Shown here one piece after another: positions 1 to 64,000 of a stretch of 64,000 nucleotides of DNA. Below the pieces are notes generated by a model. The model saw only the letters and a program-made list of their open reading frames with translations. It searched no databases and was not told where the DNA came from. Position 1 is the stretch's first letter, and each line of letters starts with the position of its first letter. Both the position numbers and the translations under genes were made by a program. Source of the DNA: Actinomycetota bacterium (GTDB taxonomy: Bacteria > Actinomycetota > Acidimicrobiia > Acidimicrobiales > Ilumatobacteraceae); assembly GCA_963169665.1 (NCBI GenBank), contig CAUJET010000016.1, positions 1 through 64,000 on the forward strand. Reading direction: 5' to 3'.

Positions 1-676
1 GCACCAGCATCGCCGGCTCCGACAGTGCCGGCACCGAACGGCCGTCGATCTCGATCATCTGCGGCGCCTCGAAGAGCACGTCATTGTCCAACCGGCTCGA
101 CACCAACGACCCTTGCACACCGAAGTGCACGTCGATCTCGACCCCCCGAACATCGACCAAGGCGTGCTCCTTCACCACCCAGGTTCGGGCAGGACCCGCC
201 TGTACCGGCCCGGGCTTCGACGTTACGTCGCGAAGAGCCTCGAGCGCGCGGTCGAGGTCGGCGAAGCGGACCAACACGTCCAGATCCACGTATTGACGCC
301 ACGTTTCGGACGGGTACACCGTTCTCGCAGTCGCGATGCCCTTGAGCGCGCGCCACTCGATGCCGGCCCGCTCAAAAGCCTCCGCCACGGGCGGCAACGA
401 ACCGTCCACCGACATGGTGTGCCGGCATGCGGCGACAAACCACCTCCGAAGATCGCTCAGCTGCTCCGGTTCGAGTTGGAGCACGTCTTGCGATGCATGC
501 CAGAAGCACCCGAGCACACGTTCCTTCGCGGCCCAGTCGAGCAGACTCTGGCCATCACCGACATCAACTGCAATGCGAGACCGCGGGTCGAGTCCCAACG
601 GTGCGTTCACCACCAACCGTCGCAGCAAGATCTGCCGCACCCCGCTCGACGTCGTGCTGTCGTCAGACAGTGGCAT
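1..676 (-). CDS. Nucleotidyltransferase-family protein (PF14907-like), 3' end cut by window edge
   Basis: The first 225 residues are visible; the gene runs off the left edge. Residues 110-113 (ALKG), a conserved Tyr-Pro at 121-122 and the RxYVDLDVLV stretch at 127-136 are the signature of the nucleotidyltransferase_5 family, in which the DxD acidic pair should bind metal. Its ATG overlaps the stop of the HPr-kinase-like gene by one base (TGATG), so the two are translationally coupled. In characterised lasso and HPr-rel-A type loci a kinase and this nucleotidyltransferase travel together, and I infer a peptide- or sugar-tailoring role. Substrate unknown; family call fairly firm. Confidence 0.72.
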   Translation of the reverse strand, partial: MPLSDDSTTSSGVRQILLRRLVVNAPLGLDPRSRIAVDVGDGQSLLDWAAKERVLGCFWHASQDVLQLEPEQLSDLRRWFVAACRHTMSVDGSLPPVAEAFERAGIEWRALKGIATARTVYPSETWRQYVDLDVLVRFADLDRALEALRDVTSKPGPVQAGPARTWVVKEHALVDVRGVEIDVHFGVQGSLVSSRLDNDVLFEAPQMIEIDGRSVPALSEPAMLV

Positions 677-1503
677 CACGCCAACTCCCGTGCAAGCGCC
701 CGGACCACAGCCTCAGCCTGGTCCAACCGCCGTGGCCGCTGCACGTTGATCAGCGGCACGTCGATCAGGTCGAGCAACAAAGTCGGTGCCGTCGCCACAT
801 GTTGACGGAGCGCATCGCCGATTGCGGCAGCGTGGTACAGGGTCGGCACGATTCGGGCTGCCGGCAGGCGATCGAGCCGCAGATCCGCTCCCCACGAGAG
901 CAGGACGAAGGCGCCGACCGGTGCCCGATCGCTAGCCTGCTTCGTGTCGATCCGCCACCGTTCGCGGGCCCCCACGCGCCCCAATGCTCTGCCGCCGAAC
1001 ACCTCTGCTGCTTCTTTGCGAAGGTCGATCGTGCTCGTGCCGCACAGCACATCGCGACCCTCGATCACCACCACATCGTCAGCTCGCACGGGGAAGCCGA
1101 GCGACCTCGCGGCAGCGACAGTGGTGCTCTTTCCGGCTTCCTTGTCTCCCAACAGCACCACGCACCGATCCCCGACATCGAAGCTCGACGCATGCAGGAC
1201 CAGCCGGCCGCGCCAGTGCTGAATGACTGCGGCAGGGAATGACAGATACGGATGCCGCAGGCCCTCGGCCGTCGGTGCCACATCCAGATCGATCCGAACC
1301 CGACTCGGCTCGCCTCGTTCGATCGAGACTCTCCCGCCCGGCACCTCGATTTCCGAGTGGTTCAGCGTGAATTCGAAGCGTGTCCCTTCGGGCACGACCG
1401 ACGACGAGGTGCCGATGGCGACGACGGCATCGCAGTCGTTCGTCGCCGAGCCGACGCAGAACCGAACGCCATGCACCTCAAAGACACCCATCGGATCGGT
1501 CAT
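676..1503 (-). CDS. HPr kinase/phosphorylase-like P-loop protein (kinase 1)
   Basis: 275 residues. A beta-rich N-terminal half leads to an LHAS segment (about 103-106) and a Walker A loop GDKEAGKST (about 119-127), followed by a DDVVVIEG acidic strand, as in HprK C-terminal folds. The N-terminal sensing domain of true HprK is absent. Its first 26 bases overlap the end of the methyltransferase gene, and its stop overlaps the start of the nucleotidyltransferase, so the three form one operon. In the paeninodin lasso pathway an HprK-like kinase phosphorylates the precursor's C-terminal Ser. By analogy this may be a RiPP tailoring kinase, but the target is an inference. A second homologous-fold kinase lies at 9137-10099. 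Confidence 0.75.
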   Translation of the reverse strand: MTDPMGVFEVHGVRFCVGSATNDCDAVVAIGTSSSVVPEGTRFEFTLNHSEIEVPGGRVSIERGEPSRVRIDLDVAPTAEGLRHPYLSFPAAVIQHWRGRLVLHASSFDVGDRCVVLLGDKEAGKSTTVAAARSLGFPVRADDVVVIEGRDVLCGTSTIDLRKEAAEVFGGRALGRVGARERWRIDTKQASDRAPVGAFVLLSWGADLRLDRLPAARIVPTLYHAAAIGDALRQHVATAPTLLLDLIDVPLINVQRPRRLDQAEAVVRALARELA

Positions 1504-2323
1504 CGCTCATCACCACCCGTCGACACACAGCGCGAGCCACCCCGACGGTCGAGATCTCGACGATCTCGAACCCTGCCGCCTCCACCTCGGCGCGCAACCC
1601 CTGTTCTTCGAACATGTGTGCGAAGTTCGGCGTGAGCATGTCGCCGCGCTCTGGAGCGCTGACGCCGAACCACCGAGCGGTCAACCGACCCCCCAGCGCC
1701 ACCGAGCGGATGTACCGATGTGCATCGGTGGCGGCGAAGTACGACAGCAGCATCGGCGCGCCGGGGTCAAGCACGCTGGCCGCACGCTCGAGCAACTCGA
1801 CCCGTGTACCACGACCTCGCACGAGCGAATACGACGACCATCCCAACACCAGTGCCTGATACGGCCCGGTCGCCGTGGGCGGCCACATGTCGCGCTCACA
1901 TGCGTGCATCCGCCCGTGCCTCGTGCCGGCGTGGTCGAAGGCGACATCGACACCCGCCGCGAGCGCTGAGTTGTACTCACAACCCTCGACGGCAAACCCG
2001 CGCCGTGCGAACTCGACCATCTCGCGTCCACCACCGGCAGCCCACACGAAGACGCGACCGGACGTCGGAAACAGTCGGTCGACGGCGTCGCGCTCCCACC
2101 ACTGGAAACCTCCCGTGTTGTACGCAACGTCGGCGTAGAGATCGTCGTGCGCATAGAGCCGCTCATCGATCGCTCGAAGCTGTGCAGGCGAGCTGGTCGC
2201 AAGGGCGACGCCGTCGAACAACCCACCAAACACCAGCCGAGCCCATGTCGCAGCATGCTCGCCCGCCGCCCCGCATCGCCGGGCAGCGCGAAACACCCTT
2301 GCTCGTCCTTCCTGCCGCCGCAT
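1478..2323 (-). CDS. Class I SAM-dependent methyltransferase-like protein
   Basis: 281 residues from the ATG at 2323. A Rossmann motif I is seen as VWAAGGGREMVEFA (about 93-106), followed by an acidic motif II ending VEGCEYN (about 112-118) and a later LVLGWSSYS strand equivalent to motif IV. This is the usual layout of a small-molecule or peptide methyltransferase. The conserved body starts near residue 45, so an internal GTG start is possible. It heads the minus-strand set methyltransferase, kinase, nucleotidyltransferase and is divergent from the peptide gene at 2427, with about 100 bp between them that could hold both promoters. Methylation of a RiPP core is plausible but not shown. Confidence 0.68.
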   Translation of the reverse strand: MRRQEGRARVFRAARRCGAAGEHAATWARLVFGGLFDGVALATSSPAQLRAIDERLYAHDDLYADVAYNTGGFQWWERDAVDRLFPTSGRVFVWAAGGGREMVEFARRGFAVEGCEYNSALAAGVDVAFDHAGTRHGRMHACERDMWPPTATGPYQALVLGWSSYSLVRGRGTRVELLERAASVLDPGAPMLLSYFAATDAHRYIRSVALGGRLTARWFGVSAPERGDMLTPNFAHMFEEQGLRAEVEAAGFEIVEISTVGVARAVCRRVVMSDDRSDGCL

Positions 2324-2426
2324 GTCGCCACGGTAGTTGCTGCGGAAACTCCGACGAATCGCCGTCGGGCAACCTGAGCAACGTTCCTGAACTGTGCTAC
2401 CGTCAAGATTTCTTCAAGGAGGTGCC

Positions 2427-2573
2427 ATGCGTCGTCAGTACACGACCCCCAATGTGATCGACATCGGTTCGATCGCCGAGATGACCGGACAGAACTTCAA
2501 CAAGATCAACTCGGCACAGGATGCCGCTAGCCAGACCATTCCCAGCATCATCGGATCGCTGACCCCGATCTGA
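2427..2573 (+). CDS. Lasso-leader-type RiPP precursor with non-canonical core (precursor 2)
   Basis: 48 residues with a very strong Shine-Dalgarno (AAGGAGGT at 2416-2423, three bases before the ATG). Residues 5-20 fit the actinobacterial lasso leader spacing exactly: Tyr5, Pro8, Val10, Gly14 and Thr20, where Thr is normally the penultimate leader residue (YxxPxLxxxGxxxxxT). That places the leader at 1-21 and the core at 22-48, starting Gln-Asn-Phe and ending Thr-Pro-Ile. Core positions 7, 8 and 9 are Asn, Ser and Ala, so the Asp/Glu needed for a normal 7-9 residue lasso ring is missing; the only acidic core residue is Asp32 (core position 11). A large hairpin and a stand-alone asparagine-synthetase domain follow. 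The leader assignment is strong; the final product is unknown. Confidence 0.7.
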   Translation: MRRQYTTPNVIDIGSIAEMTGQNFNKINSAQDAASQTIPSIIGSLTPI

Positions 2574-2624
2574 ACCCGAACGGTCCGGCCGATCCTCACG
2601 GATAGAGCTCGACTGACCGTCGGA

Positions 2625-3776
2625 CTGACCAAGATCGACCAGGCGCTCGGTTTCACGACCGGGCGCCTGGTTGGCGTTTCACCGCTCCCGGCGTCTCGGG
2701 TACCACCACGCATCGCGCTCGAGCAGTGCCTGGTCGAGGCCCTCAGCAGGTCACCGTGCGGCGTCGCCTTCTCGGGCGGTCGGGACTCGTCGGCACTTCT
2801 CGCACTGGCGTGCGACCTCGCAACGCGACACGGTCATCCACTGCCGATACCGGTGACCCTCAGGTTCGACGACGACCCCGAATCGAACGAAGACGAGTGG
2901 CAGCGCATCGTGCTCGATCACCTCGGCATCGACCACCGGGTGGAGATCGATGCCCGAGGCCGGTCGACGATGACCGGCCCCTACGCCGAAACGCTCTATC
3001 GGCGGCACGGCCTGCTGTATCCCGCGAACCTCCACACCCACCTGGCGATGGCACTCCACTTCGAGGGCGGATCCATCATCACCGGGGCCGGCGGCGACGA
3101 GGTCTTCGCCAGCCCGGCAGAGCCGCTCCTCAGGGTGCTCGCCGGCAAGCTCCGCCCGCGACCGGCTCACGTCGCGTCGTTCGCCCGTAACTCGCTTCCG
3201 GGCCGTGAAGCGCGCGCCGCGCGAACGCTGATGGCGACACATACGTGGGTCCGACCGGAGGTTCGGCAAGAACTCGAACGGCGCGTCGGCCGCGCCTACT
3301 GGGACGCGCCTCGGCGATATGACGCAGGCCTTCGTCACTGGGTGCAGGACCGGTACTACGTCGGGCTGCAAGAAACCCTGGCAGCAGTCGGACAGACCGC
3401 ACGCTGCTCGGTGGTCGCGCCGTTCCTCGACCACCGCTTCCTCGCTTCCTTCGCAACGCATGCCGGGTTCGCCGGCCCGACGTCACGAACTGACGCGATG
3501 CGCGAGCTGTTCGGCGAGTTCCTCCCAGCCGCGACGGTCAGCCGGTCGTCGAAGGCCACGTTCACCGCAGCACTTCACGCCGTCGAGCAGGAGTTCCTCG
3601 ACGAATGGGCGGGCGAAGGGGTACCGCTCGACCTCGTGGACCCCGAAGTGCTCCGCACCGAGTGGGCAACCGCTGCCCCGCACGCGTGCACCAGCTTGCT
3701 GCTGCAGTCTGCGTACTTCACGTGGAAGGGCGTGGAGGCCTGTTGCGATCAAACCTCGGGAGACGGGTCCGCGTAG
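2625..3776 (+). CDS. Stand-alone asparagine synthetase C-domain protein (start uncertain)
   Basis: The PP-loop SGGRDSS sits at about 2763-2783 and a GDEVFA segment follows, both typical of the ATP-pyrophosphatase (synthetase) domain of AsnB and lasso cyclases. About 383 residues are open from 2625. The N-terminal glutamine amidotransferase domain of AsnB and of ordinary lasso cyclases is absent. The frame has no ATG, GTG or TTG between the precursor stop (2571-2573) and 2853, and 2853 is already downstream of the PP-loop. I therefore chose a CTG at 2625; CTG at 2613 is equally possible. Upstream residues (TGRLVGVSPLP, then VPPR) look like the N-terminus of related stand-alone proteins. It should activate a carboxylate as acyl-AMP, probably on precursor 2. 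The last 28 bases overlap the convergent exporter gene. Confidence 0.68.
   Translation: MTKIDQALGFTTGRLVGVSPLPASRVPPRIALEQCLVEALSRSPCGVAFSGGRDSSALLALACDLATRHGHPLPIPVTLRFDDDPESNEDEWQRIVLDHLGIDHRVEIDARGRSTMTGPYAETLYRRHGLLYPANLHTHLAMALHFEGGSIITGAGGDEVFASPAEPLLRVLAGKLRPRPAHVASFARNSLPGREARAARTLMATHTWVRPEVRQELERRVGRAYWDAPRRYDAGLRHWVQDRYYVGLQETLAAVGQTARCSVVAPFLDHRFLASFATHAGFAGPTSRTDAMRELFGEFLPAATVSRSSKATFTAALHAVEQEFLDEWAGEGVPLDLVDPEVLRTEWATAAPHACTSLLLQSAYFTWKGVEACCDQTSGDGSA
2638..2671 (+). terminator. Large hairpin after precursor 2 (terminator or attenuator)
   Basis: ACCAGGCGC (2638-2646) pairs perfectly with GCGCCTGGT (2663-2671), and inner CGG/CCG bases extend the stem, leaving an 8-base loop. 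It lies 65 bases after the precursor stop and inside the open frame that leads into the asparagine-synthetase domain. A similar hairpin follows the other precursor at 5618-5646. I read it as a partial terminator that raises precursor over enzyme expression; no strong U-tract follows. Confidence 0.5.
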
Positions 3777-5602
3777 GCATTGGCTTGCAGCGTGAACAAC
3801 TCCGCATACAGGCCACGCCGCGCCATCAGCTGTTCGTGGTTGCCCTGCTCGACAACCCGGCCCTGCTCGAGCACGAAGATCCGGTCAGCAGCGCGAACGG
3901 TCGAGAAGCGGTGCGAGATGAGCAGCACCGTGCGCCCCTGGTAGAGCTCGTGAATCCGGTCGAAGAGATCGGCTTCGGAGCGGGGATCGAGCGACGCCGT
4001 GGGTTCGTCGAGGATGAGCAGGGGTGCGTCGCGGAAGAACGCCCGGGCCAACGCAACCCGCTGCCACTGGCCGCCGGAAAGATCACTTCCGCCCCAGTAT
4101 TCCGTGCCCAGCTGGGTGTCGTAACCCTCCGGGAGCTTCTCGAGAAAGCCATCGGCCGAGGCCCGGAGAGCTGCCTCACGCAACGCCACTTCATCCGAGA
4201 GCCGCTCATGCCTCCCGAAGCCGATGTTCTCGCGGGCGGACAGCAGGTACCGGACGTAGTCCTGGAAGATGACGCCCACGTTGCTGCTCACCTGGGCAGG
4301 GTCGACCGTCGAAAGGTCGACGCCATCCCACCTGATCGCCCCCGACGACGGGGCGTACAGCCCGGCGAGCAGTTTGGCCAGGGTCGTCTTGCCGGAGCCG
4401 TTCTCCCCCACGAGCGCGACGACCTCCCCGCGACGTACCTCGATCGACACGTCCACCAGCACCGGTTCGGCACGATTCGGGTAGGAGAACGACACGTGGT
4501 CGACCTCGATCAGATCGAAACCTGCGGGCGCGTCGCCGGTGGGCCTGGCCTGCTCGAGCGCCGGCATCGCCTCCACGAACGAGGTGAAGTCCTCGATGAA
4601 CAACGAACTCTCGTACAACGAGGTGGCGCCTCCGGCGAGAGCGCCGAGGCGTTGCGCGAACAGGAGGATCGCCGTCGCAGCGGCCCCCGCTTCGGCGAGA
4701 TCGAGCCGGCCCGAGCTGATGAACCACACCAGCAATGCCAGGGCGCCGGCGTTGAGGAACGCCGTGGCGAGCGCTCCCAGCAATCCGAATCTCAGCCGGC
4801 GTGCAGCCATCGCCTTGAGCTCGACGATCCGTGTCTCGTAGAGCGCGTCATGACGGTCGCGGAGGAACGAGGTGAGCCCGAACGCCCTCACCTCGGCAGC
4901 ACCCTCTCGTTTCGAGAGCACGTCCGCGAGGTATGACCTTCTCCGATCGCGCTCGGTCTGAGCGACGGAGAACTGATACGACGCCTTGCTCGCCTTGGCC
5001 GTCGCGACCCAAGCAGGTACATAGGCGACGAGCAGCGCCGCGAGGAAGATCGGTTCGATCAGCAGCAGCGCGACGCCGATGCCGCCCATCGTCACCAGCG
5101 CGCTCATCATGGTGAGTACACCGGTGGCCATCTGATACGGCCGGGACGAGGCGTTCACCTGTGCTCGAAGCAGGCGGTTGTGGAACTGCGGCGAGTCGAA
5201 CGTGATCAGGTCGACAGCGGTCGCCACCTCGAGCACCTGGCCGATCGCGTGGCGCGCAACCAAATCTCCCATGACGTACTGCTGCTCGACACGAGCAAGC
5301 CCCGTGAATGCCACCACGGAACTCAAGGTCGCAATCCCGATGAGCCAGGGCACCACCGATGCGAACTCCGTCCCATTCCCGAGGTCGAGAAGTTCCGCAA
5401 TGAGTCGCTGGCTGACCAAGACCTGCCCCGCCAGGGCAACAGCGCCGAGCAACTGAAAGCAGGCGTTGAGCGTGAACTGGCGCGGCGCTGCCTGCCACGC
5501 CAGTTGGAGCGCCCCCTTGATCAGTCGAGGCAGCCGCCTCAGCTGTCTCGTACGGCCGTAGAGGAAGAGCTCGTTGAGGTTGATCTGGTCGGGTTGGTCC
5601 AT
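3749..5602 (-). CDS. ABC transporter, fused permease-ATPase (lasso D exporter)
   Basis: 617 residues from the ATG at 5602 (MDQPDQ). The N-terminal half carries about six membrane spans; the ATPase half has Walker A GENGSGKTT (about 399-407), signature LSGGQ (about 509-513), Walker B LLILDEPT (about 530-537) and an H-loop ISHRFS. This is the half-transporter architecture of lasso-peptide D proteins, which export the mature peptide and give self-immunity as homodimers. A longer frame extends to 5749 but would run through the hairpin and into precursor 1, so 5602 is preferred. It is separated from the precursor by the 5618-5646 hairpin, so expression is probably lower than that of the peptide. 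Confidence 0.85.
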   Translation of the reverse strand: MDQPDQINLNELFLYGRTRQLRRLPRLIKGALQLAWQAAPRQFTLNACFQLLGAVALAGQVLVSQRLIAELLDLGNGTEFASVVPWLIGIATLSSVVAFTGLARVEQQYVMGDLVARHAIGQVLEVATAVDLITFDSPQFHNRLLRAQVNASSRPYQMATGVLTMMSALVTMGGIGVALLLIEPIFLAALLVAYVPAWVATAKASKASYQFSVAQTERDRRRSYLADVLSKREGAAEVRAFGLTSFLRDRHDALYETRIVELKAMAARRLRFGLLGALATAFLNAGALALLVWFISSGRLDLAEAGAAATAILLFAQRLGALAGGATSLYESSLFIEDFTSFVEAMPALEQARPTGDAPAGFDLIEVDHVSFSYPNRAEPVLVDVSIEVRRGEVVALVGENGSGKTTLAKLLAGLYAPSSGAIRWDGVDLSTVDPAQVSSNVGVIFQDYVRYLLSARENIGFGRHERLSDEVALREAALRASADGFLEKLPEGYDTQLGTEYWGGSDLSGGQWQRVALARAFFRDAPLLILDEPTASLDPRSEADLFDRIHELYQGRTVLLISHRFSTVRAADRIFVLEQGRVVEQGNHEQLMARRGLYAELFTLQANAYADPSPEV

Positions 5603-5617
5603 TGTGTGGAGTACGAG

Positions 5618-5646
5618 AAAGGGGCCAGCGATTTCGCTGGCCCCTT
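5618..5646 (-). terminator. Hairpin between lasso precursor 1 and exporter
   Basis: GGGGCCAGCG (5621-5630) pairs perfectly with CGCTGGCCCC (5635-5644) around a four-base ATTT loop, with A/T pairs at the foot. Read on the minus strand it is followed by TTTCTC. It lies 42 bases past the precursor stop and just before the exporter start, a good position for an attenuating terminator. Confidence 0.7.
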
Positions 5647-5687
5647 CGTCGAGAGTGCGATCCCGGCAGAGCCGGAGACGGAAACCG

Positions 5688-5822
5688 TCAGTTCTTTCCC
5701 TTGCCTGCTTCCACGCCAGTCTTGCTCTTGCCGTCAGCGTTGCCGACACCGGAGCCCGTAGTCAGCGTCTTAAACGAGCCGAGATCCGTCAAGTCCATCG
5801 TGGTGTACGTCTTCTTTTCCAT
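5688..5822 (-). CDS. Lasso peptide precursor (precursor 1), Gly1/Asp8 core
   Basis: 44 residues with a GGGAGG ribosome site six bases before the ATG. The leader has Tyr6, Leu11, Gly15 and Thr21 at the spacing recognised by lasso B1 proteins, with Met9 in place of the usual Pro. Thr21 at position -2 puts cleavage after Thr22. The predicted 22-residue core starts Gly-Ser-Gly-Val and has Asp30 at core position 8, so an 8-residue Gly1-Asp8 macrolactam is expected. The tail is rich in Gly and Lys, has a single Glu, ends in Asn and has no aromatic residue anywhere, which is odd because lasso tails are usually held by bulky plug residues. The gene lies after the cyclase and before the exporter (order B2-C-A-D), not at the operon front as is common. 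Confidence 0.85.
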   Translation of the reverse strand: MEKKTYTTMDLTDLGSFKTLTTGSGVGNADGKSKTGVEAGKGKN

Positions 5823-5857
5823 TGGTGCCTCCCAGCCGCCTGAGTGAACCGAGACTA

Positions 5858-7732
5858 TCAGATCTCGCCCTGGCTGTCGCCGCCGAACGGCCGCAACCCG
5901 TGTTGGGCATTCGCCCAGGCATGCACCGACCACGCACACCACCACTCCCAGATCGGGCCAACAGATGACGGCGCCGCGGCCGCTCGAACGCCGGCCCGCT
6001 CAAGTGCCTCCACATCGATGAACGGCAGATGCACCGAATGCGGAACACCCGTCAGCTTGCGAGTGAGCGACAAGCCGGCCAGCACCCAGGAGTCGTTGAA
6101 GACGGCTTTGTCCGTGCGATTCAGTGTCGCAACGGGCAGGCTCTGACCGAGGACCCGCCGATGCAGACCTCGCAGGCGTCGATCCGCCACGAGGATCTCC
6201 TCGCTCAACGACAGGACGTACTCGACGAGGCGCACGTCGAGATACGGATGGCGGGCCTCCACCCCTGACGCCGGCCCGAGCCGGTCCCACAGATCCTCGA
6301 ACCAGCAGAGATGGCCCAGGTAGTGGTTCGCCCGCATGCCTCGCGACCGACCCCATCGACCGCGCATCCTGAACGGGACATCGGTCGGCACCATCGACGC
6401 AGGCCGAGTGACGAATTCCGTGGTCTGGGGCTGACGACGCCAACGCGCGCGGTAGAGCGCAACGCGAGAACTTCTTGAGAGCACGTGCACGAACGCACCC
6501 GCGAGTTGCCGTACGAGGAACCGAGGCACGTCGCGGGCGCGATAACCGGCATGTCGAAGGAGGTGGCCCGCTCGAATGACATGACCGCGGGCGATCAGCC
6601 CGGCGGCCGCTGCCTGCATCGAGCCGTGGAGCAGGTGATCCCCTCCCTGCCCATCCAGCACGACTCGGCACCCGGACGAGGCCGCGAGCCTGTCGAGCGG
6701 CACGTACCAGCGGCTGTCGGGAGTCGACGGCAGATCCATCGACGCCGCGATCTCCTCGACGAAGTCGTACTCGGGAGCCTGCTTCGCGTCGATCGTGCGC
6801 AACTCGATGCCGATGTGGTGCGCTGCATCTCGGATGTAGTGGCCCTCATCACACGGCAAGCCCGGGAACTCCACCCCGACAGCAAGCAGCTGCTTCGCGT
6901 CGACAAGTTGTGCCGCAACCGCGGCCACCGACGTCGAGTCGAATCCACCGCTCAGCTGAATTGCCACCCTGCCCGGCGCACGCAGCCGATGCCGGACGGA
7001 TGCCTCGAACAACCGACGCACCTCCGCTGCAGCCTCGTCGACCGAGACGGACCGGTGTGGAACGTCCAGGACCCAGTACCGGCGGCTGGAGGTCGGCCGC
7101 CCAGCGGCCATCGTCATGACATGACCGCCTGGCAGCCGACGGACGAATCGATGTGGGGTGGCCTCAGGATCGCAGTCCATCGCCCGCGCGAACCTCACCA
7201 GATAGTCGTCATCGTATGCGAGGACCTCCTGTCGAGCACGAACGACCGACCGGAGCGTCGAGCCCACCACTCGTCCACCGTCTGGAAGCTCCGTCCAGTA
7301 GACGGGCCTGATCCCGAAGTGATCTCGACCCACGAACAAGGTCTGCAGCTCTTCGTCCCAGATCGCGAACGCGAAGTCCCCGTACAGGTGCTCGACGAGG
7401 CGCTCACCCCATTTGCAGTACGCACCGAGAATCAGATCAGCGTCGGTGAGCAAACGGTCTGGCGATCCGCCCAACGCTGCTCGAAGTTCGGCGCCATTGT
7501 CGACTCGTGCGTCGGCCACCAGCCAGATCGGGCGCTCGGTGTGCCGGAGAGGGAAGCGCTCGGCCTGACTCTCCGGAGTTGTGCAGAACTGAGCGTGAGC
7601 GAGGAAGGTCGGGCCGCAATCGAGCACCGATTGTCGATCGGGGCCACGAGCCACAATGTCAGCCGCCAGCCCGGTGAGCACCTGCGGAGACGGCTCGTTG
7701 GCACCGCGTAGCAGGACCGCGAAACCGCTCAC
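5858..7732 (-). CDS. Lasso cyclase (asparagine-synthetase-like C protein)
   Basis: 624 residues. An N-terminal class-II amidotransferase-like domain (about 1-200, with YGDFAFAIWDE at 117-127) is followed by the synthetase domain with PP-loop SGGFDS at 261-266 and a LDGQGGDHLL segment. The catalytic Cys that should follow the initiator Met is Ser (MSGF), so the glutaminase half should be inactive. That fits lasso cyclases, which adenylate the ring Asp/Glu and use the core N-terminus as amine instead of ammonia. It starts with a GTG that overlaps the stop of the B2 gene by four bases. It should close the Gly1-Asp8 amide of precursor 1 and may or may not serve precursor 2. Confidence 0.88.
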   Translation of the reverse strand: MSGFAVLLRGANEPSPQVLTGLAADIVARGPDRQSVLDCGPTFLAHAQFCTTPESQAERFPLRHTERPIWLVADARVDNGAELRAALGGSPDRLLTDADLILGAYCKWGERLVEHLYGDFAFAIWDEELQTLFVGRDHFGIRPVYWTELPDGGRVVGSTLRSVVRARQEVLAYDDDYLVRFARAMDCDPEATPHRFVRRLPGGHVMTMAAGRPTSSRRYWVLDVPHRSVSVDEAAAEVRRLFEASVRHRLRAPGRVAIQLSGGFDSTSVAAVAAQLVDAKQLLAVGVEFPGLPCDEGHYIRDAAHHIGIELRTIDAKQAPEYDFVEEIAASMDLPSTPDSRWYVPLDRLAASSGCRVVLDGQGGDHLLHGSMQAAAAGLIARGHVIRAGHLLRHAGYRARDVPRFLVRQLAGAFVHVLSRSSRVALYRARWRRQPQTTEFVTRPASMVPTDVPFRMRGRWGRSRGMRANHYLGHLCWFEDLWDRLGPASGVEARHPYLDVRLVEYVLSLSEEILVADRRLRGLHRRVLGQSLPVATLNRTDKAVFNDSWVLAGLSLTRKLTGVPHSVHLPFIDVEALERAGVRAAAAPSSVGPIWEWWCAWSVHAWANAQHGLRPFGGDSQGEI

Positions 7733-8208
7733 GATCGGGACTGAAGCGGTGGAAGCTCCAGGCCGAAGCTTCCGAACCGATCCCGAACGTCAGCAGCGTC
7801 GTTCACCGGAACTCCCGACACCTCCACCCAGGCGTGCGCCGGCAGCACGCCGTCCGACGGCGCTTCGGCACCGATCACCACCGACGCGTCGATGCCGCGC
7901 TTCCTCAGCAGGTACCAGAGCACCAGCGATCGGCCCAGGCACAGCGCCCCGATCCACCGCCGGGATGCCACCCGGTTGACCGTTCGACCCATCAGTTGTG
8001 CGACGGCCACGTCCGGCGCTCGGCACGGAACGCTCGACCGTCGGGCGAGCGACTCCACCGTTCGTGCAAAGCCGCGCCGGTGCAGGGACCGTTCGACCAA
8101 CGGGACGAGCACCAGACACCGCGCCGTCCATCCCCATTCGGCACGACTCAGGCTCAGCAGCACCCGCACAGATCGCACGAGCTTCGTCATGGCCCGTCTT
8201 GCCTGCAC
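7729..8208 (-). CDS. Lasso leader protease B2 (transglutaminase-like)
   Basis: 159 residues from 8208; an internal ATG at 8190 is an equally good start. It has the Transglut_core3 pattern: Cys90 in ALCLGRSL, His125 in AHAWVEV and Asp137 in VNDAAD form the predicted Cys-His-Asp triad. Lasso B2 proteins cut the precursor after the leader, two residues past the conserved Thr, when the leader is presented by B1. Its stop overlaps the cyclase start (GTGA). Its B1 partner lies 570 bp upstream on the same strand, separated by the plus-strand CxxCxxCC gene. Confidence 0.86.
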   Translation of the reverse strand: MQARRAMTKLVRSVRVLLSLSRAEWGWTARCLVLVPLVERSLHRRGFARTVESLARRSSVPCRAPDVAVAQLMGRTVNRVASRRWIGALCLGRSLVLWYLLRKRGIDASVVIGAEAPSDGVLPAHAWVEVSGVPVNDAADVRDRFGSFGLELPPLQSRS

Positions 8209-8225
8209 TCCACTAATGTGGCCGA

Positions 8226-8792
8226 GTGGAACCAGGTGAGATTCCCGACGAGTCGCAGCTCTGTGTGTCCTGTGGGATGTGCTGTGACGGCACGTATCTG
8301 TCGTGGGCGCCGGTGGTCGAAGGAGACGACCGAGAGGGGCTTGCGAGCATCGGCCACCCGATCCGCTTCGCCGAGGCGCGCGGCGACTACTTCGATCTTC
8401 CCTGCCCAGCGCTCGTGGACAAATGCTGCACCGTGTACGGGCACCGTCCGTCGATCTGCCCGTCGTATCGCTGTGGGATGCTCAACCGCTTCGCGTCCGG
8501 ACTGGTGAGCACGAGCGACGCCCTTGCCACCATTGCCCGCACGCTCGAGGTACGAGACCGCGTCCGCCCAGCGATGATGGAACGTCTCGGCCAGAGCGAG
8601 CCGAAGTCGATGTACCTGATGTACTCCGAACTCGAGGCATGGTACGACGCTGCTCCCGACCCCACCGCCGCGCGCACGGCCGACGCTGCACTGCTCGCCG
8701 ACATCGGCATGCTCCGGTTGTTGCTCAAGAAGTACTTCGAGAAGCGCGACGCCATCACCGACGACATCGACATGACCGTCAGCCAAGCCTGA
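8226..8792 (+). CDS. YkgJ-family cysteine-cluster protein
   Basis: 188 residues from a GTG at 8226. Cys13, Cys16, Cys19 and Cys20 form a CxxCxxCC cluster, followed by paired and single cysteines in DKCCTVYGHRPSICPSYRC. This is the YkgJ (UPF0153/CxxCxxCC) pattern thought to bind zinc or an iron-sulfur centre; the reaction is not established for the family. It runs against the surrounding minus-strand lasso genes: its 5' end is 17-35 bases from the start of B2, so a divergent promoter is likely, and its last 14 bases overlap the end of the B1 gene. Position suggests a link to the RiPP pathway, but this is inference. Confidence 0.72.
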   Translation: MEPGEIPDESQLCVSCGMCCDGTYLSWAPVVEGDDREGLASIGHPIRFAEARGDYFDLPCPALVDKCCTVYGHRPSICPSYRCGMLNRFASGLVSTSDALATIARTLEVRDRVRPAMMERLGQSEPKSMYLMYSELEAWYDAAPDPTAARTADAALLADIGMLRLLLKKYFEKRDAITDDIDMTVSQA

Positions 8793-9072
8793 CCAGTCCC
8801 TGCTCCGCCAGCAACTGGAACACCCGGAACGCGTCGGCCTGGAGCACCTCCGGATCCACGTCGAACTCCTCCTGCATCGCAGCCAACACCGAGCCGATCG
8901 TGGTCGTCTTCGATTCGCTGACCAGTTCCCACATCCTGTTCGCCGCTCCCTCGAGGGAGAAGTACCGCTCCTGTTCGAGGCTCAACAGCACGGTGTCGCC
9001 GCCGGCCTCGCGCGAGAGCACCCCCTCGGAGATGCTCACCACGGTTGCGTCGTTGATACTTGCCTCGCTCAT
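8779..9072 (-). CDS. PqqD-type RiPP recognition element (lasso B1)
   Basis: 97 residues from the ATG at 9072, chosen because GAGGA precedes it; ATGs at 9081 and 9090 are in frame. The protein fits the PqqD wHTH fold: a beta hairpin ending SLEQERYFSLEGAANRMWEL, then a helix, DVDPEVLQAD and a final helix with LAEQGLV. Such proteins bind the YxxPxLxxxG leader and hand the precursor to B2. Both peptides in this window carry that leader, so one B1 may serve both. It lies 64 bases after the second kinase gene. Confidence 0.85.
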   Translation of the reverse strand: MSEASINDATVVSISEGVLSREAGGDTVLLSLEQERYFSLEGAANRMWELVSESKTTTIGSVLAAMQEEFDVDPEVLQADAFRVFQLLAEQGLVRLG

Positions 9073-9136
9073 GTTCCTCATCTTTCTCAAGTGGACGTGC
9101 CTGTCCCGACCCGCCGACCGGCGACTGCGACGACGC

Positions 9137-10099
9137 TCAAGGCTGGCGATCCTCGTCGATCCGCTCGATCAGTGATATCACGTCGCCGAGATACTCGAAG
9201 CCACGCGGACGGTCGAGCCGCCACGTCGGGATGACAGCGCAGAGCGCCGAGGACGAGAGGAATGCCTGTCTGGTCGTCTCTGTCGGGTTGCCCGACATGT
9301 GGAAGGCGTGCCCCGCTACCAACCCCATCGCCGCAGCGAACTGCACCCGTGACGCCGTGGCCGATCCATCGCTGGACCACCCAGCTACGTGCACGGCACA
9401 GATCTCGGCCGGCATCGTCGCCATCCTCAACGGAGCATCGACCGCGAACCGACGCTTTGCATGGCCCTTGGTCATCGGAGCGCCGGGACGCAGGTTCGGC
9501 ACCAGCGCGGCGGCCGAGTCGGGATAGAGCCGCACACTGCTGTAGCCCGGCACAGCACGACACGCCCCCTCGGTGATGATCACACGAACGGCATCGTCGT
9601 CGAGCAGAGGCCAGCCGCTCGCCCCGAGCGCCACGGCGAGCGTGCTCTTACCCGCTCCCGACTCCCCGACGAAAAGGTGCACACGCCCGCTCGGCCCGAC
9701 CACGCCGGATGCGTGCAACATGAGGTCACCTCGCAGCGACACGATTCGCGGCAACACATGGTCGACGAGCAGGTGGGTGACCAGATCAGGATCATCGGCA
9801 CCCCCACGCCAGACAGCGTGATCCCGGTCGAACTCGAACCGCACATCCCCGGCAAAGTCCAAGCGAATCCGTCCATCCACCAGCCAGGACTCGACCACCC
9901 ACGGATTCATTGCGTCGTCGGCACGTTGGTGGGCGACATCTACCTCATCCATATCGACGCACCCGGCGATCACATCGACCGACGATGTCGACGCGACGCG
10001 GTCCAGCGGCAACGAGGTGGTGCTCGCGATCGTCAAGCCGTGAGCGCGATAACAGAAACGTTTGGGCGAATTCGTCATCTCGAGCACCATCGGCGTCAC
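9137..10099 (-). CDS. HPr kinase-like P-loop protein (kinase 2)
   Basis: 320 residues from 10099; an in-frame ATG at 10078 is an alternative start. It has an LHASGV segment, a Walker A loop VGESGAGKSTL near residues 143-153, and a LLDDDAV acidic strand shortly after, the HprK C-terminal arrangement. It is longer than kinase 1 and has low similarity outside these motifs, so the two are not a recent tandem copy. It sits directly upstream of the B1 gene and 9 bases after the VanZ-like gene, within the lasso operon. The role as a peptide kinase is inferred from HprK-like kinases of other lasso clusters; the mature core ends in Asn, so the C-terminal-Ser chemistry of paeninodin cannot apply directly. 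Confidence 0.78.
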   Translation of the reverse strand: MTPMVLEMTNSPKRFCYRAHGLTIASTTSLPLDRVASTSSVDVIAGCVDMDEVDVAHQRADDAMNPWVVESWLVDGRIRLDFAGDVRFEFDRDHAVWRGGADDPDLVTHLLVDHVLPRIVSLRGDLMLHASGVVGPSGRVHLFVGESGAGKSTLAVALGASGWPLLDDDAVRVIITEGACRAVPGYSSVRLYPDSAAALVPNLRPGAPMTKGHAKRRFAVDAPLRMATMPAEICAVHVAGWSSDGSATASRVQFAAAMGLVAGHAFHMSGNPTETTRQAFLSSSALCAVIPTWRLDRPRGFEYLGDVISLIERIDEDRQP

Positions 10100-10108
10100 C
10101 GCTCCGGA

Positions 10109-10618
10109 TCAGCCGACGTTTCCGACGTGGGCGGCCCGTGAGCGATCGCTGGATCGCAGCGCAGAGAGCACGCAGACTGCGCCGAGCGCAGCGGCGAGGC
10201 CGAGAGCACTCCCGACGACGTCACCGACCTGAGGGGTCCGCGTCGGCGAGTTCATCTGCGCGATTTCGACGATGATCGACGAGACGAAGAGCACCGTCAC
10301 CGCCACGAGGCGATGACGCAACGTGGCGCACAGTGCGAACACCACCACTCCCGCCACGAACCACATCACGGCGTGCACATCGGCATCGGCGAACCGCACG
10401 CGCGCTCGCAACACCCTCGCGAGCGTCGACGACGCGTCATAGCGATACGGGTTGGTCGTGCGATGCCACCACGCCGCGACGCCGGCCGACATCGAGACGA
10501 CGACGTTCACGATCAGCACGACGGCAGCCACCAGCACCCATCTCACGCGTCGACGACCCACGCAGCGAAAACCTACTCCCCACCGGCCTTCGCGCTCCCG
10601 CGCCGACCACCGATGCAT
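10109..10618 (-). CDS. VanZ-like membrane protein
   Basis: 169 residues with four probable membrane spans. The first loop carries DADVHAVMWFVAG, and later SSIIVEIAQM and the polar TPQVGDVVGSALG segment, the spaced polar motifs of VanZ/phosphotransbutyrylase-type proteins. It is the first gene of the minus-strand lasso operon and ends 9 bases before kinase 2. VanZ relatives are linked to glycopeptide resistance, so a self-protection or envelope role is possible, but nothing here proves it. Confidence 0.6.
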   Translation of the reverse strand: MHRWSAREREGRWGVGFRCVGRRRVRWVLVAAVVLIVNVVVSMSAGVAAWWHRTTNPYRYDASSTLARVLRARVRFADADVHAVMWFVAGVVVFALCATLRHRLVAVTVLFVSSIIVEIAQMNSPTRTPQVGDVVGSALGLAAALGAVCVLSALRSSDRSRAAHVGNVG

Positions 10619-10769
10619 CGGCGGCAGACCGCCGTGCGCGCGTTCCGTGGCACGCGCGACCCCGAGGGAGACAACGTCAAGGTCAGCCGGCCGATTCGGG
10701 GCCGATCTTGAGAATCGACACCTTTACGCCTGTGACCGTTTGCTTGATTCTTGACGAATTCACAACGTC

Positions 10770-11909
10770 TTGAGATTTCCCACTGGTCTGGCGCGCCGCC
10801 ACCCCGAACCGACGCTGGTCGACAGCGATCTGACGGCTGGCATCCCATGGCACCCAGCAAGCGGCCAGATCGAGTCGCTCGACGGCATCCGCTTCATCTC
10901 GATCATGATCGTGTTCGTCGGCCATGCAGGCTGGGGAGACATCATCCCGGGCGGCTTCGGCGTCACGATCTTCTTCTTCCTCAGCGGCTACCTGATCACC
11001 ACCTTGCTCCGCCGTGAACTCACCCGGCACGGATCGATCTCACTGAAGAAGTTCTACCTGCGGCGCGCGATCCGCATCTGGCCTGCCTTCTATCTGGTGC
11101 TGACCGCCTGCGTCGTGATGTCCATCACCGGTGTGCTGAGCCGAACGCTCGCCTGGGACAGCGTCGCGTTGCAGTACCTGCACCTGGCCAACTACGACCA
11201 GATGTTCAACGGCAATGCCGGCATCCCGGCCGGCACCGAGGTGTACTGGTCGCTGGCCGTCGAGGAGCACTTCTACCTGTTGTTCCCGCTCGCCTTCATG
11301 CTGATGTCGCGCCGAGGGCTCCCCCTCCGCCGGATCGCAGCAGTACTCGCCACCGCATGCGTCGTCATCCTCGCGTGGCGTCTGGTCCTCATCCTCGGTC
11401 TCGACGCGGACATGCACCACACCTACTACGCGTCCGACACCCGATTCGACAGCATCCTGCTCGGCTGCATCCTCGCCGTGTGGCACAACCCCGCCTTGGA
11501 CCCAGACCCCTTGACGGAGCGCACCTGGAAGTACGTGGCGGCCCCGGCAGGGCTGCTCGCGATCGTCGCGACGTTCGCGATCCGAGACGAGTCGTTTCGC
11601 GAGACCTTTCGCTACTCCGTGCAAGGCATCGCGCTCATGCCGCTGTTCTGGTGCGCGATCAGGTACCCCGCATGGGGCCCGATGCGCTGGCTCAACACCC
11701 GGACCGCAGCGTTCATGGGCCGGCTGAGCTACGCCTTCTACCTGGTGCACTTCACGGTGATCCTGTGGCTCGCCGAGCGGCTCCCGCAGATCGGACAGGT
11801 CCCACGCGCGGGGATCGCGTTCGCGCTGTCGACCGCCCTCGCGTACCTCGTGCACCTCGCGGTCGAACGGCCGCTCGCGCCGATTCGCCACCGCCTCGGC
11901 CGGAGCTGA
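10770..11909 (+). CDS. Acyltransferase family 3 (OafA/OatA-like) membrane protein
   Basis: 379 residues from a TTG at 10770; no better start or clear ribosome site is visible. The conserved core begins at IESLDGIRFISIMIVFVGH (about 32-50), where the family's His lies in the first span; FFFLSGYLIT, FYLRRAIRIWPAFY and the WSLAVEEHFYL segment follow. About ten spans are predicted. Such proteins move acetyl or other acyl groups onto exported sugars or peptidoglycan. It stands at the head of the polysaccharide locus and is separated from the next gene by about 150 bases, including a triple CTCGGCGATG-type tandem repeat near 11930-11955. Confidence 0.83.
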   Translation: MRFPTGLARRHPEPTLVDSDLTAGIPWHPASGQIESLDGIRFISIMIVFVGHAGWGDIIPGGFGVTIFFFLSGYLITTLLRRELTRHGSISLKKFYLRRAIRIWPAFYLVLTACVVMSITGVLSRTLAWDSVALQYLHLANYDQMFNGNAGIPAGTEVYWSLAVEEHFYLLFPLAFMLMSRRGLPLRRIAAVLATACVVILAWRLVLILGLDADMHHTYYASDTRFDSILLGCILAVWHNPALDPDPLTERTWKYVAAPAGLLAIVATFAIRDESFRETFRYSVQGIALMPLFWCAIRYPAWGPMRWLNTRTAAFMGRLSYAFYLVHFTVILWLAERLPQIGQVPRAGIAFALSTALAYLVHLAVERPLAPIRHRLGRS

Positions 11910-12061
11910 CCACACGCACCCTCGCAGACCTCGGCGATGCTCGGCGATGCTCGGCGCATCGTTCGTAGGGCCGTGTCCCTCAAGTTCTGGTCATGGCGCC
12001 GGCTCGCCACCTCAGCCGTGCCACGGTCGGTGGGCCGCCGTTCACGACAGGCGGCAAGCGC

Positions 12062-13048
12062 ATGTCCCACGGGTTGACAACGGTCAACGGGAACGCGAAT
12101 CTCTACGGCACTCCGCAGGCGGCGGAGCACATTTCTGACAGTGACGGGCGGTCATCGATGACAGATCAACTGGTGGGACGCGAGTTCACCGAACTCGCAG
12201 GTCGGGCCAATGGCGGCAGCAACTCCTCGTCAGGGGCCAACTCCATGACGACTCGGGGCGCGCTGGTCGAGCGGCGACGGCCAATGCCGGCGAGCCATGG
12301 CGAACCGTGGACCTACGTGATGAACGGCACGAACGTGCGGGTCACGGTGTCGATCATCGTGCCCGCCCGGAACGAGGCCGCGAACCTCGTCCTGCTGCTC
12401 CCGGCCCTGCCGCCGGCGTACGAAGTCATCCTCGTCGACGGCAACTCGGTGGACGGCACGGTCGAGGTCGCACGACGCGCCCTCCCCCAGATCAGGGTCG
12501 TGAAGCAGACCGGCAAAGGCAAGGGCGACGCCATGTGTGCGGGCCTGCGCGCTGCAACCGGCGACATCAGCGTCTTCATCGACGCCGACGGTTCGAACAC
12601 CGCCGACGAGATCCACCAGTTCGTCCTGGCACTGGTCAGCGGTGCCGACCTGGCGAAGGGCTCACGATTCCTTCCTCGCGGCGGGAGCAGCGACATCACC
12701 GGCGTCCGCCGACTGGGCAACTGGGGCATCCGATTCCTGGTGAACAACCTCTACGACGTGCGTTTCACCGATGTCGCCTACGGCTTCAACGCCCTGTGGA
12801 CGCGTCACCGCGACGTCCTCCGCCTCGATTGCCAAGGCTTCGAGGTCGAGACCCTCATGCATGTTCGAGCGGCTCGCGCCGGACTCGTCATCCAAGAGGT
12901 GCCTTCGTTCGAGGGCAAGCGGGCAGTCGGAGCGACCAACCTCCACGCCCTGCGCGATGGACTACGGATCGCGGCGGTCCTGATCCGCGAAGCATGCGAT
13001 CAGTACATCAACGGTCGGAAGATCGATCGACGCGACGCAACGGTGTGA
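12062..13048 (+). CDS. Family 2 glycosyltransferase (polyprenyl-phosphate type)
   Basis: GT-A fold: VSIIVPARNEAANL opens the nucleotide-binding domain, VILVDGNSVDGT follows, and FIDADGSN is the DxD metal site. TGKGKGDAMCAG and the SRFLPRGG segment resemble dolichol- or undecaprenyl-phosphate glucose/mannose synthases. The start is uncertain: ATG at 12062 gives 328 residues, ATG at 12158 gives 296, and the family core begins about residue 96 of the longer form. The N-terminal extension is Ser/Asn/Gly-rich and has no predicted fold. The next gene starts three bases after its stop. Confidence 0.8.
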   Translation: MSHGLTTVNGNANLYGTPQAAEHISDSDGRSSMTDQLVGREFTELAGRANGGSNSSSGANSMTTRGALVERRRPMPASHGEPWTYVMNGTNVRVTVSIIVPARNEAANLVLLLPALPPAYEVILVDGNSVDGTVEVARRALPQIRVVKQTGKGKGDAMCAGLRAATGDISVFIDADGSNTADEIHQFVLALVSGADLAKGSRFLPRGGSSDITGVRRLGNWGIRFLVNNLYDVRFTDVAYGFNALWTRHRDVLRLDCQGFEVETLMHVRAARAGLVIQEVPSFEGKRAVGATNLHALRDGLRIAAVLIREACDQYINGRKIDRRDATV

Positions 13049-13050
13049 CC

Positions 13051-14013
13051 ATGTCCGCTCTGCCTGCCCACCTGGGAGCAGCCGCAACGAGCACGGTCGT
13101 CGTCTGTACCTATTCGATGGATCGCCTCGACGATCTCGTCGCATGTCTCGACGGCATCCGCTCGCTCCGGCAATCGCCTGACGAGGTGCTCGTGGTCGTC
13201 GACCACAATGCCGAACTCGCGCAACTCCTCGCCGCGTCACGCCTCGACATCCGCGTCGTCGCGAACCGCTTCACCAAGGGCCTCTCGGGCGCTCGCAACA
13301 CCGCGATCGAAGAAGCCACCGGAGACGTGCTCGTCTTCCTCGACGACGACGCCGTCCCGGATCAGGACTGGCTCGAGGGCATCATGGCCCCCTTTGCGAA
13401 CGCCGCCGTCGCCGTCGTCGGCGGCCACATCGAACCAGCCTGGCCGACCGCCAGGCCAGGCTGGTTCCCCCCTCATCTCGACTGGACCATCGGGTGCTCG
13501 ATCCCGTCGCTCCCACCGGCCGGCGGACCGGTTCGTAACGTCTACGGAGCGAGCGCCGCGTTTCGCCGCAGCGAACTCGCTGCGGTCGGCGGCTTCCCCA
13601 CCGAGCTCGGCAGGATCGGCGCCGACGCGGCCGGGTGCGAGGAGACCGACGTCTGCATCCGCATTCGCCAGCGTGTGCCGTCGGCACTCGTGATGTACGC
13701 GCCCGAGTCGAACGTGCACCACCGAGTCACGACCGAGCGCGCCACACCTCGATACGTCATGCGCCGCTGCTACGCGGAAGGAAAGAGCAAGGCACGCCTC
13801 GCTGCTCGCGTCGGCAGCAGCGACGCGACCTCCGACGAGCGCGGGTACGCACTCGTCATCCTGCGCACCGCCTTCACCGATGTCGTCACCGCAGTCGCTC
13901 ACCCCATCCGAGCAGCGCGTGCGGCAGTCCTCGTCGGTGGCCTGGGCGCAGCCAGCTTCGGCTATCTCAAACAGTCCCTCACCATGCGGATGGCACGGAG
14001 CGCACGCGCGTGA
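13051..14013 (+). CDS. Family 2 glycosyltransferase
   Basis: 320 residues. STVVVCTYSMDR opens the GT-A domain, EVLVVVDHN and GLSGARNTAIEEATGDV follow, and FLDDDAVPDQDW holds the DDD metal site. A GCEETDVCIRI segment near residue 205-215 matches the ED acceptor-side motif of GT2 enzymes. It probably adds a sugar to a lipid-linked repeat unit in the cytoplasm. It starts three bases after the previous glycosyltransferase and its stop overlaps the GTG of the membrane protein that follows. Confidence 0.83.
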   Translation: MSALPAHLGAAATSTVVVCTYSMDRLDDLVACLDGIRSLRQSPDEVLVVVDHNAELAQLLAASRLDIRVVANRFTKGLSGARNTAIEEATGDVLVFLDDDAVPDQDWLEGIMAPFANAAVAVVGGHIEPAWPTARPGWFPPHLDWTIGCSIPSLPPAGGPVRNVYGASAAFRRSELAAVGGFPTELGRIGADAAGCEETDVCIRIRQRVPSALVMYAPESNVHHRVTTERATPRYVMRRCYAEGKSKARLAARVGSSDATSDERGYALVILRTAFTDVVTAVAHPIRAARAAVLVGGLGAASFGYLKQSLTMRMARSARA

Positions 14014-16367
14014 GCATGACGTCGTACTGGGCGAAGCGGTGGGCCGGCGAACGGCGCGCCATCTCGACCGCCACGCCGGCCAAGACGGTCACGACGGTCA
14101 CGACGGCCACGACGGCCGGAGCGACCGCAACCGACGGGCCAGGTACGACCATGCTCCTCTGTGAGGCGCACGACGACGTGAGGCTCGTCGACGACCTCCC
14201 GACGGCTCGTCCGAGGCGCAGCTGGACGCAACGCGTCACGCACCCGATGGCACTGATCGGGATCGCGACAACGGTGCTGACCGCGGCAGGCGTCAGCGGC
14301 CCGATCATCGCCGCCCTGTTCGCCATCGTCCTCGCAGCATGGCCGGGAAGCCTGATCGCCGACCGCGCCGCGCCTCGGCTCGCGGCGGAACGATGGATCG
14401 TCGTCGTCTCGGTCAATCTGACCTTCTGGATGGTCATCGCCCACCTCCTCCTCTCTGCAGAGCTGTGGCACCCCGAGATCGGCATCGCGGCCGTCACGGG
14501 CTGCCTCACGATGCTGCACCTCGTCAGCGAACGACCCGCTCCCGGCCTCCTCGGCGGACTCCGCCGCTGCGTGACCGCACTCGGCCCCGTCGGCGTCGTG
14601 GCGATCGCGGGTGGCCTCACCTGCTGGCTGATCGCCGCCGTCTCGACGCCGATCGACGACATCGGCCCGTGGGGCCTGGTGTCGAACCTGCCACCGATCT
14701 GGTTCATCGGTTTCGCCGTGCTCCTCGTGTTCACGGCGACCCGGGCGACCACCCCGAACGTCGACCCTCGCGGCCCCATGATCGGCCTCATCAGCCTGAC
14801 CTTCGTGGTGTACGGCACCACGGCGATCGCCACCAACACCCTGCGATACCCGTGGTCGTACAAGCACGTTGGCGTCATCCGACTGCTCGACACGACCGGA
14901 CGTCTGCACCCTCACGTCGACATCTACAACAACTTCTCGGGCTTCTTCGGCCTCGGAGCGCTCGTGCGCGGGGGCACGGGCGCCGACCCGCTCGACTACG
15001 GCGCGTGGGCGCAGGTCGTCGCCAGTGGACTCATCATGTGCGCCGTCTGGGTCCTCGTCCGAAGCGCGACCCGACGCGCCGACGCCGCGCACCTCGCGGC
15101 CCTGCTCTACCTGCTCACCGACTGGGTCGGACAGAACTACTTCGCACCACAAGCCCTCGGCTCGTTCCTCAGCATCGCCGTGCTGGCACTGACGATCAGC
15201 TGGTTCGCGTCACCCGACACGCGACGCATCCCACTCGTCGGCCGGTGGGTCGCGGCCCAGACCCACCCCGACGCCGAACCGGAATCGACGATCGGCGACG
15301 AACTCACCGAGGACGAGCTCGCCGCCAGCCTGCGATCCAGAGACCGGATCCGGCTCGGCATCGTGGCATTCGCCTTCCTCGGGCTGCTGATGACGCACCC
15401 CCTCACCCCGTTCTCGACCGTGCTGCCACTGGTCGCCGCGTTCATCCTCGGCTGGATGCGAGATCGCCGGCTCCTGCTCGCGGTCGGACTGGCCGTCGCA
15501 GCATGGATGCTCCGCTCGCTGCCCTACTTCGTCGAGCAGGCCTTCGACCTCGGCTTCGGCGGCTCGGTCAGCGACAACGCAGCCGGACGGGGATCCGAGG
15601 TGTCTGCGACCGGCACGGTGGCCCTCGTGGGCGTGATCACCAAGTTGTTCTCGGTCGCCGTCTGGGGCATCGGTGCGCTGGGTGCGCTGGTGGCATTCGT
15701 CCGCAGGCGCCGACCCGGGTGGCTGGTCCTGGTCGGCTTCAGCCCGCTGGTGCTGCCGTTCTTGAACTCCTACGGGGGCGAGATCATCTACCGGGCATAC
15801 CTGTACTCGCTCCCCGGGATCGTCGGGCTCGCAGCCCTGTTCCTCCTCGGTGACGCCGCCACCCACCCGCGCCGTTTCCTCCCAGGTCCACGTACTGCCG
15901 CCACGCTGACGTCACTCGCGTTGGCTGCCGGGTTCCTCGTCGTGCACTTCTCACGCGAGCAGATCAACACCGTCGAACCGTCCGAGGTCGCGCTCGAGGA
16001 GTACGTCGGCACCTTGCCCGACAAGGAGTACATCACCGCGCAGTTCTCGGGCGGCTATCCCGGGAGCCTCACCGAGCGCTACCCGATGGTGCAGGTGGAC
16101 GACACCTACACGCCCCAGGTCGACGAGATGCTCGACCCGACCGAGCCGCTCACTCCGCAGCTCGACGCTGCCGCCGATGACATCGTCGCACTCACCGACG
16201 GCGTCGCGTATCTGGTGGTGACGCCCGGGATGATCGACACCATGGACGCGGCGGGCACGTTCTCGTTCGAGGACGTGGACGCAGTGCTCGAACTGCTGGC
16301 CACCTCGGATCGCTTCGTCCCCATCACACGGTTCGGCGACAGCTGGCTGTTGCAGGTGCTCCCGTGA
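14010..16367 (+). CDS. Large polytopic membrane protein of polysaccharide locus
   Basis: 785 residues from a GTG at 14010 (GTGA overlap with the previous stop). A Thr-rich cytoplasmic N-terminus (about 1-75) is followed by some 12-14 hydrophobic spans and a soluble C-terminal domain of about 140 residues, probably outside the membrane. An acidic loop (DELTEDELAASLRSRD) lies mid-protein. I recognise no signature; size and topology recall GT-C glycosyltransferases or polymerases of exopolysaccharide loci, and the position between glycosyltransferases supports such a role. Function otherwise unknown. Confidence 0.65.
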   Translation: MSMTSYWAKRWAGERRAISTATPAKTVTTVTTATTAGATATDGPGTTMLLCEAHDDVRLVDDLPTARPRRSWTQRVTHPMALIGIATTVLTAAGVSGPIIAALFAIVLAAWPGSLIADRAAPRLAAERWIVVVSVNLTFWMVIAHLLLSAELWHPEIGIAAVTGCLTMLHLVSERPAPGLLGGLRRCVTALGPVGVVAIAGGLTCWLIAAVSTPIDDIGPWGLVSNLPPIWFIGFAVLLVFTATRATTPNVDPRGPMIGLISLTFVVYGTTAIATNTLRYPWSYKHVGVIRLLDTTGRLHPHVDIYNNFSGFFGLGALVRGGTGADPLDYGAWAQVVASGLIMCAVWVLVRSATRRADAAHLAALLYLLTDWVGQNYFAPQALGSFLSIAVLALTISWFASPDTRRIPLVGRWVAAQTHPDAEPESTIGDELTEDELAASLRSRDRIRLGIVAFAFLGLLMTHPLTPFSTVLPLVAAFILGWMRDRRLLLAVGLAVAAWMLRSLPYFVEQAFDLGFGGSVSDNAAGRGSEVSATGTVALVGVITKLFSVAVWGIGALGALVAFVRRRRPGWLVLVGFSPLVLPFLNSYGGEIIYRAYLYSLPGIVGLAALFLLGDAATHPRRFLPGPRTAATLTSLALAAGFLVVHFSREQINTVEPSEVALEEYVGTLPDKEYITAQFSGGYPGSLTERYPMVQVDDTYTPQVDEMLDPTEPLTPQLDAAADDIVALTDGVAYLVVTPGMIDTMDAAGTFSFEDVDAVLELLATSDRFVPITRFGDSWLLQVLP

Positions 16368-16491
16368 GCCCGCTTCGCCACCACCGCCACGCCCCGTCGA
16401 CCGGCGCGTCGCTCCTTCCCGGCCGCCCGCACCGCCCACATCCAATTCCGCACCCCATCCAGATTCACGCCTCGACGACTTGGACAGCACC

Positions 16492-17718
16492 ATGAACAAG
16501 AACCCACTCAACCGCATCAACGTCACCAACGGCCCGGTTGCGATCGGCGTGCTCGATCTCGCGTCAGGTGACGTCGCATGGCGAACGCCCGACACCGAGC
16601 GCCGTTCGATGACCCGAGCGATGGTGCTGCTCCGGCAGGAAGGCTGGCCCGCCGGCGTGCAGGTCCTGGACCTCGACAATGGTGAACTCTCGCCCTCGAT
16701 CGGGGCGCAGCTCACCTCGGAGTCGCCGGTCAGCATCGCCCGACACGCTCCTGCCTCTGAAGGCATCTCCGTCGTCATCTGCACGCGCGACCGTCCCGAG
16801 CTGCTCAGCCGTGCGATCAGCTCGATCCTCGCCCTCCCCGGTCCCCTGCACGAACTCATCGTGGTGGACAACGCCCCGTCCGACGATCGCACCCGGGTGG
16901 TCGTGAGCGAGTTCGGTGACGCCGTCCGATACGTGGTCGAACCGACACCTGGACTCGCGCGTGCCCGCAACTGTGGACTGCGAGCCTGCAACGGGAAGTT
17001 CGTCGTCTTCACCGACGACGACGTCGAGCCCGACATCGCCTGGCTCGACGTGTTGAGCGCCACCTTCGCGGCGCACCCCGGAGCGGTCAGCATCAGCGGC
17101 GGGGTCCTCCCTGCTTCGCTCAGCACCACAGCCGAGCTCCGCTTCCAGGAGTTCGGCGGCTACCTGCTCGACTTCCAGGAGGCCGAGCTCCACCTGTCGC
17201 TCGACCCGATGCCGTCGCCGCTGTTCCCGTTCCATCCGAAGCTGCTGGGCACCGGCGCCAACATGGCCTTCCGGACCGAGGCGCTGCGACACCTCGGCGG
17301 CTTCGATCCGGTCCTCGGAGCAGGCACCCCGGCCCGAGGCGGCGAGGACATCGACATCGCCGTCCGGGTGCTCCTCGCCGGCCACCTCCTCGTTCGCCAA
17401 CCAGCGGCGATCCTGTGGCACCCGTCGCACACGTCCGAGGACGACCTCGTCCGCCAGATCGAGGGCTACGGCTGCGGGCTGGCCGCGGTGTTCACGAAGT
17501 TCATGAGTCAGCGCCGCACGGCACCTGCGGTGCTCCGCCGCGCCGGTGTGGGCGCCCGCACGCTGTTCAGCCCGCGCTCGTCCAAGAACGTCGGCCGCTC
17601 GGCCACGTACCCGGTCGAACTGCGCCGAGCGGAGCTCCGCGGACTCCGCCAAGGACCGATGGCGTACCGCGCGTCGGTCCGCAACCACCGACGAATCACC
17701 GAAGCAGACGCTGCATGA
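16492..17718 (+). CDS. Family 2 glycosyltransferase with N-terminal extension
   Basis: 408 residues from ATG 16492; a TTG at 16480 is in frame. The first 90 residues form a small separate domain unlike the GT core. GISVVICTRDRPELL then opens the GT-A domain, ELIVVDNAPSDD and GLARARNCGLRACNG follow, FTDDDVEPD is the metal site and ARGGEDIDIAVR the acceptor-side ED motif. An ATGA overlap couples it to the polysaccharide deacetylase downstream, so the two proteins probably act on the same glycan. Confidence 0.83.
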   Translation: MNKNPLNRINVTNGPVAIGVLDLASGDVAWRTPDTERRSMTRAMVLLRQEGWPAGVQVLDLDNGELSPSIGAQLTSESPVSIARHAPASEGISVVICTRDRPELLSRAISSILALPGPLHELIVVDNAPSDDRTRVVVSEFGDAVRYVVEPTPGLARARNCGLRACNGKFVVFTDDDVEPDIAWLDVLSATFAAHPGAVSISGGVLPASLSTTAELRFQEFGGYLLDFQEAELHLSLDPMPSPLFPFHPKLLGTGANMAFRTEALRHLGGFDPVLGAGTPARGGEDIDIAVRVLLAGHLLVRQPAAILWHPSHTSEDDLVRQIEGYGCGLAAVFTKFMSQRRTAPAVLRRAGVGARTLFSPRSSKNVGRSATYPVELRRAELRGLRQGPMAYRASVRNHRRITEADAA

Positions 17719-18503
17719 GTTGTCTTCCGATCCTGCTCTACCACTCGGTCGACGTCACCACGTCCGAGCCCTACCGGAGATGGAGCATTCAGCCATCGCT
17801 GTTCGCCGAGCACCTGGAGGTGATCAGCTCGCTCGGTTTCGACTGCTTGACGGTCAGCGACTACGTCGATCGCCGAGCGGGCGGCGCGCTCCCCCCGAAG
17901 CCTGCGCTCATCACCTTCGATGACGGTCGTGCCGACTTCTCCGAACACGCTGCACCGATCCTGGCCACCAGCGGCATGCCGTCCACCATGTACGTCGTGA
18001 CCGCGGCAATCGGCCGCACCAGCAGTTGGCTCCCGATCCCGGAGGAGCGCACGAAGCCGATGATGACCTGGGCCGACCTCCGGTCGCTCCGAAGTGCCGG
18101 CGTCGAACTCGGCGCTCACTCCCTGTCGCATCCCGAACTCGACGTCATCAGCAGCAAACAGGCTCGACGGGAGATCTCGGCATCGCGAGAACATCTGGAG
18201 GACGGTCTCGACCTGGCCGTCCGTTCCTTCGCGTACCCGCACGGCTATCACTCGCGGTCCGTCATCAAGATCACGCGCGAATCCGGTTACGACTCCGCAT
18301 GTGCCGTCAAAGACCGATGGAGCGAGCCCGACGACGACGCGTTCGCGCTCTCCCGACTCATCATCGACGGCGGCACGACCGCCGAGCAGCTCGAATCGCT
18401 GCTCCGCAACCCTCCGGCTCGACAGCCACGCGAACAGCGGGTGCTCCGACTCGCCTGGAGAACGACACGCCGCGCCAAGAGGAAGCTGAGACGCGCCGCG
18501 TGA
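17715..18503 (+). CDS. Polysaccharide deacetylase (NodB/CE4 family)
   Basis: 262 residues. LLYHSV near the start, ITFDDGRADF (about residues 70-79) with the catalytic Asp and metal Asp, and GAHSLSHPELD (about 136-146) with the two metal His residues are the CE4 motifs; SFAYPHGYHS is motif 3. No signal peptide is evident, so it may act inside the cell or be exported another way. It would remove N- or O-acetyl groups from a glycan. It overlaps both neighbours by four bases. Confidence 0.86.
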   Translation: MSCLPILLYHSVDVTTSEPYRRWSIQPSLFAEHLEVISSLGFDCLTVSDYVDRRAGGALPPKPALITFDDGRADFSEHAAPILATSGMPSTMYVVTAAIGRTSSWLPIPEERTKPMMTWADLRSLRSAGVELGAHSLSHPELDVISSKQARREISASREHLEDGLDLAVRSFAYPHGYHSRSVIKITRESGYDSACAVKDRWSEPDDDAFALSRLIIDGGTTAEQLESLLRNPPARQPREQRVLRLAWRTTRRAKRKLRRAA

Positions 18504-19567
18504 AGCACCGTCTCCGCACATACAGCGTCGTCACCGTCGTCGTCGCCGTGTCCATCACCGCGCTCGCCGCCGGCTGCGTCGGACCGTCGACGCTCGGCAC
18601 CGACGACCGGCAGACGAACGAGGAGGATGCGGCATCCCCGGTGGACGCCTCCCCGGCGCCGATCGAGTCGCCCGGCAGTTCGACCTCCACGACACCGACG
18701 GAGAGTTCCGAGCTTCCGACATCGCTGGCTGACCCCGAGGACACCACTGCACCGGCGCCATCCGTCGCCCAGAGCACCACGACACTCGCACTCACTTCGA
18801 CGCTGCCGCGCCCGACGCTCGCCACCGAGGACACCAGCGACTGGCGCCTCGTCCTCAATGACGACTTCGCCGGCACGACGTTGTCATCGTTGTGGAACAC
18901 CTGCCACTGGTGGCAGGTGGACGGCGGATGCACGATCATCACCAACGACGAGCTCCAGTGGTACCGCCCCGAGGGAGTCAGCGTCCGAGATGGAGCGCTC
19001 CGCCTGCTCGCAGAGGCGATCCCGCAACAGGCGACCGACGGACGAACGCTGCCCTACCGCAGCGGGATGGTCACCACCGGCCGGACGACCAGCGACATGT
19101 CGATCCCGCCGAAGTTCGCCTTCACGTACGGCTTCGTCGAGGCGGCGATGACCTTGCCGACAGCGCCCGGGACCTGGCCGGCGCTCTGGCTGTTGTCGGC
19201 CGACAACACCAGCCTGCCGGAGATCGACATCATGGAGTGGTACGGGCGCCGGCCCGAACTGATCACCATGCACGTGCATCAGCGGGTCGACGGGAACGCA
19301 GCGGACACCGGCCGGAGCATCGAGGTCGCCGACGCTCGCGGGTCGACACACGTGTTCGGCATGCGATGGACCACCGATGGCATCACCTTCTACCTCGACG
19401 GCGTCGAGAGCGGCAGCGTGACCGATCCGGAGTTCATCCCCACCACGCCGATGTACCTCATCATGAACCTCGCCATCGGCGGCGGCAATGCAGGGACACC
19501 CGACGCGACGCAGTCCCCCCAGGAGCTCGCCGTCGACTACATCCGAGTCTGGCAGGAGGCCCCATGA
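18500..19567 (+). CDS. Secreted glycoside hydrolase family 16 protein, probable lipoprotein
   Basis: 355 residues from a GTG. Residues 1-28 form a signal peptide ending in ALAAGC, a lipobox-like site. A Ser/Thr/Pro-rich linker runs to about 110. The GH16 jelly roll follows with the catalytic EIDIME motif at about 240-245 inside LPEIDIMEWYG and Trp-rich binding strands. Such enzymes cut or transglycosylate beta-1,3 or beta-1,4 glucans and galactans. In a biosynthetic locus it probably trims or releases the exported polymer. GTGA and ATGA overlaps join it to both neighbours. Confidence 0.86.
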   Translation: MKHRLRTYSVVTVVVAVSITALAAGCVGPSTLGTDDRQTNEEDAASPVDASPAPIESPGSSTSTTPTESSELPTSLADPEDTTAPAPSVAQSTTTLALTSTLPRPTLATEDTSDWRLVLNDDFAGTTLSSLWNTCHWWQVDGGCTIITNDELQWYRPEGVSVRDGALRLLAEAIPQQATDGRTLPYRSGMVTTGRTTSDMSIPPKFAFTYGFVEAAMTLPTAPGTWPALWLLSADNTSLPEIDIMEWYGRRPELITMHVHQRVDGNAADTGRSIEVADARGSTHVFGMRWTTDGITFYLDGVESGSVTDPEFIPTTPMYLIMNLAIGGGNAGTPDATQSPQELAVDYIRVWQEAP

Positions 19568-20640
19568 CCGATCTCCTGTCGACGACCAGCCGCGTGCCGC
19601 AGCTGCGTCCCGTCGTGATCGAACGGCCCGACCTCGCCATGTGGCGCGACGTCGCCGCCGCCGACCGCGATGCCCTCCCCGAACAGCTCCCCGAGTGGAT
19701 CGGTGCGATCTGCTCGAGCGGACGGTGGACCGACGCAACGCGGGGGTACGACTTCCCCGACGGACGCTCGTTCGTGCTGCCCATGGTCCGCCTCACCCGC
19801 AGTGCCGGCAGCCTGTCGATCTTCGCGTCACCCCCGCACGCCTGGGGGATGGGCGGCTTGCTCGGCCGCGACCAGGATCCTGGCGTCGTCGCTGCGGTGA
19901 TCGACGATCTCGAATCGCTTCGGGCTGCACGCGTGTCGATCCGGATCGACCCTCGTCACGACGTGCACTGGCGGTCCGCCGCCAGCGACCGCGCCGTCAC
20001 GATCGAACGGCGCGCACACGTGATCGACCTCGAGCCGGGCCCGGACCGACTCCTCGAGTCGCTGAACAAGTCGACGAGGAAGTCGATCCGACGAGCCGAA
20101 CGCAACGGCGTCGAGGTCGTCGTCGAACACACCGGCGCCCGACTGCACCATCACTACGAGCTCTATCTGCGCTCCGTCGAACGGTGGGCATCCACGCAGC
20201 ACGAGCCGCTCCGCCTGGCCCTCTGGCGAGCCCGTCGCCGCGACCCGATCGAGAAGCTCCATCGCATGGCCGAGGCCATGCAGCATCGATTCCGTCACGT
20301 GATCGCCTACGTCGACGGCGCCCCGGCCGCCTCAGCTGTCGTCCTCCTCGGGGGCACCGCGCGCGACACCCGTGGTGCCATCGACCGTGAGCTCGCCAAG
20401 GGAACGGGCGCGAACGACGCCGTCCAGTGGCGCGCCATCACCGAGGCCCATGCGCACGGATGTCGCTGGTACAACCTCGGCGAGTCCGGCCGGTCCGACA
20501 ACCTCGCCGCGTACAAGGAGCGGTTCGGCGCGATCGCGATCGACCACTTCGAGTACCGCTTCGAACGTCTCCCGATCACACGAGTCGACACTGCTGCACG
20601 AGGTCTCGTCAAGCGTGCCATCGGGTTCAAGGACGTCTGA
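19564..20640 (+). CDS. FemAB/GNAT-like acyltransferase (paralogue 1)
   Basis: 358 residues. A central lysine-rich LNKSTRKSIRRAERNGV stretch followed by HYELYLRSVERWA, and a late DAVQWRAITEAHAHGCRWYNLGESG segment, match the FemAB-like GNAT (BioF2-like acetyltransferase) group. The C-terminus (ERLPITRVDTAARGLVKRA) closely matches that of the protein at 24412-25602, so the two are paralogues flanking the two flippase genes. Relatives in exopolysaccharide and exosortase loci are assigned to acylation of sugars or peptides; the substrate here is unknown. Coupled by ATGA to the GH16 gene. Confidence 0.75.
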   Translation: MTDLLSTTSRVPQLRPVVIERPDLAMWRDVAAADRDALPEQLPEWIGAICSSGRWTDATRGYDFPDGRSFVLPMVRLTRSAGSLSIFASPPHAWGMGGLLGRDQDPGVVAAVIDDLESLRAARVSIRIDPRHDVHWRSAASDRAVTIERRAHVIDLEPGPDRLLESLNKSTRKSIRRAERNGVEVVVEHTGARLHHHYELYLRSVERWASTQHEPLRLALWRARRRDPIEKLHRMAEAMQHRFRHVIAYVDGAPAASAVVLLGGTARDTRGAIDRELAKGTGANDAVQWRAITEAHAHGCRWYNLGESGRSDNLAAYKERFGAIAIDHFEYRFERLPITRVDTAARGLVKRAIGFKDV

Positions 20641-20642
20641 CC

Positions 20643-23021
20643 GTGTCCCACCAAGCTGCGCTCCAGGTCCAAGCGATGACCGCCACACGCCGAGCCCTGC
20701 TGGGCGACGCGTTGTTGACCGCAGCGTTCGCCGGCGCCTTCTGGCTCACCGCAGCACGGGCGTTCGACCCGCCGTCGTTCGCCATCGAGGTCGCCATCGT
20801 CGCCGTGTTGTCGATCGCCGCCAACCTCGCGGCCTTCGGGAGCAGCACCGCGCTCGTCCGACTGCTTCCCTCCGGGTCGATCACGGCGAGGTCGTTGGTC
20901 GTCGGCGCGGTGACCCTCAGCTGCCTGTCGGCGGCCGTCATCGCCACGGCATTCATCCTCACGGAACCGCTGTGGGACCGACGTCATGACACGGTCGTCG
21001 ATGCGTGGCCGTTCGTCCCCATCTTCTTCGTGCTGGCGTGCGTGGCGCGAGCTGCGGTGATCGTCGGCAAGCACGCACTGGTCGGACTCGGCCAGCCTCG
21101 AGCGCTGCCGATCCTCACCGCGGCGATGTCGGCGCTCCAATTCATCGGACTGTTCACCATGGTCGCCCTCGACCGAGGCCAGTGGAGCATCCTCGTGGCA
21201 GCTGGGCTGCCCGCCTTCGTCGTCCTGCCGGTGCTCATGCTCCTCGTCCGTCGCGCGCTCGCCCGTGGCGCTGCCACCCAGGCCCACGACGAGCCCACCC
21301 GAACCGGGCCGACCGCGACCACTCGCATGAGGACCTGGGCCACCATCGCACCCATCGCAGGGTCCGAGCAGCTCGCGAACCTGTTCCGCCTGCTCGCCGT
21401 CGACGGCCTCGTCGTCTTCGTGCACGAACAATCCCACGATGGCCTCGGCGCCCATCTCTTCGTCGCCCTCGCAGGCTTCACCGTGCTGAACTCGCTCACG
21501 TCCGCGTCGACCACTGCGTTGTTGACCCACGCAGCCGACCGCATGGAGATGATGCCCACCCTGCTCAACCGATCGCTCCGGGCGACGATCACCTTGGTCA
21601 CGCCGACGGCGATCCTGCTCGCGTTGTTCGCAGAACCTCTCCTCCGCCCACTCGGTCGGTCCTATTCGAGCGATGGCCTCGCCGTGTTCCGGCTGCTCGC
21701 ACTGGCCTCCATCGCACACATCGGCATCGGCTTCGCCACCACCGTCGCACGGCTGCGCAACCGAGGCTCGGTCATCGTCGTCATCTCGCTGCTCAGCTTG
21801 ATCCCATCGTGGACGGCGGCGTGGTTCGCCGACACGTCCACCGGCGACGGGCTCGTCGTCGTCGGCATCGCCATGCTCGCCGGCCACTCCGTCCTCGCGG
21901 TGCTGCTCCTCGTCACGAGCCTGCGATCGGTCGTGGTCGATCACCTCCGCGGGCCGCTGCTGACCTCGATCCTGTCCATCCGCGAACGCCATCGCCAACG
22001 CCATCGCCAACGGCACCTCGAGAAGCTCTTCGGGCTCCTGTCCCCGTCGAACGACAACGACCCCCTGACCGGCGCGACGGCCGACGGCGAGATCCACATG
22101 CAGATCGACCACATCCACGACACGCACAACGACGTGGCCGTCGCACGAGTCATCCGGCGGGACGAGACCATGATGCTGAAGATCGCGCTGTCGGACGAAG
22201 CAGGCGTCGGGCTCCGGCAGCACGCCGACATCCTCCGAGAGGTGGCCGCCGACCAAACGCTGCGGTGGGTACCCGAGGTGGTCGAACAGGGCTTCGTCGA
22301 CGGCCATGTCTACGTCATCGAGGAACGGATCGCAGGCCAACCGCTCGGCACCGATGCCGCAGCGCAACGAGACGGACTCCGCCAGCTGCACACGTTTCAT
22401 CAGCAGAGCACACGATCGGCACGGCTCGAGCAGGACGACGTGCAACGAATCGCGTTGCGACATGTCGACTCGCTCGACCGCACCGTCGGCAGCCAGGAGC
22501 ATCGAGCAGGGTTGCTTCGTCTCCGCAACCTCGTGACCGAGACGCTCACGGATCGGACGTCAGTGGTCGCGCTCACACACGGTGACTGCTGGGCAGGCAA
22601 CATGCTCGGCGTGGTCGGCGACGACGGATGGACCATGAGTGCACTCGTGGACTGGGAGACGGGGGACCGATGCGGACTCCCCGATGTCGATCTCGCCCAC
22701 TTCTGCCTCTTCGCTCAACCGGACGCCGTGGCGGGTGCCGTGTGCGACGCCATCGAGGGGAGCTCGAACTGCTTCCTGGACGGGTTGCACGGCCTCGGCC
22801 TCGAGCCGCACGACCCCGAGCTCCCGGCAGACATCGTGGTGGTGCTCGCCTGGCTCCAACACGTCGGCTGGGGGATCGCCCGCTCGGACCGGTTCGCTCC
22901 GGGCCGGCTCTGGGTGGACACCAACGTCAAACCGGTGCTCGATGCGCTCGCACGCGCCAGCAGCATCCGATCGAACACGGCCGCCGTCAGCGTGGCGTCG
23001 ATGACCGAGGTCCTTCGATGA
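20643..23021 (+). CDS. Flippase-like membrane domain fused to phosphotransferase-like kinase domain
   Basis: 792 residues from a GTG three bases after the previous stop. Residues 1 to about 435 are a polytopic membrane domain with about 12 spans, matching polysaccharide flippase/MOP-type layout. A basic linker (HRQRHRQRH, about 450) leads to an APH-like kinase domain: a lysine-containing strand TMMLKIALS (about 513), then the Brenner motif HGDCWAGN at 646-653 and the metal motif LVDWE (about 668-672) with DVDLAHF. The fold predicts ATP-dependent phosphorylation of a small molecule or sugar. Fusion of a transporter-type membrane domain to such a kinase is unusual. The stop overlaps the start of a second flippase. 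Confidence 0.78.
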   Translation: MSHQAALQVQAMTATRRALLGDALLTAAFAGAFWLTAARAFDPPSFAIEVAIVAVLSIAANLAAFGSSTALVRLLPSGSITARSLVVGAVTLSCLSAAVIATAFILTEPLWDRRHDTVVDAWPFVPIFFVLACVARAAVIVGKHALVGLGQPRALPILTAAMSALQFIGLFTMVALDRGQWSILVAAGLPAFVVLPVLMLLVRRALARGAATQAHDEPTRTGPTATTRMRTWATIAPIAGSEQLANLFRLLAVDGLVVFVHEQSHDGLGAHLFVALAGFTVLNSLTSASTTALLTHAADRMEMMPTLLNRSLRATITLVTPTAILLALFAEPLLRPLGRSYSSDGLAVFRLLALASIAHIGIGFATTVARLRNRGSVIVVISLLSLIPSWTAAWFADTSTGDGLVVVGIAMLAGHSVLAVLLLVTSLRSVVVDHLRGPLLTSILSIRERHRQRHRQRHLEKLFGLLSPSNDNDPLTGATADGEIHMQIDHIHDTHNDVAVARVIRRDETMMLKIALSDEAGVGLRQHADILREVAADQTLRWVPEVVEQGFVDGHVYVIEERIAGQPLGTDAAAQRDGLRQLHTFHQQSTRSARLEQDDVQRIALRHVDSLDRTVGSQEHRAGLLRLRNLVTETLTDRTSVVALTHGDCWAGNMLGVVGDDGWTMSALVDWETGDRCGLPDVDLAHFCLFAQPDAVAGAVCDAIEGSSNCFLDGLHGLGLEPHDPELPADIVVVLAWLQHVGWGIARSDRFAPGRLWVDTNVKPVLDALARASSIRSNTAAVSVASMTEVLR

Positions 23022-24415
23022 GCGCCCAACCAGAGACGACATCCGCCCCCAGCACGGCGCGAGGTGGCGTGGCGCGAGCCTCCGTCACGCTCATCCTCAG
23101 CAGCTTCGCCAGCTCGGCCATCGGCCTCGGCTACTGGCTCGTGGTCGCACACCAGCTGACCAAGGAGCAGGTCGGCCTCGACTCGGCCGTGGTGAACACC
23201 GTCACCCTCATCACCACCCTCGGCAGCCTCGACCTCATCAACGCCGTGCCGCGACTCTTGCCCGCAGCCGGCTCACGAGCCGCACGATTCATCACGACTG
23301 CGTACCTCGTCGCCATCGGCCTGGCCCTGCTGATCACCGCCGTGTTCCTGCTCGGCATCCGAACGTGGACGCCCAGCATCGACTATCTCCTCAGCGACCC
23401 CACCTGGACCATCTGCTTCGTGGTCAGCGTCATCGTGTGGTCGGTCTTCGTCCTGCAGGACTGCGTCCTCATCGGCTTCCAGCGAAGTCAGTGGATCCCG
23501 CTCGAGAACATCTCCTTCGCCGTCGCGAAACTCGTCTGTCTCATCGTGCTGCTCGATGTCGCACCGCGCTACGCCGTGTTGATGTCGTGGACCATTCCGG
23601 CCATCGTGTTCGTCGTCCTCGTGAACGTGCGACTCGTCCGACCCATCGTGATCCACGAGATGGCCGACCGCCCGAGCACGCTCCCCCCCACGAAGTCCAT
23701 CGTCCGGTCGGTCATCGTCGGCAACAGCGCGAACATCGTCGGCATCGTTGTCGGCGGGTCGCTGCCACTCCTCGTCACCGAACGTCTCGGCCCTGAAGCG
23801 AACGCGTCGTACTACCTGGCCTGGACGATGGCCTACGTCCTGTTCCTGGCGCCCAGATACGTCTCGCTCGTCGTCCTCTCCCGAGCAGAGCACGATCCGG
23901 AATCGTTCGATGACCTCTCGGTCGACGCAACGCTCGCAGCGGTCACCGTTGTCGGAGTGAGCGTCGCCGTTGCAGTCGTCGCCGCTGCGCCGTTGCTCGG
24001 CCTCGTCGGCTCGGACTACGAAGGCGCCACCGTCTCGCTGCTGCGGGTGATGTGTCTCGCCGCGATCCCCCACTGCCTGTGCGTGATGGCCGGGGCATGG
24101 GCCCGCGGACGAGGTCGGCTTCGCATCGCCATCGGCATCACGACCGTCGAGTACCTGATGGTCGCCGGGCTCGTCGTGGCCCTCGTCGAACCGTTCGGAG
24201 TGATGGGGATCGGATGGGCCTGGTTCATCGCCGAGTCGGCGATCGCGATCGGCGTGCTGGTGGCCGGCCGTCGCGCCGGCGTGCTCAGTCGTGAGCGCCT
24301 CACCTCCTCGCTTCGACGGGGTGCATCGCTGCTGAGCAGCCTCATCAATGCCGAACGGCAGCGTGTCGAGCACCCGACGCTCGACGAGCACGACGAGGAG
24401 CGGACCTCCGCATGA
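23018..24415 (+). CDS. Polysaccharide flippase (Wzx-like, MOP superfamily)
   Basis: 465 residues with about 12 membrane spans. The N-terminal SFASSAIGLGYWLVVAHQLTKEQVG and mid-protein NSANIVGIVVGGSLPLLVTERLG segments are typical of O-antigen flippase-like proteins, which turn undecaprenyl-linked oligosaccharides to the outer face. A short acidic tail follows the last span. It lies between two FemAB-like genes and after the flippase-kinase fusion, and overlaps both neighbours by four bases, so stoichiometric expression is likely. Confidence 0.82.
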   Translation: MSAQPETTSAPSTARGGVARASVTLILSSFASSAIGLGYWLVVAHQLTKEQVGLDSAVVNTVTLITTLGSLDLINAVPRLLPAAGSRAARFITTAYLVAIGLALLITAVFLLGIRTWTPSIDYLLSDPTWTICFVVSVIVWSVFVLQDCVLIGFQRSQWIPLENISFAVAKLVCLIVLLDVAPRYAVLMSWTIPAIVFVVLVNVRLVRPIVIHEMADRPSTLPPTKSIVRSVIVGNSANIVGIVVGGSLPLLVTERLGPEANASYYLAWTMAYVLFLAPRYVSLVVLSRAEHDPESFDDLSVDATLAAVTVVGVSVAVAVVAAAPLLGLVGSDYEGATVSLLRVMCLAAIPHCLCVMAGAWARGRGRLRIAIGITTVEYLMVAGLVVALVEPFGVMGIGWAWFIAESAIAIGVLVAGRRAGVLSRERLTSSLRRGASLLSSLINAERQRVEHPTLDEHDEERTSA

Positions 24416-25602
24416 CGATCGCACCGTTCAACACCGACGTCGAGGCTTCCGAGACCGCCGCCGGTCACATCGCCTCCGTCATCTCGGCCGGCCCGCCGGA
24501 CCGGGAGCGATGGGCCGCCATCGCCGACCGAGACCCACTCGCGCTCCCCACCCACCATCCGCGCTGGATGGACGTCGTCACCGGGGCAGGGCGGATGAAG
24601 GACGCCAGCCGCTCCTACACGTTCGACGACGGCGTCGAAGCCGTCCTCGTCATGGCCAGCGGATCACGGAACCATCGCGGCGGTCCGGCTTCGCTGCCAC
24701 TGGGCTGGGGGATCGGCGGCGCAGTCGCCACCGAACCGTTGACTGGTGCGCACACGGCGGCGATCCTCCGCGACCTTCGAAACCGGACGAGCCTGCGCAC
24801 CACGGTGTGGCCGGCCGCGGCCCAAGGCGCAGCGTGGACAGCGGGGCGCGACGCCCTCGACGACACCACGGTGCCGATCGTGTCCGTGCCCCGTCGTGCC
24901 CATGTCCTCGACATCTCCGGCGGCTTCGACCACGTGTACCAACACAAGTTCAACAAGAAGACCAGGCGCTATCACCGCCTTGCGCTCGCACACGGGGTCG
25001 AGGTGGAAGCGTCCGACGACGGACGGCTCGCCCCGGTGCTGCACGAGCTGATCCACGCCGCGGTCCCTCGCTGGGCCGCACAACAGAACGAACCTCTCTG
25101 GCTGGCTCGCTTCCGAGCCAACCGACGCGATCCGCTCACCAAGTTCGACGCCATCACACGCGGCATGGGTTCGCGGTGTCGGATCTCCGTCGCCTGGGTG
25201 GACGGCCGGCCGGCCGGCGCAAAGCTCTACCTCCTCGATCGAAACGTCGAGTCGATCTGGATGGCGCTCGACCCGGAGCTCGGACCCGCCACGAACGCTG
25301 CGACAGCGCTGCACGTCGAGATGGTGAGCACCGCATGCGAGCTCGGATGCGGATACGTGGACTTCGGCGAGTCCGGCCAATCGAAAGGGCTCGAGGATGC
25401 CAAACGGCGATTGGGCGCAGTCGGCATCGACTACGAGTCGATGGCGATCGAGCGACTCCCGATCAGCCGTGTGGAAACGGCCGTCAAACGACTGGCCAAA
25501 CGCGCCGTCGGCTTCCGCGACGTCGAACACGACCTCCACGCCGACGCCGGTCATGCCGAGACCGGTCATGCCGAGGCCTCGTCAGCAGCGCCCGCCGACT
25601 GA
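24412..25602 (+). CDS. FemAB/GNAT-like acyltransferase (paralogue 2)
   Basis: 396 residues. The basic FNKKTRRYHRLALAHGV stretch, AAQQNEPLWLARFRANRRDP and GYVDFGESGQSKGLEDAKRR segments line up with the same parts of paralogue 1 (residues LNKSTRKS, ASTQHEPLRLALWRARRRDP, YNLGESGRSDNLAAYKER). Both end with an ERLPI(T/S)RV(D/E)TA stretch. An added His/Ala/Glu-rich tail with a short repeat (DAGHAETGHAE) is present only here. It closes the coupled run of genes; about 90 non-coding bases separate it from the convergent lactonase gene. Confidence 0.75.
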   Translation: MTIAPFNTDVEASETAAGHIASVISAGPPDRERWAAIADRDPLALPTHHPRWMDVVTGAGRMKDASRSYTFDDGVEAVLVMASGSRNHRGGPASLPLGWGIGGAVATEPLTGAHTAAILRDLRNRTSLRTTVWPAAAQGAAWTAGRDALDDTTVPIVSVPRRAHVLDISGGFDHVYQHKFNKKTRRYHRLALAHGVEVEASDDGRLAPVLHELIHAAVPRWAAQQNEPLWLARFRANRRDPLTKFDAITRGMGSRCRISVAWVDGRPAGAKLYLLDRNVESIWMALDPELGPATNAATALHVEMVSTACELGCGYVDFGESGQSKGLEDAKRRLGAVGIDYESMAIERLPISRVETAVKRLAKRAVGFRDVEHDLHADAGHAETGHAEASSAAPAD

Positions 25603-25694
25603 CGACGGGCACAGGGTGACAGTGCGCGCTCACTCGGCGACGAGGCGAGCACTCATGCCCTCCCGCGCCCTCCAGCGACGCTGACGCCCGAGCA

Positions 25695-28067
25695 TCACAC
25701 AGAGAAGGCGATGCCGGCGGGCTGACGCAGCGCGGTGGTGCGCACCAGCGACAGGTCGCCCGTCGCCGTGTTCACCTCGAACTGCTGCACCGTGTCACCG
25801 GTGAGGTTGAGCACGTAGAGCCACCGGCCCGTCGGGTCCAGACCCATCGTGCGCGGCACCGAGATGCCCGTCGTGGTCCACCCCAACGTGGTGAGCGTGC
25901 CTGTCGCCGGATCGATGCGATAGCGCACGATGCTGTCGGCTTGCGGGTGCACCGCGGCACGGCGGTTCGACGCGTACAGGAACTGACCGCTCGGGTGCAC
26001 CACGATCTCGGCACCACTGCGCTCGGCCGGGAACCCCGCCGGCACCATCGACGCGACCTGACGGAACGCTCCGAGCGCGCCGGTCACGTCGTCGAACGGG
26101 AACACCCAGATCGCCGCCGTCAGCTCGTTCAGCAGGTACACCACCTTGCCGTCGGTCGAGAACGCGAGGTGCCGCGGCCCCCCACCTGGTGCCACCTGCG
26201 CGCTGGACACGCTCTGCAACTGTCCGTTGACCAACCGGAACACCTCGAGCCGATCGGTCCCGAGGTCAGCGGTCGCCACGAATCGGCCCGACGGATCGAA
26301 CGCCAGCCCGTGCGGATGTGGCGACAACTGACGCGAACTCGGACCCGACCCGGTCCGCGTCACCGTGCTCGTCACCGCTCCCAGACCACCATCGGCATCG
26401 ATCGCGATCACCTGCCACGTCGCACCGCCATAGTTCGCGACCAACACCGAGTTCCCGGTCGGATCGACCACGAGATGGGTCGGGCCCGACCCCACGTTGC
26501 GCCGGTCGAGGAACGTCAGGGCACCGGTGAGCGCATCGATCGCGTACGCCTCGACGCTGCCCGACGCCAGCTCGTTCACCGTGTAGAGGAACCGACCGTT
26601 CGGATGCACCGCCAGGAACGACGGGTCCTGCGATGCCGTCACCCCCAACGACGTCAACGAACCGTCCACCGGGTCGAACCGGAACCGGGTGATGCCCGGC
26701 GACGGCGATGCCACGCCCTGGTTGTACGTCCCCACATAGGCGAACTGCGGCGGCAGGGGAGCACCTGTGAACCACCCGGTCGCGTCCGCCAGCATCTGCC
26801 CGCCCCGCTGCGTGTAGAGCGAGATCTTGGCCCCGTCACCCAACGTGGCATATGCCGCGTTCGGGATCGTCTGACCCGTCACCTCCACGTTCAGCGTCGA
26901 TGTCGCACCCAAGGTCGCCCGGCCCGTCGGCAACACCTGCACGAAGCCGGCACCGGCCGCGTCCGTCATCGTCACGTTCGCCGCCACCGCCGCCGCATCG
27001 GCCGGGATGCCGAACCGGTTCCCGACCTGTACCTCCAACTCGCCAGCCGGACCGATCGGTCCCAACCGGCTCGTGTTGCCCGCATCACGGGTGTCCACCA
27101 ACCGGCCCGGCGTGATCGGCACGAACAAACCGATCGCCGACCGAGCGCTCGACGCACCCGTCATCACGCCGGCGATGTCGACGATCACATGGCCACCGCG
27201 CTGACCGAACACGGTCACGGTTCCGTCGGCACCCAACGGCACGATCACCTGGTTCGACAACGTCTGTCCCGCACGCGTCACGTTGAGGTTCGACGACGCC
27301 CCGAGCGCCGTCGCCCCGTTCGTCGGCACCACCTGCCAGAACCCCGCATCGGTCGACTCGGTCACCGTGAGGTTCAACACCACCGCGCTCGCCTGGCCCG
27401 GCGCCACCACCCCGCCGCCCAGACTCGTGCCCGTCGACACCGCCACCCGCACCGTTCCACCCGCGGGCACCACGCCCGACTCACGCGTATCGAGCACGCG
27501 CCGCGGCGACGGCGCAGCCAACGGCACGTAGCGACCCGTCGTCGACTCGACCGCCGGCGTGAAGTAGCCGAACACGTCGGCGATCAACTGGCCACCACCC
27601 TGGGTGTAGATCGACACCGCGCCGTCGGCGCCCACCGGCACCGTCACCTGGTTCGCGATCGTCTGCCCCACCGACTCCACGTTCAGATTCGACACCCGCC
27701 CGATGTCGGTGTTGCCGCTCGGCAGCACCTGCACGAATCCCGGCGCGGACGCCTCGGTCATCGTCACGTTCAAGACCACCGCCGACACGCCACTCGACGG
27801 CAGGCCTGCTCGACCCGTCAGCTGCACACGAACCTGACCACCGGCGGCCACCCTGCCGCTCGCGCCGTCGTCGGCCGGACCCTCGCCCGGACGAGTATCG
27901 AGCACACGCGTGGGTGACAACGGCACGAACCGCGACGTCGCATCAGCCGCCATCCCGACACCCCCGGGAGACGCCACCGCGATCCCGGCCAACGCCAACA
28001 CACCGGCCGTCACGTACGCCAGCGTTCGCCGCCAACCACCCTGCATCGATCGACCTCGCCTGGGCAT
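25695..28067 (-). CDS. Secreted lactonase-fold beta-propeller with three N-terminal repeats
   Basis: 790 residues from ATG 28067 (an ATG at 28079 is also possible). A signal peptide (LAYVTAGVLALAGIAVAS) is followed by three copies of a roughly 130-residue unit, each opening F/YVPL.P.RVLDTR and ending with a GGQ or GGH strand plus D(V/I/A). The C-terminal 360 residues form a seven-bladed propeller of the 6-phosphogluconolactonase (YkgB/lactonase_7) family, with repeated HPNGRFLYTVNE-type blades. No catalytic set can be confirmed. The N-terminal repeats suggest cell-surface or matrix binding. The gene is monocistronic. Confidence 0.8.
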   Translation of the reverse strand: MPRRGRSMQGGWRRTLAYVTAGVLALAGIAVASPGGVGMAADATSRFVPLSPTRVLDTRPGEGPADDGASGRVAAGGQVRVQLTGRAGLPSSGVSAVVLNVTMTEASAPGFVQVLPSGNTDIGRVSNLNVESVGQTIANQVTVPVGADGAVSIYTQGGGQLIADVFGYFTPAVESTTGRYVPLAAPSPRRVLDTRESGVVPAGGTVRVAVSTGTSLGGGVVAPGQASAVVLNLTVTESTDAGFWQVVPTNGATALGASSNLNVTRAGQTLSNQVIVPLGADGTVTVFGQRGGHVIVDIAGVMTGASSARSAIGLFVPITPGRLVDTRDAGNTSRLGPIGPAGELEVQVGNRFGIPADAAAVAANVTMTDAAGAGFVQVLPTGRATLGATSTLNVEVTGQTIPNAAYATLGDGAKISLYTQRGGQMLADATGWFTGAPLPPQFAYVGTYNQGVASPSPGITRFRFDPVDGSLTSLGVTASQDPSFLAVHPNGRFLYTVNELASGSVEAYAIDALTGALTFLDRRNVGSGPTHLVVDPTGNSVLVANYGGATWQVIAIDADGGLGAVTSTVTRTGSGPSSRQLSPHPHGLAFDPSGRFVATADLGTDRLEVFRLVNGQLQSVSSAQVAPGGGPRHLAFSTDGKVVYLLNELTAAIWVFPFDDVTGALGAFRQVASMVPAGFPAERSGAEIVVHPSGQFLYASNRRAAVHPQADSIVRYRIDPATGTLTTLGWTTTGISVPRTMGLDPTGRWLYVLNLTGDTVQQFEVNTATGDLSLVRTTALRQPAGIAFSV

Positions 28068-28156
28068 CGTTCCCGCCATCGATCGATCATGGCATGCGCG
28101 CCCGGCCCCGCCGTCAGGCCCGATCACGGCATTCGACCACCGTCATGGTCTCGGCG

Positions 28157-29062
28157 TCACGCGTGCGGAGCGATCGTGGCGCACACGCCACGATGATCGC
28201 TGCCGCTGATCGGCACCACCGCCGCGTCGCTCACCCGCCACCCGGCGGGCACCACGAGGTGATCGATGCGCATCGCGAACAACCGCCAATACGCGTGCCG
28301 ACGACTCGCATGGAACGTGTTCGCTGCCCGCACCGTGCGCAGTGCGTCGAGCCGACCACGCACCAGCTCGCCGTACGCCGGCTGACGGTCCGACAGGTTC
28401 AGGTCGCCGGCCACCACCGCATCCGGCATCGCCGCCACGATCCCGGCCATTCGCCGCACCCCGTCGCGACACACCGCGAACCTCGCCGTGCCCGCACTCG
28501 GCCTCGCCACCACCGTCGGCCGCGGCAGATGCGCGCCACACAACACGAACGGCACCGGCGACATCACACGAACCCACACCACCTGACCCGGGACGGACCG
28601 GCCGTCCACCTGCAGATCGGGCAACCGCTCGAGCGGGAAGCGCGAATACACGCCATGGCCCGTCGAGCCGCCGAGCCGAAGCACCTCATGATGGACGTAG
28701 TGCGCACGCAACACCTCGTGCGTCACGGTGCTCAGCTCGCTCACCACCAACACGTCGGCCCCGACACCCAGCAACGATCGGCCTGCGGCCACCATGTCGG
28801 GGTTCCGGTACCAGAGGTTCGCCGCCAGGAGCCGCACACCGTCGACCGCCGGCGACGCCGCCACCAGACGGCGCGGCCACCTCGTGAACACCCATGCCGC
28901 AGCAGCGAGCATCACGAGCACGACAACCAGCCACCAGACGCCGCCGACCGCAACCGCCACGGCACCCGCACCGGCCAGCACACCGACGCCCGGCACGGCG
29001 ATCGACGCGAGATCCCAGAGATCGACCAGGGTGCGCCGCACGGCCGTGATGCTACGGCCCAT
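28157..29062 (-). CDS. Endonuclease/exonuclease/phosphatase-family membrane protein
   Basis: 301 residues from ATG 29062. Two or three N-terminal spans (about 15-65) precede an EEP domain: LLAANLWYRN (strand with Asn), VLVVSELS (catalytic Glu), AGDLNLS (Asp/Asn) and the final SDHRGVCATI (catalytic Asp-His). This is the usual arrangement of membrane-tethered EEP proteins of actinobacteria, acting on phosphodiesters or nucleic acid outside the cell. A longer frame extends upstream but lacks conserved sequence. Divergent from the TetR gene. Confidence 0.8.
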   Translation of the reverse strand: MGRSITAVRRTLVDLWDLASIAVPGVGVLAGAGAVAVAVGGVWWLVVVLVMLAAAAWVFTRWPRRLVAASPAVDGVRLLAANLWYRNPDMVAAGRSLLGVGADVLVVSELSTVTHEVLRAHYVHHEVLRLGGSTGHGVYSRFPLERLPDLQVDGRSVPGQVVWVRVMSPVPFVLCGAHLPRPTVVARPSAGTARFAVCRDGVRRMAGIVAAMPDAVVAGDLNLSDRQPAYGELVRGRLDALRTVRAANTFHASRRHAYWRLFAMRIDHLVVPAGWRVSDAAVVPISGSDHRGVCATIAPHA

Positions 29063-29234
29063 CGCCCCACCATCACCGTCGTCGAACCGACTGCCAGGTA
29101 CGGCACGTGGGGTGCCCGGGCCGTGACATCGAAGCAACGACCCGGGCACCAGGCTGCTGCGTGCCGGTACACCCAACCATCATCAGCCTGAGGGCGAGTG
29201 ACGCGCCCCCCGGTTGTCGGCCAGTCCGCAAGAT

Positions 29235-29247
29235 TGACCGACGGTCA
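29235..29247. promoter_or_regulatory. Candidate TetR operator
   Basis: A perfect palindrome TGACCG-A-CGGTCA lies in the 277-base region between the divergent EEP and TetR genes, 93 bases before the TetR start. Size and position fit an autoregulatory TetR site. It is a single site and no footprint is known. Confidence 0.4.
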
Positions 29248-29339
29248 GCATTTTGCCCCATCCAGCGACACCGTGCACGGACGAATGGCCCAAATCGGCC
29301 ATGCCATCGGCCATGGCTCCCGTCCATAGATTGACGGCG

Positions 29340-30101
29340 ATGGCCACCCGCCCACCCGCATCGCCCGAGACACCGGAGGAGCCGCCGAAGGCGGAACGGC
29401 TGCTCGAAGCCGGCATGCAACTGATGCGCGAGCACTTCGCCGACGCGGAGAACAACCTGGGCCTCGGCCACCTCTACATCTCCCCCACCCAGGTCGCCGC
29501 ACGAGCTGGCATGAGCAAGGGGATGCTGTACCACATCTGGGGTCGGACCGGCGCGAAGGCGTTCGACAGCTACGTGGCCGAACTCGCCCGCCGGTCGCTC
29601 GTCGAGGTGAACCAACCCGACGAGCTCCGCGCCGCGATCGACGCCGCACACGCCCAGGGCGCGAGCTTCGACGTCGCCGTCGTCGCCCTCGGTGACGACG
29701 AGCTCGACAGCATCGTCAACCACCCCGCACGGCGGCTCTCGTTCATCCAGACGCTCAGCCTCACCGCCTATTCCGGCTGCCAGGCCATCCGCGAATCGCG
29801 CCACAGCAGCGCCGCCGGCACCTACGACGACCTCGCCCCGTTCTACGCACACACCCTCACGGTCTATGGGCGACGCCTCCGTCCCCACCGCAACGGCGGC
29901 CGCCCCCTCACCATCACCGATTTCGCCCGCGCCATCTCCTGCCTCACCGAGGGCTTCGCCGCCGAGGCGCTCTACAACCCCGACGTCCTCGCGGCCGACA
30001 TCGCCTGGAGCGTCGGCCTGCTCGACCAGCCCTGCTCGCTCTACGCGATCAGCCTCCTCGCCCTGGTCGACGGCCTCACCGAACCCACCCCCGACGCCTG
30101 A
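29340..30101 (+). CDS. TetR/AcrR-family transcriptional regulator
   Basis: 253 residues from ATG 29340. The N-terminal helix AERLLEAGMQLMREHF and the HTH ISPTQVAARAGMSKGMLYHIWG (turn at AGMSKG) are TetR-like, though the first helix pair is spaced by an insertion (ENNLGLGHLY). The C-terminal ligand domain is unassigned. It is divergent from the EEP gene and faces a candidate palindromic operator at 29235. What it controls is not clear; itself and the EEP gene are the likely targets. Confidence 0.8.
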   Translation: MATRPPASPETPEEPPKAERLLEAGMQLMREHFADAENNLGLGHLYISPTQVAARAGMSKGMLYHIWGRTGAKAFDSYVAELARRSLVEVNQPDELRAAIDAAHAQGASFDVAVVALGDDELDSIVNHPARRLSFIQTLSLTAYSGCQAIRESRHSSAAGTYDDLAPFYAHTLTVYGRRLRPHRNGGRPLTITDFARAISCLTEGFAAEALYNPDVLAADIAWSVGLLDQPCSLYAISLLALVDGLTEPTPDA

Positions 30102-30120
30102 CCTCCCCACCGCTCCGGGC

Positions 30121-30168
30121 TCTGTGTCACGACGGAGACGTGACGTGCGATCTATGCCGTGACACAGA
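30121..30168. repeat. Palindromic intergenic repeat, copy 1
   Basis: TCTGTGTCACG (30121-30131) and CGTGACACAGA (30158-30168) are inverted arms around a degenerate middle containing GTGACGTG. It starts 20 bases after the TetR stop. Copies 2 and 3 share the arms and the central ACGTCA. See 33834 and 34737. Confidence 0.7.
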
Positions 30169-30441
30169 CACGAGCGGCCGGGCGTGCCCACCGAGTACCA
30201 CTCGCCAGCCGACCACGGCAGCACGCAGCGTGGCCATCAGCGCCAACCGACGACCACTGAGCGACCGAATCCCACGCCGCGTGGGACCTTGACGGCGTCC
30301 AGACACCAGGTCGCGGGTCGGCGCCCGGGACTTGTCGATGTCTTGGACGTCCCTTGGATGTTCGTCAGGCAGCCCCTGGATCGCGTTCCGCTCTACTGAG
30401 CCCGCACACAGTGCGGGCATTCACGAACGGAGAGCAAGCGA
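30169..30441. other. Gene-free stretch upstream of His/Asp-rich protein gene
   Basis: With copy 1 of the repeat this makes about 340 bases without a gene. It holds two perfect short hairpins: TCCCACG-CCG-CGTGGGA at 30270-30286 and GCCCGCAC-ACA-GTGCGGGC at 30400-30418, the latter 23 bases before the next start. A TTGACG hexamer follows the first hairpin. The second hairpin could act on the mRNA leader. No small gene is supported. Confidence 0.4.
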
Positions 30442-31233
30442 ATGAAGCGAGCATGGGTGACCAGCCTCACGATCGCCGGCGTGGTCGGCACCGGCGGCGC
30501 CGCCATGGCGGGCCTGACCGACTCGGGCGCTGCGCCCCTCGACCCGGCGCCCGCGGCACCGATCGCCGCCGCCGTCGTCGGCGAGACCACCAGCACGACC
30601 ACCGCACCGACCACCTCGACCGTCACCTACCAGGTGGGCCCGGCCGGCACCGTCACGATCAGCTACAGCGCCGCCGGCGCCACGGTCACCGAGGCCACCC
30701 CGGCCGCCGGGTGGACCGTCACCAGCGCCAGTGCCGTCGGCAACCACGTCGAGATCCTCTTCACCGACGCCACCCAGACCGTCACCTTCGGTGCCGACCT
30801 CGTGAACGGCGAGCTCGTCCCCGCAGTCTCCTCGACGCCCGCCGCCGGCGCACCGGCCAACTCCGCCGCCCCCGCCCCGATCGCGATCACCGTGATCGGC
30901 AGCTCGAGCACCCCCACCGGCACCCAGCCCACCACGCCCGCGCCGGCGGTCGCACCGACCGTCGCCCCCACCATGCCGGCCGCTCCCCCGTCGTCCTCTG
31001 ACGACGACCACGGCGACCACGGCGACCACGGCGACGACGACCACGGCGGCGACGACGACGATCATGCCCCGGCACCCACCGCCGCCCCGGCCGTCGCGCC
31101 GTCGGCCTCCGCCACCACCTCCCCGTCGGGCGCCGGCCACGAGGACGAGCACGAGGACCACGACGACGACGACGAGGACGAGGACGAGCACGAGGAGCAC
31201 GAGGAGCACGAGGACGGCGGCGACGATGACTGA
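30442..31233 (+). CDS. Secreted protein with His/Asp/Glu-rich metal-binding-like tail
   Basis: 263 residues. A signal peptide (about 1-23, ending MAGLT) and a Thr-rich stretch lead to a small beta domain (about 60-130, VTYQVGPAGTVTISY). A Pro/Ala/Thr linker follows, and then two strongly acidic, His-containing blocks: a DHGD repeat near 190-205 and an alternating EDEH/EEHE block at the C-terminus (about 233-263). Such tails bind divalent metals with low affinity. No catalytic motif. The gene overlaps the next by eight bases and lies upstream of ApbE and a ferric-reductase-like protein, which suggests a metal or redox role outside the membrane. Confidence 0.7.
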   Translation: MKRAWVTSLTIAGVVGTGGAAMAGLTDSGAAPLDPAPAAPIAAAVVGETTSTTTAPTTSTVTYQVGPAGTVTISYSAAGATVTEATPAAGWTVTSASAVGNHVEILFTDATQTVTFGADLVNGELVPAVSSTPAAGAPANSAAPAPIAITVIGSSSTPTGTQPTTPAPAVAPTVAPTMPAAPPSSSDDDHGDHGDHGDDDHGGDDDDHAPAPTAAPAVAPSASATTSPSGAGHEDEHEDHDDDDEDEDEHEEHEEHEDGGDDD

Positions 31234-32143
31234 ACCGACCCGCGAGGAACGCATCGCCCTGCTCCGTGCCAGCCGCGGCCAGGCACCCGTCACGCGGGTG
31301 CCCGCCGCACCGGCACCGGCATCGGTGACGCCGACGCCGACGCACCCACCGGCCGTGCAGCTGTCCGGTCTGTGGGCAGCTCCCACGGTGCCACCCGTCC
31401 CACCCGCACCGCCGACCGCGATCATCACCCCGATCGCCCCCGTCGCAGCGATCGGTTCGCCGGCTCCATCCCAGATCGCCCGGAGCCAGGAACCGACCCC
31501 GACCGCCCGCACCAACGCCGCCGCTCGATCGGCCACCGCCCGCACCGAGGCCCGGGATCGGCGACGCAGCCACGTCGCCGCCGGCGCCCGCATCGCGGTC
31601 AGCGGCCTCACCGCATCGAGCATCTTCGCGCTCACCGCCGTCATCGCCTCGGCGAACCGGCCACCCGAGCCCACGCTCGCTGCTGCGTCACCGCCCGCCG
31701 GCGCAGCAGCACCCCCGACGGTCGATCCGACGGCCACCGTGCCCACCACGATCGACCCCGCCGTCACCACCGTGGCCGACCCCACCACGGTCGCCGCAGG
31801 CACCATCGTGCTGGCCATCCCGGGTCTCACGGGTCTGGAGACCACCACCGTCCCCGCTCCGATCGACCCCGCCGCAGCCGCCCTCCCGGCCGCACCCGCA
31901 CCCGCTCCTGCGACCCCCGCACCCACAGCCGCACCCGCGAAGCCGGCCTCAGCGCCCGCCGCTGCAGCGCCGGCTCCCGCTGCGGCACCCGCCGCTGCGG
32001 CAGCACCCGGACCGGTCGACACTGCGGCGCCGGCGCCGGCGCCGCAGCCGGCGCCCGTCGTCACCCAAGCCCCGGCACCGGTCGTCACGCAACCGCCGCC
32101 CCCGCCGCCGCCGGCCAACACCACCGCGCCCAGCGGCGCCTGA
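31226..32143 (+). CDS. Single-span membrane protein with long Pro/Ala/Thr-rich outer part
   Basis: 305 residues from ATG 31226. The N-terminal 110 residues are cytoplasmic and begin TEPTREERIALLRASRGQ; one hydrophobic span (about 122-142, GLTASSIFALTAVIASA) follows; the rest is a disordered Ala/Pro/Thr/Val-rich region that ends in a polyproline run. No enzyme motif. It overlaps the His/Asp-rich protein gene, so both are made together, and a strong hairpin separates it from ApbE. A wall-spanning anchor is the simplest reading. Confidence 0.6.
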   Translation: MTEPTREERIALLRASRGQAPVTRVPAAPAPASVTPTPTHPPAVQLSGLWAAPTVPPVPPAPPTAIITPIAPVAAIGSPAPSQIARSQEPTPTARTNAAARSATARTEARDRRRSHVAAGARIAVSGLTASSIFALTAVIASANRPPEPTLAAASPPAGAAAPPTVDPTATVPTTIDPAVTTVADPTTVAAGTIVLAIPGLTGLETTTVPAPIDPAAAALPAAPAPAPATPAPTAAPAKPASAPAAAAPAPAAAPAAAAAPGPVDTAAPAPAPQPAPVVTQAPAPVVTQPPPPPPPANTTAPSGA

Positions 32144-32152
32144 GCCGTGGGC

Positions 32153-32189
32153 GTCGGTCGTTCCCGGCCCGCCCCCGGGAACGACCGAC
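32153..32189 (+). terminator. Strong hairpin terminator
   Basis: GTCGGTCGTTCCCGG (32153-32167) pairs perfectly over 15 bases with CCGGGAACGACCGAC (32175-32189) around a 7-base CCCGCCC loop. It lies 10 bases after the previous stop and 70 before ApbE, so ApbE probably has its own promoter or relies on read-through. No U-tract. Confidence 0.65.
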
Positions 32190-32258
32190 ACGCCCCTGGC
32201 CCCGATCAACCTCTTCTGCTCCTCCACTCCTCCGCTTCTGACGTCAGGAAGTCCCGCC

Positions 32259-33230
32259 ATGGCTGACACCCTCGAAACCGCCGCCCCGATGGACACCAGG
32301 CCCATCGCCCACGACGGCGCGCCCATCGCCACCCGCGACCTCACGATCATGGGCGGCCGTGGACACCTCGTCGTCCACGGCGGCCACGGCGAGCAGCTCC
32401 TCGACCAGGGCGAGGCCCGACTCCGCGACCTCGAGTCGAAGTGGAGTCGCTTCCGCCCCGACAGCGACATCACCCGCGCCAACCACGCCGCCGGCACCCC
32501 GGTCGAGGTGAGCGCCGACACCATCGCCGTCGTCCAACGCGCCCTCGACGGCTGGCGCCAGACCAACGGCCGCTTCGACATCACGATGCTCCCCGCCCTC
32601 GTCGAGATCGGGTACACGCACAGCGCGCTCTCCGCGATGGCCGCACCCACCGTGCCGGGCCGTGTCGTGGGCCTGTCGGGGATGGTGATGGTGGATCCCG
32701 CCCGATCGACCATCACCGCCCCGGCCACCTCCGCCATCGACCTCGGCGGCATCGGCAAGGGCTTCGCGGCAGACCTCGTCGCCGACGAGCTCATCGCCGC
32801 CGGCGCCTCCGGCGTGCTCGTCAACCTCGGTGGCGACCTCACCGTGCGCGGCCTGCCCAGCGACGACGCCAGCTGGTATCTCGGCATCGAGGACCCGAGC
32901 GCGCCCTCCAAACACGTCGCCCTGCTCCGCATCGTCAGCGGCGGCATCGCCACCTCCGGTACCACCATCCGCCGTTGGACCACCCCCGACGGACGGCTGC
33001 GCCACCACCTCATCGACCCCACCACCGCCCGGTCCGCGACGACCGCGACCCTCACCGCCACCGTGCTCGCCGCCGACTGCGCCACCGCCGAGGTGTACGC
33101 CACCGCGGCGATGCTGCTCGACGCCCAGGCAGCGGTCGCGATGCTCGACCAGCTCGGCCTCGCCGGCCTCGTCGTCGGCGCCGACGGTGGTGTCCACCGG
33201 AGCACCACACTCGGTGCGTTCACCGCATGA
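32259..33230 (+). CDS. apbE: FAD:protein FMN transferase
   Basis: 323 residues. The ApbE fold is shown by ESKWSRFRPDSDI (about 62-74), AIDLGGIGKGFAAD (about 160-173), LVNLGGDL, IVSGGIATSGTT with the metal-site Asp/Thr region, and HHLIDPTTARSA near the end. Family members move FMN from FAD onto a Thr in a DxxxGA(S/T)-type motif of a partner. The enzyme lacks an obvious signal peptide. No clear DxxxGAT target is present in the neighbouring proteins, so the partner is not identified. It is followed 25 bases later by the ferric-reductase-like gene. Confidence 0.88.
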   Translation: MADTLETAAPMDTRPIAHDGAPIATRDLTIMGGRGHLVVHGGHGEQLLDQGEARLRDLESKWSRFRPDSDITRANHAAGTPVEVSADTIAVVQRALDGWRQTNGRFDITMLPALVEIGYTHSALSAMAAPTVPGRVVGLSGMVMVDPARSTITAPATSAIDLGGIGKGFAADLVADELIAAGASGVLVNLGGDLTVRGLPSDDASWYLGIEDPSAPSKHVALLRIVSGGIATSGTTIRRWTTPDGRLRHHLIDPTTARSATTATLTATVLAADCATAEVYATAAMLLDAQAAVAMLDQLGLAGLVVGADGGVHRSTTLGAFTA

Positions 33231-33255
33231 GGACCACGACGACCGAGGCAGCACG

Positions 33256-33819
33256 ATGAGCGAACAGACCTGGTGGTACCTCTCCCGCTCCAGCGGCATC
33301 ATCGCGTGGCTGCTCCTCGCCGCCTCCTGCCTCTGGGGCGTGCTCATGGTGACCCGCATGCTCAAGCCCGCCGACCGGCCCGCCTGGATGCTCGACCTCC
33401 ACCGCTGGCTCGGCGCCCTCTCCGTCGTCACCACCGGCATCCACCTCGGTGCCCTCGTCGCCGACAACTACGTCCACTTCGGCTGGGCCGAGATCCTCGT
33501 CCCGCAGGCCAGCGAGTGGAAGACGTTCCCCGTCACGATGGGCGTGATCGCCTTCTACTTCCTCGTGCTCGTCGAGGCGTCGTCGCTGATGATGAAGAAG
33601 CTGCCCCGTCCCGTGTGGCACGGCATCCACCTCACGGCCTACATCAGCTTCGTGCTCGCCACGGCCCACGGCGTGTACGCCGGCACCGACCGGAAGAACC
33701 TGTTCTTCGTCATCCTCGGCAGCGGCATGGCGTTCATCGTCGTGTTCGCCACCCTCGCCCGCTACCTGCAGGGCAAGGCCAAGGCCGCCCAGAAGTCGCA
33801 GCGCACCGCTGCCGCCTGA
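33256..33819 (+). CDS. Ferric-reductase-like heme membrane protein
   Basis: 187 residues with about five spans. WYLSRSSGIIAWLLLAAS opens the protein; DLHRWLGALSVVTTGIHLGAL provides a His pair about 14 residues apart, and WHGIHLTAYISFVLATAHGV a second pair, the b-type heme ligands of the ferric reductase-like transmembrane domain. The flavin/NAD domain of full ferric reductases is missing, so electrons probably come from or go to a separate flavoprotein, consistent with ApbE next door. Copy 2 of the palindromic repeat follows 15 bases after its stop. Confidence 0.8.
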   Translation: MSEQTWWYLSRSSGIIAWLLLAASCLWGVLMVTRMLKPADRPAWMLDLHRWLGALSVVTTGIHLGALVADNYVHFGWAEILVPQASEWKTFPVTMGVIAFYFLVLVEASSLMMKKLPRPVWHGIHLTAYISFVLATAHGVYAGTDRKNLFFVILGSGMAFIVVFATLARYLQGKAKAAQKSQRTAAA

Positions 33820-33833
33820 CGCCCTCCCAGTAC

Positions 33834-33884
33834 GTCTGCGTCACGGCACAGACGGGACGTCAGCTCTGTGTCGTGACACGGACG
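33834..33884. repeat. Palindromic intergenic repeat, copy 2
   Basis: GTCTGCGTCACGGCACAGACG (33834-33854), a GGACGTCAG core, then CTCTGTGTCGTGACACGGAC (to 33883). Each half is itself a TCTGTG-n6-CACAGA-type palindrome, and the whole is an imperfect long inverted repeat. It starts 15 bases after the ferric-reductase-like stop and 57 bases before the DUF559-type gene. Confidence 0.72.
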
Positions 33885-33940
33885 TCAGGCTCGAACCCTT
33901 GGTTGGGCCGGCGTCCGGCCGGCGGTTGACTCCGCCGCCC

Positions 33941-34711
33941 ATGGACCACTCGACCACACATCTCGGCGCTCTCGTCGCCCTCCTCGATTCGCTCCCGGCC
34001 GATGGGTGGGCGTGTGGCCCGACCGCCGCCGCACTGCACCGCTTCGACGGGTTCGCGCTCCGCCCGCCGTTCCACGTCGTGGTCGAACGCGGGCACAACC
34101 TCCAACGCGTCGGTCATGCGATCCACACCACGCTCGACCTCCCGCCACTCGACCGCGAACGCGTCGATGGCATCGCCGTCGTGGCACCCACACGGACGCT
34201 CATCGAGATCGCCCGTACCACCCCCGATGACCGGCTCACGATCGCGCTCGACGGCGCCATCAGAGACGGGCTCACCACCGACGATTTCCTGCACCGACGC
34301 ATCGCCGACCTTCGCACTCGCGGCAGGTACGGCATCCCGAAACTGCTTCGGGTCATCGAGGGCAGCGAGGTGAGCCGGGGCGGCCAGAGTTGGCTGGAAC
34401 GTGAGTTCCTCCGACTCGTCGCTGCGGCAGGTCTGCCCACGCCGGCCACGCAACAGGTGCTCGGTCGAAGGACCCCGCACACGATGATCCGAGTCGACTT
34501 CTGCTTCCCCGGCACCAGCCTCGTGGTCGAGACCTCGGGCTACCGGTTCCATCGCACACCATCGCAGGCCTCCATCGATGCGGCACGCGTGAATCGGCTG
34601 GTGCTCGACGGGTGGACGGTGCTCCCGTTCACCTACCGCCAGGTGGTCGACGAACCAGCGAACGTGATCGCGTCCGTGTGCGAAGCGCTGGCTCGGTCCG
34701 CAGCCGCCTGA
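33941..34711 (+). CDS. AbiEi-like/DUF559 two-domain protein
   Basis: 256 residues from ATG 33941. The N-terminal half has ACGPTAAALHRFDGFALRPP, the winged-helix antitoxin (AbiEi_4-like) pattern; VAPTRTLIEIART is the conserved middle. The C-terminal half has SWLEREFLRLVAAAGLPTP, then RVDFCFPGTSLVVETSG and LVLDGWTVLPFTYRQV, the Vsr-like nuclease fold of DUF559. The usual ExK acidic core reads VD-n9-VETS, so activity is uncertain. Such proteins are common and of unknown role in actinobacteria. No AbiEii toxin partner adjoins it. It lies between copies 2 and 3 of the palindromic repeat. Confidence 0.78.
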   Translation: MDHSTTHLGALVALLDSLPADGWACGPTAAALHRFDGFALRPPFHVVVERGHNLQRVGHAIHTTLDLPPLDRERVDGIAVVAPTRTLIEIARTTPDDRLTIALDGAIRDGLTTDDFLHRRIADLRTRGRYGIPKLLRVIEGSEVSRGGQSWLEREFLRLVAAAGLPTPATQQVLGRRTPHTMIRVDFCFPGTSLVVETSGYRFHRTPSQASIDAARVNRLVLDGWTVLPFTYRQVVDEPANVIASVCEALARSAAA

Positions 34712-34736
34712 TCACCTCCGGCCACCGCCTCACGAT

Positions 34737-34786
34737 GTCTGTGTCACGGCACAGACGCGACGTCACCTCTGTGCCGTGACACAGAC
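34737..34786. repeat. Palindromic intergenic repeat, copy 3 (perfect)
   Basis: GTCTGTGTCACGGCACAGA (34737-34755) and its exact reverse complement (34768-34786) are separated by 12 bases containing GACGTC. It starts 26 bases after the DUF559-type stop and lies between convergent genes, so it could end transcription from both sides. Confidence 0.8.
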
Positions 34787-34807
34787 TGGTGAGGGTCGGG
34801 CGTTCCC

Positions 34808-35407
34808 TCAGCCGAGGCTGGGGTGGTGGTTCACGAACACATCGTCGACGAGTCCTGCGATCAGCTGCAGGCGCGTGGACGGATCGGCCATCGACCCACC
34901 CAATTCGGCGTTGGTACGGAACGACATCGCGTCGAGGCGTCCACCCCGCGTGATCGCCACACCTGCCGCCGGATCGTCGACGAGCGCACTGTTCACCAGC
35001 GACGCGACCTGCTGACGCAGATCGGCGTCGTGGTGCACCACGACGGCGCCGTACACGCCGGCACCGACCGGCGTGAGCGCCGCCCGCCGAGCTCCCACCA
35101 GCAACAGCCAGAACGTGGAGCGCTCCGGGCTCACCGTGGTGATGCGCACCGTGGTGACGGCCGCCTGCATCGCCTCGTGGATGTCGGCGATCTCGTGATC
35201 GAGCTCCACGTGCTGCACGTAGCCCTCGTCGTCGAGGTATTCCCGACACAGCTCACGGGCCACCAGGCTGGCCAGTCCCGCCGCCTCGATGTCGTCGTCG
35301 TTGCGCGACGGCTCGTCGAGCAGGTCGAGCAGGTCGAGCGTCGGCACGGCGGGGTCGTCGCCACACAGCGACACCAGGAACTGGATCTCAGCGAACGTGA
35401 GCAGCAT
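34808..35407 (-). CDS. Hypothetical protein, possibly EspG-like
   Basis: 199 residues from ATG 35407 (a longer frame from 35443 has no support). It opens MLLTFAEIQFLVSLCGDDP and continues with acidic helices, a beta-rich middle (VRITTVSPERSTFWLLLV) and YGAVVVHHDADL. The opening and the later strands faintly recall ESX-secretion-associated EspG chaperones, but no diagnostic motif is present and no ESX genes adjoin it. No signal or membrane span. Treated as unknown, cytoplasmic. Confidence 0.55.
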   Translation of the reverse strand: MLLTFAEIQFLVSLCGDDPAVPTLDLLDLLDEPSRNDDDIEAAGLASLVARELCREYLDDEGYVQHVELDHEIADIHEAMQAAVTTVRITTVSPERSTFWLLLVGARRAALTPVGAGVYGAVVVHHDADLRQQVASLVNSALVDDPAAGVAITRGGRLDAMSFRTNAELGGSMADPSTRLQLIAGLVDDVFVNHHPSLG

Positions 35408-35712
35408 GGTGTCCTTCCTGGGGCCCGGCGGCCACCACCTCACAGCGCCGACGACGCCAGCTCCGCACCCTGAGGAGCCGCGGTGAACGCTCGGTCAACA
35501 CCCCAGGTCAGGGCGCTGACGGCTCGAAACAAGCTCGGGAACCACTCGTCTGCAGGGGTGATGCGGCGGCGTCGGCACCTCCCGATCGACGCTGGTGGAG
35601 GTGGGCCGGCCCACCGGCCGGCGAACGGCCGGCCAGTACGGACTGCATCGTGATCTCTTCCCCGTTCGACACGCATCGGCCGGGACCGAGCCGACTCGGT
35701 ACGGTTCGGTCC
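35408..35712. other. Gene-free stretch rich in GGCCGG palindromes
   Basis: 305 bases between divergent genes. Positions about 35605-35635 carry several nested GGCCGG/CCGGCC palindromes. A plus-strand frame through the region has no conserved content. Promoters for both flanking genes should lie here; no clear -35/-10 pair stood out. Confidence 0.35.
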
Positions 35713-36342
35713 ATGAACATCGCTCCGAGGAACGTCCTCGAGGTCTACGCCGACATCTGGTGCCCCTTCGCGCACGTGGGTCTCCGCCGTGTCGCCGACC
35801 GGCGCAACGCCCTCGCCGTCGACACCCACCTGCGCGTGCATCCCTGGCCGCTCGAACTCGTGAACGGCAAGCCGATGGACGCCGCCTTCATCGGTGAGGA
35901 GGTGGTCGAGATCCGCGAGCAGGTCGCGCCCGACCTGTTCGCCCATTTCGACGAATCGGCGTTCCCAGCGACCACCCTGCCCGCCCTCGCCCTGGTCGAG
36001 TCGGCCTACGCGATGGACATCGACACCGGTGAACGGATGAGCCTCGCCCTGCGCGACGCCCTGTTCGAACAGGGTCGGTGCATCGACGACCCCGCCGTGC
36101 TCGCCGAGCTCGCCGACGCGCTCGGCGTGCCACCCGCGACCGACGAGCATGCGGCAGCCGTGCTGACCTCGTGGCAGCACGGCCGCGACCGAGGTGTCGT
36201 CGGGTCGCCGCACTTCTTCACATCCGACGGCAACTTCTTCTGCCCCGCCCTCGACATCACGCGCGTGGACGGCCACCTGCAGATGGCGCCCAAGGCCGAC
36301 GTCTTCGACGCCTTCGTCGCCGCCGCCATCGGCACCGCGTGA
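35713..36342 (+). CDS. DsbA-family (thioredoxin-fold) protein
   Basis: 209 residues from ATG 35713. VLEVYADIWCPFAHVGLRR opens a thioredoxin fold with an insertion of helices; GVVGSPHFFT (about 170-179) supplies the cis-Pro loop. The active site has a single Cys (WCPF), so it is closer to the FrnE/2-hydroxychromene isomerase group than to a disulfide oxidase. No signal peptide, so it is cytoplasmic. The dehydrogenase-like gene follows 63 bases later. Confidence 0.78.
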   Translation: MNIAPRNVLEVYADIWCPFAHVGLRRVADRRNALAVDTHLRVHPWPLELVNGKPMDAAFIGEEVVEIREQVAPDLFAHFDESAFPATTLPALALVESAYAMDIDTGERMSLALRDALFEQGRCIDDPAVLAELADALGVPPATDEHAAAVLTSWQHGRDRGVVGSPHFFTSDGNFFCPALDITRVDGHLQMAPKADVFDAFVAAAIGTA

Positions 36343-36405
36343 CCCCACCCGTCGCTGGTACGGACGTTCCAACAGACACGTTCGAACTGAACTAACGTTC
36401 CAGTC

Positions 36406-37470
36406 GTGACGTTCTCACGAGTGGCCGTGCTCGGGCTGGGGAAGGTGGGGCACCTCGCCGCGACGTTCCTCCACCACGCCGGATTCGAGGTGACCGGGAT
36501 CGACCAGCGCCTCCCCGCCAAGGCCTCGTCGTTCCCCGTGCAGGTCATCGATGTCGGCGACGTGGTGGCGCTCGACCATCTCCTCGAGAGTCAACACGCC
36601 GTGCTGTCATGTCTGCCCTACCACTTCAACCGCGAGGTGGCCCGCGTCGCCCACGCCCGCGGGATCCACTACTTCGACCTCACCGAGGACGTGGGCACCT
36701 CGCAGACCATCACCGAGCTCTCGGTGACCGCCCGCTCGCTGATGGCGCCGCAGTGCGGCCTCGCCCCCGGCTTCGTCAGCATCGTCGCCGCCTCACAGGC
36801 AGCCGCCTTCGACGAGTGTCGGTCGATCCGCATGCGCGTCGGTGCCCTGCCCCAACATCCCACGGGCCTGCTCGGCTACGCGTTCAACTGGTCGCCCGAA
36901 GGTGTCGTCAACGAGTACCTCAACGACTGCGAGGTGATCGAAGAGGGGCAGCGCAAGTGGGTCTCGTCGATGGAATGGCGCGAGACGCTGTACATCCACG
37001 GCACCCAACTCGAGGCGTTCACCACCTCCGGCGGTCTCGGCACGATGTGCGACACGTTCCACGGCACGGTCGCCAACCTCGACTACAAGACGATCCGATA
37101 TCCCGGCCACATGGAGCTGATGAACTTCTTCTTCCACGAGCTGCTCCTGCGCGAGCGACGCCACCTGGCCGGCGAGATCCTCACCAACGCCAAGCCGCCC
37201 GTGAGCGACGACGTCGTGTACGTCCACGTGTCGTCGGAGGGCACCGTCGACGGCCGGCTGCACCGCGAGGAGTTCGTCCGGGCCTACACGCCGACGGTGG
37301 TCGGCGGTGCCCGCAACACGGCGATCGCCTGGACCACGGCCGGATCGGTCGCCGCCGTCATCGAACTCGTGCGTGCCGGCGTCCTGCCCGCCACGGGCTT
37401 GCTCCGCCAGGAACACATCCGCCTCGTCGACTTCCTGGCCACCCCGACCGGCAAGCTCTTCGCCGCCTGA
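36406..37470 (+). CDS. Saccharopine dehydrogenase-family oxidoreductase
   Basis: 354 residues from a GTG. VAVLGLGKVGHLAATFL (about 6-22) is the NAD(P)-binding loop, AVLSCLPYHFNREVARVA the second strand, and YFDLTEDV plus PQCGLAPGFVSI the dimer and active-site region of LYS9-like proteins. The C-terminal catalytic half is full length (YTPTVVGGARNTAIAWTTA). Family members reduce or cleave saccharopine-type secondary amines. The gene stands alone, so the exact substrate is open. Three ACGTTC repeats and a TAACGT -10-like hexamer precede its start. Confidence 0.82.
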   Translation: MTFSRVAVLGLGKVGHLAATFLHHAGFEVTGIDQRLPAKASSFPVQVIDVGDVVALDHLLESQHAVLSCLPYHFNREVARVAHARGIHYFDLTEDVGTSQTITELSVTARSLMAPQCGLAPGFVSIVAASQAAAFDECRSIRMRVGALPQHPTGLLGYAFNWSPEGVVNEYLNDCEVIEEGQRKWVSSMEWRETLYIHGTQLEAFTTSGGLGTMCDTFHGTVANLDYKTIRYPGHMELMNFFFHELLLRERRHLAGEILTNAKPPVSDDVVYVHVSSEGTVDGRLHREEFVRAYTPTVVGGARNTAIAWTTAGSVAAVIELVRAGVLPATGLLRQEHIRLVDFLATPTGKLFAA

Positions 37471-37616
37471 CTCACGGCCACACGACCGTTACGCACCGGA
37501 CCTTGCCGGAAGCTTGCCGGGGACGGGCCCAACGGGCCTGCGCTGCCACCGGCCGTGGGAAATGTCTGACACCTTCTTGACTCGCACGACCAGCTCCGGA
37601 GGCCGATCATCAACAC

Positions 37617-38459
37617 GTGGCGACGGAGCGGGCGGCGAACGGTGAGATCCCGGTGGAGGCGCTGCTCGCGCAACTCCGCCGAGCCGCCGAGCAGGACGGT
37701 GTCGAGGACGTCGATGCCGTCGTCGCCGAGTTCGCCACCTTCGTCCGGGCTCAGGCGCCCCGCATCGCCGCGCAGCGCGCCGGCCGGCGCAGCGGCGTGT
37801 CGTGGAGCAGCGCCCTGCTCACTGCCGGCGCCCTCTCGGTCGCCGCGTTCGGTGCGGTCGCCAGCGGACTGGTGACCAACCCGTTCCTGCCCTCGACACC
37901 GTCGTTCGCGAGTGCCTCCGATCGTGACCCCTCCGATGGCGATGCCTCCGATGATGACGGCAGCCTCGAGGACGACGTGCTCCCGGTTCCGAACGTGGGC
38001 GAGGCGACGTCCGACGGCCAGAACCCGAGCCAGAGCCCCACCGACACGGCGAGCGACGGAGCGACGGATGTGGTCGCCGAACCGATCCCAGCGATCGAGT
38101 TCACCGAGACCGCGCCGATGGCCTTCACCGACCCGGACGCGCTCGCGGTCCTGGCCGAACAGCGGTCGGCCGGACCGACACCACCCCCGTCGACCACGCC
38201 CGTCGCCCCCACCACGATCGCCCCCACCACGATCGCCCCCGTCGCCCCTGCTGCCGACGATCCCGTCGCTGCAGCGACCACGTCTGCGAGCACCCACACC
38301 ACCGCGCCTGCCGACGCCACAGGCGTCACCTCGGACACCGCGCCGACCACCATCCCGACCGCCGTGCTCGACGCCAGCACCGGCCCGGAGTCGCTGGTCA
38401 CGCCGACCCCAGAGAACCAACAGAACCAGGTGAACACCGACCAGGGAGGTGCCGGATGA
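37617..38459 (+). CDS. Single-span membrane protein with Thr/Asp-rich outer region
   Basis: 280 residues from a GTG. The first 60 residues are a cytoplasmic helical segment (EALLAQLRRAAEQDGVEDVD), one span covers about 66-86 (LLTAGALSVAAFGAVASGLV), and the rest is a low-complexity Asp/Ser then Pro/Thr region with a TTIAPTTIAP repeat. The architecture repeats that of the proteins at 31226 and 47107. The stop overlaps the start of a methionine aminopeptidase gene (ATGA), an unexpected partner. Role unknown. Confidence 0.6.
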   Translation: MATERAANGEIPVEALLAQLRRAAEQDGVEDVDAVVAEFATFVRAQAPRIAAQRAGRRSGVSWSSALLTAGALSVAAFGAVASGLVTNPFLPSTPSFASASDRDPSDGDASDDDGSLEDDVLPVPNVGEATSDGQNPSQSPTDTASDGATDVVAEPIPAIEFTETAPMAFTDPDALAVLAEQRSAGPTPPPSTTPVAPTTIAPTTIAPVAPAADDPVAAATTSASTHTTAPADATGVTSDTAPTTIPTAVLDASTGPESLVTPTPENQQNQVNTDQGGAG

Positions 38460-39688
38460 CCGACACGACGCTCCACACCCGGCCCGGCACCGAGCCCGAT
38501 CTCGGGCTCCAGGACATGAGCGCGCCCGTCTGGCCCGCCGTGCCCTCGAACCGGCCCGGCGGCCACCTCGACCTCCTCTCGCCTGGTGACGTGGTGGGCA
38601 CGGTGCGCACCAGCCGTTTGTTCCGCACCCGCTACCCGCGGGCCCACACGACGGCCCGTCTCGGCCCCGAGCGAACCAAGGCGTTCGCGAATAGCCTGGC
38701 ACCCGTGCTCCAGCATGCGCAGCCCCCCGATGTGCTCCCCCAGGCCAACGAACCCTGCTGGTGTGGCAGCGGCCGCAAGTACAAGCGCTGCCACAAGCCG
38801 CTCGAGGGCCGTGTGCTGCAGGGCATCGTCAGCCCCCGACTCGAGGTGCCGGCCCACATCCAGCGGCCGCCGTACGCCGACACCGGCGTCGTCGAGCGCT
38901 GGGCCGAACCACGGGTCAAGAGCCCCGAGATCATCGAGCGCATGCGCCGCGCCGGCACCGTCGCCGCCGAGGTGCTGCGCCTTGCCGGCGAGATGGTGCA
39001 GCCCGGCATCACGACCGACGCGATCGACCGCTACGTCCACCAGCTCTGCATCGAGCGCGATGCCTACCCGAGCCCGCTGAACTACAGCGGGTTCCCGAAG
39101 AGCGTGTGCACCAGCGCCAACGAGGTCATCTGCCACGGCATCCCCGACTCTCGTGTGCTGCAGGACGGCGACATCCTCAACATCGACGTCACGTGCTACC
39201 TCGACGGCGTCCACGGCGACACCAACGCCACGTTCTTCGTCGGCGACGTCGACCCCGCCAGCCGCCACCTGGTGCAGGTCACCGAGGAGTGCACCTGGTA
39301 CGGCATCGAGGCCGTCATCCCCGGCCGCCCCCTCAGCGACATCGGCCGGGCCATCGAATCGCACGCCAAGAAGCACAAGTACGGCGTGGTGAAGGCGTTC
39401 ATCGGCCACGGCATCGGCGAGCAGTTCCACACCGACATCCAGGTGCTGCACTACTACGACCAGCGGGCCAACATGATCATGCGCCCCGGCATGACCTTCA
39501 CGATCGAGCCGATGATCACCATGGGCGCCTGGCAGCACAAGATGGTGTTCGACGACGATTGGACGGCGGTCACCGCAGACGGCAAGCGCACCGCCCAGTT
39601 CGAGCACACGTGCCTCGTCACCGAGACCGGCGTCGAGGTGCTCACCGCTCCGGGCGCCGTCAGCCCCAGCGCCCCCTGGCGGCGCTGA
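38456..39688 (+). CDS. map: Methionine aminopeptidase with N-terminal SEC-C zinc motif
   Basis: 410 residues. A 95-residue N-terminal part precedes a SEC-C motif ANEPCWCGSGRKYKRCH (about 98-114). The type I aminopeptidase domain has NIDVTCYLDGVHGDTNATF, holding two metal Asp residues, GHGIGEQFH with the metal His, FTIEPM with Glu and FEHTCLVTE with the last Glu. It removes initiator Met from nascent proteins. SEC-C-bearing enzymes are known in actinobacteria and the motif may aid ribosome docking; the longer region before it is unusual. Starts inside the stop of the membrane protein gene. Confidence 0.9.
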   Translation: MTDTTLHTRPGTEPDLGLQDMSAPVWPAVPSNRPGGHLDLLSPGDVVGTVRTSRLFRTRYPRAHTTARLGPERTKAFANSLAPVLQHAQPPDVLPQANEPCWCGSGRKYKRCHKPLEGRVLQGIVSPRLEVPAHIQRPPYADTGVVERWAEPRVKSPEIIERMRRAGTVAAEVLRLAGEMVQPGITTDAIDRYVHQLCIERDAYPSPLNYSGFPKSVCTSANEVICHGIPDSRVLQDGDILNIDVTCYLDGVHGDTNATFFVGDVDPASRHLVQVTEECTWYGIEAVIPGRPLSDIGRAIESHAKKHKYGVVKAFIGHGIGEQFHTDIQVLHYYDQRANMIMRPGMTFTIEPMITMGAWQHKMVFDDDWTAVTADGKRTAQFEHTCLVTETGVEVLTAPGAVSPSAPWRR

Positions 39689-39713
39689 GCACCGGCTCAG
39701 ACCCGTTCGGAGC

Positions 39714-39730
39714 GGCCAGCACCGCTGGCC
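39714..39730. terminator. Hairpin between convergent genes
   Basis: GGCCAGC (39714-39720) and GCTGGCC (39724-39730) form a 7-base stem with an ACC loop, 26 bases after the aminopeptidase stop and 20 before the end of the cytidylyltransferase gene. It fits a bidirectional terminator. Confidence 0.5.
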
Positions 39731-39749
39731 CGGTCACCGGCGGGCACTG

Positions 39750-40184
39750 CTAGAGCGATTGCACCAGGCGGGTGAGCACGTCGCGCAACATCGTGCTCGA
39801 CGTGTGCTGGGTGTAGGGGAAGTAGAACACCCGGGCGCCGACCTCGGCCATCTCGTCTTCGAGCATTCGGCCCTTGTCGGTGCCCTTCCAGTCGTCGCCT
39901 TTGAAGATGACGTCGAATCGGTGTTCCTGCCAGACCACGCGCTTGTCGCGCGACGTATCGGTGACTGCTGCGTCCACATAACTGATGGCCCGAACGATCT
40001 CGATGCGCTCCTCGAATGGGACGATCGGACGATATCCCTTCATCTTTTCGACGGCGGTGTCGATAACAACACCTGCAATGAGGTGGTCGCACTGTTCTCG
40101 TGCACGCCGAAGAATGTTCAGGTGACCGATATGGAACAAATCGAACACACCCGGTACGTATCCGACGATCGGCGGTGTGGCCAT
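39750..40184 (-). CDS. Cytidylyltransferase (TagD/glycerol-3-phosphate type)
   Basis: 144 residues from ATG 40184. GVFDLFHIGHLNIL (about 10-23) has the HxGH nucleotide-binding motif, VPFEERIEIV is the conserved helix, and FKGDDWKGT the GxDxxGT-like loop; the final RxSSTxxR-type signature appears as HTSSTMLRD. It should make a CDP-activated alcohol such as CDP-glycerol or a sugar-alcohol relative. A CDP-alcohol transferase lies at 41700, which supports a shared path for a phosphoglycan or phospholipid head group. Confidence 0.82.
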   Translation of the reverse strand: MATPPIVGYVPGVFDLFHIGHLNILRRAREQCDHLIAGVVIDTAVEKMKGYRPIVPFEERIEIVRAISYVDAAVTDTSRDKRVVWQEHRFDVIFKGDDWKGTDKGRMLEDEMAEVGARVFYFPYTQHTSSTMLRDVLTRLVQSL

Positions 40185-40393
40185 GTACGTGACTCCTGGA
40201 TCTCGCAGAGCCCGACGAACATGCCAGCGCATACCACAGCCAGCAGCGACGGGACCACGCTCTGCATCACGCCGGTCCGCGTCGTGTGTAACGATTTTGA
40301 CACAACGGAAACACGGCCACCACGCCGCGTCGTTACCCTACCGGCCATGCGTGGCGGCAAGCGGACGATCAGTCGCGTCATGGACGGCGTTCG

Positions 40394-41686
40394 ATGAAGA
40401 TCGCAATGGTGGGCACTCGGGGCGTTCCGGCGCGGTACGGGGGGTTCGAGACGGCGGTCGAGGAGGTCGGTTCGCGCCTCGTCGCGCTCGGTCACGACGT
40501 CACGGTCTACTGCCGACGCCCTGCCGACGGCTCGCAACCGGTCGACGAGCACCTCGGCATGCGGCTCATCCACCTGCCCGCGCTGCGCACCAAGACCCTC
40601 GAGACCCTCAGCCACTCGGCGCTGTCTGCCATGCACGCCGTGCTGCAGCGCAGCACGCACGACGCCGTGTTCGTCTTCAATGCCGCAAATGCGCCCTACA
40701 TTCCGTTGTTCCGCGCCCGCCGCATGCCCGTCGCCGTGCACGTCGACGGCCTCGAGTGGAGACGCGCGAAATGGGGAGGCGGCGGACGTCGCTACTACCG
40801 AGCCGCCGAAGCCCTCGCCGTACGTTGGGCTGACGCTCTCATCGCCGATGCCGACGGCATCGCCGCGTACTACCAGGACGAGTTCGGCGCGAGCACCGAC
40901 CGAATCGCCTACGGCGCGCCCGTCCTGCGCGGCCTGGGTCATGAACGGCTCGGTCGCCACGACCTCGTCCCCGGCGGCTACCACCTCGTCGTCGCCAGGT
41001 TCGAACCCGAGAACCACGTCGATCTGATCGTCAGGGGGTATCGCTCCAGCGGCGCGCAGCTCCCCGTGGTCGTGGTCGGAGGGTCTCCGTACGCCGATGC
41101 CCACGTCAGCGCCATCCGGGAGGTCGCCGACAGCGACTCCCGCATCCGCCTGATCGGATCGGTGTGGGACCAGGACCTCCTCAACGAGCTCTACGCCAAC
41201 TGCGCCAGCTACCTGCATGGACACTCCATCGGCGGGACCAACCCGTCGTTGCTGCGCGCCATGGGGGCGGGCGCGCCCGTGGTGGCGCTCGACGTTCGTT
41301 TCAACCGTGAGGTGCTGGGCCCAGCCGGGATCTACTTCTCCGACGAGGCGACGATCGCCCGAGCGCTGACCACCGTCGAGAGCCACCGTGAGAGCACCGT
41401 GCAACTCGGTCGCGCACTCCAGCAGCGAGTGCAGACCCGGTACCAGTGGGACGACGTCGCCGCAGCCTACGAGCAGCTCGCCGAACGTCTCGCCACCGGT
41501 GCCACTCGACGACGTGAATGCAGTGGGAAACGACTGCTCGCGCCCCAGTGGGCATACGACCAGGTACTGCTCCCGATCGGAGGCGACGAGGGCAACGGCG
41601 TGCTCCCGGTCGTCACGCCGGAGCCCGGCAGCGTCGGCGACGAACGGCCGATGTCGGATCCCTCGCTGTCAGGTACCCCGCGTTGA
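40394..41686 (+). CDS. Glycosyltransferase with DUF1972 (rhamnosyltransferase-like)
   Basis: 430 residues. MKIAMVGTRGVPARYGGFET is the DUF1972 opening; HVDGLEWRRAKWG and the GT-B C-terminal HSIGGTNPSLLRAMGAG donor-site motif follow. It should be a retaining GT4-like enzyme adding rhamnose or a related sugar. The last 50 residues are an unstructured tail. It is divergent from the cytidylyltransferase gene across 209 bases and 13 bases upstream of the CDP-alcohol transferase gene. Confidence 0.84.
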   Translation: MKIAMVGTRGVPARYGGFETAVEEVGSRLVALGHDVTVYCRRPADGSQPVDEHLGMRLIHLPALRTKTLETLSHSALSAMHAVLQRSTHDAVFVFNAANAPYIPLFRARRMPVAVHVDGLEWRRAKWGGGGRRYYRAAEALAVRWADALIADADGIAAYYQDEFGASTDRIAYGAPVLRGLGHERLGRHDLVPGGYHLVVARFEPENHVDLIVRGYRSSGAQLPVVVVGGSPYADAHVSAIREVADSDSRIRLIGSVWDQDLLNELYANCASYLHGHSIGGTNPSLLRAMGAGAPVVALDVRFNREVLGPAGIYFSDEATIARALTTVESHRESTVQLGRALQQRVQTRYQWDDVAAAYEQLAERLATGATRRRECSGKRLLAPQWAYDQVLLPIGGDEGNGVLPVVTPEPGSVGDERPMSDPSLSGTPR

Positions 41687-41699
41687 TCGTGCGTCGTCG

Positions 41700-42419
41700 A
41701 TGAGCGCCACCTTCCGCACGTCGCTGGGCGCCCTCCAGCGTGCGCAGAAGACGTCCAAGGGCGCCCCGGCGTACTCGCGGCTCGTCAACCGTCCCCTCGG
41801 CCGGGTGTTCGCCGCGTGCGCACACGTGGTGGGGCTCACCCCGAACCAGGTGACGTGCCTCAGCGCACTCGCAACCTTCAGCGGCATCGCCGTGATCGCG
41901 CTCGCCGAGTCCACGCCGATCACCGCGCTCGTGGTCGCGATCTGCCTCGTCGTCGGTTATGCCCTCGACGCGGCCGACGGCCAGCTGGCCCGTCTGCGCG
42001 GCGGTGGCAGCGTCTCGGGCGAGTGGCTCGACCACGTGGTCGACTCGATCAAGATCGCCTGCCTGCACACCGCCGTGCTCGTCAACTGGTATCGCTTCGA
42101 GGATCCGTCCGACCGGCGGCTCCTGCTCCCCATCGCGTTCCAGATCGTGGCCTCGATCATGTTCTTCGTGATCATCCTCAACGACCAGATCCGCCGCGCC
42201 CACCGCGGCAGCACGCAGATGATCCTGCAGGGCGAGGGGTCGTCGTCGACGCTGTACTCCCTGGCCGTCGTGCCCACCGACTACGGCCTGCTGTGCGTCG
42301 TGTTCGGGCTGATGTGGTGGTCGGGCTTCGTGTGGATCTACGGCTTGCTGCTCGCGGCCAACGCCGGCTTCATGATGCTGGCACTGGTGAAGTGGTACCG
42401 GGAGATGCGGCGCTACTGA
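41700..42419 (+). CDS. CDP-alcohol phosphatidyltransferase-family membrane protein
   Basis: 239 residues from ATG 41700. The catalytic signature DG-n2-AR-n8-G-n3-D-n3-D is read as DAADGQLARLRGGGSV followed by SGEWLDHVVD (about residues 86-112). About five or six spans follow or flank it. It would join a CDP-activated alcohol to a second alcohol in the membrane. Its neighbours, a cytidylyltransferase that could supply the CDP donor and a glycosyltransferase, suggest a phosphate-linked glycan or glycolipid. Confidence 0.86.
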   Translation: MSATFRTSLGALQRAQKTSKGAPAYSRLVNRPLGRVFAACAHVVGLTPNQVTCLSALATFSGIAVIALAESTPITALVVAICLVVGYALDAADGQLARLRGGGSVSGEWLDHVVDSIKIACLHTAVLVNWYRFEDPSDRRLLLPIAFQIVASIMFFVIILNDQIRRAHRGSTQMILQGEGSSSTLYSLAVVPTDYGLLCVVFGLMWWSGFVWIYGLLLAANAGFMMLALVKWYREMRRY

Positions 42420-42462
42420 GCACCGATCCTGCGTCGATCGGCTGTCCGATCGCGCACGCCCG

Positions 42463-43629
42463 TCAGCGGGCGAGCTCGGCGTCGATCAACGAACCGATGC
42501 GACGACGGAACACCTCGGGCGTGTAGCGGGCGAGGTACGTCTCGCGAGCCACCCGGCCGGCCGCAGCGAGGTCGTCGACGGTGAGCCGCCGCAGCAGCTC
42601 GGCCAACGCATCGGGGTCACCAGGGGTGAACAGCCAGCCGTCGCGACCGTCGGTCACGATGTCGACAGGACCGCCCGCACGGCTCGCGATCACCGGACGT
42701 CCCTGTCGGAACGCCTCCAGCAGCACGAGCCCGAACGGCTCGGGATCGTCCGACGGCAGCACGAGCGCATCGGCGGCAGCGACGTGAGGCGCCACGTCGG
42801 GCACCTCGCCGACGATCTCGACCGACGACGGCTCGCCGAGCGCGGCGACCAGCGCCGGCACATCGACCTTCGCACCCGACGGCGGCGGGCCACCGAGCAC
42901 CGTGAGCAGACCCGGGCACCCAGCCCGGTCCCATGCCTCGATCAGCGTGCGATGGCCCTTCCAGGCGTTCCATCGGCTCGCCACCACGTATCGAGGACGA
43001 CGCTCGCCGTCGACCACCGCGGCGTCGGCATCGGCCGGATGCGGGACGCAGTTGTCGACCACCACCGACGCCGGTGAACGCAGCGAGGCCGCACGGTCGA
43101 CGGCAGGCGAGATCGTGATCCGCAGCGTGGTGAACCGTGCGAGCCCGCGCAGCAACGCGGCCTCCTTGCCGGCCCACATCTCCTGCACGTGGAGGGCGAC
43201 GGCGCGGATACGGAGCGAGCGGGCGATCGGCGCCGCCAGGAGGCAGGCGCTCGTCATGCAGTAGACGAGGTCGAACCGCTCGCGCTTCATCGCCACGCGC
43301 ATCGAGCGCGACCGGCGCGCCATCGCCACGAGGCCCTTGGGCTTCAGGTTGGCGCGGCGGATGATCGGCAACGACATGTGGGCGAACGCGACGCCCTCGC
43401 GTTCGAGTTCGCGGCACAACGGCGTGGGGCCGTGGGTGATGTCGTCCGGCAGCCACACCACCACCTCCACCGGCGGCGAGCCGGTGGCGGCCGCTCTGTC
43501 GGTACCGATCTCGCGCATGCCCGCCACCACCTGCAGCAGGATGCGATCGGCGCCGTACATCTCGTCCGACGAGTGCACCACCAGCACACGTCTCGTCCGC
43601 CCTGTGGTGCCGGCAGGTGTGGTCGTCAT
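42463..43629 (-). CDS. Family 4 glycosyltransferase
   Basis: 388 residues from ATG 43629, four bases overlapping the surface-protein stop. VLVVHSSDEMYGADRILLQV opens the acceptor domain. The donor domain has YVVASRWNAWKGHRTLIEAW, EIVGEVPDVAPHVAAADALVLPS and the EPFGLVLLEAFRQGRPVIAS motif, whose E-n7-E pair is the GT4 donor site. It is the last gene of the minus-strand exopolysaccharide operon that begins at 52169. Confidence 0.86.
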   Translation of the reverse strand: MTTTPAGTTGRTRRVLVVHSSDEMYGADRILLQVVAGMREIGTDRAAATGSPPVEVVVWLPDDITHGPTPLCRELEREGVAFAHMSLPIIRRANLKPKGLVAMARRSRSMRVAMKRERFDLVYCMTSACLLAAPIARSLRIRAVALHVQEMWAGKEAALLRGLARFTTLRITISPAVDRAASLRSPASVVVDNCVPHPADADAAVVDGERRPRYVVASRWNAWKGHRTLIEAWDRAGCPGLLTVLGGPPPSGAKVDVPALVAALGEPSSVEIVGEVPDVAPHVAAADALVLPSDDPEPFGLVLLEAFRQGRPVIASRAGGPVDIVTDGRDGWLFTPGDPDALAELLRRLTVDDLAAAGRVARETYLARYTPEVFRRRIGSLIDAELAR

Positions 43630-46600
43630 GCAGTCGGTCCGACCCAGAGGTCGTCGAGCGACACCGTCGCCGGAGCGTTCGTGGCCGAACCGGACAGGAA
43701 CATCGCGAAGCCGACATGGCCGGGCGCCTGCAACGCCGCCGTGGTGTCGGTGGCCGACAGCGTCCAGTCGACGGGCTCCGCCTGACCGGTCTTCCACACC
43801 TTCACGCGCAACGTGGTGGGTGCCGAGCCGGTCACCTGGAACTTCACCTCGAGCGTCTCGCCGGGCGTGTACGTGAGGCCTGGCAGGACCAGCGAACCGA
43901 GCGGGGTCTCGGTGCCCGTGTAGGTCCCGAGGATCACCTGCACCGTGCCGTTCGCCTGGAGCCGCACCTTGGCCCGGTAGTCGGACACGTCGACCCGTCG
44001 GCCGAGCACCGACACGTACGTACCGTTGCCCGTGGCCGGCTTGTCGAAGCCGAGCCGCACCCGCACCTCGGTGTCGCTGGACGACACCGCGGCGAGGTAG
44101 GCGTTCGGGCCCGATCCGGCGGTCGGCATCGTCACCCGCCCGGTACCGCCGGACACCGCGAAGTTCGTCGCCGCGGACGTGACGCCCCACGCACCGCCGA
44201 CGTCGGCAGCGCCGAGCCCACCGGTCACGGTGCGCTCGAACGCGTCGACGGCCACCGGCACCGGGCCCACGGGCGCCACCGTGGTGGTGGCCGCAGCGGT
44301 GGTCGTGGTCGCAGCAACCGTCGTGGTCGTGGCCGGCAACGTCGTCGTGGTGGTGGTCGTGGTGGTCGTGCTGGTGGTCGCCGGCGGCGGCGTCACCGTC
44401 ACCGCGCGAGAGGTGGTGGCGACGTCGCCGTCGTCGTCGGTGATACGGAGCGTGACCGCATAGGTGCCCGCGGCCGCGTAGGTGCGGCTGGCGGTCACAC
44501 CGGTCGCGACGCCACCGTCACCGAAGTCCCACTGGTAGGAGACCACCGTGCCGTCGGTGTCGCTCGATCCGGCGCCGTCGACGTTGGCGACGAGGCCGTT
44601 CGTCGTGACCGCGAACGCCGCAGAGGGCGGGCGGTTGGGCACGTTGCCCGTCGCGCCGATCGTGTACTGGCGTGACACCGTGGCAGGGTCGAGCACCCGT
44701 TGGTAGATCGCGACCTCGTCGATGCTGCCGCTGAACCAATCGCTCGCCGGGCGGTTGGCCCAGCCCGAGAGGCTGTCGCCGCCGATGCGCCAGAAGCCCG
44801 GGTACTCGATCGCCCTCGTGGCGTCGGCTCGCGACGCGACGACGGCACCGTCGACGTACAGCTTCATCCCGTCGGCGCCCAACGTCGCGGTCACCTGGTG
44901 CCATACGTTGTCGTTGTACGACTGCGTCGACGTCACCACCGACTTCACCGAGCCGTACAGCACGCCGAAGTGCAGCCGGCCTGCGTTGTCCATGAAGACG
45001 TGCCGGTCGTAGCTGCTCGACGTGCCGGTCTGACTGTTGCCGTACCCGATGATCTTGCCGCCACGGGTGGTGCTCGTGCGGAACCATGCCTGCACCGTGA
45101 GATCGGTCGCCTTCGCGGGACGGCTCGATGCCGAGCCGGCGCGACTGGCGGAGGAACCGGCGAACGTCATCGCCGTGTCCGACCCGCCCGACAATGCGCC
45201 GGCCACACCGGTGGTCACTCCGCCGAGGGTGAGCGGGCGGGTGCCGATCATGTCGGCACCGGTGGTGCCGGAGGTCTCGTTCATCCGCCAGTAGTCGATC
45301 GGGCCGTCCTGCATGATGGCCTGTGCGTACTGGGCGTTGCCCGTCCCGGCCACGGTGATGCTCGTCCAGTTCGACGGTGCCTCGTTGCCGTTCGGGTCGA
45401 TCGCCAACACGCGATAGCGGTAGGTCGCACCGGCGGTGAGCCCGGTGTCGGTGAAGCCCATCGTGGGCAGATCCCAGAACTTGGTGCTCGCGACGGTCTC
45501 GAAGATGGGCGTCGACGTGCCCTCGCGGTACAGGCGGTAGGTGAGCGTCTCGTTGTCACGGTCCCAGTTGCCGCTCCAGTTGATCTGCACCTGGCCGGCG
45601 ACGAAGGAGTTCAGCTTCAGCGGCCAGCCGGCGAGGAACAGTCGCGGCACCTGCTTGTTCGGTGCGATCGCCGGGACGGCGAACCGCACGAGCCCCTGCT
45701 GTGCGGTGCCGTTGACGCTCGGGAACTCGCCGCCGAGCACGACGTACTGACCGTTGCCGGTGACGCTCCAGGGGCCCTGGCTCTGGCCGGTGTAGGTCCC
45801 GGCCTCGATCTCCGGGTACCACGTGAGCGGCGACGGCGAGGGCGTGCCCTCCCAGTTGAAGTAGCCGTACGGCTCCTTGGTGATCGTGCCCGTCCGCGTG
45901 GTGCTGAATGCGAGCGCGCGTCGGAAGTACCACGGGTTGCCCTGCGGGAAGCCGCCGACGTTGCCGCAGTAGTGCGGGTGCCCGACCACGTAGACGGCGT
46001 CGGCCTGCACGAACGACGAGTACGAGTCGCCGTGGCAGTCCTCCACCCAGTCGACGGTGCCATCGGACCACGCCGCCTTGAACGTGCCCTCGAGCACGCC
46101 GCCGCTGCCATAGGTGTAACCGGTGCCGTAGAGCCAGTCACCGTTCGTGGCGAAGCTGGTGATGCCGGCGTTCGGGCCGCCGTTGCGCACCGTGCCGTTC
46201 GCCGCCGTCGGCAGCACCGACCCGGTGACCGCGTCGACGAAGGCGAGGCCGTATCCCGGGTTGGTCGACCCGTTGAGCGACGTGAATCGTCCACCGACCG
46301 CGACCTTCGACGCATCGGGCGAGATCGCGAGCGCGTTCACCATGCCGCCGGCCGCGACCGGCGCCCAGTCGAGGAGCGCACCGTCGGAGGCGCGGAACGC
46401 AGCGAGTGAGTTGCGCGTGGCAGTGCCGACGCCCTGGAAGTTGCCGCCGACGTAGACGACGGTCGGCGTCGCGACGATCGCGTACACGTGGTAGCCGATG
46501 TTCGGCGCGAAGGTGGCGACGAGCGCTCCCGTCGCCGCGTCGAACGCGGCGATGCGGTTGCGGGCCTGGCCGTCGACCGTGGTGAAGTCGCCGCCGACGT

Positions 46601-47006
46601 ACACGCGGGCTCCGTCGGTCGACGCGGCCACGACGCGGGCCTGCGCGTTGAGCGCGGGCGCGAACGAGGTGTCGAGGACGCCGGTCGCGATGTCGTACGC
46701 CAACAGGTTCGCCCGCGGCACGTTGCCCACACCGGCCGCCGAGCCGGCGGGGCGTGCGTTGGCGAAGCTTCCACCGGCGAACACACGGTTGCCGACGACT
46801 GCCTGCGACCACACCACACCGTCGATCTGCACCGTCGGCAACGCATCGGCCGACACCGTCGGCGGGGTCGCCGGGTTCGCCGGGTTGGCCGGCCGGGTGT
46901 CGGCGCGACCGAAGTCGACCCTCGCCACCACGTACACCGCCACCGGCACCAGCAGCGCGACCGCGGCCATCGCTGCTGCGACGCGCGTGCCGCGTCGGTG
47001 TTTCAT
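43626..47006 (-). CDS. Large secreted multidomain surface protein
   Basis: 1126 residues from ATG 47006. A signal or anchor segment (about 8-28) is followed by a beta-propeller of delta-60-like repeats (VYVGGDFTTVDGQARNRIAAF type, about 50-440), a fibronectin-III-like domain (about 460-550), a LamG/concanavalin domain (about 560-770, with DLTVQAWFRTS), a PKD domain (about 785-865, with YQWDFGDGG) and a long poly-Thr linker. A C-terminal jelly-roll (about 915-1126) ends SGSATNAPATVSLDDLWVG. The same C-terminal domain ends the protein at 63626. Probably a carbohydrate-binding outer-surface protein of the exopolysaccharide operon. Confidence 0.8.
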   Translation of the reverse strand: MKHRRGTRVAAAMAAVALLVPVAVYVVARVDFGRADTRPANPANPATPPTVSADALPTVQIDGVVWSQAVVGNRVFAGGSFANARPAGSAAGVGNVPRANLLAYDIATGVLDTSFAPALNAQARVVAASTDGARVYVGGDFTTVDGQARNRIAAFDAATGALVATFAPNIGYHVYAIVATPTVVYVGGNFQGVGTATRNSLAAFRASDGALLDWAPVAAGGMVNALAISPDASKVAVGGRFTSLNGSTNPGYGLAFVDAVTGSVLPTAANGTVRNGGPNAGITSFATNGDWLYGTGYTYGSGGVLEGTFKAAWSDGTVDWVEDCHGDSYSSFVQADAVYVVGHPHYCGNVGGFPQGNPWYFRRALAFSTTRTGTITKEPYGYFNWEGTPSPSPLTWYPEIEAGTYTGQSQGPWSVTGNGQYVVLGGEFPSVNGTAQQGLVRFAVPAIAPNKQVPRLFLAGWPLKLNSFVAGQVQINWSGNWDRDNETLTYRLYREGTSTPIFETVASTKFWDLPTMGFTDTGLTAGATYRYRVLAIDPNGNEAPSNWTSITVAGTGNAQYAQAIMQDGPIDYWRMNETSGTTGADMIGTRPLTLGGVTTGVAGALSGGSDTAMTFAGSSASRAGSASSRPAKATDLTVQAWFRTSTTRGGKIIGYGNSQTGTSSSYDRHVFMDNAGRLHFGVLYGSVKSVVTSTQSYNDNVWHQVTATLGADGMKLYVDGAVVASRADATRAIEYPGFWRIGGDSLSGWANRPASDWFSGSIDEVAIYQRVLDPATVSRQYTIGATGNVPNRPPSAAFAVTTNGLVANVDGAGSSDTDGTVVSYQWDFGDGGVATGVTASRTYAAAGTYAVTLRITDDDGDVATTSRAVTVTPPPATTSTTTTTTTTTTLPATTTTVAATTTTAAATTTVAPVGPVPVAVDAFERTVTGGLGAADVGGAWGVTSAATNFAVSGGTGRVTMPTAGSGPNAYLAAVSSSDTEVRVRLGFDKPATGNGTYVSVLGRRVDVSDYRAKVRLQANGTVQVILGTYTGTETPLGSLVLPGLTYTPGETLEVKFQVTGSAPTTLRVKVWKTGQAEPVDWTLSATDTTAALQAPGHVGFAMFLSGSATNAPATVSLDDLWVGPTA

Positions 47007-47106
47007 CGCCCTGAACACGACCACTCCTCGCCGACGGCCGCCGCCGCCCGTCCGAACTCCGCTCCCGGCGCCATCCGCCAGGTCGGCTGCATCCCGCCAC
47101 GCACGT

Positions 47107-47898
47107 TCATGGCTTCGGCGCCTCGCCCTGGAACACCACCGGCGACACGGCCGCCGCATAGCTCACGAGCACCGACACCGCACCTCGCTCATCGACCGGC
47201 ACATCGAACACGTACACGCCCGTCGCGGTCGCGCCTGCAGCGACCTCGCCGGAGAACCGCAGTGCGCCCGGGCCGCTGAGCGGCGACGCAGACGTGTTCT
47301 GCGCGCCGTAGGTCAGATCGACCACCACACCCTCCAGCAGCACCGGTGAGGGTGAGTCGTTCGTGGCCACCACCGTGATGCGTACGGCCGGTCCGGCGAT
47401 CTCGCCGGGACCGTTCGCCTCGCCTTCGACGGCCTCGAGCGACTCCAGGCGGAACGTCATGCCCGTGCCGGCGTCGGCCACCTCGTCGATGGCGACGGGC
47501 GGCACGGTCACCACGGTCTCCACGGGCACCGTGTCGAGCGAGCCCGGGGTGAAGGGCACGGTCACGCCCGGCACCGAGGTGGCACCGATGAGCGTGGTCT
47601 GCGTTGGCACGGTCGTCTCGCTGACCTGGGTCGAATCGACCACGGTGCCGTCGGGATCGGTCGCCGAGGTCGTGCCGGCCGTGGTCGCGTCGGTCGTTCC
47701 GTCACCGGCTGTCGACCCGGTCGCGGCGGTGCCGTCGACCGCGCCGGGATCGGCGTCGGGCGAGTCGTCGCCACCACCCGCGATCACGATCGCCAGCACG
47801 ACGGCCAGCACCGCGGCCGCGGCGATACCCACCGTCCACCAGCGGCGCAACGGGTTGGCGGGGGTGCTCCCCGACTCCGATGTTCGTTCCTGTTCCAT
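47107..47898 (-). CDS. Membrane-anchored protein with Thr/Asp-rich linker and beta domain
   Basis: 263 residues from ATG 47898. A short cytoplasmic part, one span (about 20-44, TVGIAAAAVLAVVLAIVIAGG), a Thr/Asp-rich linker to about 145, then a beta-sandwich (TFRLESLEAVEGEANG through ITVVATNDSPSPVLLEGV) resembling the DUF4352 telokin-like fold. No catalytic motif. It sits between the flippase and the surface protein genes and probably acts outside the membrane in the same operon. Confidence 0.68.
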   Translation of the reverse strand: MEQERTSESGSTPANPLRRWWTVGIAAAAVLAVVLAIVIAGGGDDSPDADPGAVDGTAATGSTAGDGTTDATTAGTTSATDPDGTVVDSTQVSETTVPTQTTLIGATSVPGVTVPFTPGSLDTVPVETVVTVPPVAIDEVADAGTGMTFRLESLEAVEGEANGPGEIAGPAVRITVVATNDSPSPVLLEGVVVDLTYGAQNTSASPLSGPGALRFSGEVAAGATATGVYVFDVPVDERGAVSVLVSYAAAVSPVVFQGEAPKP

Positions 47899-47989
47899 CA
47901 GTCCTCCGATCGTCCGGCTGCGCCGCCCCGGCGCCGTACTCGTCCCGCCGCGCACTCGACCAGCGGCGTCCCGAAGCGATGTGCGCCGG

Positions 47990-49261
47990 TCACGACACAC
48001 GCTCCGCCGCCACATCGGCGACGATGAGCTGGCGGATCCCGATCCCGCCGCCGAGTGCGAACAGCCCCATGACGTACGGGATCGCGCTCGTCGACCAGGG
48101 GGGCGACGCCACGGTCACCACCACTGCTACTCCGGCCAGCGACAAGACCGAGTCGATCACCCGCACGATCAACGTGGCCGCCTGACGGCCGCGCACCGCC
48201 GCGAGCACGCCGTACGGAGTGGCCGCAGCGGTCGCCGCGGCATACACCGACCAACCGAGCACACCCCACCGGTCGAGGTCGAACTCCTCACCCACGATCG
48301 AACTCCCGAGCGTGGGTGCCGCGACGGCCGCCAGCACACCCAACGCGAGCGACACCATCGACAGCACGGCCACGCCGCGGTCGGCCTGCCGGAGCAGTTT
48401 CAGGGTGCTCTCGTCCTTCGTACGGGCGAAGCGGGCGAACAGGTACGAGCTCGCCCCGTTCACCGCGAGCATGGCGGGCGCGACGAACAGCCGAGCGCCC
48501 TCGAGCTCGCCGTACGCGGCGCGGCCGACGCCGGCGACCGCGATCACGCGCATCACCGACAGCATCGTCGGCCGTACCGACACCTGGAGCGCACGCCACT
48601 TGCCGTACTCGAACACCCGGCGGCGGCCGTCATGGCCCGCCTCCTGGCGAGACCACCAGCGGTCGTCGCGCGGCAGCATGAACACACCGACCACGGTGGC
48701 GGCCACCTGGCCGACGACGAGCCCTTCGAGGAAGTGCGTGAGCGTCACCTCGTTGTCGCTCCAGTGCACGACGGCGACCAGGCCGACCGAGCCGAGCAGG
48801 CCGACCAGGTCGACCACGACGATCGACCAGAACCGCAGCGAGGCCATCAGCAGACGACGGATCGTGTCCTCGACGACGAAGGCAGCACCGGCGAGGCCGA
48901 ACGCGACTGCCTGACGCCACGTGAGGTACCCGGAGCCACCGAGACCGACGGTCGCCACCAGGCCGAGCACGGTGGACAACACCACGAGCCACCACTGCAA
49001 CCCGGCGCGCACAGCCCGGTTCGCCCGGTCGAGCACGGTCAACGAATCGCCGACGAAGCCCGACACGACCGCCGTGCCGACCACCACGAGTCCGAACAGC
49101 ACGGCGAACACCGCCAGGCCTTCGGTGCCGAGCAGGCGGGCCGCGAGGATCGACAGCAGGAAGCTGCCGAGCGCCTGCGAGAACTGGGCGCTCACCGCGC
49201 CAGCGACGCTCCACGGGGAGCGACGGCGCGGCGCTTCAACGACCGTGGCGGTGTCGCTCAC
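47990..49261 (-). CDS. Polysaccharide flippase-like membrane protein
   Basis: 423 residues from a GTG at 49261 that overlaps the ligase-like stop (GTGA). About 12 spans; SQALGSFLLSILAARLLGTEGLAVFAV is the typical N-terminal MOP/Wzx segment. A long frame continues upstream but would shadow the ligase-like gene. It should turn lipid-linked repeat units to the outer face. Third flippase-like protein in this window, here in the second exopolysaccharide operon. Confidence 0.8.
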   Translation of the reverse strand: MSDTATVVEAPRRRSPWSVAGAVSAQFSQALGSFLLSILAARLLGTEGLAVFAVLFGLVVVGTAVVSGFVGDSLTVLDRANRAVRAGLQWWLVVLSTVLGLVATVGLGGSGYLTWRQAVAFGLAGAAFVVEDTIRRLLMASLRFWSIVVVDLVGLLGSVGLVAVVHWSDNEVTLTHFLEGLVVGQVAATVVGVFMLPRDDRWWSRQEAGHDGRRRVFEYGKWRALQVSVRPTMLSVMRVIAVAGVGRAAYGELEGARLFVAPAMLAVNGASSYLFARFARTKDESTLKLLRQADRGVAVLSMVSLALGVLAAVAAPTLGSSIVGEEFDLDRWGVLGWSVYAAATAAATPYGVLAAVRGRQAATLIVRVIDSVLSLAGVAVVVTVASPPWSTSAIPYVMGLFALGGGIGIRQLIVADVAAERVS

Positions 49262-50724
49262 GACGACCCCGATGAGCCCGGCGACGACGGAGCGATCCGT
49301 GAGGACGACGCGGCGCCGGCGCCGACACCGCGCAACGGACGCACCGGACGGGCTCGACCGACCGGTCGCGGACGCGAACGACGCTCGAAACGCGACGCGA
49401 GTGCGGCGACGTGGTTCTCGCGAACGATCCGATCGGTCGCGTCCTCGGCGATCACGACCCACGCACCCGTGAGATAGAGCATCAGTGCCGCGGCGCCGAC
49501 GCCCGCACCCATGTACTCGGCGGTGATGCCGTTGACGACCTGGGAGATCATCAGCCCGACGATCGCGAGCGTGTCGAACACCAGCGGCTCGGCGCCCGGC
49601 GTACGACGAGCGCGACGGCGGACCCGCCAACCGGCAGCGGTGATGAGCACGATGAGGCCGCCCCACCAGAACATGCCGAGCAGGCCGACGTCGACCAGCA
49701 CGTTGATGTATGCGTTGTGCGCGCCACCCAGACCGGTATCGGCGAGGAACACACCACGAGAGGCGGTCAACCCCAGCCCGTGGATCGGCCGGCGTTCGAA
49801 CGCGGCGATCGCGATCGTCCACACCTCGGTGCGGTTGTTGAACGAGGCGAGTTTCTCCGCGTCCTCGTTGCGCAGGTAGTACTGCACGATCGGTCCGCCG
49901 ACCGTGAACGCGAGGGTCGAGACCACGACGATCGCGCTGACGAGCAGGTCGCGCTTGCCCGCCGCACGCAGCCACAGCAGCGTGATCACGAGGATCGCCA
50001 GCAGTGCGGCACCGATCGAACCGCGGGTGCGGGTGCGCACCAGGGACACCAGGTTCACGATCAGCAGCAACGCGTACACCCACCGGGCCCACGGCAGCTG
50101 GGCCACCCGGTGGGTGAGCCACATCGCGAACAGGATCACGGAGCTCATCGCCAGCATCGAGCCCGCCACCACGCTGTGGGTGAACAGCCAGGTGAAACGG
50201 CCCGCCTGCTCGCCGTTCTGCGGGGCGACGTACGCCAGACCGATGGCGATCGAGGCCGTCACCAGCACCACGTAGCCATGGGCGAACCGACGCGCGAGCG
50301 CGACGTCGCCGTCGTTCACGAACTGCAGCACCGTCAACACGATGATCACCAGCTGTACGCCACGCACGATCGCCAGCACCGGGAACGGCGAGTAGAGGGT
50401 GCTCGCCGCCGCGGTGAGACACCAGCCCATCGTCCACACGACGATCACATGCGGACGGATACGGGGGCGCAGCCGGATCAGCAGGTACGTGCCGACCACT
50501 GCGTAGACGAGCAGTTCGAGCGCGATGAACGGATCGACCGACCCCGACAACGTCTGGTCGTTCGCGCGTTTGCGGAGCTTGTACTCCGACGCGACGATCA
50601 GCGCGATCGGCAACCACCAGACCACGGGTGTCGACGACTCGACACGGTTGCGCCAGAGCACGAGCCGCGGGACGTAGGGCGCCTCCGCCGGGGGTGCAGC
50701 AGCACCGGTCGGCGTGGCAGCCAT
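49258..50724 (-). CDS. O-antigen ligase/polymerase-like membrane protein
   Basis: 488 residues with about 11-12 spans. VSLVRTRTRGSIGAALLAI is the Wzy_C-type segment, FNNRTEVWTIAIAAFERRPIHGLGL the conserved periplasmic loop, and GGAHNAYINVLVDVGLLG the ligase signature with the catalytic-type His. It should polymerise or transfer glycans outside the membrane. The last 65 residues are basic and disordered. It is coupled to the flippase by four bases and follows the chain-length-type gene by about 45. Confidence 0.85.
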   Translation of the reverse strand: MAATPTGAAAPPAEAPYVPRLVLWRNRVESSTPVVWWLPIALIVASEYKLRKRANDQTLSGSVDPFIALELLVYAVVGTYLLIRLRPRIRPHVIVVWTMGWCLTAAASTLYSPFPVLAIVRGVQLVIIVLTVLQFVNDGDVALARRFAHGYVVLVTASIAIGLAYVAPQNGEQAGRFTWLFTHSVVAGSMLAMSSVILFAMWLTHRVAQLPWARWVYALLLIVNLVSLVRTRTRGSIGAALLAILVITLLWLRAAGKRDLLVSAIVVVSTLAFTVGGPIVQYYLRNEDAEKLASFNNRTEVWTIAIAAFERRPIHGLGLTASRGVFLADTGLGGAHNAYINVLVDVGLLGMFWWGGLIVLITAAGWRVRRRARRTPGAEPLVFDTLAIVGLMISQVVNGITAEYMGAGVGAAALMLYLTGAWVVIAEDATDRIVRENHVAALASRFERRSRPRPVGRARPVRPLRGVGAGAASSSRIAPSSPGSSGSS

Positions 50725-50768
50725 CAGCTCACCAGCTCCAGATCACGTACGAGTCGGCGCACCGGGCG

Positions 50769-52169
50769 TCACCGGGGATCGACGTCGTAGATCACACCGA
50801 CGAGCGGCGCGCGGAGCACGTCGAGGCGTCGGCGCAGTGCGAGCAGGTCGCTCGACGGGGTGCCCGACGGCACGACCATCACCACACCGTCGGCCACGCT
50901 CGCGAGGGCCGAACCCTCGGCGCGGTCCATCATCGGGGGCGCATCCACCAGCACGACGTCGAAGCGCTCCTGCAGCTTCGACAGCACCTGGCGAGCCGTC
51001 GTGGAGCGCAACAAGCTCGACGCATGATCGACCGCCTGGCCGCACGAGATGAAGCTCATCGACGGGCCGTCGGGCAGCTTCACGGTGCGGATCGCAGCCA
51101 CCTCGGTGGCGAGCCCACCCAGCAGGTCGGTGAGACCGACCGAGCTGAGGCCGGCGCCGAACCGGGCGGACAGCCGCGGCTTGCGGAGGTTGCCGTCGAC
51201 CACCAGCACCGAACGACCCTCTCGGGTCCACGCCTCGGCGAGGCCGGCGACGAGATCGGAGTTGTTCGCGGCCTCGAGACTGCCGGTCACCACCAGCACC
51301 CCGCGACTGCTGAGGCTCGACAGGTTGGTGGCGAGCACCTCCACGCCGAGGTTCGACCCGTGCTCCTCGAGCTGACCGATCAGCGGCGCGCCGAGCTGCG
51401 ACGCGGCGACCTCGGGGTCGTTGACGATCGGACGCCGGATGGCCGCCAACCACGCGATCACACCCGTGATGAGCAGGCCGAACGCGAACGCAGCGACGCT
51501 GTACTGCACCAGCGGCACGATCCGGGAGGCCGGCACGGCGCGGGGCGCGTCGACGAACTCGACACCGGCGTCGAACAGCGCCGCCTGCTTGCCCGTCTGG
51601 GCGATGTCGACCTCGATCTCCTGGATCGACCCCGACGTCTGACCCTCGGGGATGTCGGCCAGCAACGCCTGCCGCGCCGCCTGCAGCTCGCCGATCGCGA
51701 TGTCGGCGCGACGCTGCGTGTCGGTGCGCGTGAGCTCGGTGTACGCGTCGGTCACCGCGGAGCAGATGGCGAAGGCACGGGTGGAGTCGGCGTCGTCGCA
51801 CTCGACGATGATGCTCGAGTTGTCGGCGACCGACGTCGTGACGATCGCACGGAGCTGCTCGACGTCGAGCGTGGGGTCGTTGAGCGCCTTCAGCACCTGC
51901 TCGAAGGTGGTGTCGCTCTGCGCGAACTCGGCGCGCTGCTTGAGATAGGTGGCCATGTCGGTCGCAGCAGTGGTGCCGTCGCGGAACACCGGGACACCGC
52001 GGGGGTCGGTGAGGTAGACGGCCGTGGTGACCGTGGTCTTGCCACCCGTCGAATAGGCGAACACCGCAGCCAGGACCGCCAACAGCACACAGACCGGCAG
52101 CGTGCGCGTACGGAAACGCCAGAACGCCTCGACAGGCCCGACGGCCGTGGATTCTGTGGGGGTTGGCAT
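50769..52169 (-). CDS. Wzz/BY-kinase-like chain-length protein with degenerate P-loop
   Basis: 466 residues from ATG 52169 with an AAGGAAG site. Two spans (about 22-40 and 225-245) bracket an outer Wzz-like domain with coiled segments. The cytoplasmic CpsD-like domain has Walker A' LVVDGNLRKPRL and Walker B FDVVLVDAPP, but the Walker A position reads VVTGSLEAANNSDL, lacking the GKS/T of active kinases. The C-terminal Tyr cluster is also reduced to one Tyr near the end. It is the first gene of the operon and probably sets polymer length without tyrosine-kinase catalysis. Confidence 0.82.
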   Translation of the reverse strand: MPTPTESTAVGPVEAFWRFRTRTLPVCVLLAVLAAVFAYSTGGKTTVTTAVYLTDPRGVPVFRDGTTAATDMATYLKQRAEFAQSDTTFEQVLKALNDPTLDVEQLRAIVTTSVADNSSIIVECDDADSTRAFAICSAVTDAYTELTRTDTQRRADIAIGELQAARQALLADIPEGQTSGSIQEIEVDIAQTGKQAALFDAGVEFVDAPRAVPASRIVPLVQYSVAAFAFGLLITGVIAWLAAIRRPIVNDPEVAASQLGAPLIGQLEEHGSNLGVEVLATNLSSLSSRGVLVVTGSLEAANNSDLVAGLAEAWTREGRSVLVVDGNLRKPRLSARFGAGLSSVGLTDLLGGLATEVAAIRTVKLPDGPSMSFISCGQAVDHASSLLRSTTARQVLSKLQERFDVVLVDAPPMMDRAEGSALASVADGVVMVVPSGTPSSDLLALRRRLDVLRAPLVGVIYDVDPR

Positions 52170-52327
52170 CCGGCTTCCTTCTGACTGCGCGACGGCGTCC
52201 ATGCCGATCAGCGTCGGTGTACGACGACCCGCGACGGGTATCGGCTGTGTATCGGCAAGAAGTCTGACGAACAGTAGCCATTTCTCGTCGCGCGGATTCG
52301 GCGGCCCCCCTCCCGCGAGCGGGCTCC

Positions 52328-53608
52328 CTACGGCAGCGGGACGGCGGCGAGCAGCGTCGGCGTCAGCCGCACCGTGTGCGGCGACAGACCGGTCCCCGCC
52401 GCCCGTTGGCGCACCCAACGGGTCGTCCGATCGCCGGCCAACACCGCCATCACCCGGTCGGGAGCCGCCGTCGTGCAGGTGATCACCGGCACGCTCGGCA
52501 GCCACTCGCCGCGGGGGTCGTGCACGACCTCGATCGTCCGGGTCTGGTTCGCGATCAACAGCTTGGGCACCAGCCGGCGCTGTGCCCACTCCTGCATCCT
52601 CGGGGTGAGCCGCGCCAGGTCGACCCGCGGCTGCTCGTAGCGCTGCTTGGCGAAACGCACCGGACGCTCGCCCCACAGGCACCGCCCCGGCTCGATCAGG
52701 CCGCTGGTGATCAGGGGCGGGCCGTCGACGTCGTCGCCCACCGCGCCGACCAGCCCGTAGTACTGGTCGCGGAAGTCGACCGCGAACGTCGCGATCGCGC
52801 CCAGCGTGTCACCGTCGGTCGCTGGTAGGTGCTCGACGTCGTCCAGGAGCAACGCACCCCAAGCGCCGTCGGCGAGCACCCCGGCCGGGGCCGGGGGCGC
52901 AGGCTCGAAGCCGTCACCCGAGGTGCGGGTGATCGTGTCGACCGCTCGACCCGTCTCCACCACCAGCGCACACGTGCGCACCGCTGCGTCGAACATCGCG
53001 TCGTTCGACCACCAGGCGTGCACCACGGCCCCGCGCACCAACACGTCGGCCCGGATGGGCGCCGCGTCGCGAGTCGACAACACCGACTGGGGCAGCACGA
53101 ACCCGACCCGCCCGCCGTCGGGGCGGGCGAGCTGCACGGCCATCGCGAGGAACTCGGCCGCAGCGTCGGCGTACGGCCCGCCCCCGTAGCGGGAACGCCC
53201 GCCGCGTGTGGTCACAGCCGCCATCTGGTTGAGGAACGGCGGGTTGCCGATCACGACGTCGAAGCGGTCGCCTCGCCAGTCGCGCTCGAGGGCGTCGGCC
53301 CGCACGATCTCGGCCTCGGGGACCGATCGACGCGCGGCGGCGACCGCGTCGGGGTCGACGTCGACCCCGACGAGCCGCACGGCTCGACCCCGGCGCGCGG
53401 CGTGGACCGCGACCGAGCGGAGGAACCGTCCGTCGCCGCACGCCGGGTCGAGCACCACGAGCGGCTCGGTCGAAGCCGCGAGCAACGAGTCGGGCAGCGT
53501 GATCTCCACCACGTGCTCGAGCAACGGCTCGGGCGTGTACCAGGCTCCCAACTGCTTGCGCCGCCCCGCGGCTCCGGAAGATCCGGCGGAGGGCTCGCGC
53601 GGCGGCAT
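52328..53608 (-). CDS. Orphan adenine-specific DNA methyltransferase-like protein
   Basis: 426 residues from ATG 53608. RKQLGAWYTPEPLLEHVVE is the N6-methylase motif X region, VLDPACGDGRFL motif I, and VVIGNPPFLN motif IV (NPPF catalytic). The C-terminal half (PGRCLWGERPVRFAKQRYEQP) resembles the target-recognition part of Eco57I/TaqI-type enzymes. No endonuclease or specificity gene adjoins it, so it may act alone in epigenetic marking, or methylate another substrate. 158 bases separate it from the exopolysaccharide operon. Confidence 0.78.
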   Translation of the reverse strand: MPPREPSAGSSGAAGRRKQLGAWYTPEPLLEHVVEITLPDSLLAASTEPLVVLDPACGDGRFLRSVAVHAARRGRAVRLVGVDVDPDAVAAARRSVPEAEIVRADALERDWRGDRFDVVIGNPPFLNQMAAVTTRGGRSRYGGGPYADAAAEFLAMAVQLARPDGGRVGFVLPQSVLSTRDAAPIRADVLVRGAVVHAWWSNDAMFDAAVRTCALVVETGRAVDTITRTSGDGFEPAPPAPAGVLADGAWGALLLDDVEHLPATDGDTLGAIATFAVDFRDQYYGLVGAVGDDVDGPPLITSGLIEPGRCLWGERPVRFAKQRYEQPRVDLARLTPRMQEWAQRRLVPKLLIANQTRTIEVVHDPRGEWLPSVPVITCTTAAPDRVMAVLAGDRTTRWVRQRAAGTGLSPHTVRLTPTLLAAVPLP

Positions 53609-53707
53609 GCACGCAGCGTAGGAGGGCGGCCTCGTCGATCGAGCACGGCGCATCGTGCCCGCCGCGGATCGTAACGCCCGGAAGGTCCATGGCTAAGGTC
53701 GCTGGCC

Positions 53708-54631
53708 GTGACCGAGGCAGACGGCCGGTATCTCACGTTCTCGCGTGACGAGTGGGCGGATCTCCGCGCGGCGACGCCGCTCACCCTGCGCGAGGCCGAC
53801 CTCCAGGAGCTGCGCGGCCTCACCGATCGCATCGACCTCGACGAGGTGGCGGCGATCTACCTCCCGCTCACCCGTCTGCTCAACCTGTATGTCGCGGCGA
53901 CACAGAACCTGCACAAGGTGTCCGCTGCGTTCCTCGGCACCCTCGCCCCGAAGGTGCCGTACGTCATCGGCGTCGCCGGCAGCGTGGCGGTCGGCAAGAG
54001 CACCTTCGCCCGCATCCTGCAGGCGCTGCTCGCCCGCTGGCCCGACCACCCGCAGGTGGGCCTCGTCACCACCGACGGATTCCTGCACCCCAACGCCGTC
54101 CTCGCCGAGCGCGGCATCATGAACCGCAAGGGCTTCCCCGAGAGCTACGACACGCGTCGGCTCATCGAATTCCTCCGCGAGCTCAAGAGCGGCGCATCGC
54201 AGGCGAGCGCACCTGTCTACAGCCATGTCGTCTACGACATCGTCGAGGGCGACGAGGTGGTCGTGAACCGCCCCGACATCCTCATCCTCGAGGGTCTCAA
54301 CGTGCTGCAGGTCGGCGGTGCCGACGAGTTCGTGAGCGACTACTTCGACTTCAGCATCTACATCGACGCCGACGAGAGCCACATCGAGGAGTGGTACGTC
54401 CAGCGGTTCCTGAAGCTCTGCGAGACCGTGTTCCAGGACCCCAACAGCTTCTTCCAGAACTACGCGCACCTCAGCCACGACGAGGCGGTCGCCACCGCAC
54501 GCGGCATCTGGCGCGAGATCAACGGCAAGAACCTCCGCGAGAACATCGCCCCCACGAAGACCCGCGCGAGCCTGTTGCTGCGCAAGGGCCTCGACCACCG
54601 CGTCACCGACGTCTCGCTCCGCCGCCTCTGA
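53708..54631 (+). CDS. coaA: Pantothenate kinase type I
   Basis: 307 residues from a [16 protein letters not shown] opens the protein as in Coa[18 protein letters not shown] (about 94-110) holds Walker [11 protein letters not shown] (about 120-129) and [10 protein letters not shown] follow with catalytic Asp and Glu, and GRIWREIN-like [11 protein letters not shown] closes it. It makes 4'-phosphopantothenate, the first committed step to CoA. Length matches the family. The end overlaps the convergent TetR gene by 29 bases. Confidence 0.93.
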
Positions 54632-55403
54632 CCCCGGTCGTGGTCCTCTGGGTCGGCTTCCCCGTCGGCTGCACCGCGGCCAGCCCGTCGAGCACCCGCT
54701 CGAGCCCGTAGTCGAACTGCGCGTCGCTCACGAACTCCGCTGCCCGCGGTCGGACGGCGATCGTGTGCGGGAAGCGCTCGGGGTCGAGTTGTTCCACGGG
54801 GAAGTCCAGCCCGGGGGCATCGGCACCGTCGGCGCTGAATCCCTGACGTCGCCGCGGCACCTCGAGGGCCACGAACCCGATCGTGTACGTGAGGACCGCC
54901 TTCGGTCCGCGGTCGGCGTGCTCGACCGAGAAACCGGCATCGAGCATCACCGCCAGGCCGTACTCGCCGATCGCGAGCCCGCTGCTGCCGAGCGAGGGTC
55001 GCGTGACGAGCGGTGCGACGAGGCCCGGGTGGGCCAGCATCGTGCGGCGGACCGAGTGGCCGAGCTCGCGCAGACCGGAGCGCCAGCCCAGGCGTGACGA
55101 GGGCAGCTGCACCTCCGACACCGCCAGGTCGAGCACGCCGTCGATCAGCTCGTCCTTGTTGGCGACGTGTCGGTAGAGCGCCATCGGCACCACCCCGAGC
55201 CGGTCGGCCAGCCGTCGCATCGTGAGCGCCTCGTCGCCCTCCTCGTCGAGCAGGGCGATCGCCTCGACGAGGACCGCCTGCTTGGTGAGCCGGGGGGCCG
55301 GTACAGGGTTCCTCGCCACGACGGGGAGCGTAGCCACCGTGCCGGAATCCACCCCGGTGCCGCGCCGCCCGCCGCCCGTTGCGATCGCCCGGCCCGATCT
55401 CAT
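54603..55403 (-). CDS. TetR-family regulator with TetR_C-type ligand domain
   Basis: 266 residues from ATG 55403; GTG starts further in (for example before ATLPVVARN) or ATG 55424 are alternatives. The conserved part starts [23 protein letters not shown]; the HTH is [23 protein letters not shown]. The C-terminal domain is of the TetR_C_1 type, seen in regulators of drug efflux. Two 17-base palindromes lie just upstream at 55424-55463, between this gene and the plus-strand membrane protein gene, so it probably represses both. Confidence 0.82.
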
Positions 55404-55423
55404 GTGCTCGACGTCACTTGACA

Positions 55424-55463
55424 TGTGTACAGCGTACACAGTTTGATGTGTACAACGTACACA
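55424..55463. promoter_or_regulatory. Double palindromic operator
   Basis: Two copies of TGTGTACA(G/A)CGTACACA, at 55424-55440 and 55447-55463, sit 23 bases centre to centre (about two helical turns). The arms TGTGTAC/GTACACA are perfect. The pair lies between the divergent TetR and membrane-protein genes and ends 16 bases before the latter's start. Cooperative binding of two TetR dimers is the likely reading. Confidence 0.72.
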
Positions 55464-55479
55464 TCTTGGAGGAACGAAC

Positions 55480-56082
55480 ATGACCGCACGATTCGACACC
55501 CGCCGCTGGGCCCGATGGGCTGGGAGCTTCATCGGCTTCCCGCTCGCCGGGCTGGCCGCCAAGGCGGTGGCCGGCCCCATCGACAGCACCACCGCCGCCC
55601 TCCTGGGTGGCGCCGCAGCCGGCGCGACGCTCGGCGCCGTGCAGTCGTTCGCCCTCCGAGCCGACGCCCGCACCCGCGGCCGTTGGATCGCCGCCACCGC
55701 CGCCGGCATGGCGACTGGGCTCGCGTTCGGCGCAACCGCCGTCGACTTCGCGTTCGACGCCACCAGCCTCGTCACCATGGGCGCCGTCACCGGCGCGGCG
55801 ATCGGAGCCGCCCAGGCGGCCGTGCTGCCGGCATCGCCCGCCCGCCGCGGCGTGTGGGCCGCCACCTCGACCGCGGTCTGGGCGCTCGGCTGGCTCATCA
55901 CCTCGCAGGTGATCGTCGATGCCGATGCTCGGTGGGCCAACTTCGGCGCCAGCGGCGCGCTCGTCGCGACGATGATCGGTGGCCTCGTCCTCGCCGCGGA
56001 CTCGCACCCCGCGGCGGCACCGGATGATCGCCATGCCGCGGCCGAGGGGCGGCCGTCCGTTCACGCGGTCACCGGGAGGTGA
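55480..56082 (+). CDS. Small polytopic membrane protein under TetR control
   Basis: 200 residues with a GGAGGAAC ribosome site. About five or six Ala/Gly-rich hydrophobic segments (FIGFPLAGLAAKAVAG, then LLGGAAAGATLGAVQ, GMATGLAFGATAV, MGAVTGAAIGAAQAAV, WALGWLITSQVIV). No motif of a known transporter family. A TetR-type double operator overlaps its promoter region, so it is probably induced by a small molecule. Confidence 0.68.
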   Translation: MTARFDTRRWARWAGSFIGFPLAGLAAKAVAGPIDSTTAALLGGAAAGATLGAVQSFALRADARTRGRWIAATAAGMATGLAFGATAVDFAFDATSLVTMGAVTGAAIGAAQAAVLPASPARRGVWAATSTAVWALGWLITSQVIVDADARWANFGASGALVATMIGGLVLAADSHPAAAPDDRHAAAEGRPSVHAVTGR

Positions 56083-56106
56083 CGGTCTCGTCGGCTTCCC
56101 GGTGGG

Positions 56107-56847
56107 TCAGTCGAGGCCGAGCAGCGCCGGCAGGTCGGCCAGCGACGACAGCTCGGTGAACAGCTCGTCGTGGTCGACGTGCTCGAGCTCCCACAACAGG
56201 TGGTACGGCACGTGCACGGCATGCCCGCCGAGGGCCATGACCGGCAGGATGTCGCTGCGCACGCTGTTGCCCACCATCAGGAACCGGTCGGGCGCCACGC
56301 CGAACCGCTGGAGCAGCTTGGCGTAGGTCTCGGCGTCCTTCTCGAGCACCACCTCGAGATGTTCGAAGTGGTGCGCCAGCCCGCTGGTCGTGATCTTGTG
56401 GGTCTGGTGCACCAGGTCGCCCTTGGTGATCAGCACGATCCGGTAGTGGGCGCCCACCTTCGCCAGCACCTCGGGCACGTGGGGCAGCAGGTGCACCGGC
56501 TCCTCGAGCTGGGTGCGGGCCATCTCGACCAGCTCGGCGATCACCCCGGTGGGCACGGCGCCGCCGCTGATCGTGATGGCCGCCTCGACCATCGAGATCG
56601 CGAAGGCCTTCACGCCGTAGCCGAACGTGTGCAGGTTCTTGCGCTCGACGGCCGTGAGGGCGGCCTTCACGTCGATGCCCTCGGACACGAACGGCGCCAC
56701 CAGCTCCACGAAGCGGAGTTCGTTGGCGCGGAAGCCGTCCTCGCTCTGCCAGAGGGTGTCGTCGGCGTCGAAGCCGATCACGTCGTAGGGAGGAATGTCG
56801 GTGCGGGGAGTGTCAGGGTGGGAGGTGGCGCTCATGAAGGTGTCCAT
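56107..56847 (-). CDS. HAD-family hydrolase
   Basis: 246 residues from ATG 56847; an ATG at 56835 is also in frame. GFDADDTLWQSE (about 25-36) is motif I with the DxD pair; IVLITKGD motif II; a Lys in VVLEKDAETYAKLL motif III; FLMVGNSVRSDI motif IV (with Asp one turn later). The layout is that of phosphoglycolate-phosphatase-like enzymes, with a helical cap at about 45-110. Substrate unknown. Starts 21 bases after the GrpB-family stop. Confidence 0.85.
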   Translation of the reverse strand: MDTFMSATSHPDTPRTDIPPYDVIGFDADDTLWQSEDGFRANELRFVELVAPFVSEGIDVKAALTAVERKNLHTFGYGVKAFAISMVEAAITISGGAVPTGVIAELVEMARTQLEEPVHLLPHVPEVLAKVGAHYRIVLITKGDLVHQTHKITTSGLAHHFEHLEVVLEKDAETYAKLLQRFGVAPDRFLMVGNSVRSDILPVMALGGHAVHVPYHLLWELEHVDHDELFTELSSLADLPALLGLD

Positions 56848-56868
56848 GTTGGCTGATGCATCGGCATC

Positions 56869-57480
56869 TCAGTCGGCGCGATTGACGTCTTCCACCGCAT
56901 CGAGTTCGGATTCGGTGAGCCCCGCGGCCAACAGGATCCGACGCACGATGGCGGACTTGCCCTCCACGTACTCGTCGATCCGGTCGACCGTGAGCTGCTC
57001 GGCCAGGGCACGCTTCACGGCCGCGTACTCGTCGCGCAGGCCGGCATCTCGGCGCAACACCTCGCGCAGGCCGACGTGGTTTCGCAGCGACAGGCACCCG
57101 TCGACCACCACGTAGGTGTTGCGCATCGGGCCGTCCGGGGCCCGGAACGCATGCCGGCCCGGTACGCCCATCTCGCCGCGGGGTTCGTACCCCACCCGGG
57201 TCAACGCTTCGGTCGCTGCCATCACGTCGTCGGCGCCGACCACGATGTCGATGTCGATCACCGGCTTGGCCCACAGGCCCGGCACGGACGTGCTGCCGAC
57301 GTGCTCGATCGAGACCACCGGTACCCCGTCGAGCGCCGACCACAACCCGCGGGCCACCTCGTCAAACCATCGAGGCCATGCCGGGTCGTACGCGACCACC
57401 TTGATCCGCCCCTCGATCCGCGCCGGTGCCGGCTGGTCCGGTGCCGGCTGGTCCGGTGCCGGCTCGGCCGCCGCGGTCAC
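56869..57480 (-). CDS. GrpB-family (UPF0157) nucleotidyltransferase-like protein
   Basis: 203 residues from a GTG. VVAYDPAWPRWFDEVA and VSIEHVGSTSVPGLWAKPVIDIDI (the latter with the Gly-Ser and DxD of a nucleotidyltransferase fold) are the family signatures; FRAPDGPMRNTYVVV follows. The N-terminus carries a tandem PAPDQ repeat encoded by a 15-base DNA repeat near 57427-57465. The function of the family is unproven. It overlaps the upstream HTH gene by four bases. Confidence 0.85.
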   Translation of the reverse strand: MTAAAEPAPDQPAPDQPAPARIEGRIKVVAYDPAWPRWFDEVARGLWSALDGVPVVSIEHVGSTSVPGLWAKPVIDIDIVVGADDVMAATEALTRVGYEPRGEMGVPGRHAFRAPDGPMRNTYVVVDGCLSLRNHVGLREVLRRDAGLRDEYAAVKRALAEQLTVDRIDEYVEGKSAIVRRILLAAGLTESELDAVEDVNRAD

Positions 57481-57845
57481 GACCGATGGAGGGCGTTCAG
57501 GTAGTTGTAGACCGTGATCCGGCTGACACCCATCGCGTCGGCCACGTCCTCCACGGCACGGCGCAAGGTGAACGCACCTCGTTCGTCGAGGAGCCGGATG
57601 GCGCGCTGCTTCTCCTCACGGCTGAGCTGCGGCAGCCGGGTGCCGAACTCGCGCTCGACCCCCTCGATCAACCGGTCGAGTGCGCCGTGCAACGGTGCCA
57701 TCCGCACCGCGGCGACCTCGACGCCCTCCCACTTGAGTGGCAGGTCGCCGGGCTCACGTGCGTCGAGCGGCACGATCTGCGCGCCGAGCGCCTCGATGAT
57801 CGGCTTCACCGCGAGCACGAGCGGATGACGGGGCAGCCGGGTCAC
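57477..57845 (-). CDS. HTH protein (YheO/DauR-type C-terminal domain)
   Basis: 122 residues from a GTG at 57845 chosen for its GTGA overlap with the upstream stop. The last 50 residues, from LSREEKQRAIRLLDERGAF to VADAMGVSRITVYNYLNAL, match the HTH_22 domain of YheO/DauR regulators. The N-terminal PAS-like domain of that family is missing, replaced by a 65-residue segment. It probably binds DNA and senses a ligand through, or with, its coupled neighbours. Confidence 0.72.
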   Translation of the reverse strand: MTRLPRHPLVLAVKPIIEALGAQIVPLDAREPGDLPLKWEGVEVAAVRMAPLHGALDRLIEGVEREFGTRLPQLSREEKQRAIRLLDERGAFTLRRAVEDVADAMGVSRITVYNYLNALHRS

Positions 57846-58153
57846 GGCGACGCCGTCCCTTCGGCCCATTCGTCGACACCGGCCGGTGGCGCGTCCGGTG
57901 CCTCGGAGGGTTCGCTGCCGCGATCGGCGGTCAACGACACATGGGTCGCGCCGTTGGCGAAGGCCGCGGCGATGATCGCCTGGGCGAACTCGCCCGCCCG
58001 TGCGACCGGGACCACGCAGGTGGTGCCGAACGGACCGAACTCGACCGACGCCCCGAGCGCCTCGGCCGCCTCGACGGCGAGCAGCACGTGAGGGCCCGGG
58101 TGCCCCTCGACGAAGGGTTCGATCGTGAACTCCAGGGTCAACACGGGCCTCAT
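57842..58153 (-). CDS. Thiamine-binding (YkoF/MTH1187-like) domain protein
   Basis: 103 residues from ATG 58153. LTLEFTIEPFVEGHPGPHV, GASVEFGPFGTTCVV and AIIAAAFANGATHVSL follow the ferredoxin-like pattern of the Thiamine_BP family (PF01910): a beta strand, helix, then a GP-G-T turn and a second helix. Members bind thiamine or hydroxymethylpyrimidine. GTGA coupling to the HTH gene suggests a sensor and regulator pair. The assignment rests on pattern, not on a binding-site residue. Confidence 0.6.
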   Translation of the reverse strand: MRPVLTLEFTIEPFVEGHPGPHVLLAVEAAEALGASVEFGPFGTTCVVPVARAGEFAQAIIAAAFANGATHVSLTADRGSEPSEAPDAPPAGVDEWAEGTASP

Positions 58154-58280
58154 GGTACCGGCCCCCCGCACCCCGGTGCCCGGGCGGGTCGGGCCGGGTG
58201 GTGTGGACGAGCGGGATGCCGGCGGCCGACGGGCCGGCGCCTGGAGGCGGTGCGCCGGCACGATCCTCACCGGGCGCCCG

Positions 58281-58547
58281 TCACCTGCCCATCACTCGCT
58301 GGAGTTCGGTGGAGCGCTGCACGCAGTCGCGCCCGGCGGCGTCGAAGGCCTCCCCGAGCCGGGCGAGAGCCGTGCGGAACGTGCCGCTCCACTCCTGCTC
58401 GAACCGGTCGCGGGCCGGTCCGACCCACGTCGTACCGCCCAGGGCCGACGTGACCGTGCTGGTGATGGCCTCGATGCTGTCGATCTGCCGCTGCAGCTGG
58501 CGCCCGAGGGCGGCGAGCTGCTCGGGGTTCGCACCGAACATGGACAT
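58281..58547 (-). CDS. WXG100-family protein
   Basis: 88 residues from ATG 58547. MFGANPEQLAALGRQLQRQI forms helix one, TWVGPARDRFEQEW gives the W-x-G turn (Trp-Val-Gly) followed by helix two, as in ESAT-6-like proteins secreted by type VII systems. The YxxxD/E export signal is not obvious at the C-terminus. No ESX genes are in the window, so it is an orphan. Confidence 0.72.
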   Translation of the reverse strand: MSMFGANPEQLAALGRQLQRQIDSIEAITSTVTSALGGTTWVGPARDRFEQEWSGTFRTALARLGEAFDAAGRDCVQRSTELQRVMGR

Positions 58548-58647
58548 GACTGCTCCCATCTGCGAGGGCGGACCACCGCCTCGTCGACCACCACAGATGG
58601 GCAGTGGGGCAGCCGCTCCGGAAAACGTCCGGCAGGCGACCCTCGGA

Positions 58648-59196
58648 TCAGTGGCGATCGTCGATGAGTGGCAGGAGCAGCGCGATCGAGTCGGGGACGA
58701 ACCGCTCGATACGGCGGAGCTCGTCGAGCTCGGCCCAGGTCACCCAGCGCACCTCCGCGATCTCCCCGTCGGTGAACCGGAACGGGCCGTCGTGCACGAC
58801 CCGGAAGCCGCGGCCGATGAGCGCCACCGAGTCGTCCCGGAACCGGCCCTCGCCCAACGACTCGAAATCGGTCGGCTCGACGCCCAGCTCCTCGGCCACC
58901 TCGCGACGCGCCGCGTCGAGGTAGTCCTCGCCCGCCGACACCACCCCACCCGCGGCGATGTCCCACAGGCCGGGCCAGACGTCCTTCGCGTCCGACCGTC
59001 GGTGCACGAGCAGCCGACCGTCGGTGGAGAACACGGCGACGGCGACCGCCCGGTGCTGCAGCCGGTCGCGACGCATCTCGGCCCGCGTCACGGTGCGCAC
59101 CACCACGTCGTCGTCGTCGACGACGTCCACCATCTCCACCGCCGGCATCTCCACCGCCGGCATCTCCACCGGCTCGCGTCCGGTCACCTCGTCCAT
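58648..59196 (-). CDS. Nudix hydrolase
   Basis: 182 residues. The Nudix box is GGVVSAGEDYLDAARREVAEELGV split as GGVVSAGEDYLDAA then RREVAEELGV (about 83-106; G-n5-E-n7-REVAEELG). The first 25 residues hold a VEMPA repeat encoded by a GGCATCTCCACC DNA repeat. The sequence resembles isopentenyl-diphosphate-isomerase-like or ADP-ribose Nudix enzymes without a deciding motif. It is divergent from the M20 gene, only 23 bases apart. Confidence 0.85.
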   Translation of the reverse strand: MDEVTGREPVEMPAVEMPAVEMVDVVDDDDVVVRTVTRAEMRRDRLQHRAVAVAVFSTDGRLLVHRRSDAKDVWPGLWDIAAGGVVSAGEDYLDAARREVAEELGVEPTDFESLGEGRFRDDSVALIGRGFRVVHDGPFRFTDGEIAEVRWVTWAELDELRRIERFVPDSIALLLPLIDDRH

Positions 59197-59219
59197 GGCT
59201 CCTGCTTTAGCATCACGAC

Positions 59220-60440
59220 ATGACGACCGACACGCTCCGCGAGGAAGCCCGCGACCTGCTCGACGACATGACGCAGCTGCGACGGCGGCTCCACCGGTGG
59301 CCCGAGGTCGGCAACCACCTGCCGCTCACCCGCGAGGCGGTGCTCGAAGCGATCGAGGGGCTGCCCCTCGATCTCACGCTGCACGAGACCACCAGCGGCA
59401 TCGCGGCGGTCCTCAACGGCGGCAGGCCCGGTCCCACCGTGCTCCTCCGCGGCGACATGGACGCCCTCCCGATGCCCGAGGACACCGGCCTCGACTTCGC
59501 GTCCAGCGTCGACAACGTCATGCACGCCTGCGGCCACGACACGCACGTATCGATGCTGGTCGGCGCGGCGCGGCTGCTGTCGGCCCGCGCCGCCGACATC
59601 CCGGGCCGCGTGCTGTTCATGTTCCAACCCGGCGAAGAAGGCCACCACGGCGCCCGCTACATGCTCGACGAGGGACTGCTCGACGTGGGCGCGCACCCGA
59701 TCGACGGCAGCCCGTCGCCGGTCACCGGTGCGTTCGCGATGCACATCACGTCGTCGAGCCCGGTCGGCTACGTCGCCACACGGCCCGGTCCGTGCATGGC
59801 CTCGAGCGACACGTTCACCGTGAAGGTCACCGGTCGCGGCGGCCACGCCAGCGAGCCGCACCGCACGCTCGACCCGATCCCCGTCGCCTGCGAGATCGTG
59901 CAGGCGCTGCAGATGATGGTCACCCGGCGCATCGACGTGTTCGACCCCACGATCGTCACCGTCTCGAAGATCACCGCCGGCACCACGTCGAACGTGATCC
60001 CCGAGACCGCCGAGATCCTCGGCACGATCCGCGCCGTCAGCGAGCGCACACGAGCGAAGGTGCACGACGGCATCCGCCGCGTGGCCGAGGGCATCGGCGC
60101 GGCCCACGAGGTGGGCATCGAGGTGCAGGTCAACCTCGGCTACCCGGTCACGGTGAACGGCGCGTCGTTCACCGACTTCAGCATGGGCGTCGCCCGCGAC
60201 ATCATCGGCGCCGACAAGGTCGTGAAGCTTCCCAACCCGGTCATGGGGGCAGAGGACTTCAGCTACGTCATCGAACAGGTGCCGGGCACGATGATGTTCC
60301 TCGGCGCCACGCCGCTCGACCGCAGCCTCGCGACCGCCGCGCCGAACCACTCGAACCGGGTGTTCTTCGACGAACAGGCGATGGTCGACGGCACCGCGAT
60401 CTACGCGGCCGTCGCCCTCCGCCACCTCGGCGTCGCCTGA
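59220..60440 (+). CDS. M20-family amidohydrolase
   Basis: 406 residues. LRGDMDALPM holds a metal-site Asp, HACGHDTHVSML the Cys and His metal ligands, FQPGEEGHHGA the catalytic and metal Glu, GRGGHASEPHRTLDP the dimer-domain lid, and PNHSNRVFFDE the late metal His. This is the layout of hippurate/N-acyl-amino-acid hydrolases. No signal peptide, so it acts in the cytoplasm on N-acyl amino acids. A hairpin follows before the convergent mannosidase gene. Confidence 0.87.
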   Translation: MTTDTLREEARDLLDDMTQLRRRLHRWPEVGNHLPLTREAVLEAIEGLPLDLTLHETTSGIAAVLNGGRPGPTVLLRGDMDALPMPEDTGLDFASSVDNVMHACGHDTHVSMLVGAARLLSARAADIPGRVLFMFQPGEEGHHGARYMLDEGLLDVGAHPIDGSPSPVTGAFAMHITSSSPVGYVATRPGPCMASSDTFTVKVTGRGGHASEPHRTLDPIPVACEIVQALQMMVTRRIDVFDPTIVTVSKITAGTTSNVIPETAEILGTIRAVSERTRAKVHDGIRRVAEGIGAAHEVGIEVQVNLGYPVTVNGASFTDFSMGVARDIIGADKVVKLPNPVMGAEDFSYVIEQVPGTMMFLGATPLDRSLATAAPNHSNRVFFDEQAMVDGTAIYAAVALRHLGVA

Positions 60441-60456
60441 CGGCCGCCTCCACCTC

Positions 60457-60503
60457 GTTCTGGGCGCGACTCTTCCCGCGGAGCGAGGATTCGCGACCAG
60501 AAC
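60457..60503. terminator. Imperfect hairpin between convergent genes
   Basis: GTTCTGGGCGCGA (60457-60469) and TCGCGACCAGAAC (60491-60503) pair with one mismatch, with further short pairing inside. It lies 17 bases after the M20 stop and 11 before the mannosidase stop, a fitting place for a bidirectional terminator. Confidence 0.5.
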
Positions 60504-60513
60504 GTGCAGCGGG

Positions 60514-63500
60514 TCAGGAGAGGCGGAGGGTCACGAGTTCGAACGGGCGCAGCGTGATCGCAACGAAGCCGTCGGCGACGTCGAGACCCGACTGCACCTC
60601 CTCGAGCGCGTTGCACCGCGATGCGGCGCGCACCGGACGGTCCGTGCGCACCGACACCTGGCGACGATCGCCGCACGCCTCGTACAGCCGCACGATGAGA
60701 TCGCCGCTGCCGTCGTCGGCCCGCTTCACCGCACTGAGCTGCACGCCGGGCTCATCGATGTCCACCAGCGGCCCTCGCCAGCCGTCGCTCGCGCCGCGGA
60801 CGAACCGCATCGGCATGTTCAACAGCTCGGCCTCGTGCAGCACGTCGTGCAGTCCGGCACCGTGGGGCAGGATCGAGATCGTCACCCGGTGTCGACCCTG
60901 GTCGGCCTCGGGATCGGGGTAGCGCGCCGCGCGGAGCAGCGACACCCGCACCCCGCCGTCGAACAGGCCGTGGCCGTAGCGACCGTCGTTCAGCACTGCC
61001 ACCCCGAACCGGGGCTCGGCGAGATCGACGAACCGGTGTGCACACACCTCGAACTTGGCCGCGTCCCACGGGCTGCTCGGATGCGTCGGACGGCGCACAT
61101 GGCCGAACTGGATGTCGCACACGGCGTCGCTCGCGCGCACGTCGAGCGGCACCATCAGCGACAGCAGCTGCTCGCTCTCGTGCCAGTCGATGTCGAACTC
61201 GAGGTCGAGCCGAGCGCTCTCTGCGCGCAGCGTGTAGACGACCGACATCGTCGAGCGCGCACCGACCGGCCGCGTCACCTGCACCCGTGCCCGCAGCGGC
61301 GACCGCTCGAGCCACGTGATCTCGGCGTCGCCGTCGAGCGGAGCGCCCAATCCGGTCGTCCACGACTCGACGTCCCACGCGTCGTACTCCACCGGATGAT
61401 CCGGCGCGAGTTCGACCGCGACCGACCGGCGCGACGGCAGGAGCTCACGACCGTGCTCGACCGAGATGATCGACGTGATCGTGCCTTCGAGATCCCACGC
61501 CACGGCGAGATGACCGTTCGCCATCGACCGCTCCGTCGTGACCACCCGGTCGTCGCCCATCAGATCGGGTTCGAGCGAGCAGACGCCACCACCCGGCACG
61601 TGGACCATCACCGGCGAGCCATCGGGCGCCGACACCACCTCGGCGCGATCGTGCGTCGCCGCACTGGCGACGAGCCACTCCTCGCCGTCACCGACGAGCC
61701 GGCCGAACGCCTGCGCGATCAGCTCCTCCAGGCGGGCCGCGACGCGGGCGTGCTCGCGCTCGGCGTCGTCGTGCACCCACGCGATCGACGAGCCCGGGAT
61801 GATGTCGTGGAACTGCTGCAGCAGCACGTCGTTCCACAGCACGCGCAGCTCCTCGACCACCTCGCGCGGCACCGCACCGCCGGCCGCCCACCACAGCTCG
61901 GCCTCGCGCAACAGGCGCTCGCACCTGCGGTTGCCCATCTTGGTCTCGATCTGGCTGGTGAGCGTGCCGCGGTGCATCTCGAAGTAGAGCTCACCGCTCC
62001 ACACGGGCGCTTCCGCGCCGGCCGCCAACTCGCCCTCGATCCGATCGAAGAACTCGTCGCTCGTCCCGAGCTGCAAACGGGGTGTGCCGTCGAGATCGCG
62101 CATGCGCAGCGCCCGCTCCACCATCTCGCGGGTCGGGCCGCCACCACCGTTGCCGTGCCCGTAGGGCATCAGCGCCCAGTCGCTCCACCCGTGTTCACGG
62201 AAGTTGCGCTGGCTGAACGCCATCTCCTCACCGGTCACCTCCGCGTTGTAGGTGTCGACCGGCGGGAAGTGGGTGAGCACTCGGGTGCCGTCGATCCCCT
62301 CCCACCAGAACGTGTTGTGGGGGAAGCGGTTCTGCTTGTTCCAGCTGAGCTTCTGCGTGACGAACCGATCGCAGCCGGCTGCCGCGTACACCTGCGGCAT
62401 CGAGGCCGGATAGCCGAACACGTCGGGGATCCACACCTCGTTGCAGCGGATGCCGAAGCGGCTCTCGAAGTAACGCTGGCCGTGCACGAGCTGACGCACG
62501 AGGCTCTCGCCGCTCGGTAGGTTCATGTCGGCCTCCACCCACATGCCGCCCACCGGCACGAACTGCCCGCTGCGCACCTTCTCGGCGATGCGGGCGAACA
62601 GCGTCGGGTACCGCTCCTCCATCCAGGCGTACTGCACGGCCTGGCTGCACACGAATCGGTAGTCGGGGTGGTCGTCCATCAGGCGGACGGCCGAGGCGAA
62701 CGTGCGCGCACACTTGCGCACCGTCTCGCGGATCGGCCACAGCCACGCCGAGTCGATGTGTGCATGCCCCACGCCGATCACTCGCATCGAGCTCGCCCGT
62801 GCGGGGAGATCGAGCGCGGGCCGCAACGCTGTACGCGCCCGATGCGCCGTGCCGGACACATCGCTCATGTCGATCACGTCGAACGCGTGCTCGAGCTGAC
62901 GAAGCATGCGCTGACGGCGCGGGTCGTCGAGCGCGAGGCCCTTCATCACCCCCACGAGCACCTCGATGTCGAGACACAGGTGGTACACGTCGTCGTCTCG
63001 GACCGCGAGGTCGGCCATCGTCACCCGGTAGAGCGGCGACTCGCCAGCCGTGTCGAGCGACCCGAGCGCCGACGGGCGGAACGACGGTGGCATCGACGGG
63101 TTCGCCGCGGCCTCCACGAGGAACGACAGCGGCCCGGCGGCCGCCTGCGGCAGCGGCACACCGGTGCGCCGGGGGTGCACGCCCTGCAACGGCTCGCCGT
63201 CGAACCACACCAGGCCCTCGGCCTGGAAGCCGGGGCCCTTCATCCCCCAGCCGAGGTCGAGCACGGCCTCGAGCCGATCGCCGACCCAGGCCTCGGGCAC
63301 CTCACCGCTGCACCGGAACCAGGTCGTGCCCCATGGCCGGCCCCACGCCTCGCCGCGCAAGAAGGGGCGGTACTCCTGGCCGACCGCCTGCTCGAACGGC
63401 ACCGGCTCGCCGGGAACGTCCCATGCCTCGATGGTCAGCGGCGACCGATGCCGGTACAGGTGTGGCAGCACCCGCTGCCAGAGCTCGCGCTCGATCCGCT

Positions 63501-63528
63501 TCTCCACCAACACCCGGTCGTCGTGCAC
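60514..63528 (-). CDS. Alpha-mannosidase, glycoside hydrolase family 38
   Basis: 1004 residues from a GTG. GHAHIDSAWLWPIRET (about 252-267) holds zinc ligands His and Asp; GGMWVEADMNLPSGES (about 326-341) contains the nucleophile Asp; GHGNGGGGPT a third metal-site loop; the C-terminal half is the beta-sandwich domain with FDIDWHES. It removes alpha-mannose from glycans. No signal peptide, so it is a cytoplasmic enzyme of the actinobacterial type. It stands alone and is preceded by a hairpin at 63573. Confidence 0.9.
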   Translation of the reverse strand: MHDDRVLVEKRIERELWQRVLPHLYRHRSPLTIEAWDVPGEPVPFEQAVGQEYRPFLRGEAWGRPWGTTWFRCSGEVPEAWVGDRLEAVLDLGWGMKGPGFQAEGLVWFDGEPLQGVHPRRTGVPLPQAAAGPLSFLVEAAANPSMPPSFRPSALGSLDTAGESPLYRVTMADLAVRDDDVYHLCLDIEVLVGVMKGLALDDPRRQRMLRQLEHAFDVIDMSDVSGTAHRARTALRPALDLPARASSMRVIGVGHAHIDSAWLWPIRETVRKCARTFASAVRLMDDHPDYRFVCSQAVQYAWMEERYPTLFARIAEKVRSGQFVPVGGMWVEADMNLPSGESLVRQLVHGQRYFESRFGIRCNEVWIPDVFGYPASMPQVYAAAGCDRFVTQKLSWNKQNRFPHNTFWWEGIDGTRVLTHFPPVDTYNAEVTGEEMAFSQRNFREHGWSDWALMPYGHGNGGGGPTREMVERALRMRDLDGTPRLQLGTSDEFFDRIEGELAAGAEAPVWSGELYFEMHRGTLTSQIETKMGNRRCERLLREAELWWAAGGAVPREVVEELRVLWNDVLLQQFHDIIPGSSIAWVHDDAEREHARVAARLEELIAQAFGRLVGDGEEWLVASAATHDRAEVVSAPDGSPVMVHVPGGGVCSLEPDLMGDDRVVTTERSMANGHLAVAWDLEGTITSIISVEHGRELLPSRRSVAVELAPDHPVEYDAWDVESWTTGLGAPLDGDAEITWLERSPLRARVQVTRPVGARSTMSVVYTLRAESARLDLEFDIDWHESEQLLSLMVPLDVRASDAVCDIQFGHVRRPTHPSSPWDAAKFEVCAHRFVDLAEPRFGVAVLNDGRYGHGLFDGGVRVSLLRAARYPDPEADQGRHRVTISILPHGAGLHDVLHEAELLNMPMRFVRGASDGWRGPLVDIDEPGVQLSAVKRADDGSGDLIVRLYEACGDRRQVSVRTDRPVRAASRCNALEEVQSGLDVADGFVAITLRPFELVTLRLS

Positions 63529-63572
63529 GGACCGAGACTACGACGCCCTCCCGGGGTGAACCGGGCGAGCGC

Positions 63573-63615
63573 CCGATGGGCGACGAGTGCGCCACTGGCA
63601 CTCATCGCCCATCGG
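63573..63615 (-). terminator. Long hairpin between surface protein and mannosidase
   Basis: CCGATGGGCGA (63573-63583) pairs with TCGCCCATCGG (63605-63615) and, after one mismatch, GAGTGC (63585-63590) with GCACTC (63598-63603), around a 7-base loop. It lies 11 bases past the stop of the partial surface-protein gene and 45 before the mannosidase start. Confidence 0.62.
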
Positions 63616-63625
63616 ACGTCGTACC

Positions 63626-64000
63626 TCAGGCGGTGGGACCCGCCCAGAGCTCGTCGAACAGGCCGAGCACCGGGGCGTTCGTCGCTGAACCCGACAGGTA
63701 GGTGACCATGCCCACGCCGCCACCGCTCTGCAGCGCCGCCGACGAGTCGGTGGTCGTGAGCTGCCAACCGGCCGGCTCGGTCGTGCCGACCTTCCACACC
63801 TTGAGGCGCAGCGTGGTCGGGCTGGTGCCCGTCGCCTGGAAGCGCACGTTCACCATGTCGTTCGCGCCGACCGTCAGGCCCGGCACCACGAGGTTGGCGA
63901 GGTTCGTCTCGCCACCCTGGTTCCGGGTGATGAAGATCTGCACGCCGCCGCCCGCCATGAAGCGAACACGGCCGCGGTAGTCGGCCGTGCCGACCCGCCG
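63626..64000 (-). CDS. Partial surface protein; C-terminal jelly-roll domain only
   Basis: The frame is open to the right edge, so only the last 124 residues are seen. VGTADYRGRVRF, VQIFITRNQ, RLKVWKVGTTEPAGWQ and the final SGSATNAPVLGLFDELWAG line up with RVDVSDYRAKVRL, VQVILGTYT, RVKVWKTGQAEPVDWT and SGSATNAPATVSLDDLWVG of the 1126-residue protein at 43626. It is probably another secreted multidomain protein with the same terminal domain. The rest lies beyond the window. Confidence 0.82.
   Translation of the reverse strand, partial: RRVGTADYRGRVRFMAGGGVQIFITRNQGGETNLANLVVPGLTVGANDMVNVRFQATGTSPTTLRLKVWKVGTTEPAGWQLTTTDSSAALQSGGGVGMVTYLSGSATNAPVLGLFDELWAGPTA

Follow-up and report, generated by a model that had tools for sequence, protein, structure and literature searches.

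Lasso peptide definitions demand an N-terminal amine joined to an acid at core position 7-9 (PMC9266682, PMC8498205). The cyclases are described as using the N-terminus, and natural rings comprise 7, 8 or 9 residues, with up to 10 in engineered fusilassin (PMC13352647). Metanodin has an unusual residue 1 (Asn) and was missed by automatic mining, with its acid at the ordinary ring distance and its N-terminus as the amine (PMC12670498). Lariocidin B contains a Lys side-chain isopeptide, which is a second bond between Lys2 and the C-terminus that depends on a clostripain-type peptidase; its ring is formed by Ser1 and Asp8 (PMC11451635). Linear polyphosphorylated peptides (LPPs), found mainly in Bacillota, share with lasso pathways a lasso-like leader motif and an RRE, accompanied by HprK, an NTP transferase and an exporter, and have no cyclase and a different peptidase (PMC13381572). 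The paeninodin-like lasso group combines split B1 and B2 proteins with HprK, a nucleotidyltransferase and an exporter. No report of a lasso cyclase with Lys as the ring amine was found in the open-access literature searched.

The locus described here lies at one end of a stretch of 64,000 nucleotides, which is referred to as the window. Its features are as follows.

2..679, minus strand: nucleotidyltransferase (NTP_transf_5), truncated by the contig end (PF14907, 4.6e-19)
676..1503, minus strand: HprK-like kinase 1 (TIGR04352, 1.8e-4, under the cut-off), matching the HprK of AsnC loci
1478..2323, minus strand: SAM methyltransferase, distantly of the daptide type (NF041820, 3e-11, 43 bits, cut-off 175)
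2416..2422, plus strand: Shine-Dalgarno sequence AAGGAGG, 4 nt ahead of the pep1 ATG and unique in the window
2427..2573, plus strand: pep1 precursor peptide gene with leader landmarks (leader residues 1-21, core 22-48)
2490..2570, plus strand: pep1 core QNFNKINSAQDAASQTIPSIIGSLTPI (Lys5 at 2502-2504, Asp11 at 2520-2522)
2613..3776, plus strand: AsnC, a stand-alone Asn-synthetase-type cyclase without a glutaminase domain (Pfam Asn_synthase, 2.7e-15)
3749..5602, minus strand: ABC exporter (PF00005, 1.9e-33)
5688..5822, minus strand: pep2, a second precursor (core GSGVGNAD8GKSK..., ordinary 8-residue ring)
5858..7732, minus strand: two-domain lasso cyclase (glutaminase-like and synthetase domains) beside pep2 (NF033535, 3.2e-77, under the cut-off)
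7729..8208, minus strand: B2 leader peptidase (NF033537, 64 bits, cut-off 33)
8779..9090, minus strand: B1, a PqqD-type RRE (PF05402, 3.5e-14)
9137..10099, minus strand: HprK-like kinase 2 (TIGR04352, 7.2e-8, under the cut-off)

Graspetides are made by ATP-grasp ligases, and daptides are marked by a Thr-derived C-terminal amine and a set of partner enzymes. Among the cluster ORFs scanned with Pfam and NCBIfam, no ATP-grasp ligase was matched and the daptide partner enzymes were absent; the methyltransferase is only a distant match and pep1 ends in Ile. No methyltransferase like that at 1478-2323 on the minus strand was seen in other AsnC clusters. The side-chain to side-chain lactam proposed below resembles graspetides, for which side-chain linkages, both lactams and lactones, are mentioned in PMC13097080. 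The cluster contains a B1 RRE, a B2 peptidase and an Asn-synthetase-type cyclase, as a lasso cluster does. The LPP-like gene set is accompanied here by AsnC and the two-domain cyclase, and no signal peptidase was recognized among the ORFs scanned. The likeness to the paeninodin-like group extends to the leader, B1, B2, the Asn-synthetase-type cyclase and the tailoring genes. The pep1 and AsnC pair differs from that group in having no Asp or Glu at core 7-9, a cyclase without a glutaminase domain, a Lys side chain as the proposed amine and no C-terminal Ser. Glycosyltransferase and acyltransferase genes adjoin the cluster (window 10770-14013), and glycosyltransferase genes also occur in the neighborhoods of two comparison loci (L025, L028); this setting recalls the polysaccharide loci of LPP and paeninodin-like clusters.

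The pep1 leader and core

The pep1 gene encodes 48 residues (translation MRRQYTTPNVIDIGSIAEMTGQNFNKINSAQDAASQTIPSIIGSLTPI). Its Tyr5, Pro8, Val10, Gly14 and Thr20 stand at positions -17, -14, -12, -8 and -2, in exactly the YxxPxLxxxGxxxxxT spacing that the original prediction had assigned to it. The positions published for Tyr, Pro, Leu and Thr in lasso leaders (PMC10368454) are the same, and YxxPxL...T(-2) is matched at -17, -14, -12 and -2. All five landmarks were found only in pep1 among the window ORFs, and pep2 has four. The ribosome site, described beforehand as very strong, deserves the description: the 64 kb contain AAGGAGG-N4-ATG a single time, at pep1, whereas shuffles give an expectation of 0.03. 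Furthermore, a profile of ten Pseudonocardiaceae precursors matched the leader at 6e-8 (in a four-sequence test set), and the same profile gave no match to the core. The five landmarks, the unique ribosome site and the profile match place the leader far from chance. The NCBIfam lasso_cyano leader model matched pep1 below its threshold (16.6 bits versus a cut-off of 33). Judged by its sequence, the pep1 leader is of the type recognized by B1 and B2, and is a genuine lasso leader. B2 is the sole PF13471 match in the genome and B1 is likewise a sole match (genome 98% complete). Thus pep1 and pep2 must share one B1 and one B2, unless the assembly misses a copy.

Numbered from Gln22 as residue 1, the core is 27 residues long; Asp11 is its sole acid and Lys5 its sole Lys. 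Its first residue is Gln and residues 7-9 are Asn, Ser and Ala, just as predicted, with no Asp or Glu at 7-9; the C-terminal residue is Ile. The claim that a normal ring from the N-terminus to an acid at 7-9 cannot form also holds, the sole acid being Asp11. Cleavage two residues later, which would turn Asp11 into Asp9, was ruled out, as the leader landmarks fit Gln22 alone as residue 1. A C-terminal Ser is present in 19 of the 32 cores tabulated below and missing from pep1, so action of the kinases on such a residue is unlikely.

No homolog of pep1 was found by exact 8-mer patterns in the genome contig collection, and none was found in viral contigs, in plasmids, or in 200 family genomes; the genus and family samples held no relative. 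A search of the phylum with pep1 returned weak matches, mostly due to chance, the exceptions being two loci (L002, L017) with tandem lasso precursors that have acids at E8 or D9.

The stand-alone cyclase and its relatives

AsnC starts 39-51 nt 3' of pep1 on the same strand, and its pairing with pep1 as substrate was assigned by this adjacency. The AsnC frame is the frame of pep1, divided from it by the pep1 TGA (window 2571-2850), and contains no ATG, GTG or TTG upstream of the PP-loop. The start is probably CTG 2625 (or 2613), since the translation beginning at CTG 2625 (LTKIDQALGF) lines up with relatives whose first residues are MTP or MTE. A functional pep1-TGA-AsnC fusion was set aside, as the two frames coincide in the window but not in L074. 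The AlphaFold2 model of AsnC (pLDDT 90.8) has as its nearest solved folds TsnB9, asparagine synthetases (AsnB), and beta-lactam and carbapenam synthetases; no solved structure was found by sequence profile.

AsnC is the longest branch in the stand-alone cyclase family, which, together with the lack of a standard start codon, would also fit relaxed constraint. Under a decay scenario, the ring acid of pep1 and the start codon of AsnC would both have disappeared, and no product would be made. The unusual start, the long branch, the missing C-terminal Ser and the lack of pep1 relatives in the genus and family samples are all consistent with such decay. However, AsnC runs through 387 codons without a stop and retains all invariant residues, its model is confident, and the pep1 leader and Shine-Dalgarno sequence are perfect. 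The spacing of the sole Lys and the sole acid also recurs independently in other lineages, one of them represented by an isolate type strain (L051, below). Decay is thus considered quite improbable.

About 33 AsnC relatives were collected: from four other genomes (family and phylum samples), from 23 loci in the genome collection, one of which is the same Ilumatobacter nonamiensis locus, from the Smaragdicoccus family (three) and from the class (six, one a repeat). Several of these loci are metagenome assemblies, which L051 is not. One relative, in G347 (L029, 8945-10198, minus strand), is broken by a single in-frame TAG, and the precursor near it has Ala at -2. The relatives adjoin B1, HprK and an ABC exporter, mostly also B2 and an NTP transferase, together with lasso-leader precursors, and in several clusters they are the only cyclase seen. 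On this evidence, AsnC and its relatives should be lasso-type cyclases. In Pseudonocardiaceae, two AsnC genes and two precursors often occur with one B1 and one B2, an arrangement comparable to the two precursors and two cyclases of the window. The original prediction had pointed to stand-alone Asn-synthetase domains in related genomes as the place where homologous peptides should lie. Lasso-leader precursors are indeed found there in some 30 genomes; the place is filled mostly by Asp9 cores, with a displaced acid in a few, and pep1 itself is without a close homolog.

The relatives also bear on whether pep1 is cyclized at all. Like an LPP, pep1 could be a linear or otherwise modified RiPP that uses a lasso leader, B1 and B2, with AsnC acting as an amidating enzyme or standing idle. 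LPPs share HprK, the NTP transferase and the exporter with this cluster (PMC13381572), and C-terminal amidation and nitrile formation are further activities of Asn-synthetase-like enzymes (PMC13060819). Lasso-leader precursors (HGRGHPPFG..GPPGCNPSDGCVAPGLGSQ..) adjoin a B2 gene at L111 (5756-5950) and L113 (5921-6112), and also at L110, and the 13-kb stretch yielded no PP-loop cyclase; these are perhaps an actinobacterial linear RiPP using a lasso leader. On the other side, the cyclase that follows pep1 has relatives paired with cores whose acid is at 7-9, and AsnC lacks the glutaminase domain that would provide ammonia. In LPP clusters there is no cyclase, and the peptidase is an archaeal-type signal peptidase, an enzyme not recognized among the ORFs examined here. 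The cyclase-free precursors have no Lys ahead of the acid. We consider such a linear or otherwise modified product unlikely. The suggestion that a non-lasso RiPP merely borrows the leader and B1/B2 loses ground in particular, because the gene 39-51 nt downstream of pep1 encodes a cyclase with relatives that occur beside ordinary lasso cores.

Displaced acids and lysine spacing

The acid position was tabulated for 32 non-redundant precursors from the clusters of AsnC relatives, including pep2 of the window. In 27 of them an acid is present at core 7-9, with 19 at position 9. The five displaced-acid cores are pep1 and the first four listed here; L108, first collected as a control, is a sixth case.

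L051, Smaragdicoccus niigatensis DSM 44881: core APKPKLGSKQDASNQRLS (with its acid numbered, APKPKLGSKQD11ASNQRLS)
L061 (G628): core DKINKEGRKID11GMGG...
L071 (G985): core MPAPPGKTGTVHD13...
L074 (G1037): core GTGTPTITPPQSGKVPSSTSD21FY...
L108 (G225:C17), 1001-1204: 46-residue core with first acid Asp33, beside a canonical two-domain lasso cyclase

The cyclase beside L108 is of the bona fide two-domain lasso type (NF033535, 786 bits). It belongs to a small control of ordinary two-domain lasso clusters, which yielded four precursors next to a cyclase with a clear PP-loop; the other three have an acid at 7-9. Plasmid lasso clusters, used as an extra test, contained no displaced-acid core.

Three of the five displaced acids are exactly at 11 (P = 0.004, computed post hoc). 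The nearest cyclase kin of L051 is L059, with a D9 core, and that of L061 is L060, with a D8 core. A single clade of the three Asp11 cyclases was rejected (AU test, P = 1.2e-6), and parsimony counts D11 as three changes and displaced acids in general as five. The Asp11 arrangement therefore appears, from these phylogenies, to have arisen more than once. The cores of pep1 and L051 are alike in fixed register beyond shuffles (P = 1.7e-4). Residue 1 varies freely in the six displaced-acid cores (Q, A, D, M, G and Q).

All three Asp11 cores have Lys5, six residues ahead of the acid, compared with 1 of 20 ordinary cores (P = 0.002). The idea of a Lys pattern was formed on these three, which leaves L071, L074 and L108 as the remaining cases. 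Their sole pre-acid Lys is at D-6, D-7 and D-6 (of Asp33), respectively, i.e., two of three exactly at D-6 (P = 0.008) and all three at D-6 or D-7 (P = 0.001). Over the six cores, Lys is at D-6 in five and at D-7 in the other (shuffle P = 7e-5; P = 0.0015 when corrected for any residue at any offset from 1 to 10). With six cases and a pattern noticed after looking, the corrected P value rises to about 0.04-0.05 when one case is left out. A pre-acid Lys is present in all six displaced-acid cores versus 5 of 23 ordinary cores (P = 0.001). One locus, L130, may be a counter-example: its enzyme is a divergent Asn-synthetase-like protein, and its precursor has acids at 1 and 12 with no Lys ahead of 12.

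Two further kinds of core were observed. Pseudonocardiaceae type-1 precursors (for example L041, 5507-5644) have cores GQSQGSRLD9AD11FAAG... that retain both Asp9 and Asp11, either of which may be the ring acid. L072 (G1070:C83, 6912-7661), which has a stand-alone cyclase, B1, B2 and a kinase nearby, contains seven tandem lasso-leader precursors with cores of just 10-13 residues (DDGSQFDADQVIN, VDGSFGDREQP, GDGSLKQDGN and others). These cores are too short for an ordinary threaded tail. They have odd first residues and no Lys at D-6, thus an unusual first residue is not by itself a predictor of Lys.

A ring from the N-terminus to Asp n has 3n+1 atoms, and a lactam with Lys at D-k has 3k+8. The former amounts to 25 and 28 atoms for Asp8 and Asp9, and to 34, 40, 64 and 100 for Asp at 11, 13, 21 and 33, whereas the latter amounts to 26 (k=6) or 29 (k=7). 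Closure through Lys would thus give a near-normal ring in all six cores, unlike closure through the N-terminus. The Lys spacing suggests that the ring is closed through Lys rather than through the N-terminal end of the peptide.

The main competing explanation is an enlarged lasso ring, in which AsnC would join the Gln1 amine to Asp11 in an 11-residue (34-atom) macrolactam. This is the normal chemistry of the family; Gln1 should be tolerable, as it also occurs with Asp9 in L040 and Asp8 in L060, and the fusilassin enzymes accept engineered rings of up to 10 residues (PMC13352647). A two-residue insertion ahead of the acid, the best of sizes 0-5, aligns the pep1 core with Pseudonocardiaceae Asp9 cores, weakly (P = 0.03, or 0.12 over all sizes), and homology of these cores is at most suggestive. 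However, the same logic demands 40 atoms in L071, 64 in L074 and 100 in L108, and it leaves the Lys at D-6 unexplained. Furthermore, none of the three Asp11 cores has a tail aromatic to hold the thread, compared with 16 of 20 ordinary cores (P = 0.02). An 11-residue ring in pep1 is accordingly given a fairly low probability. The original prediction had offered this larger ring with Asp11: the candidate acid is retained, and such a ring is given a lower probability than closure on Lys5, which keeps the normal ring size.

Proposed product and its meaning

We favor, tentatively and at slightly less than an even chance, the reading that pep1 is a lasso-pathway RiPP precursor with an altered ring, in which AsnC activates Asp11 and joins it to Lys5. 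The leader, the gene order, the predicted cyclase fold, the intact family motifs and the positions of acid and Lys are seen directly. From the exact leader, the shared B1 would recognize pep1 and B2 would cleave after Gly21, giving a free N-terminal Gln1. By analogy with its family, AsnC would adenylate Asp11, the only acid of the core, and an amine would close the lactam. The Lys5 side chain is the most likely amine, giving a 26-atom ring of about ordinary lasso size, with residues 1-4 (QNFN) as an exocyclic N-terminal arm and residues 12-27 as a C-terminal tail; the ABC protein would presumably export the product. The tail has no aromatic plug and no bulky residue, and the product may well be unthreaded or only loosely threaded. 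Of the three options originally offered (a larger ring, activation of another residue, or a borrowed leader), none is favored by the comparison, which points to a fourth, a displaced acid together with a changed amine, the Lys5 side chain; Asp11 is kept as the candidate acid.

More generally, it is plausible, if somewhat short of an even chance, that for some lasso-pathway cyclases the ring amine comes from an internal Lys, six or seven residues ahead of Asp, with Lys replacing residue 1 relative to Asp8 or Asp9. The ring could then lie anywhere along the core, as with acids at 11, 13, 21 and 33. Should the rings have 11 residues instead, they would exceed every natural lasso ring reported in the literature examined, where the range is 7-9. 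If true, a Lys-closed ring would break both the rule of the N-terminal amine and that of the acid at 7-9, and would allow an N-terminal arm outside the ring. Its search signature would be a lasso leader followed by a core without an acid at 7-9 and with Lys at D-6 or D-7, next to an Asn-synthetase-type cyclase. Such peptides would form a class of side-chain lactam RiPPs derived from the lasso pathway, and mining rules that insist on an acid at 7-9 would overlook them.
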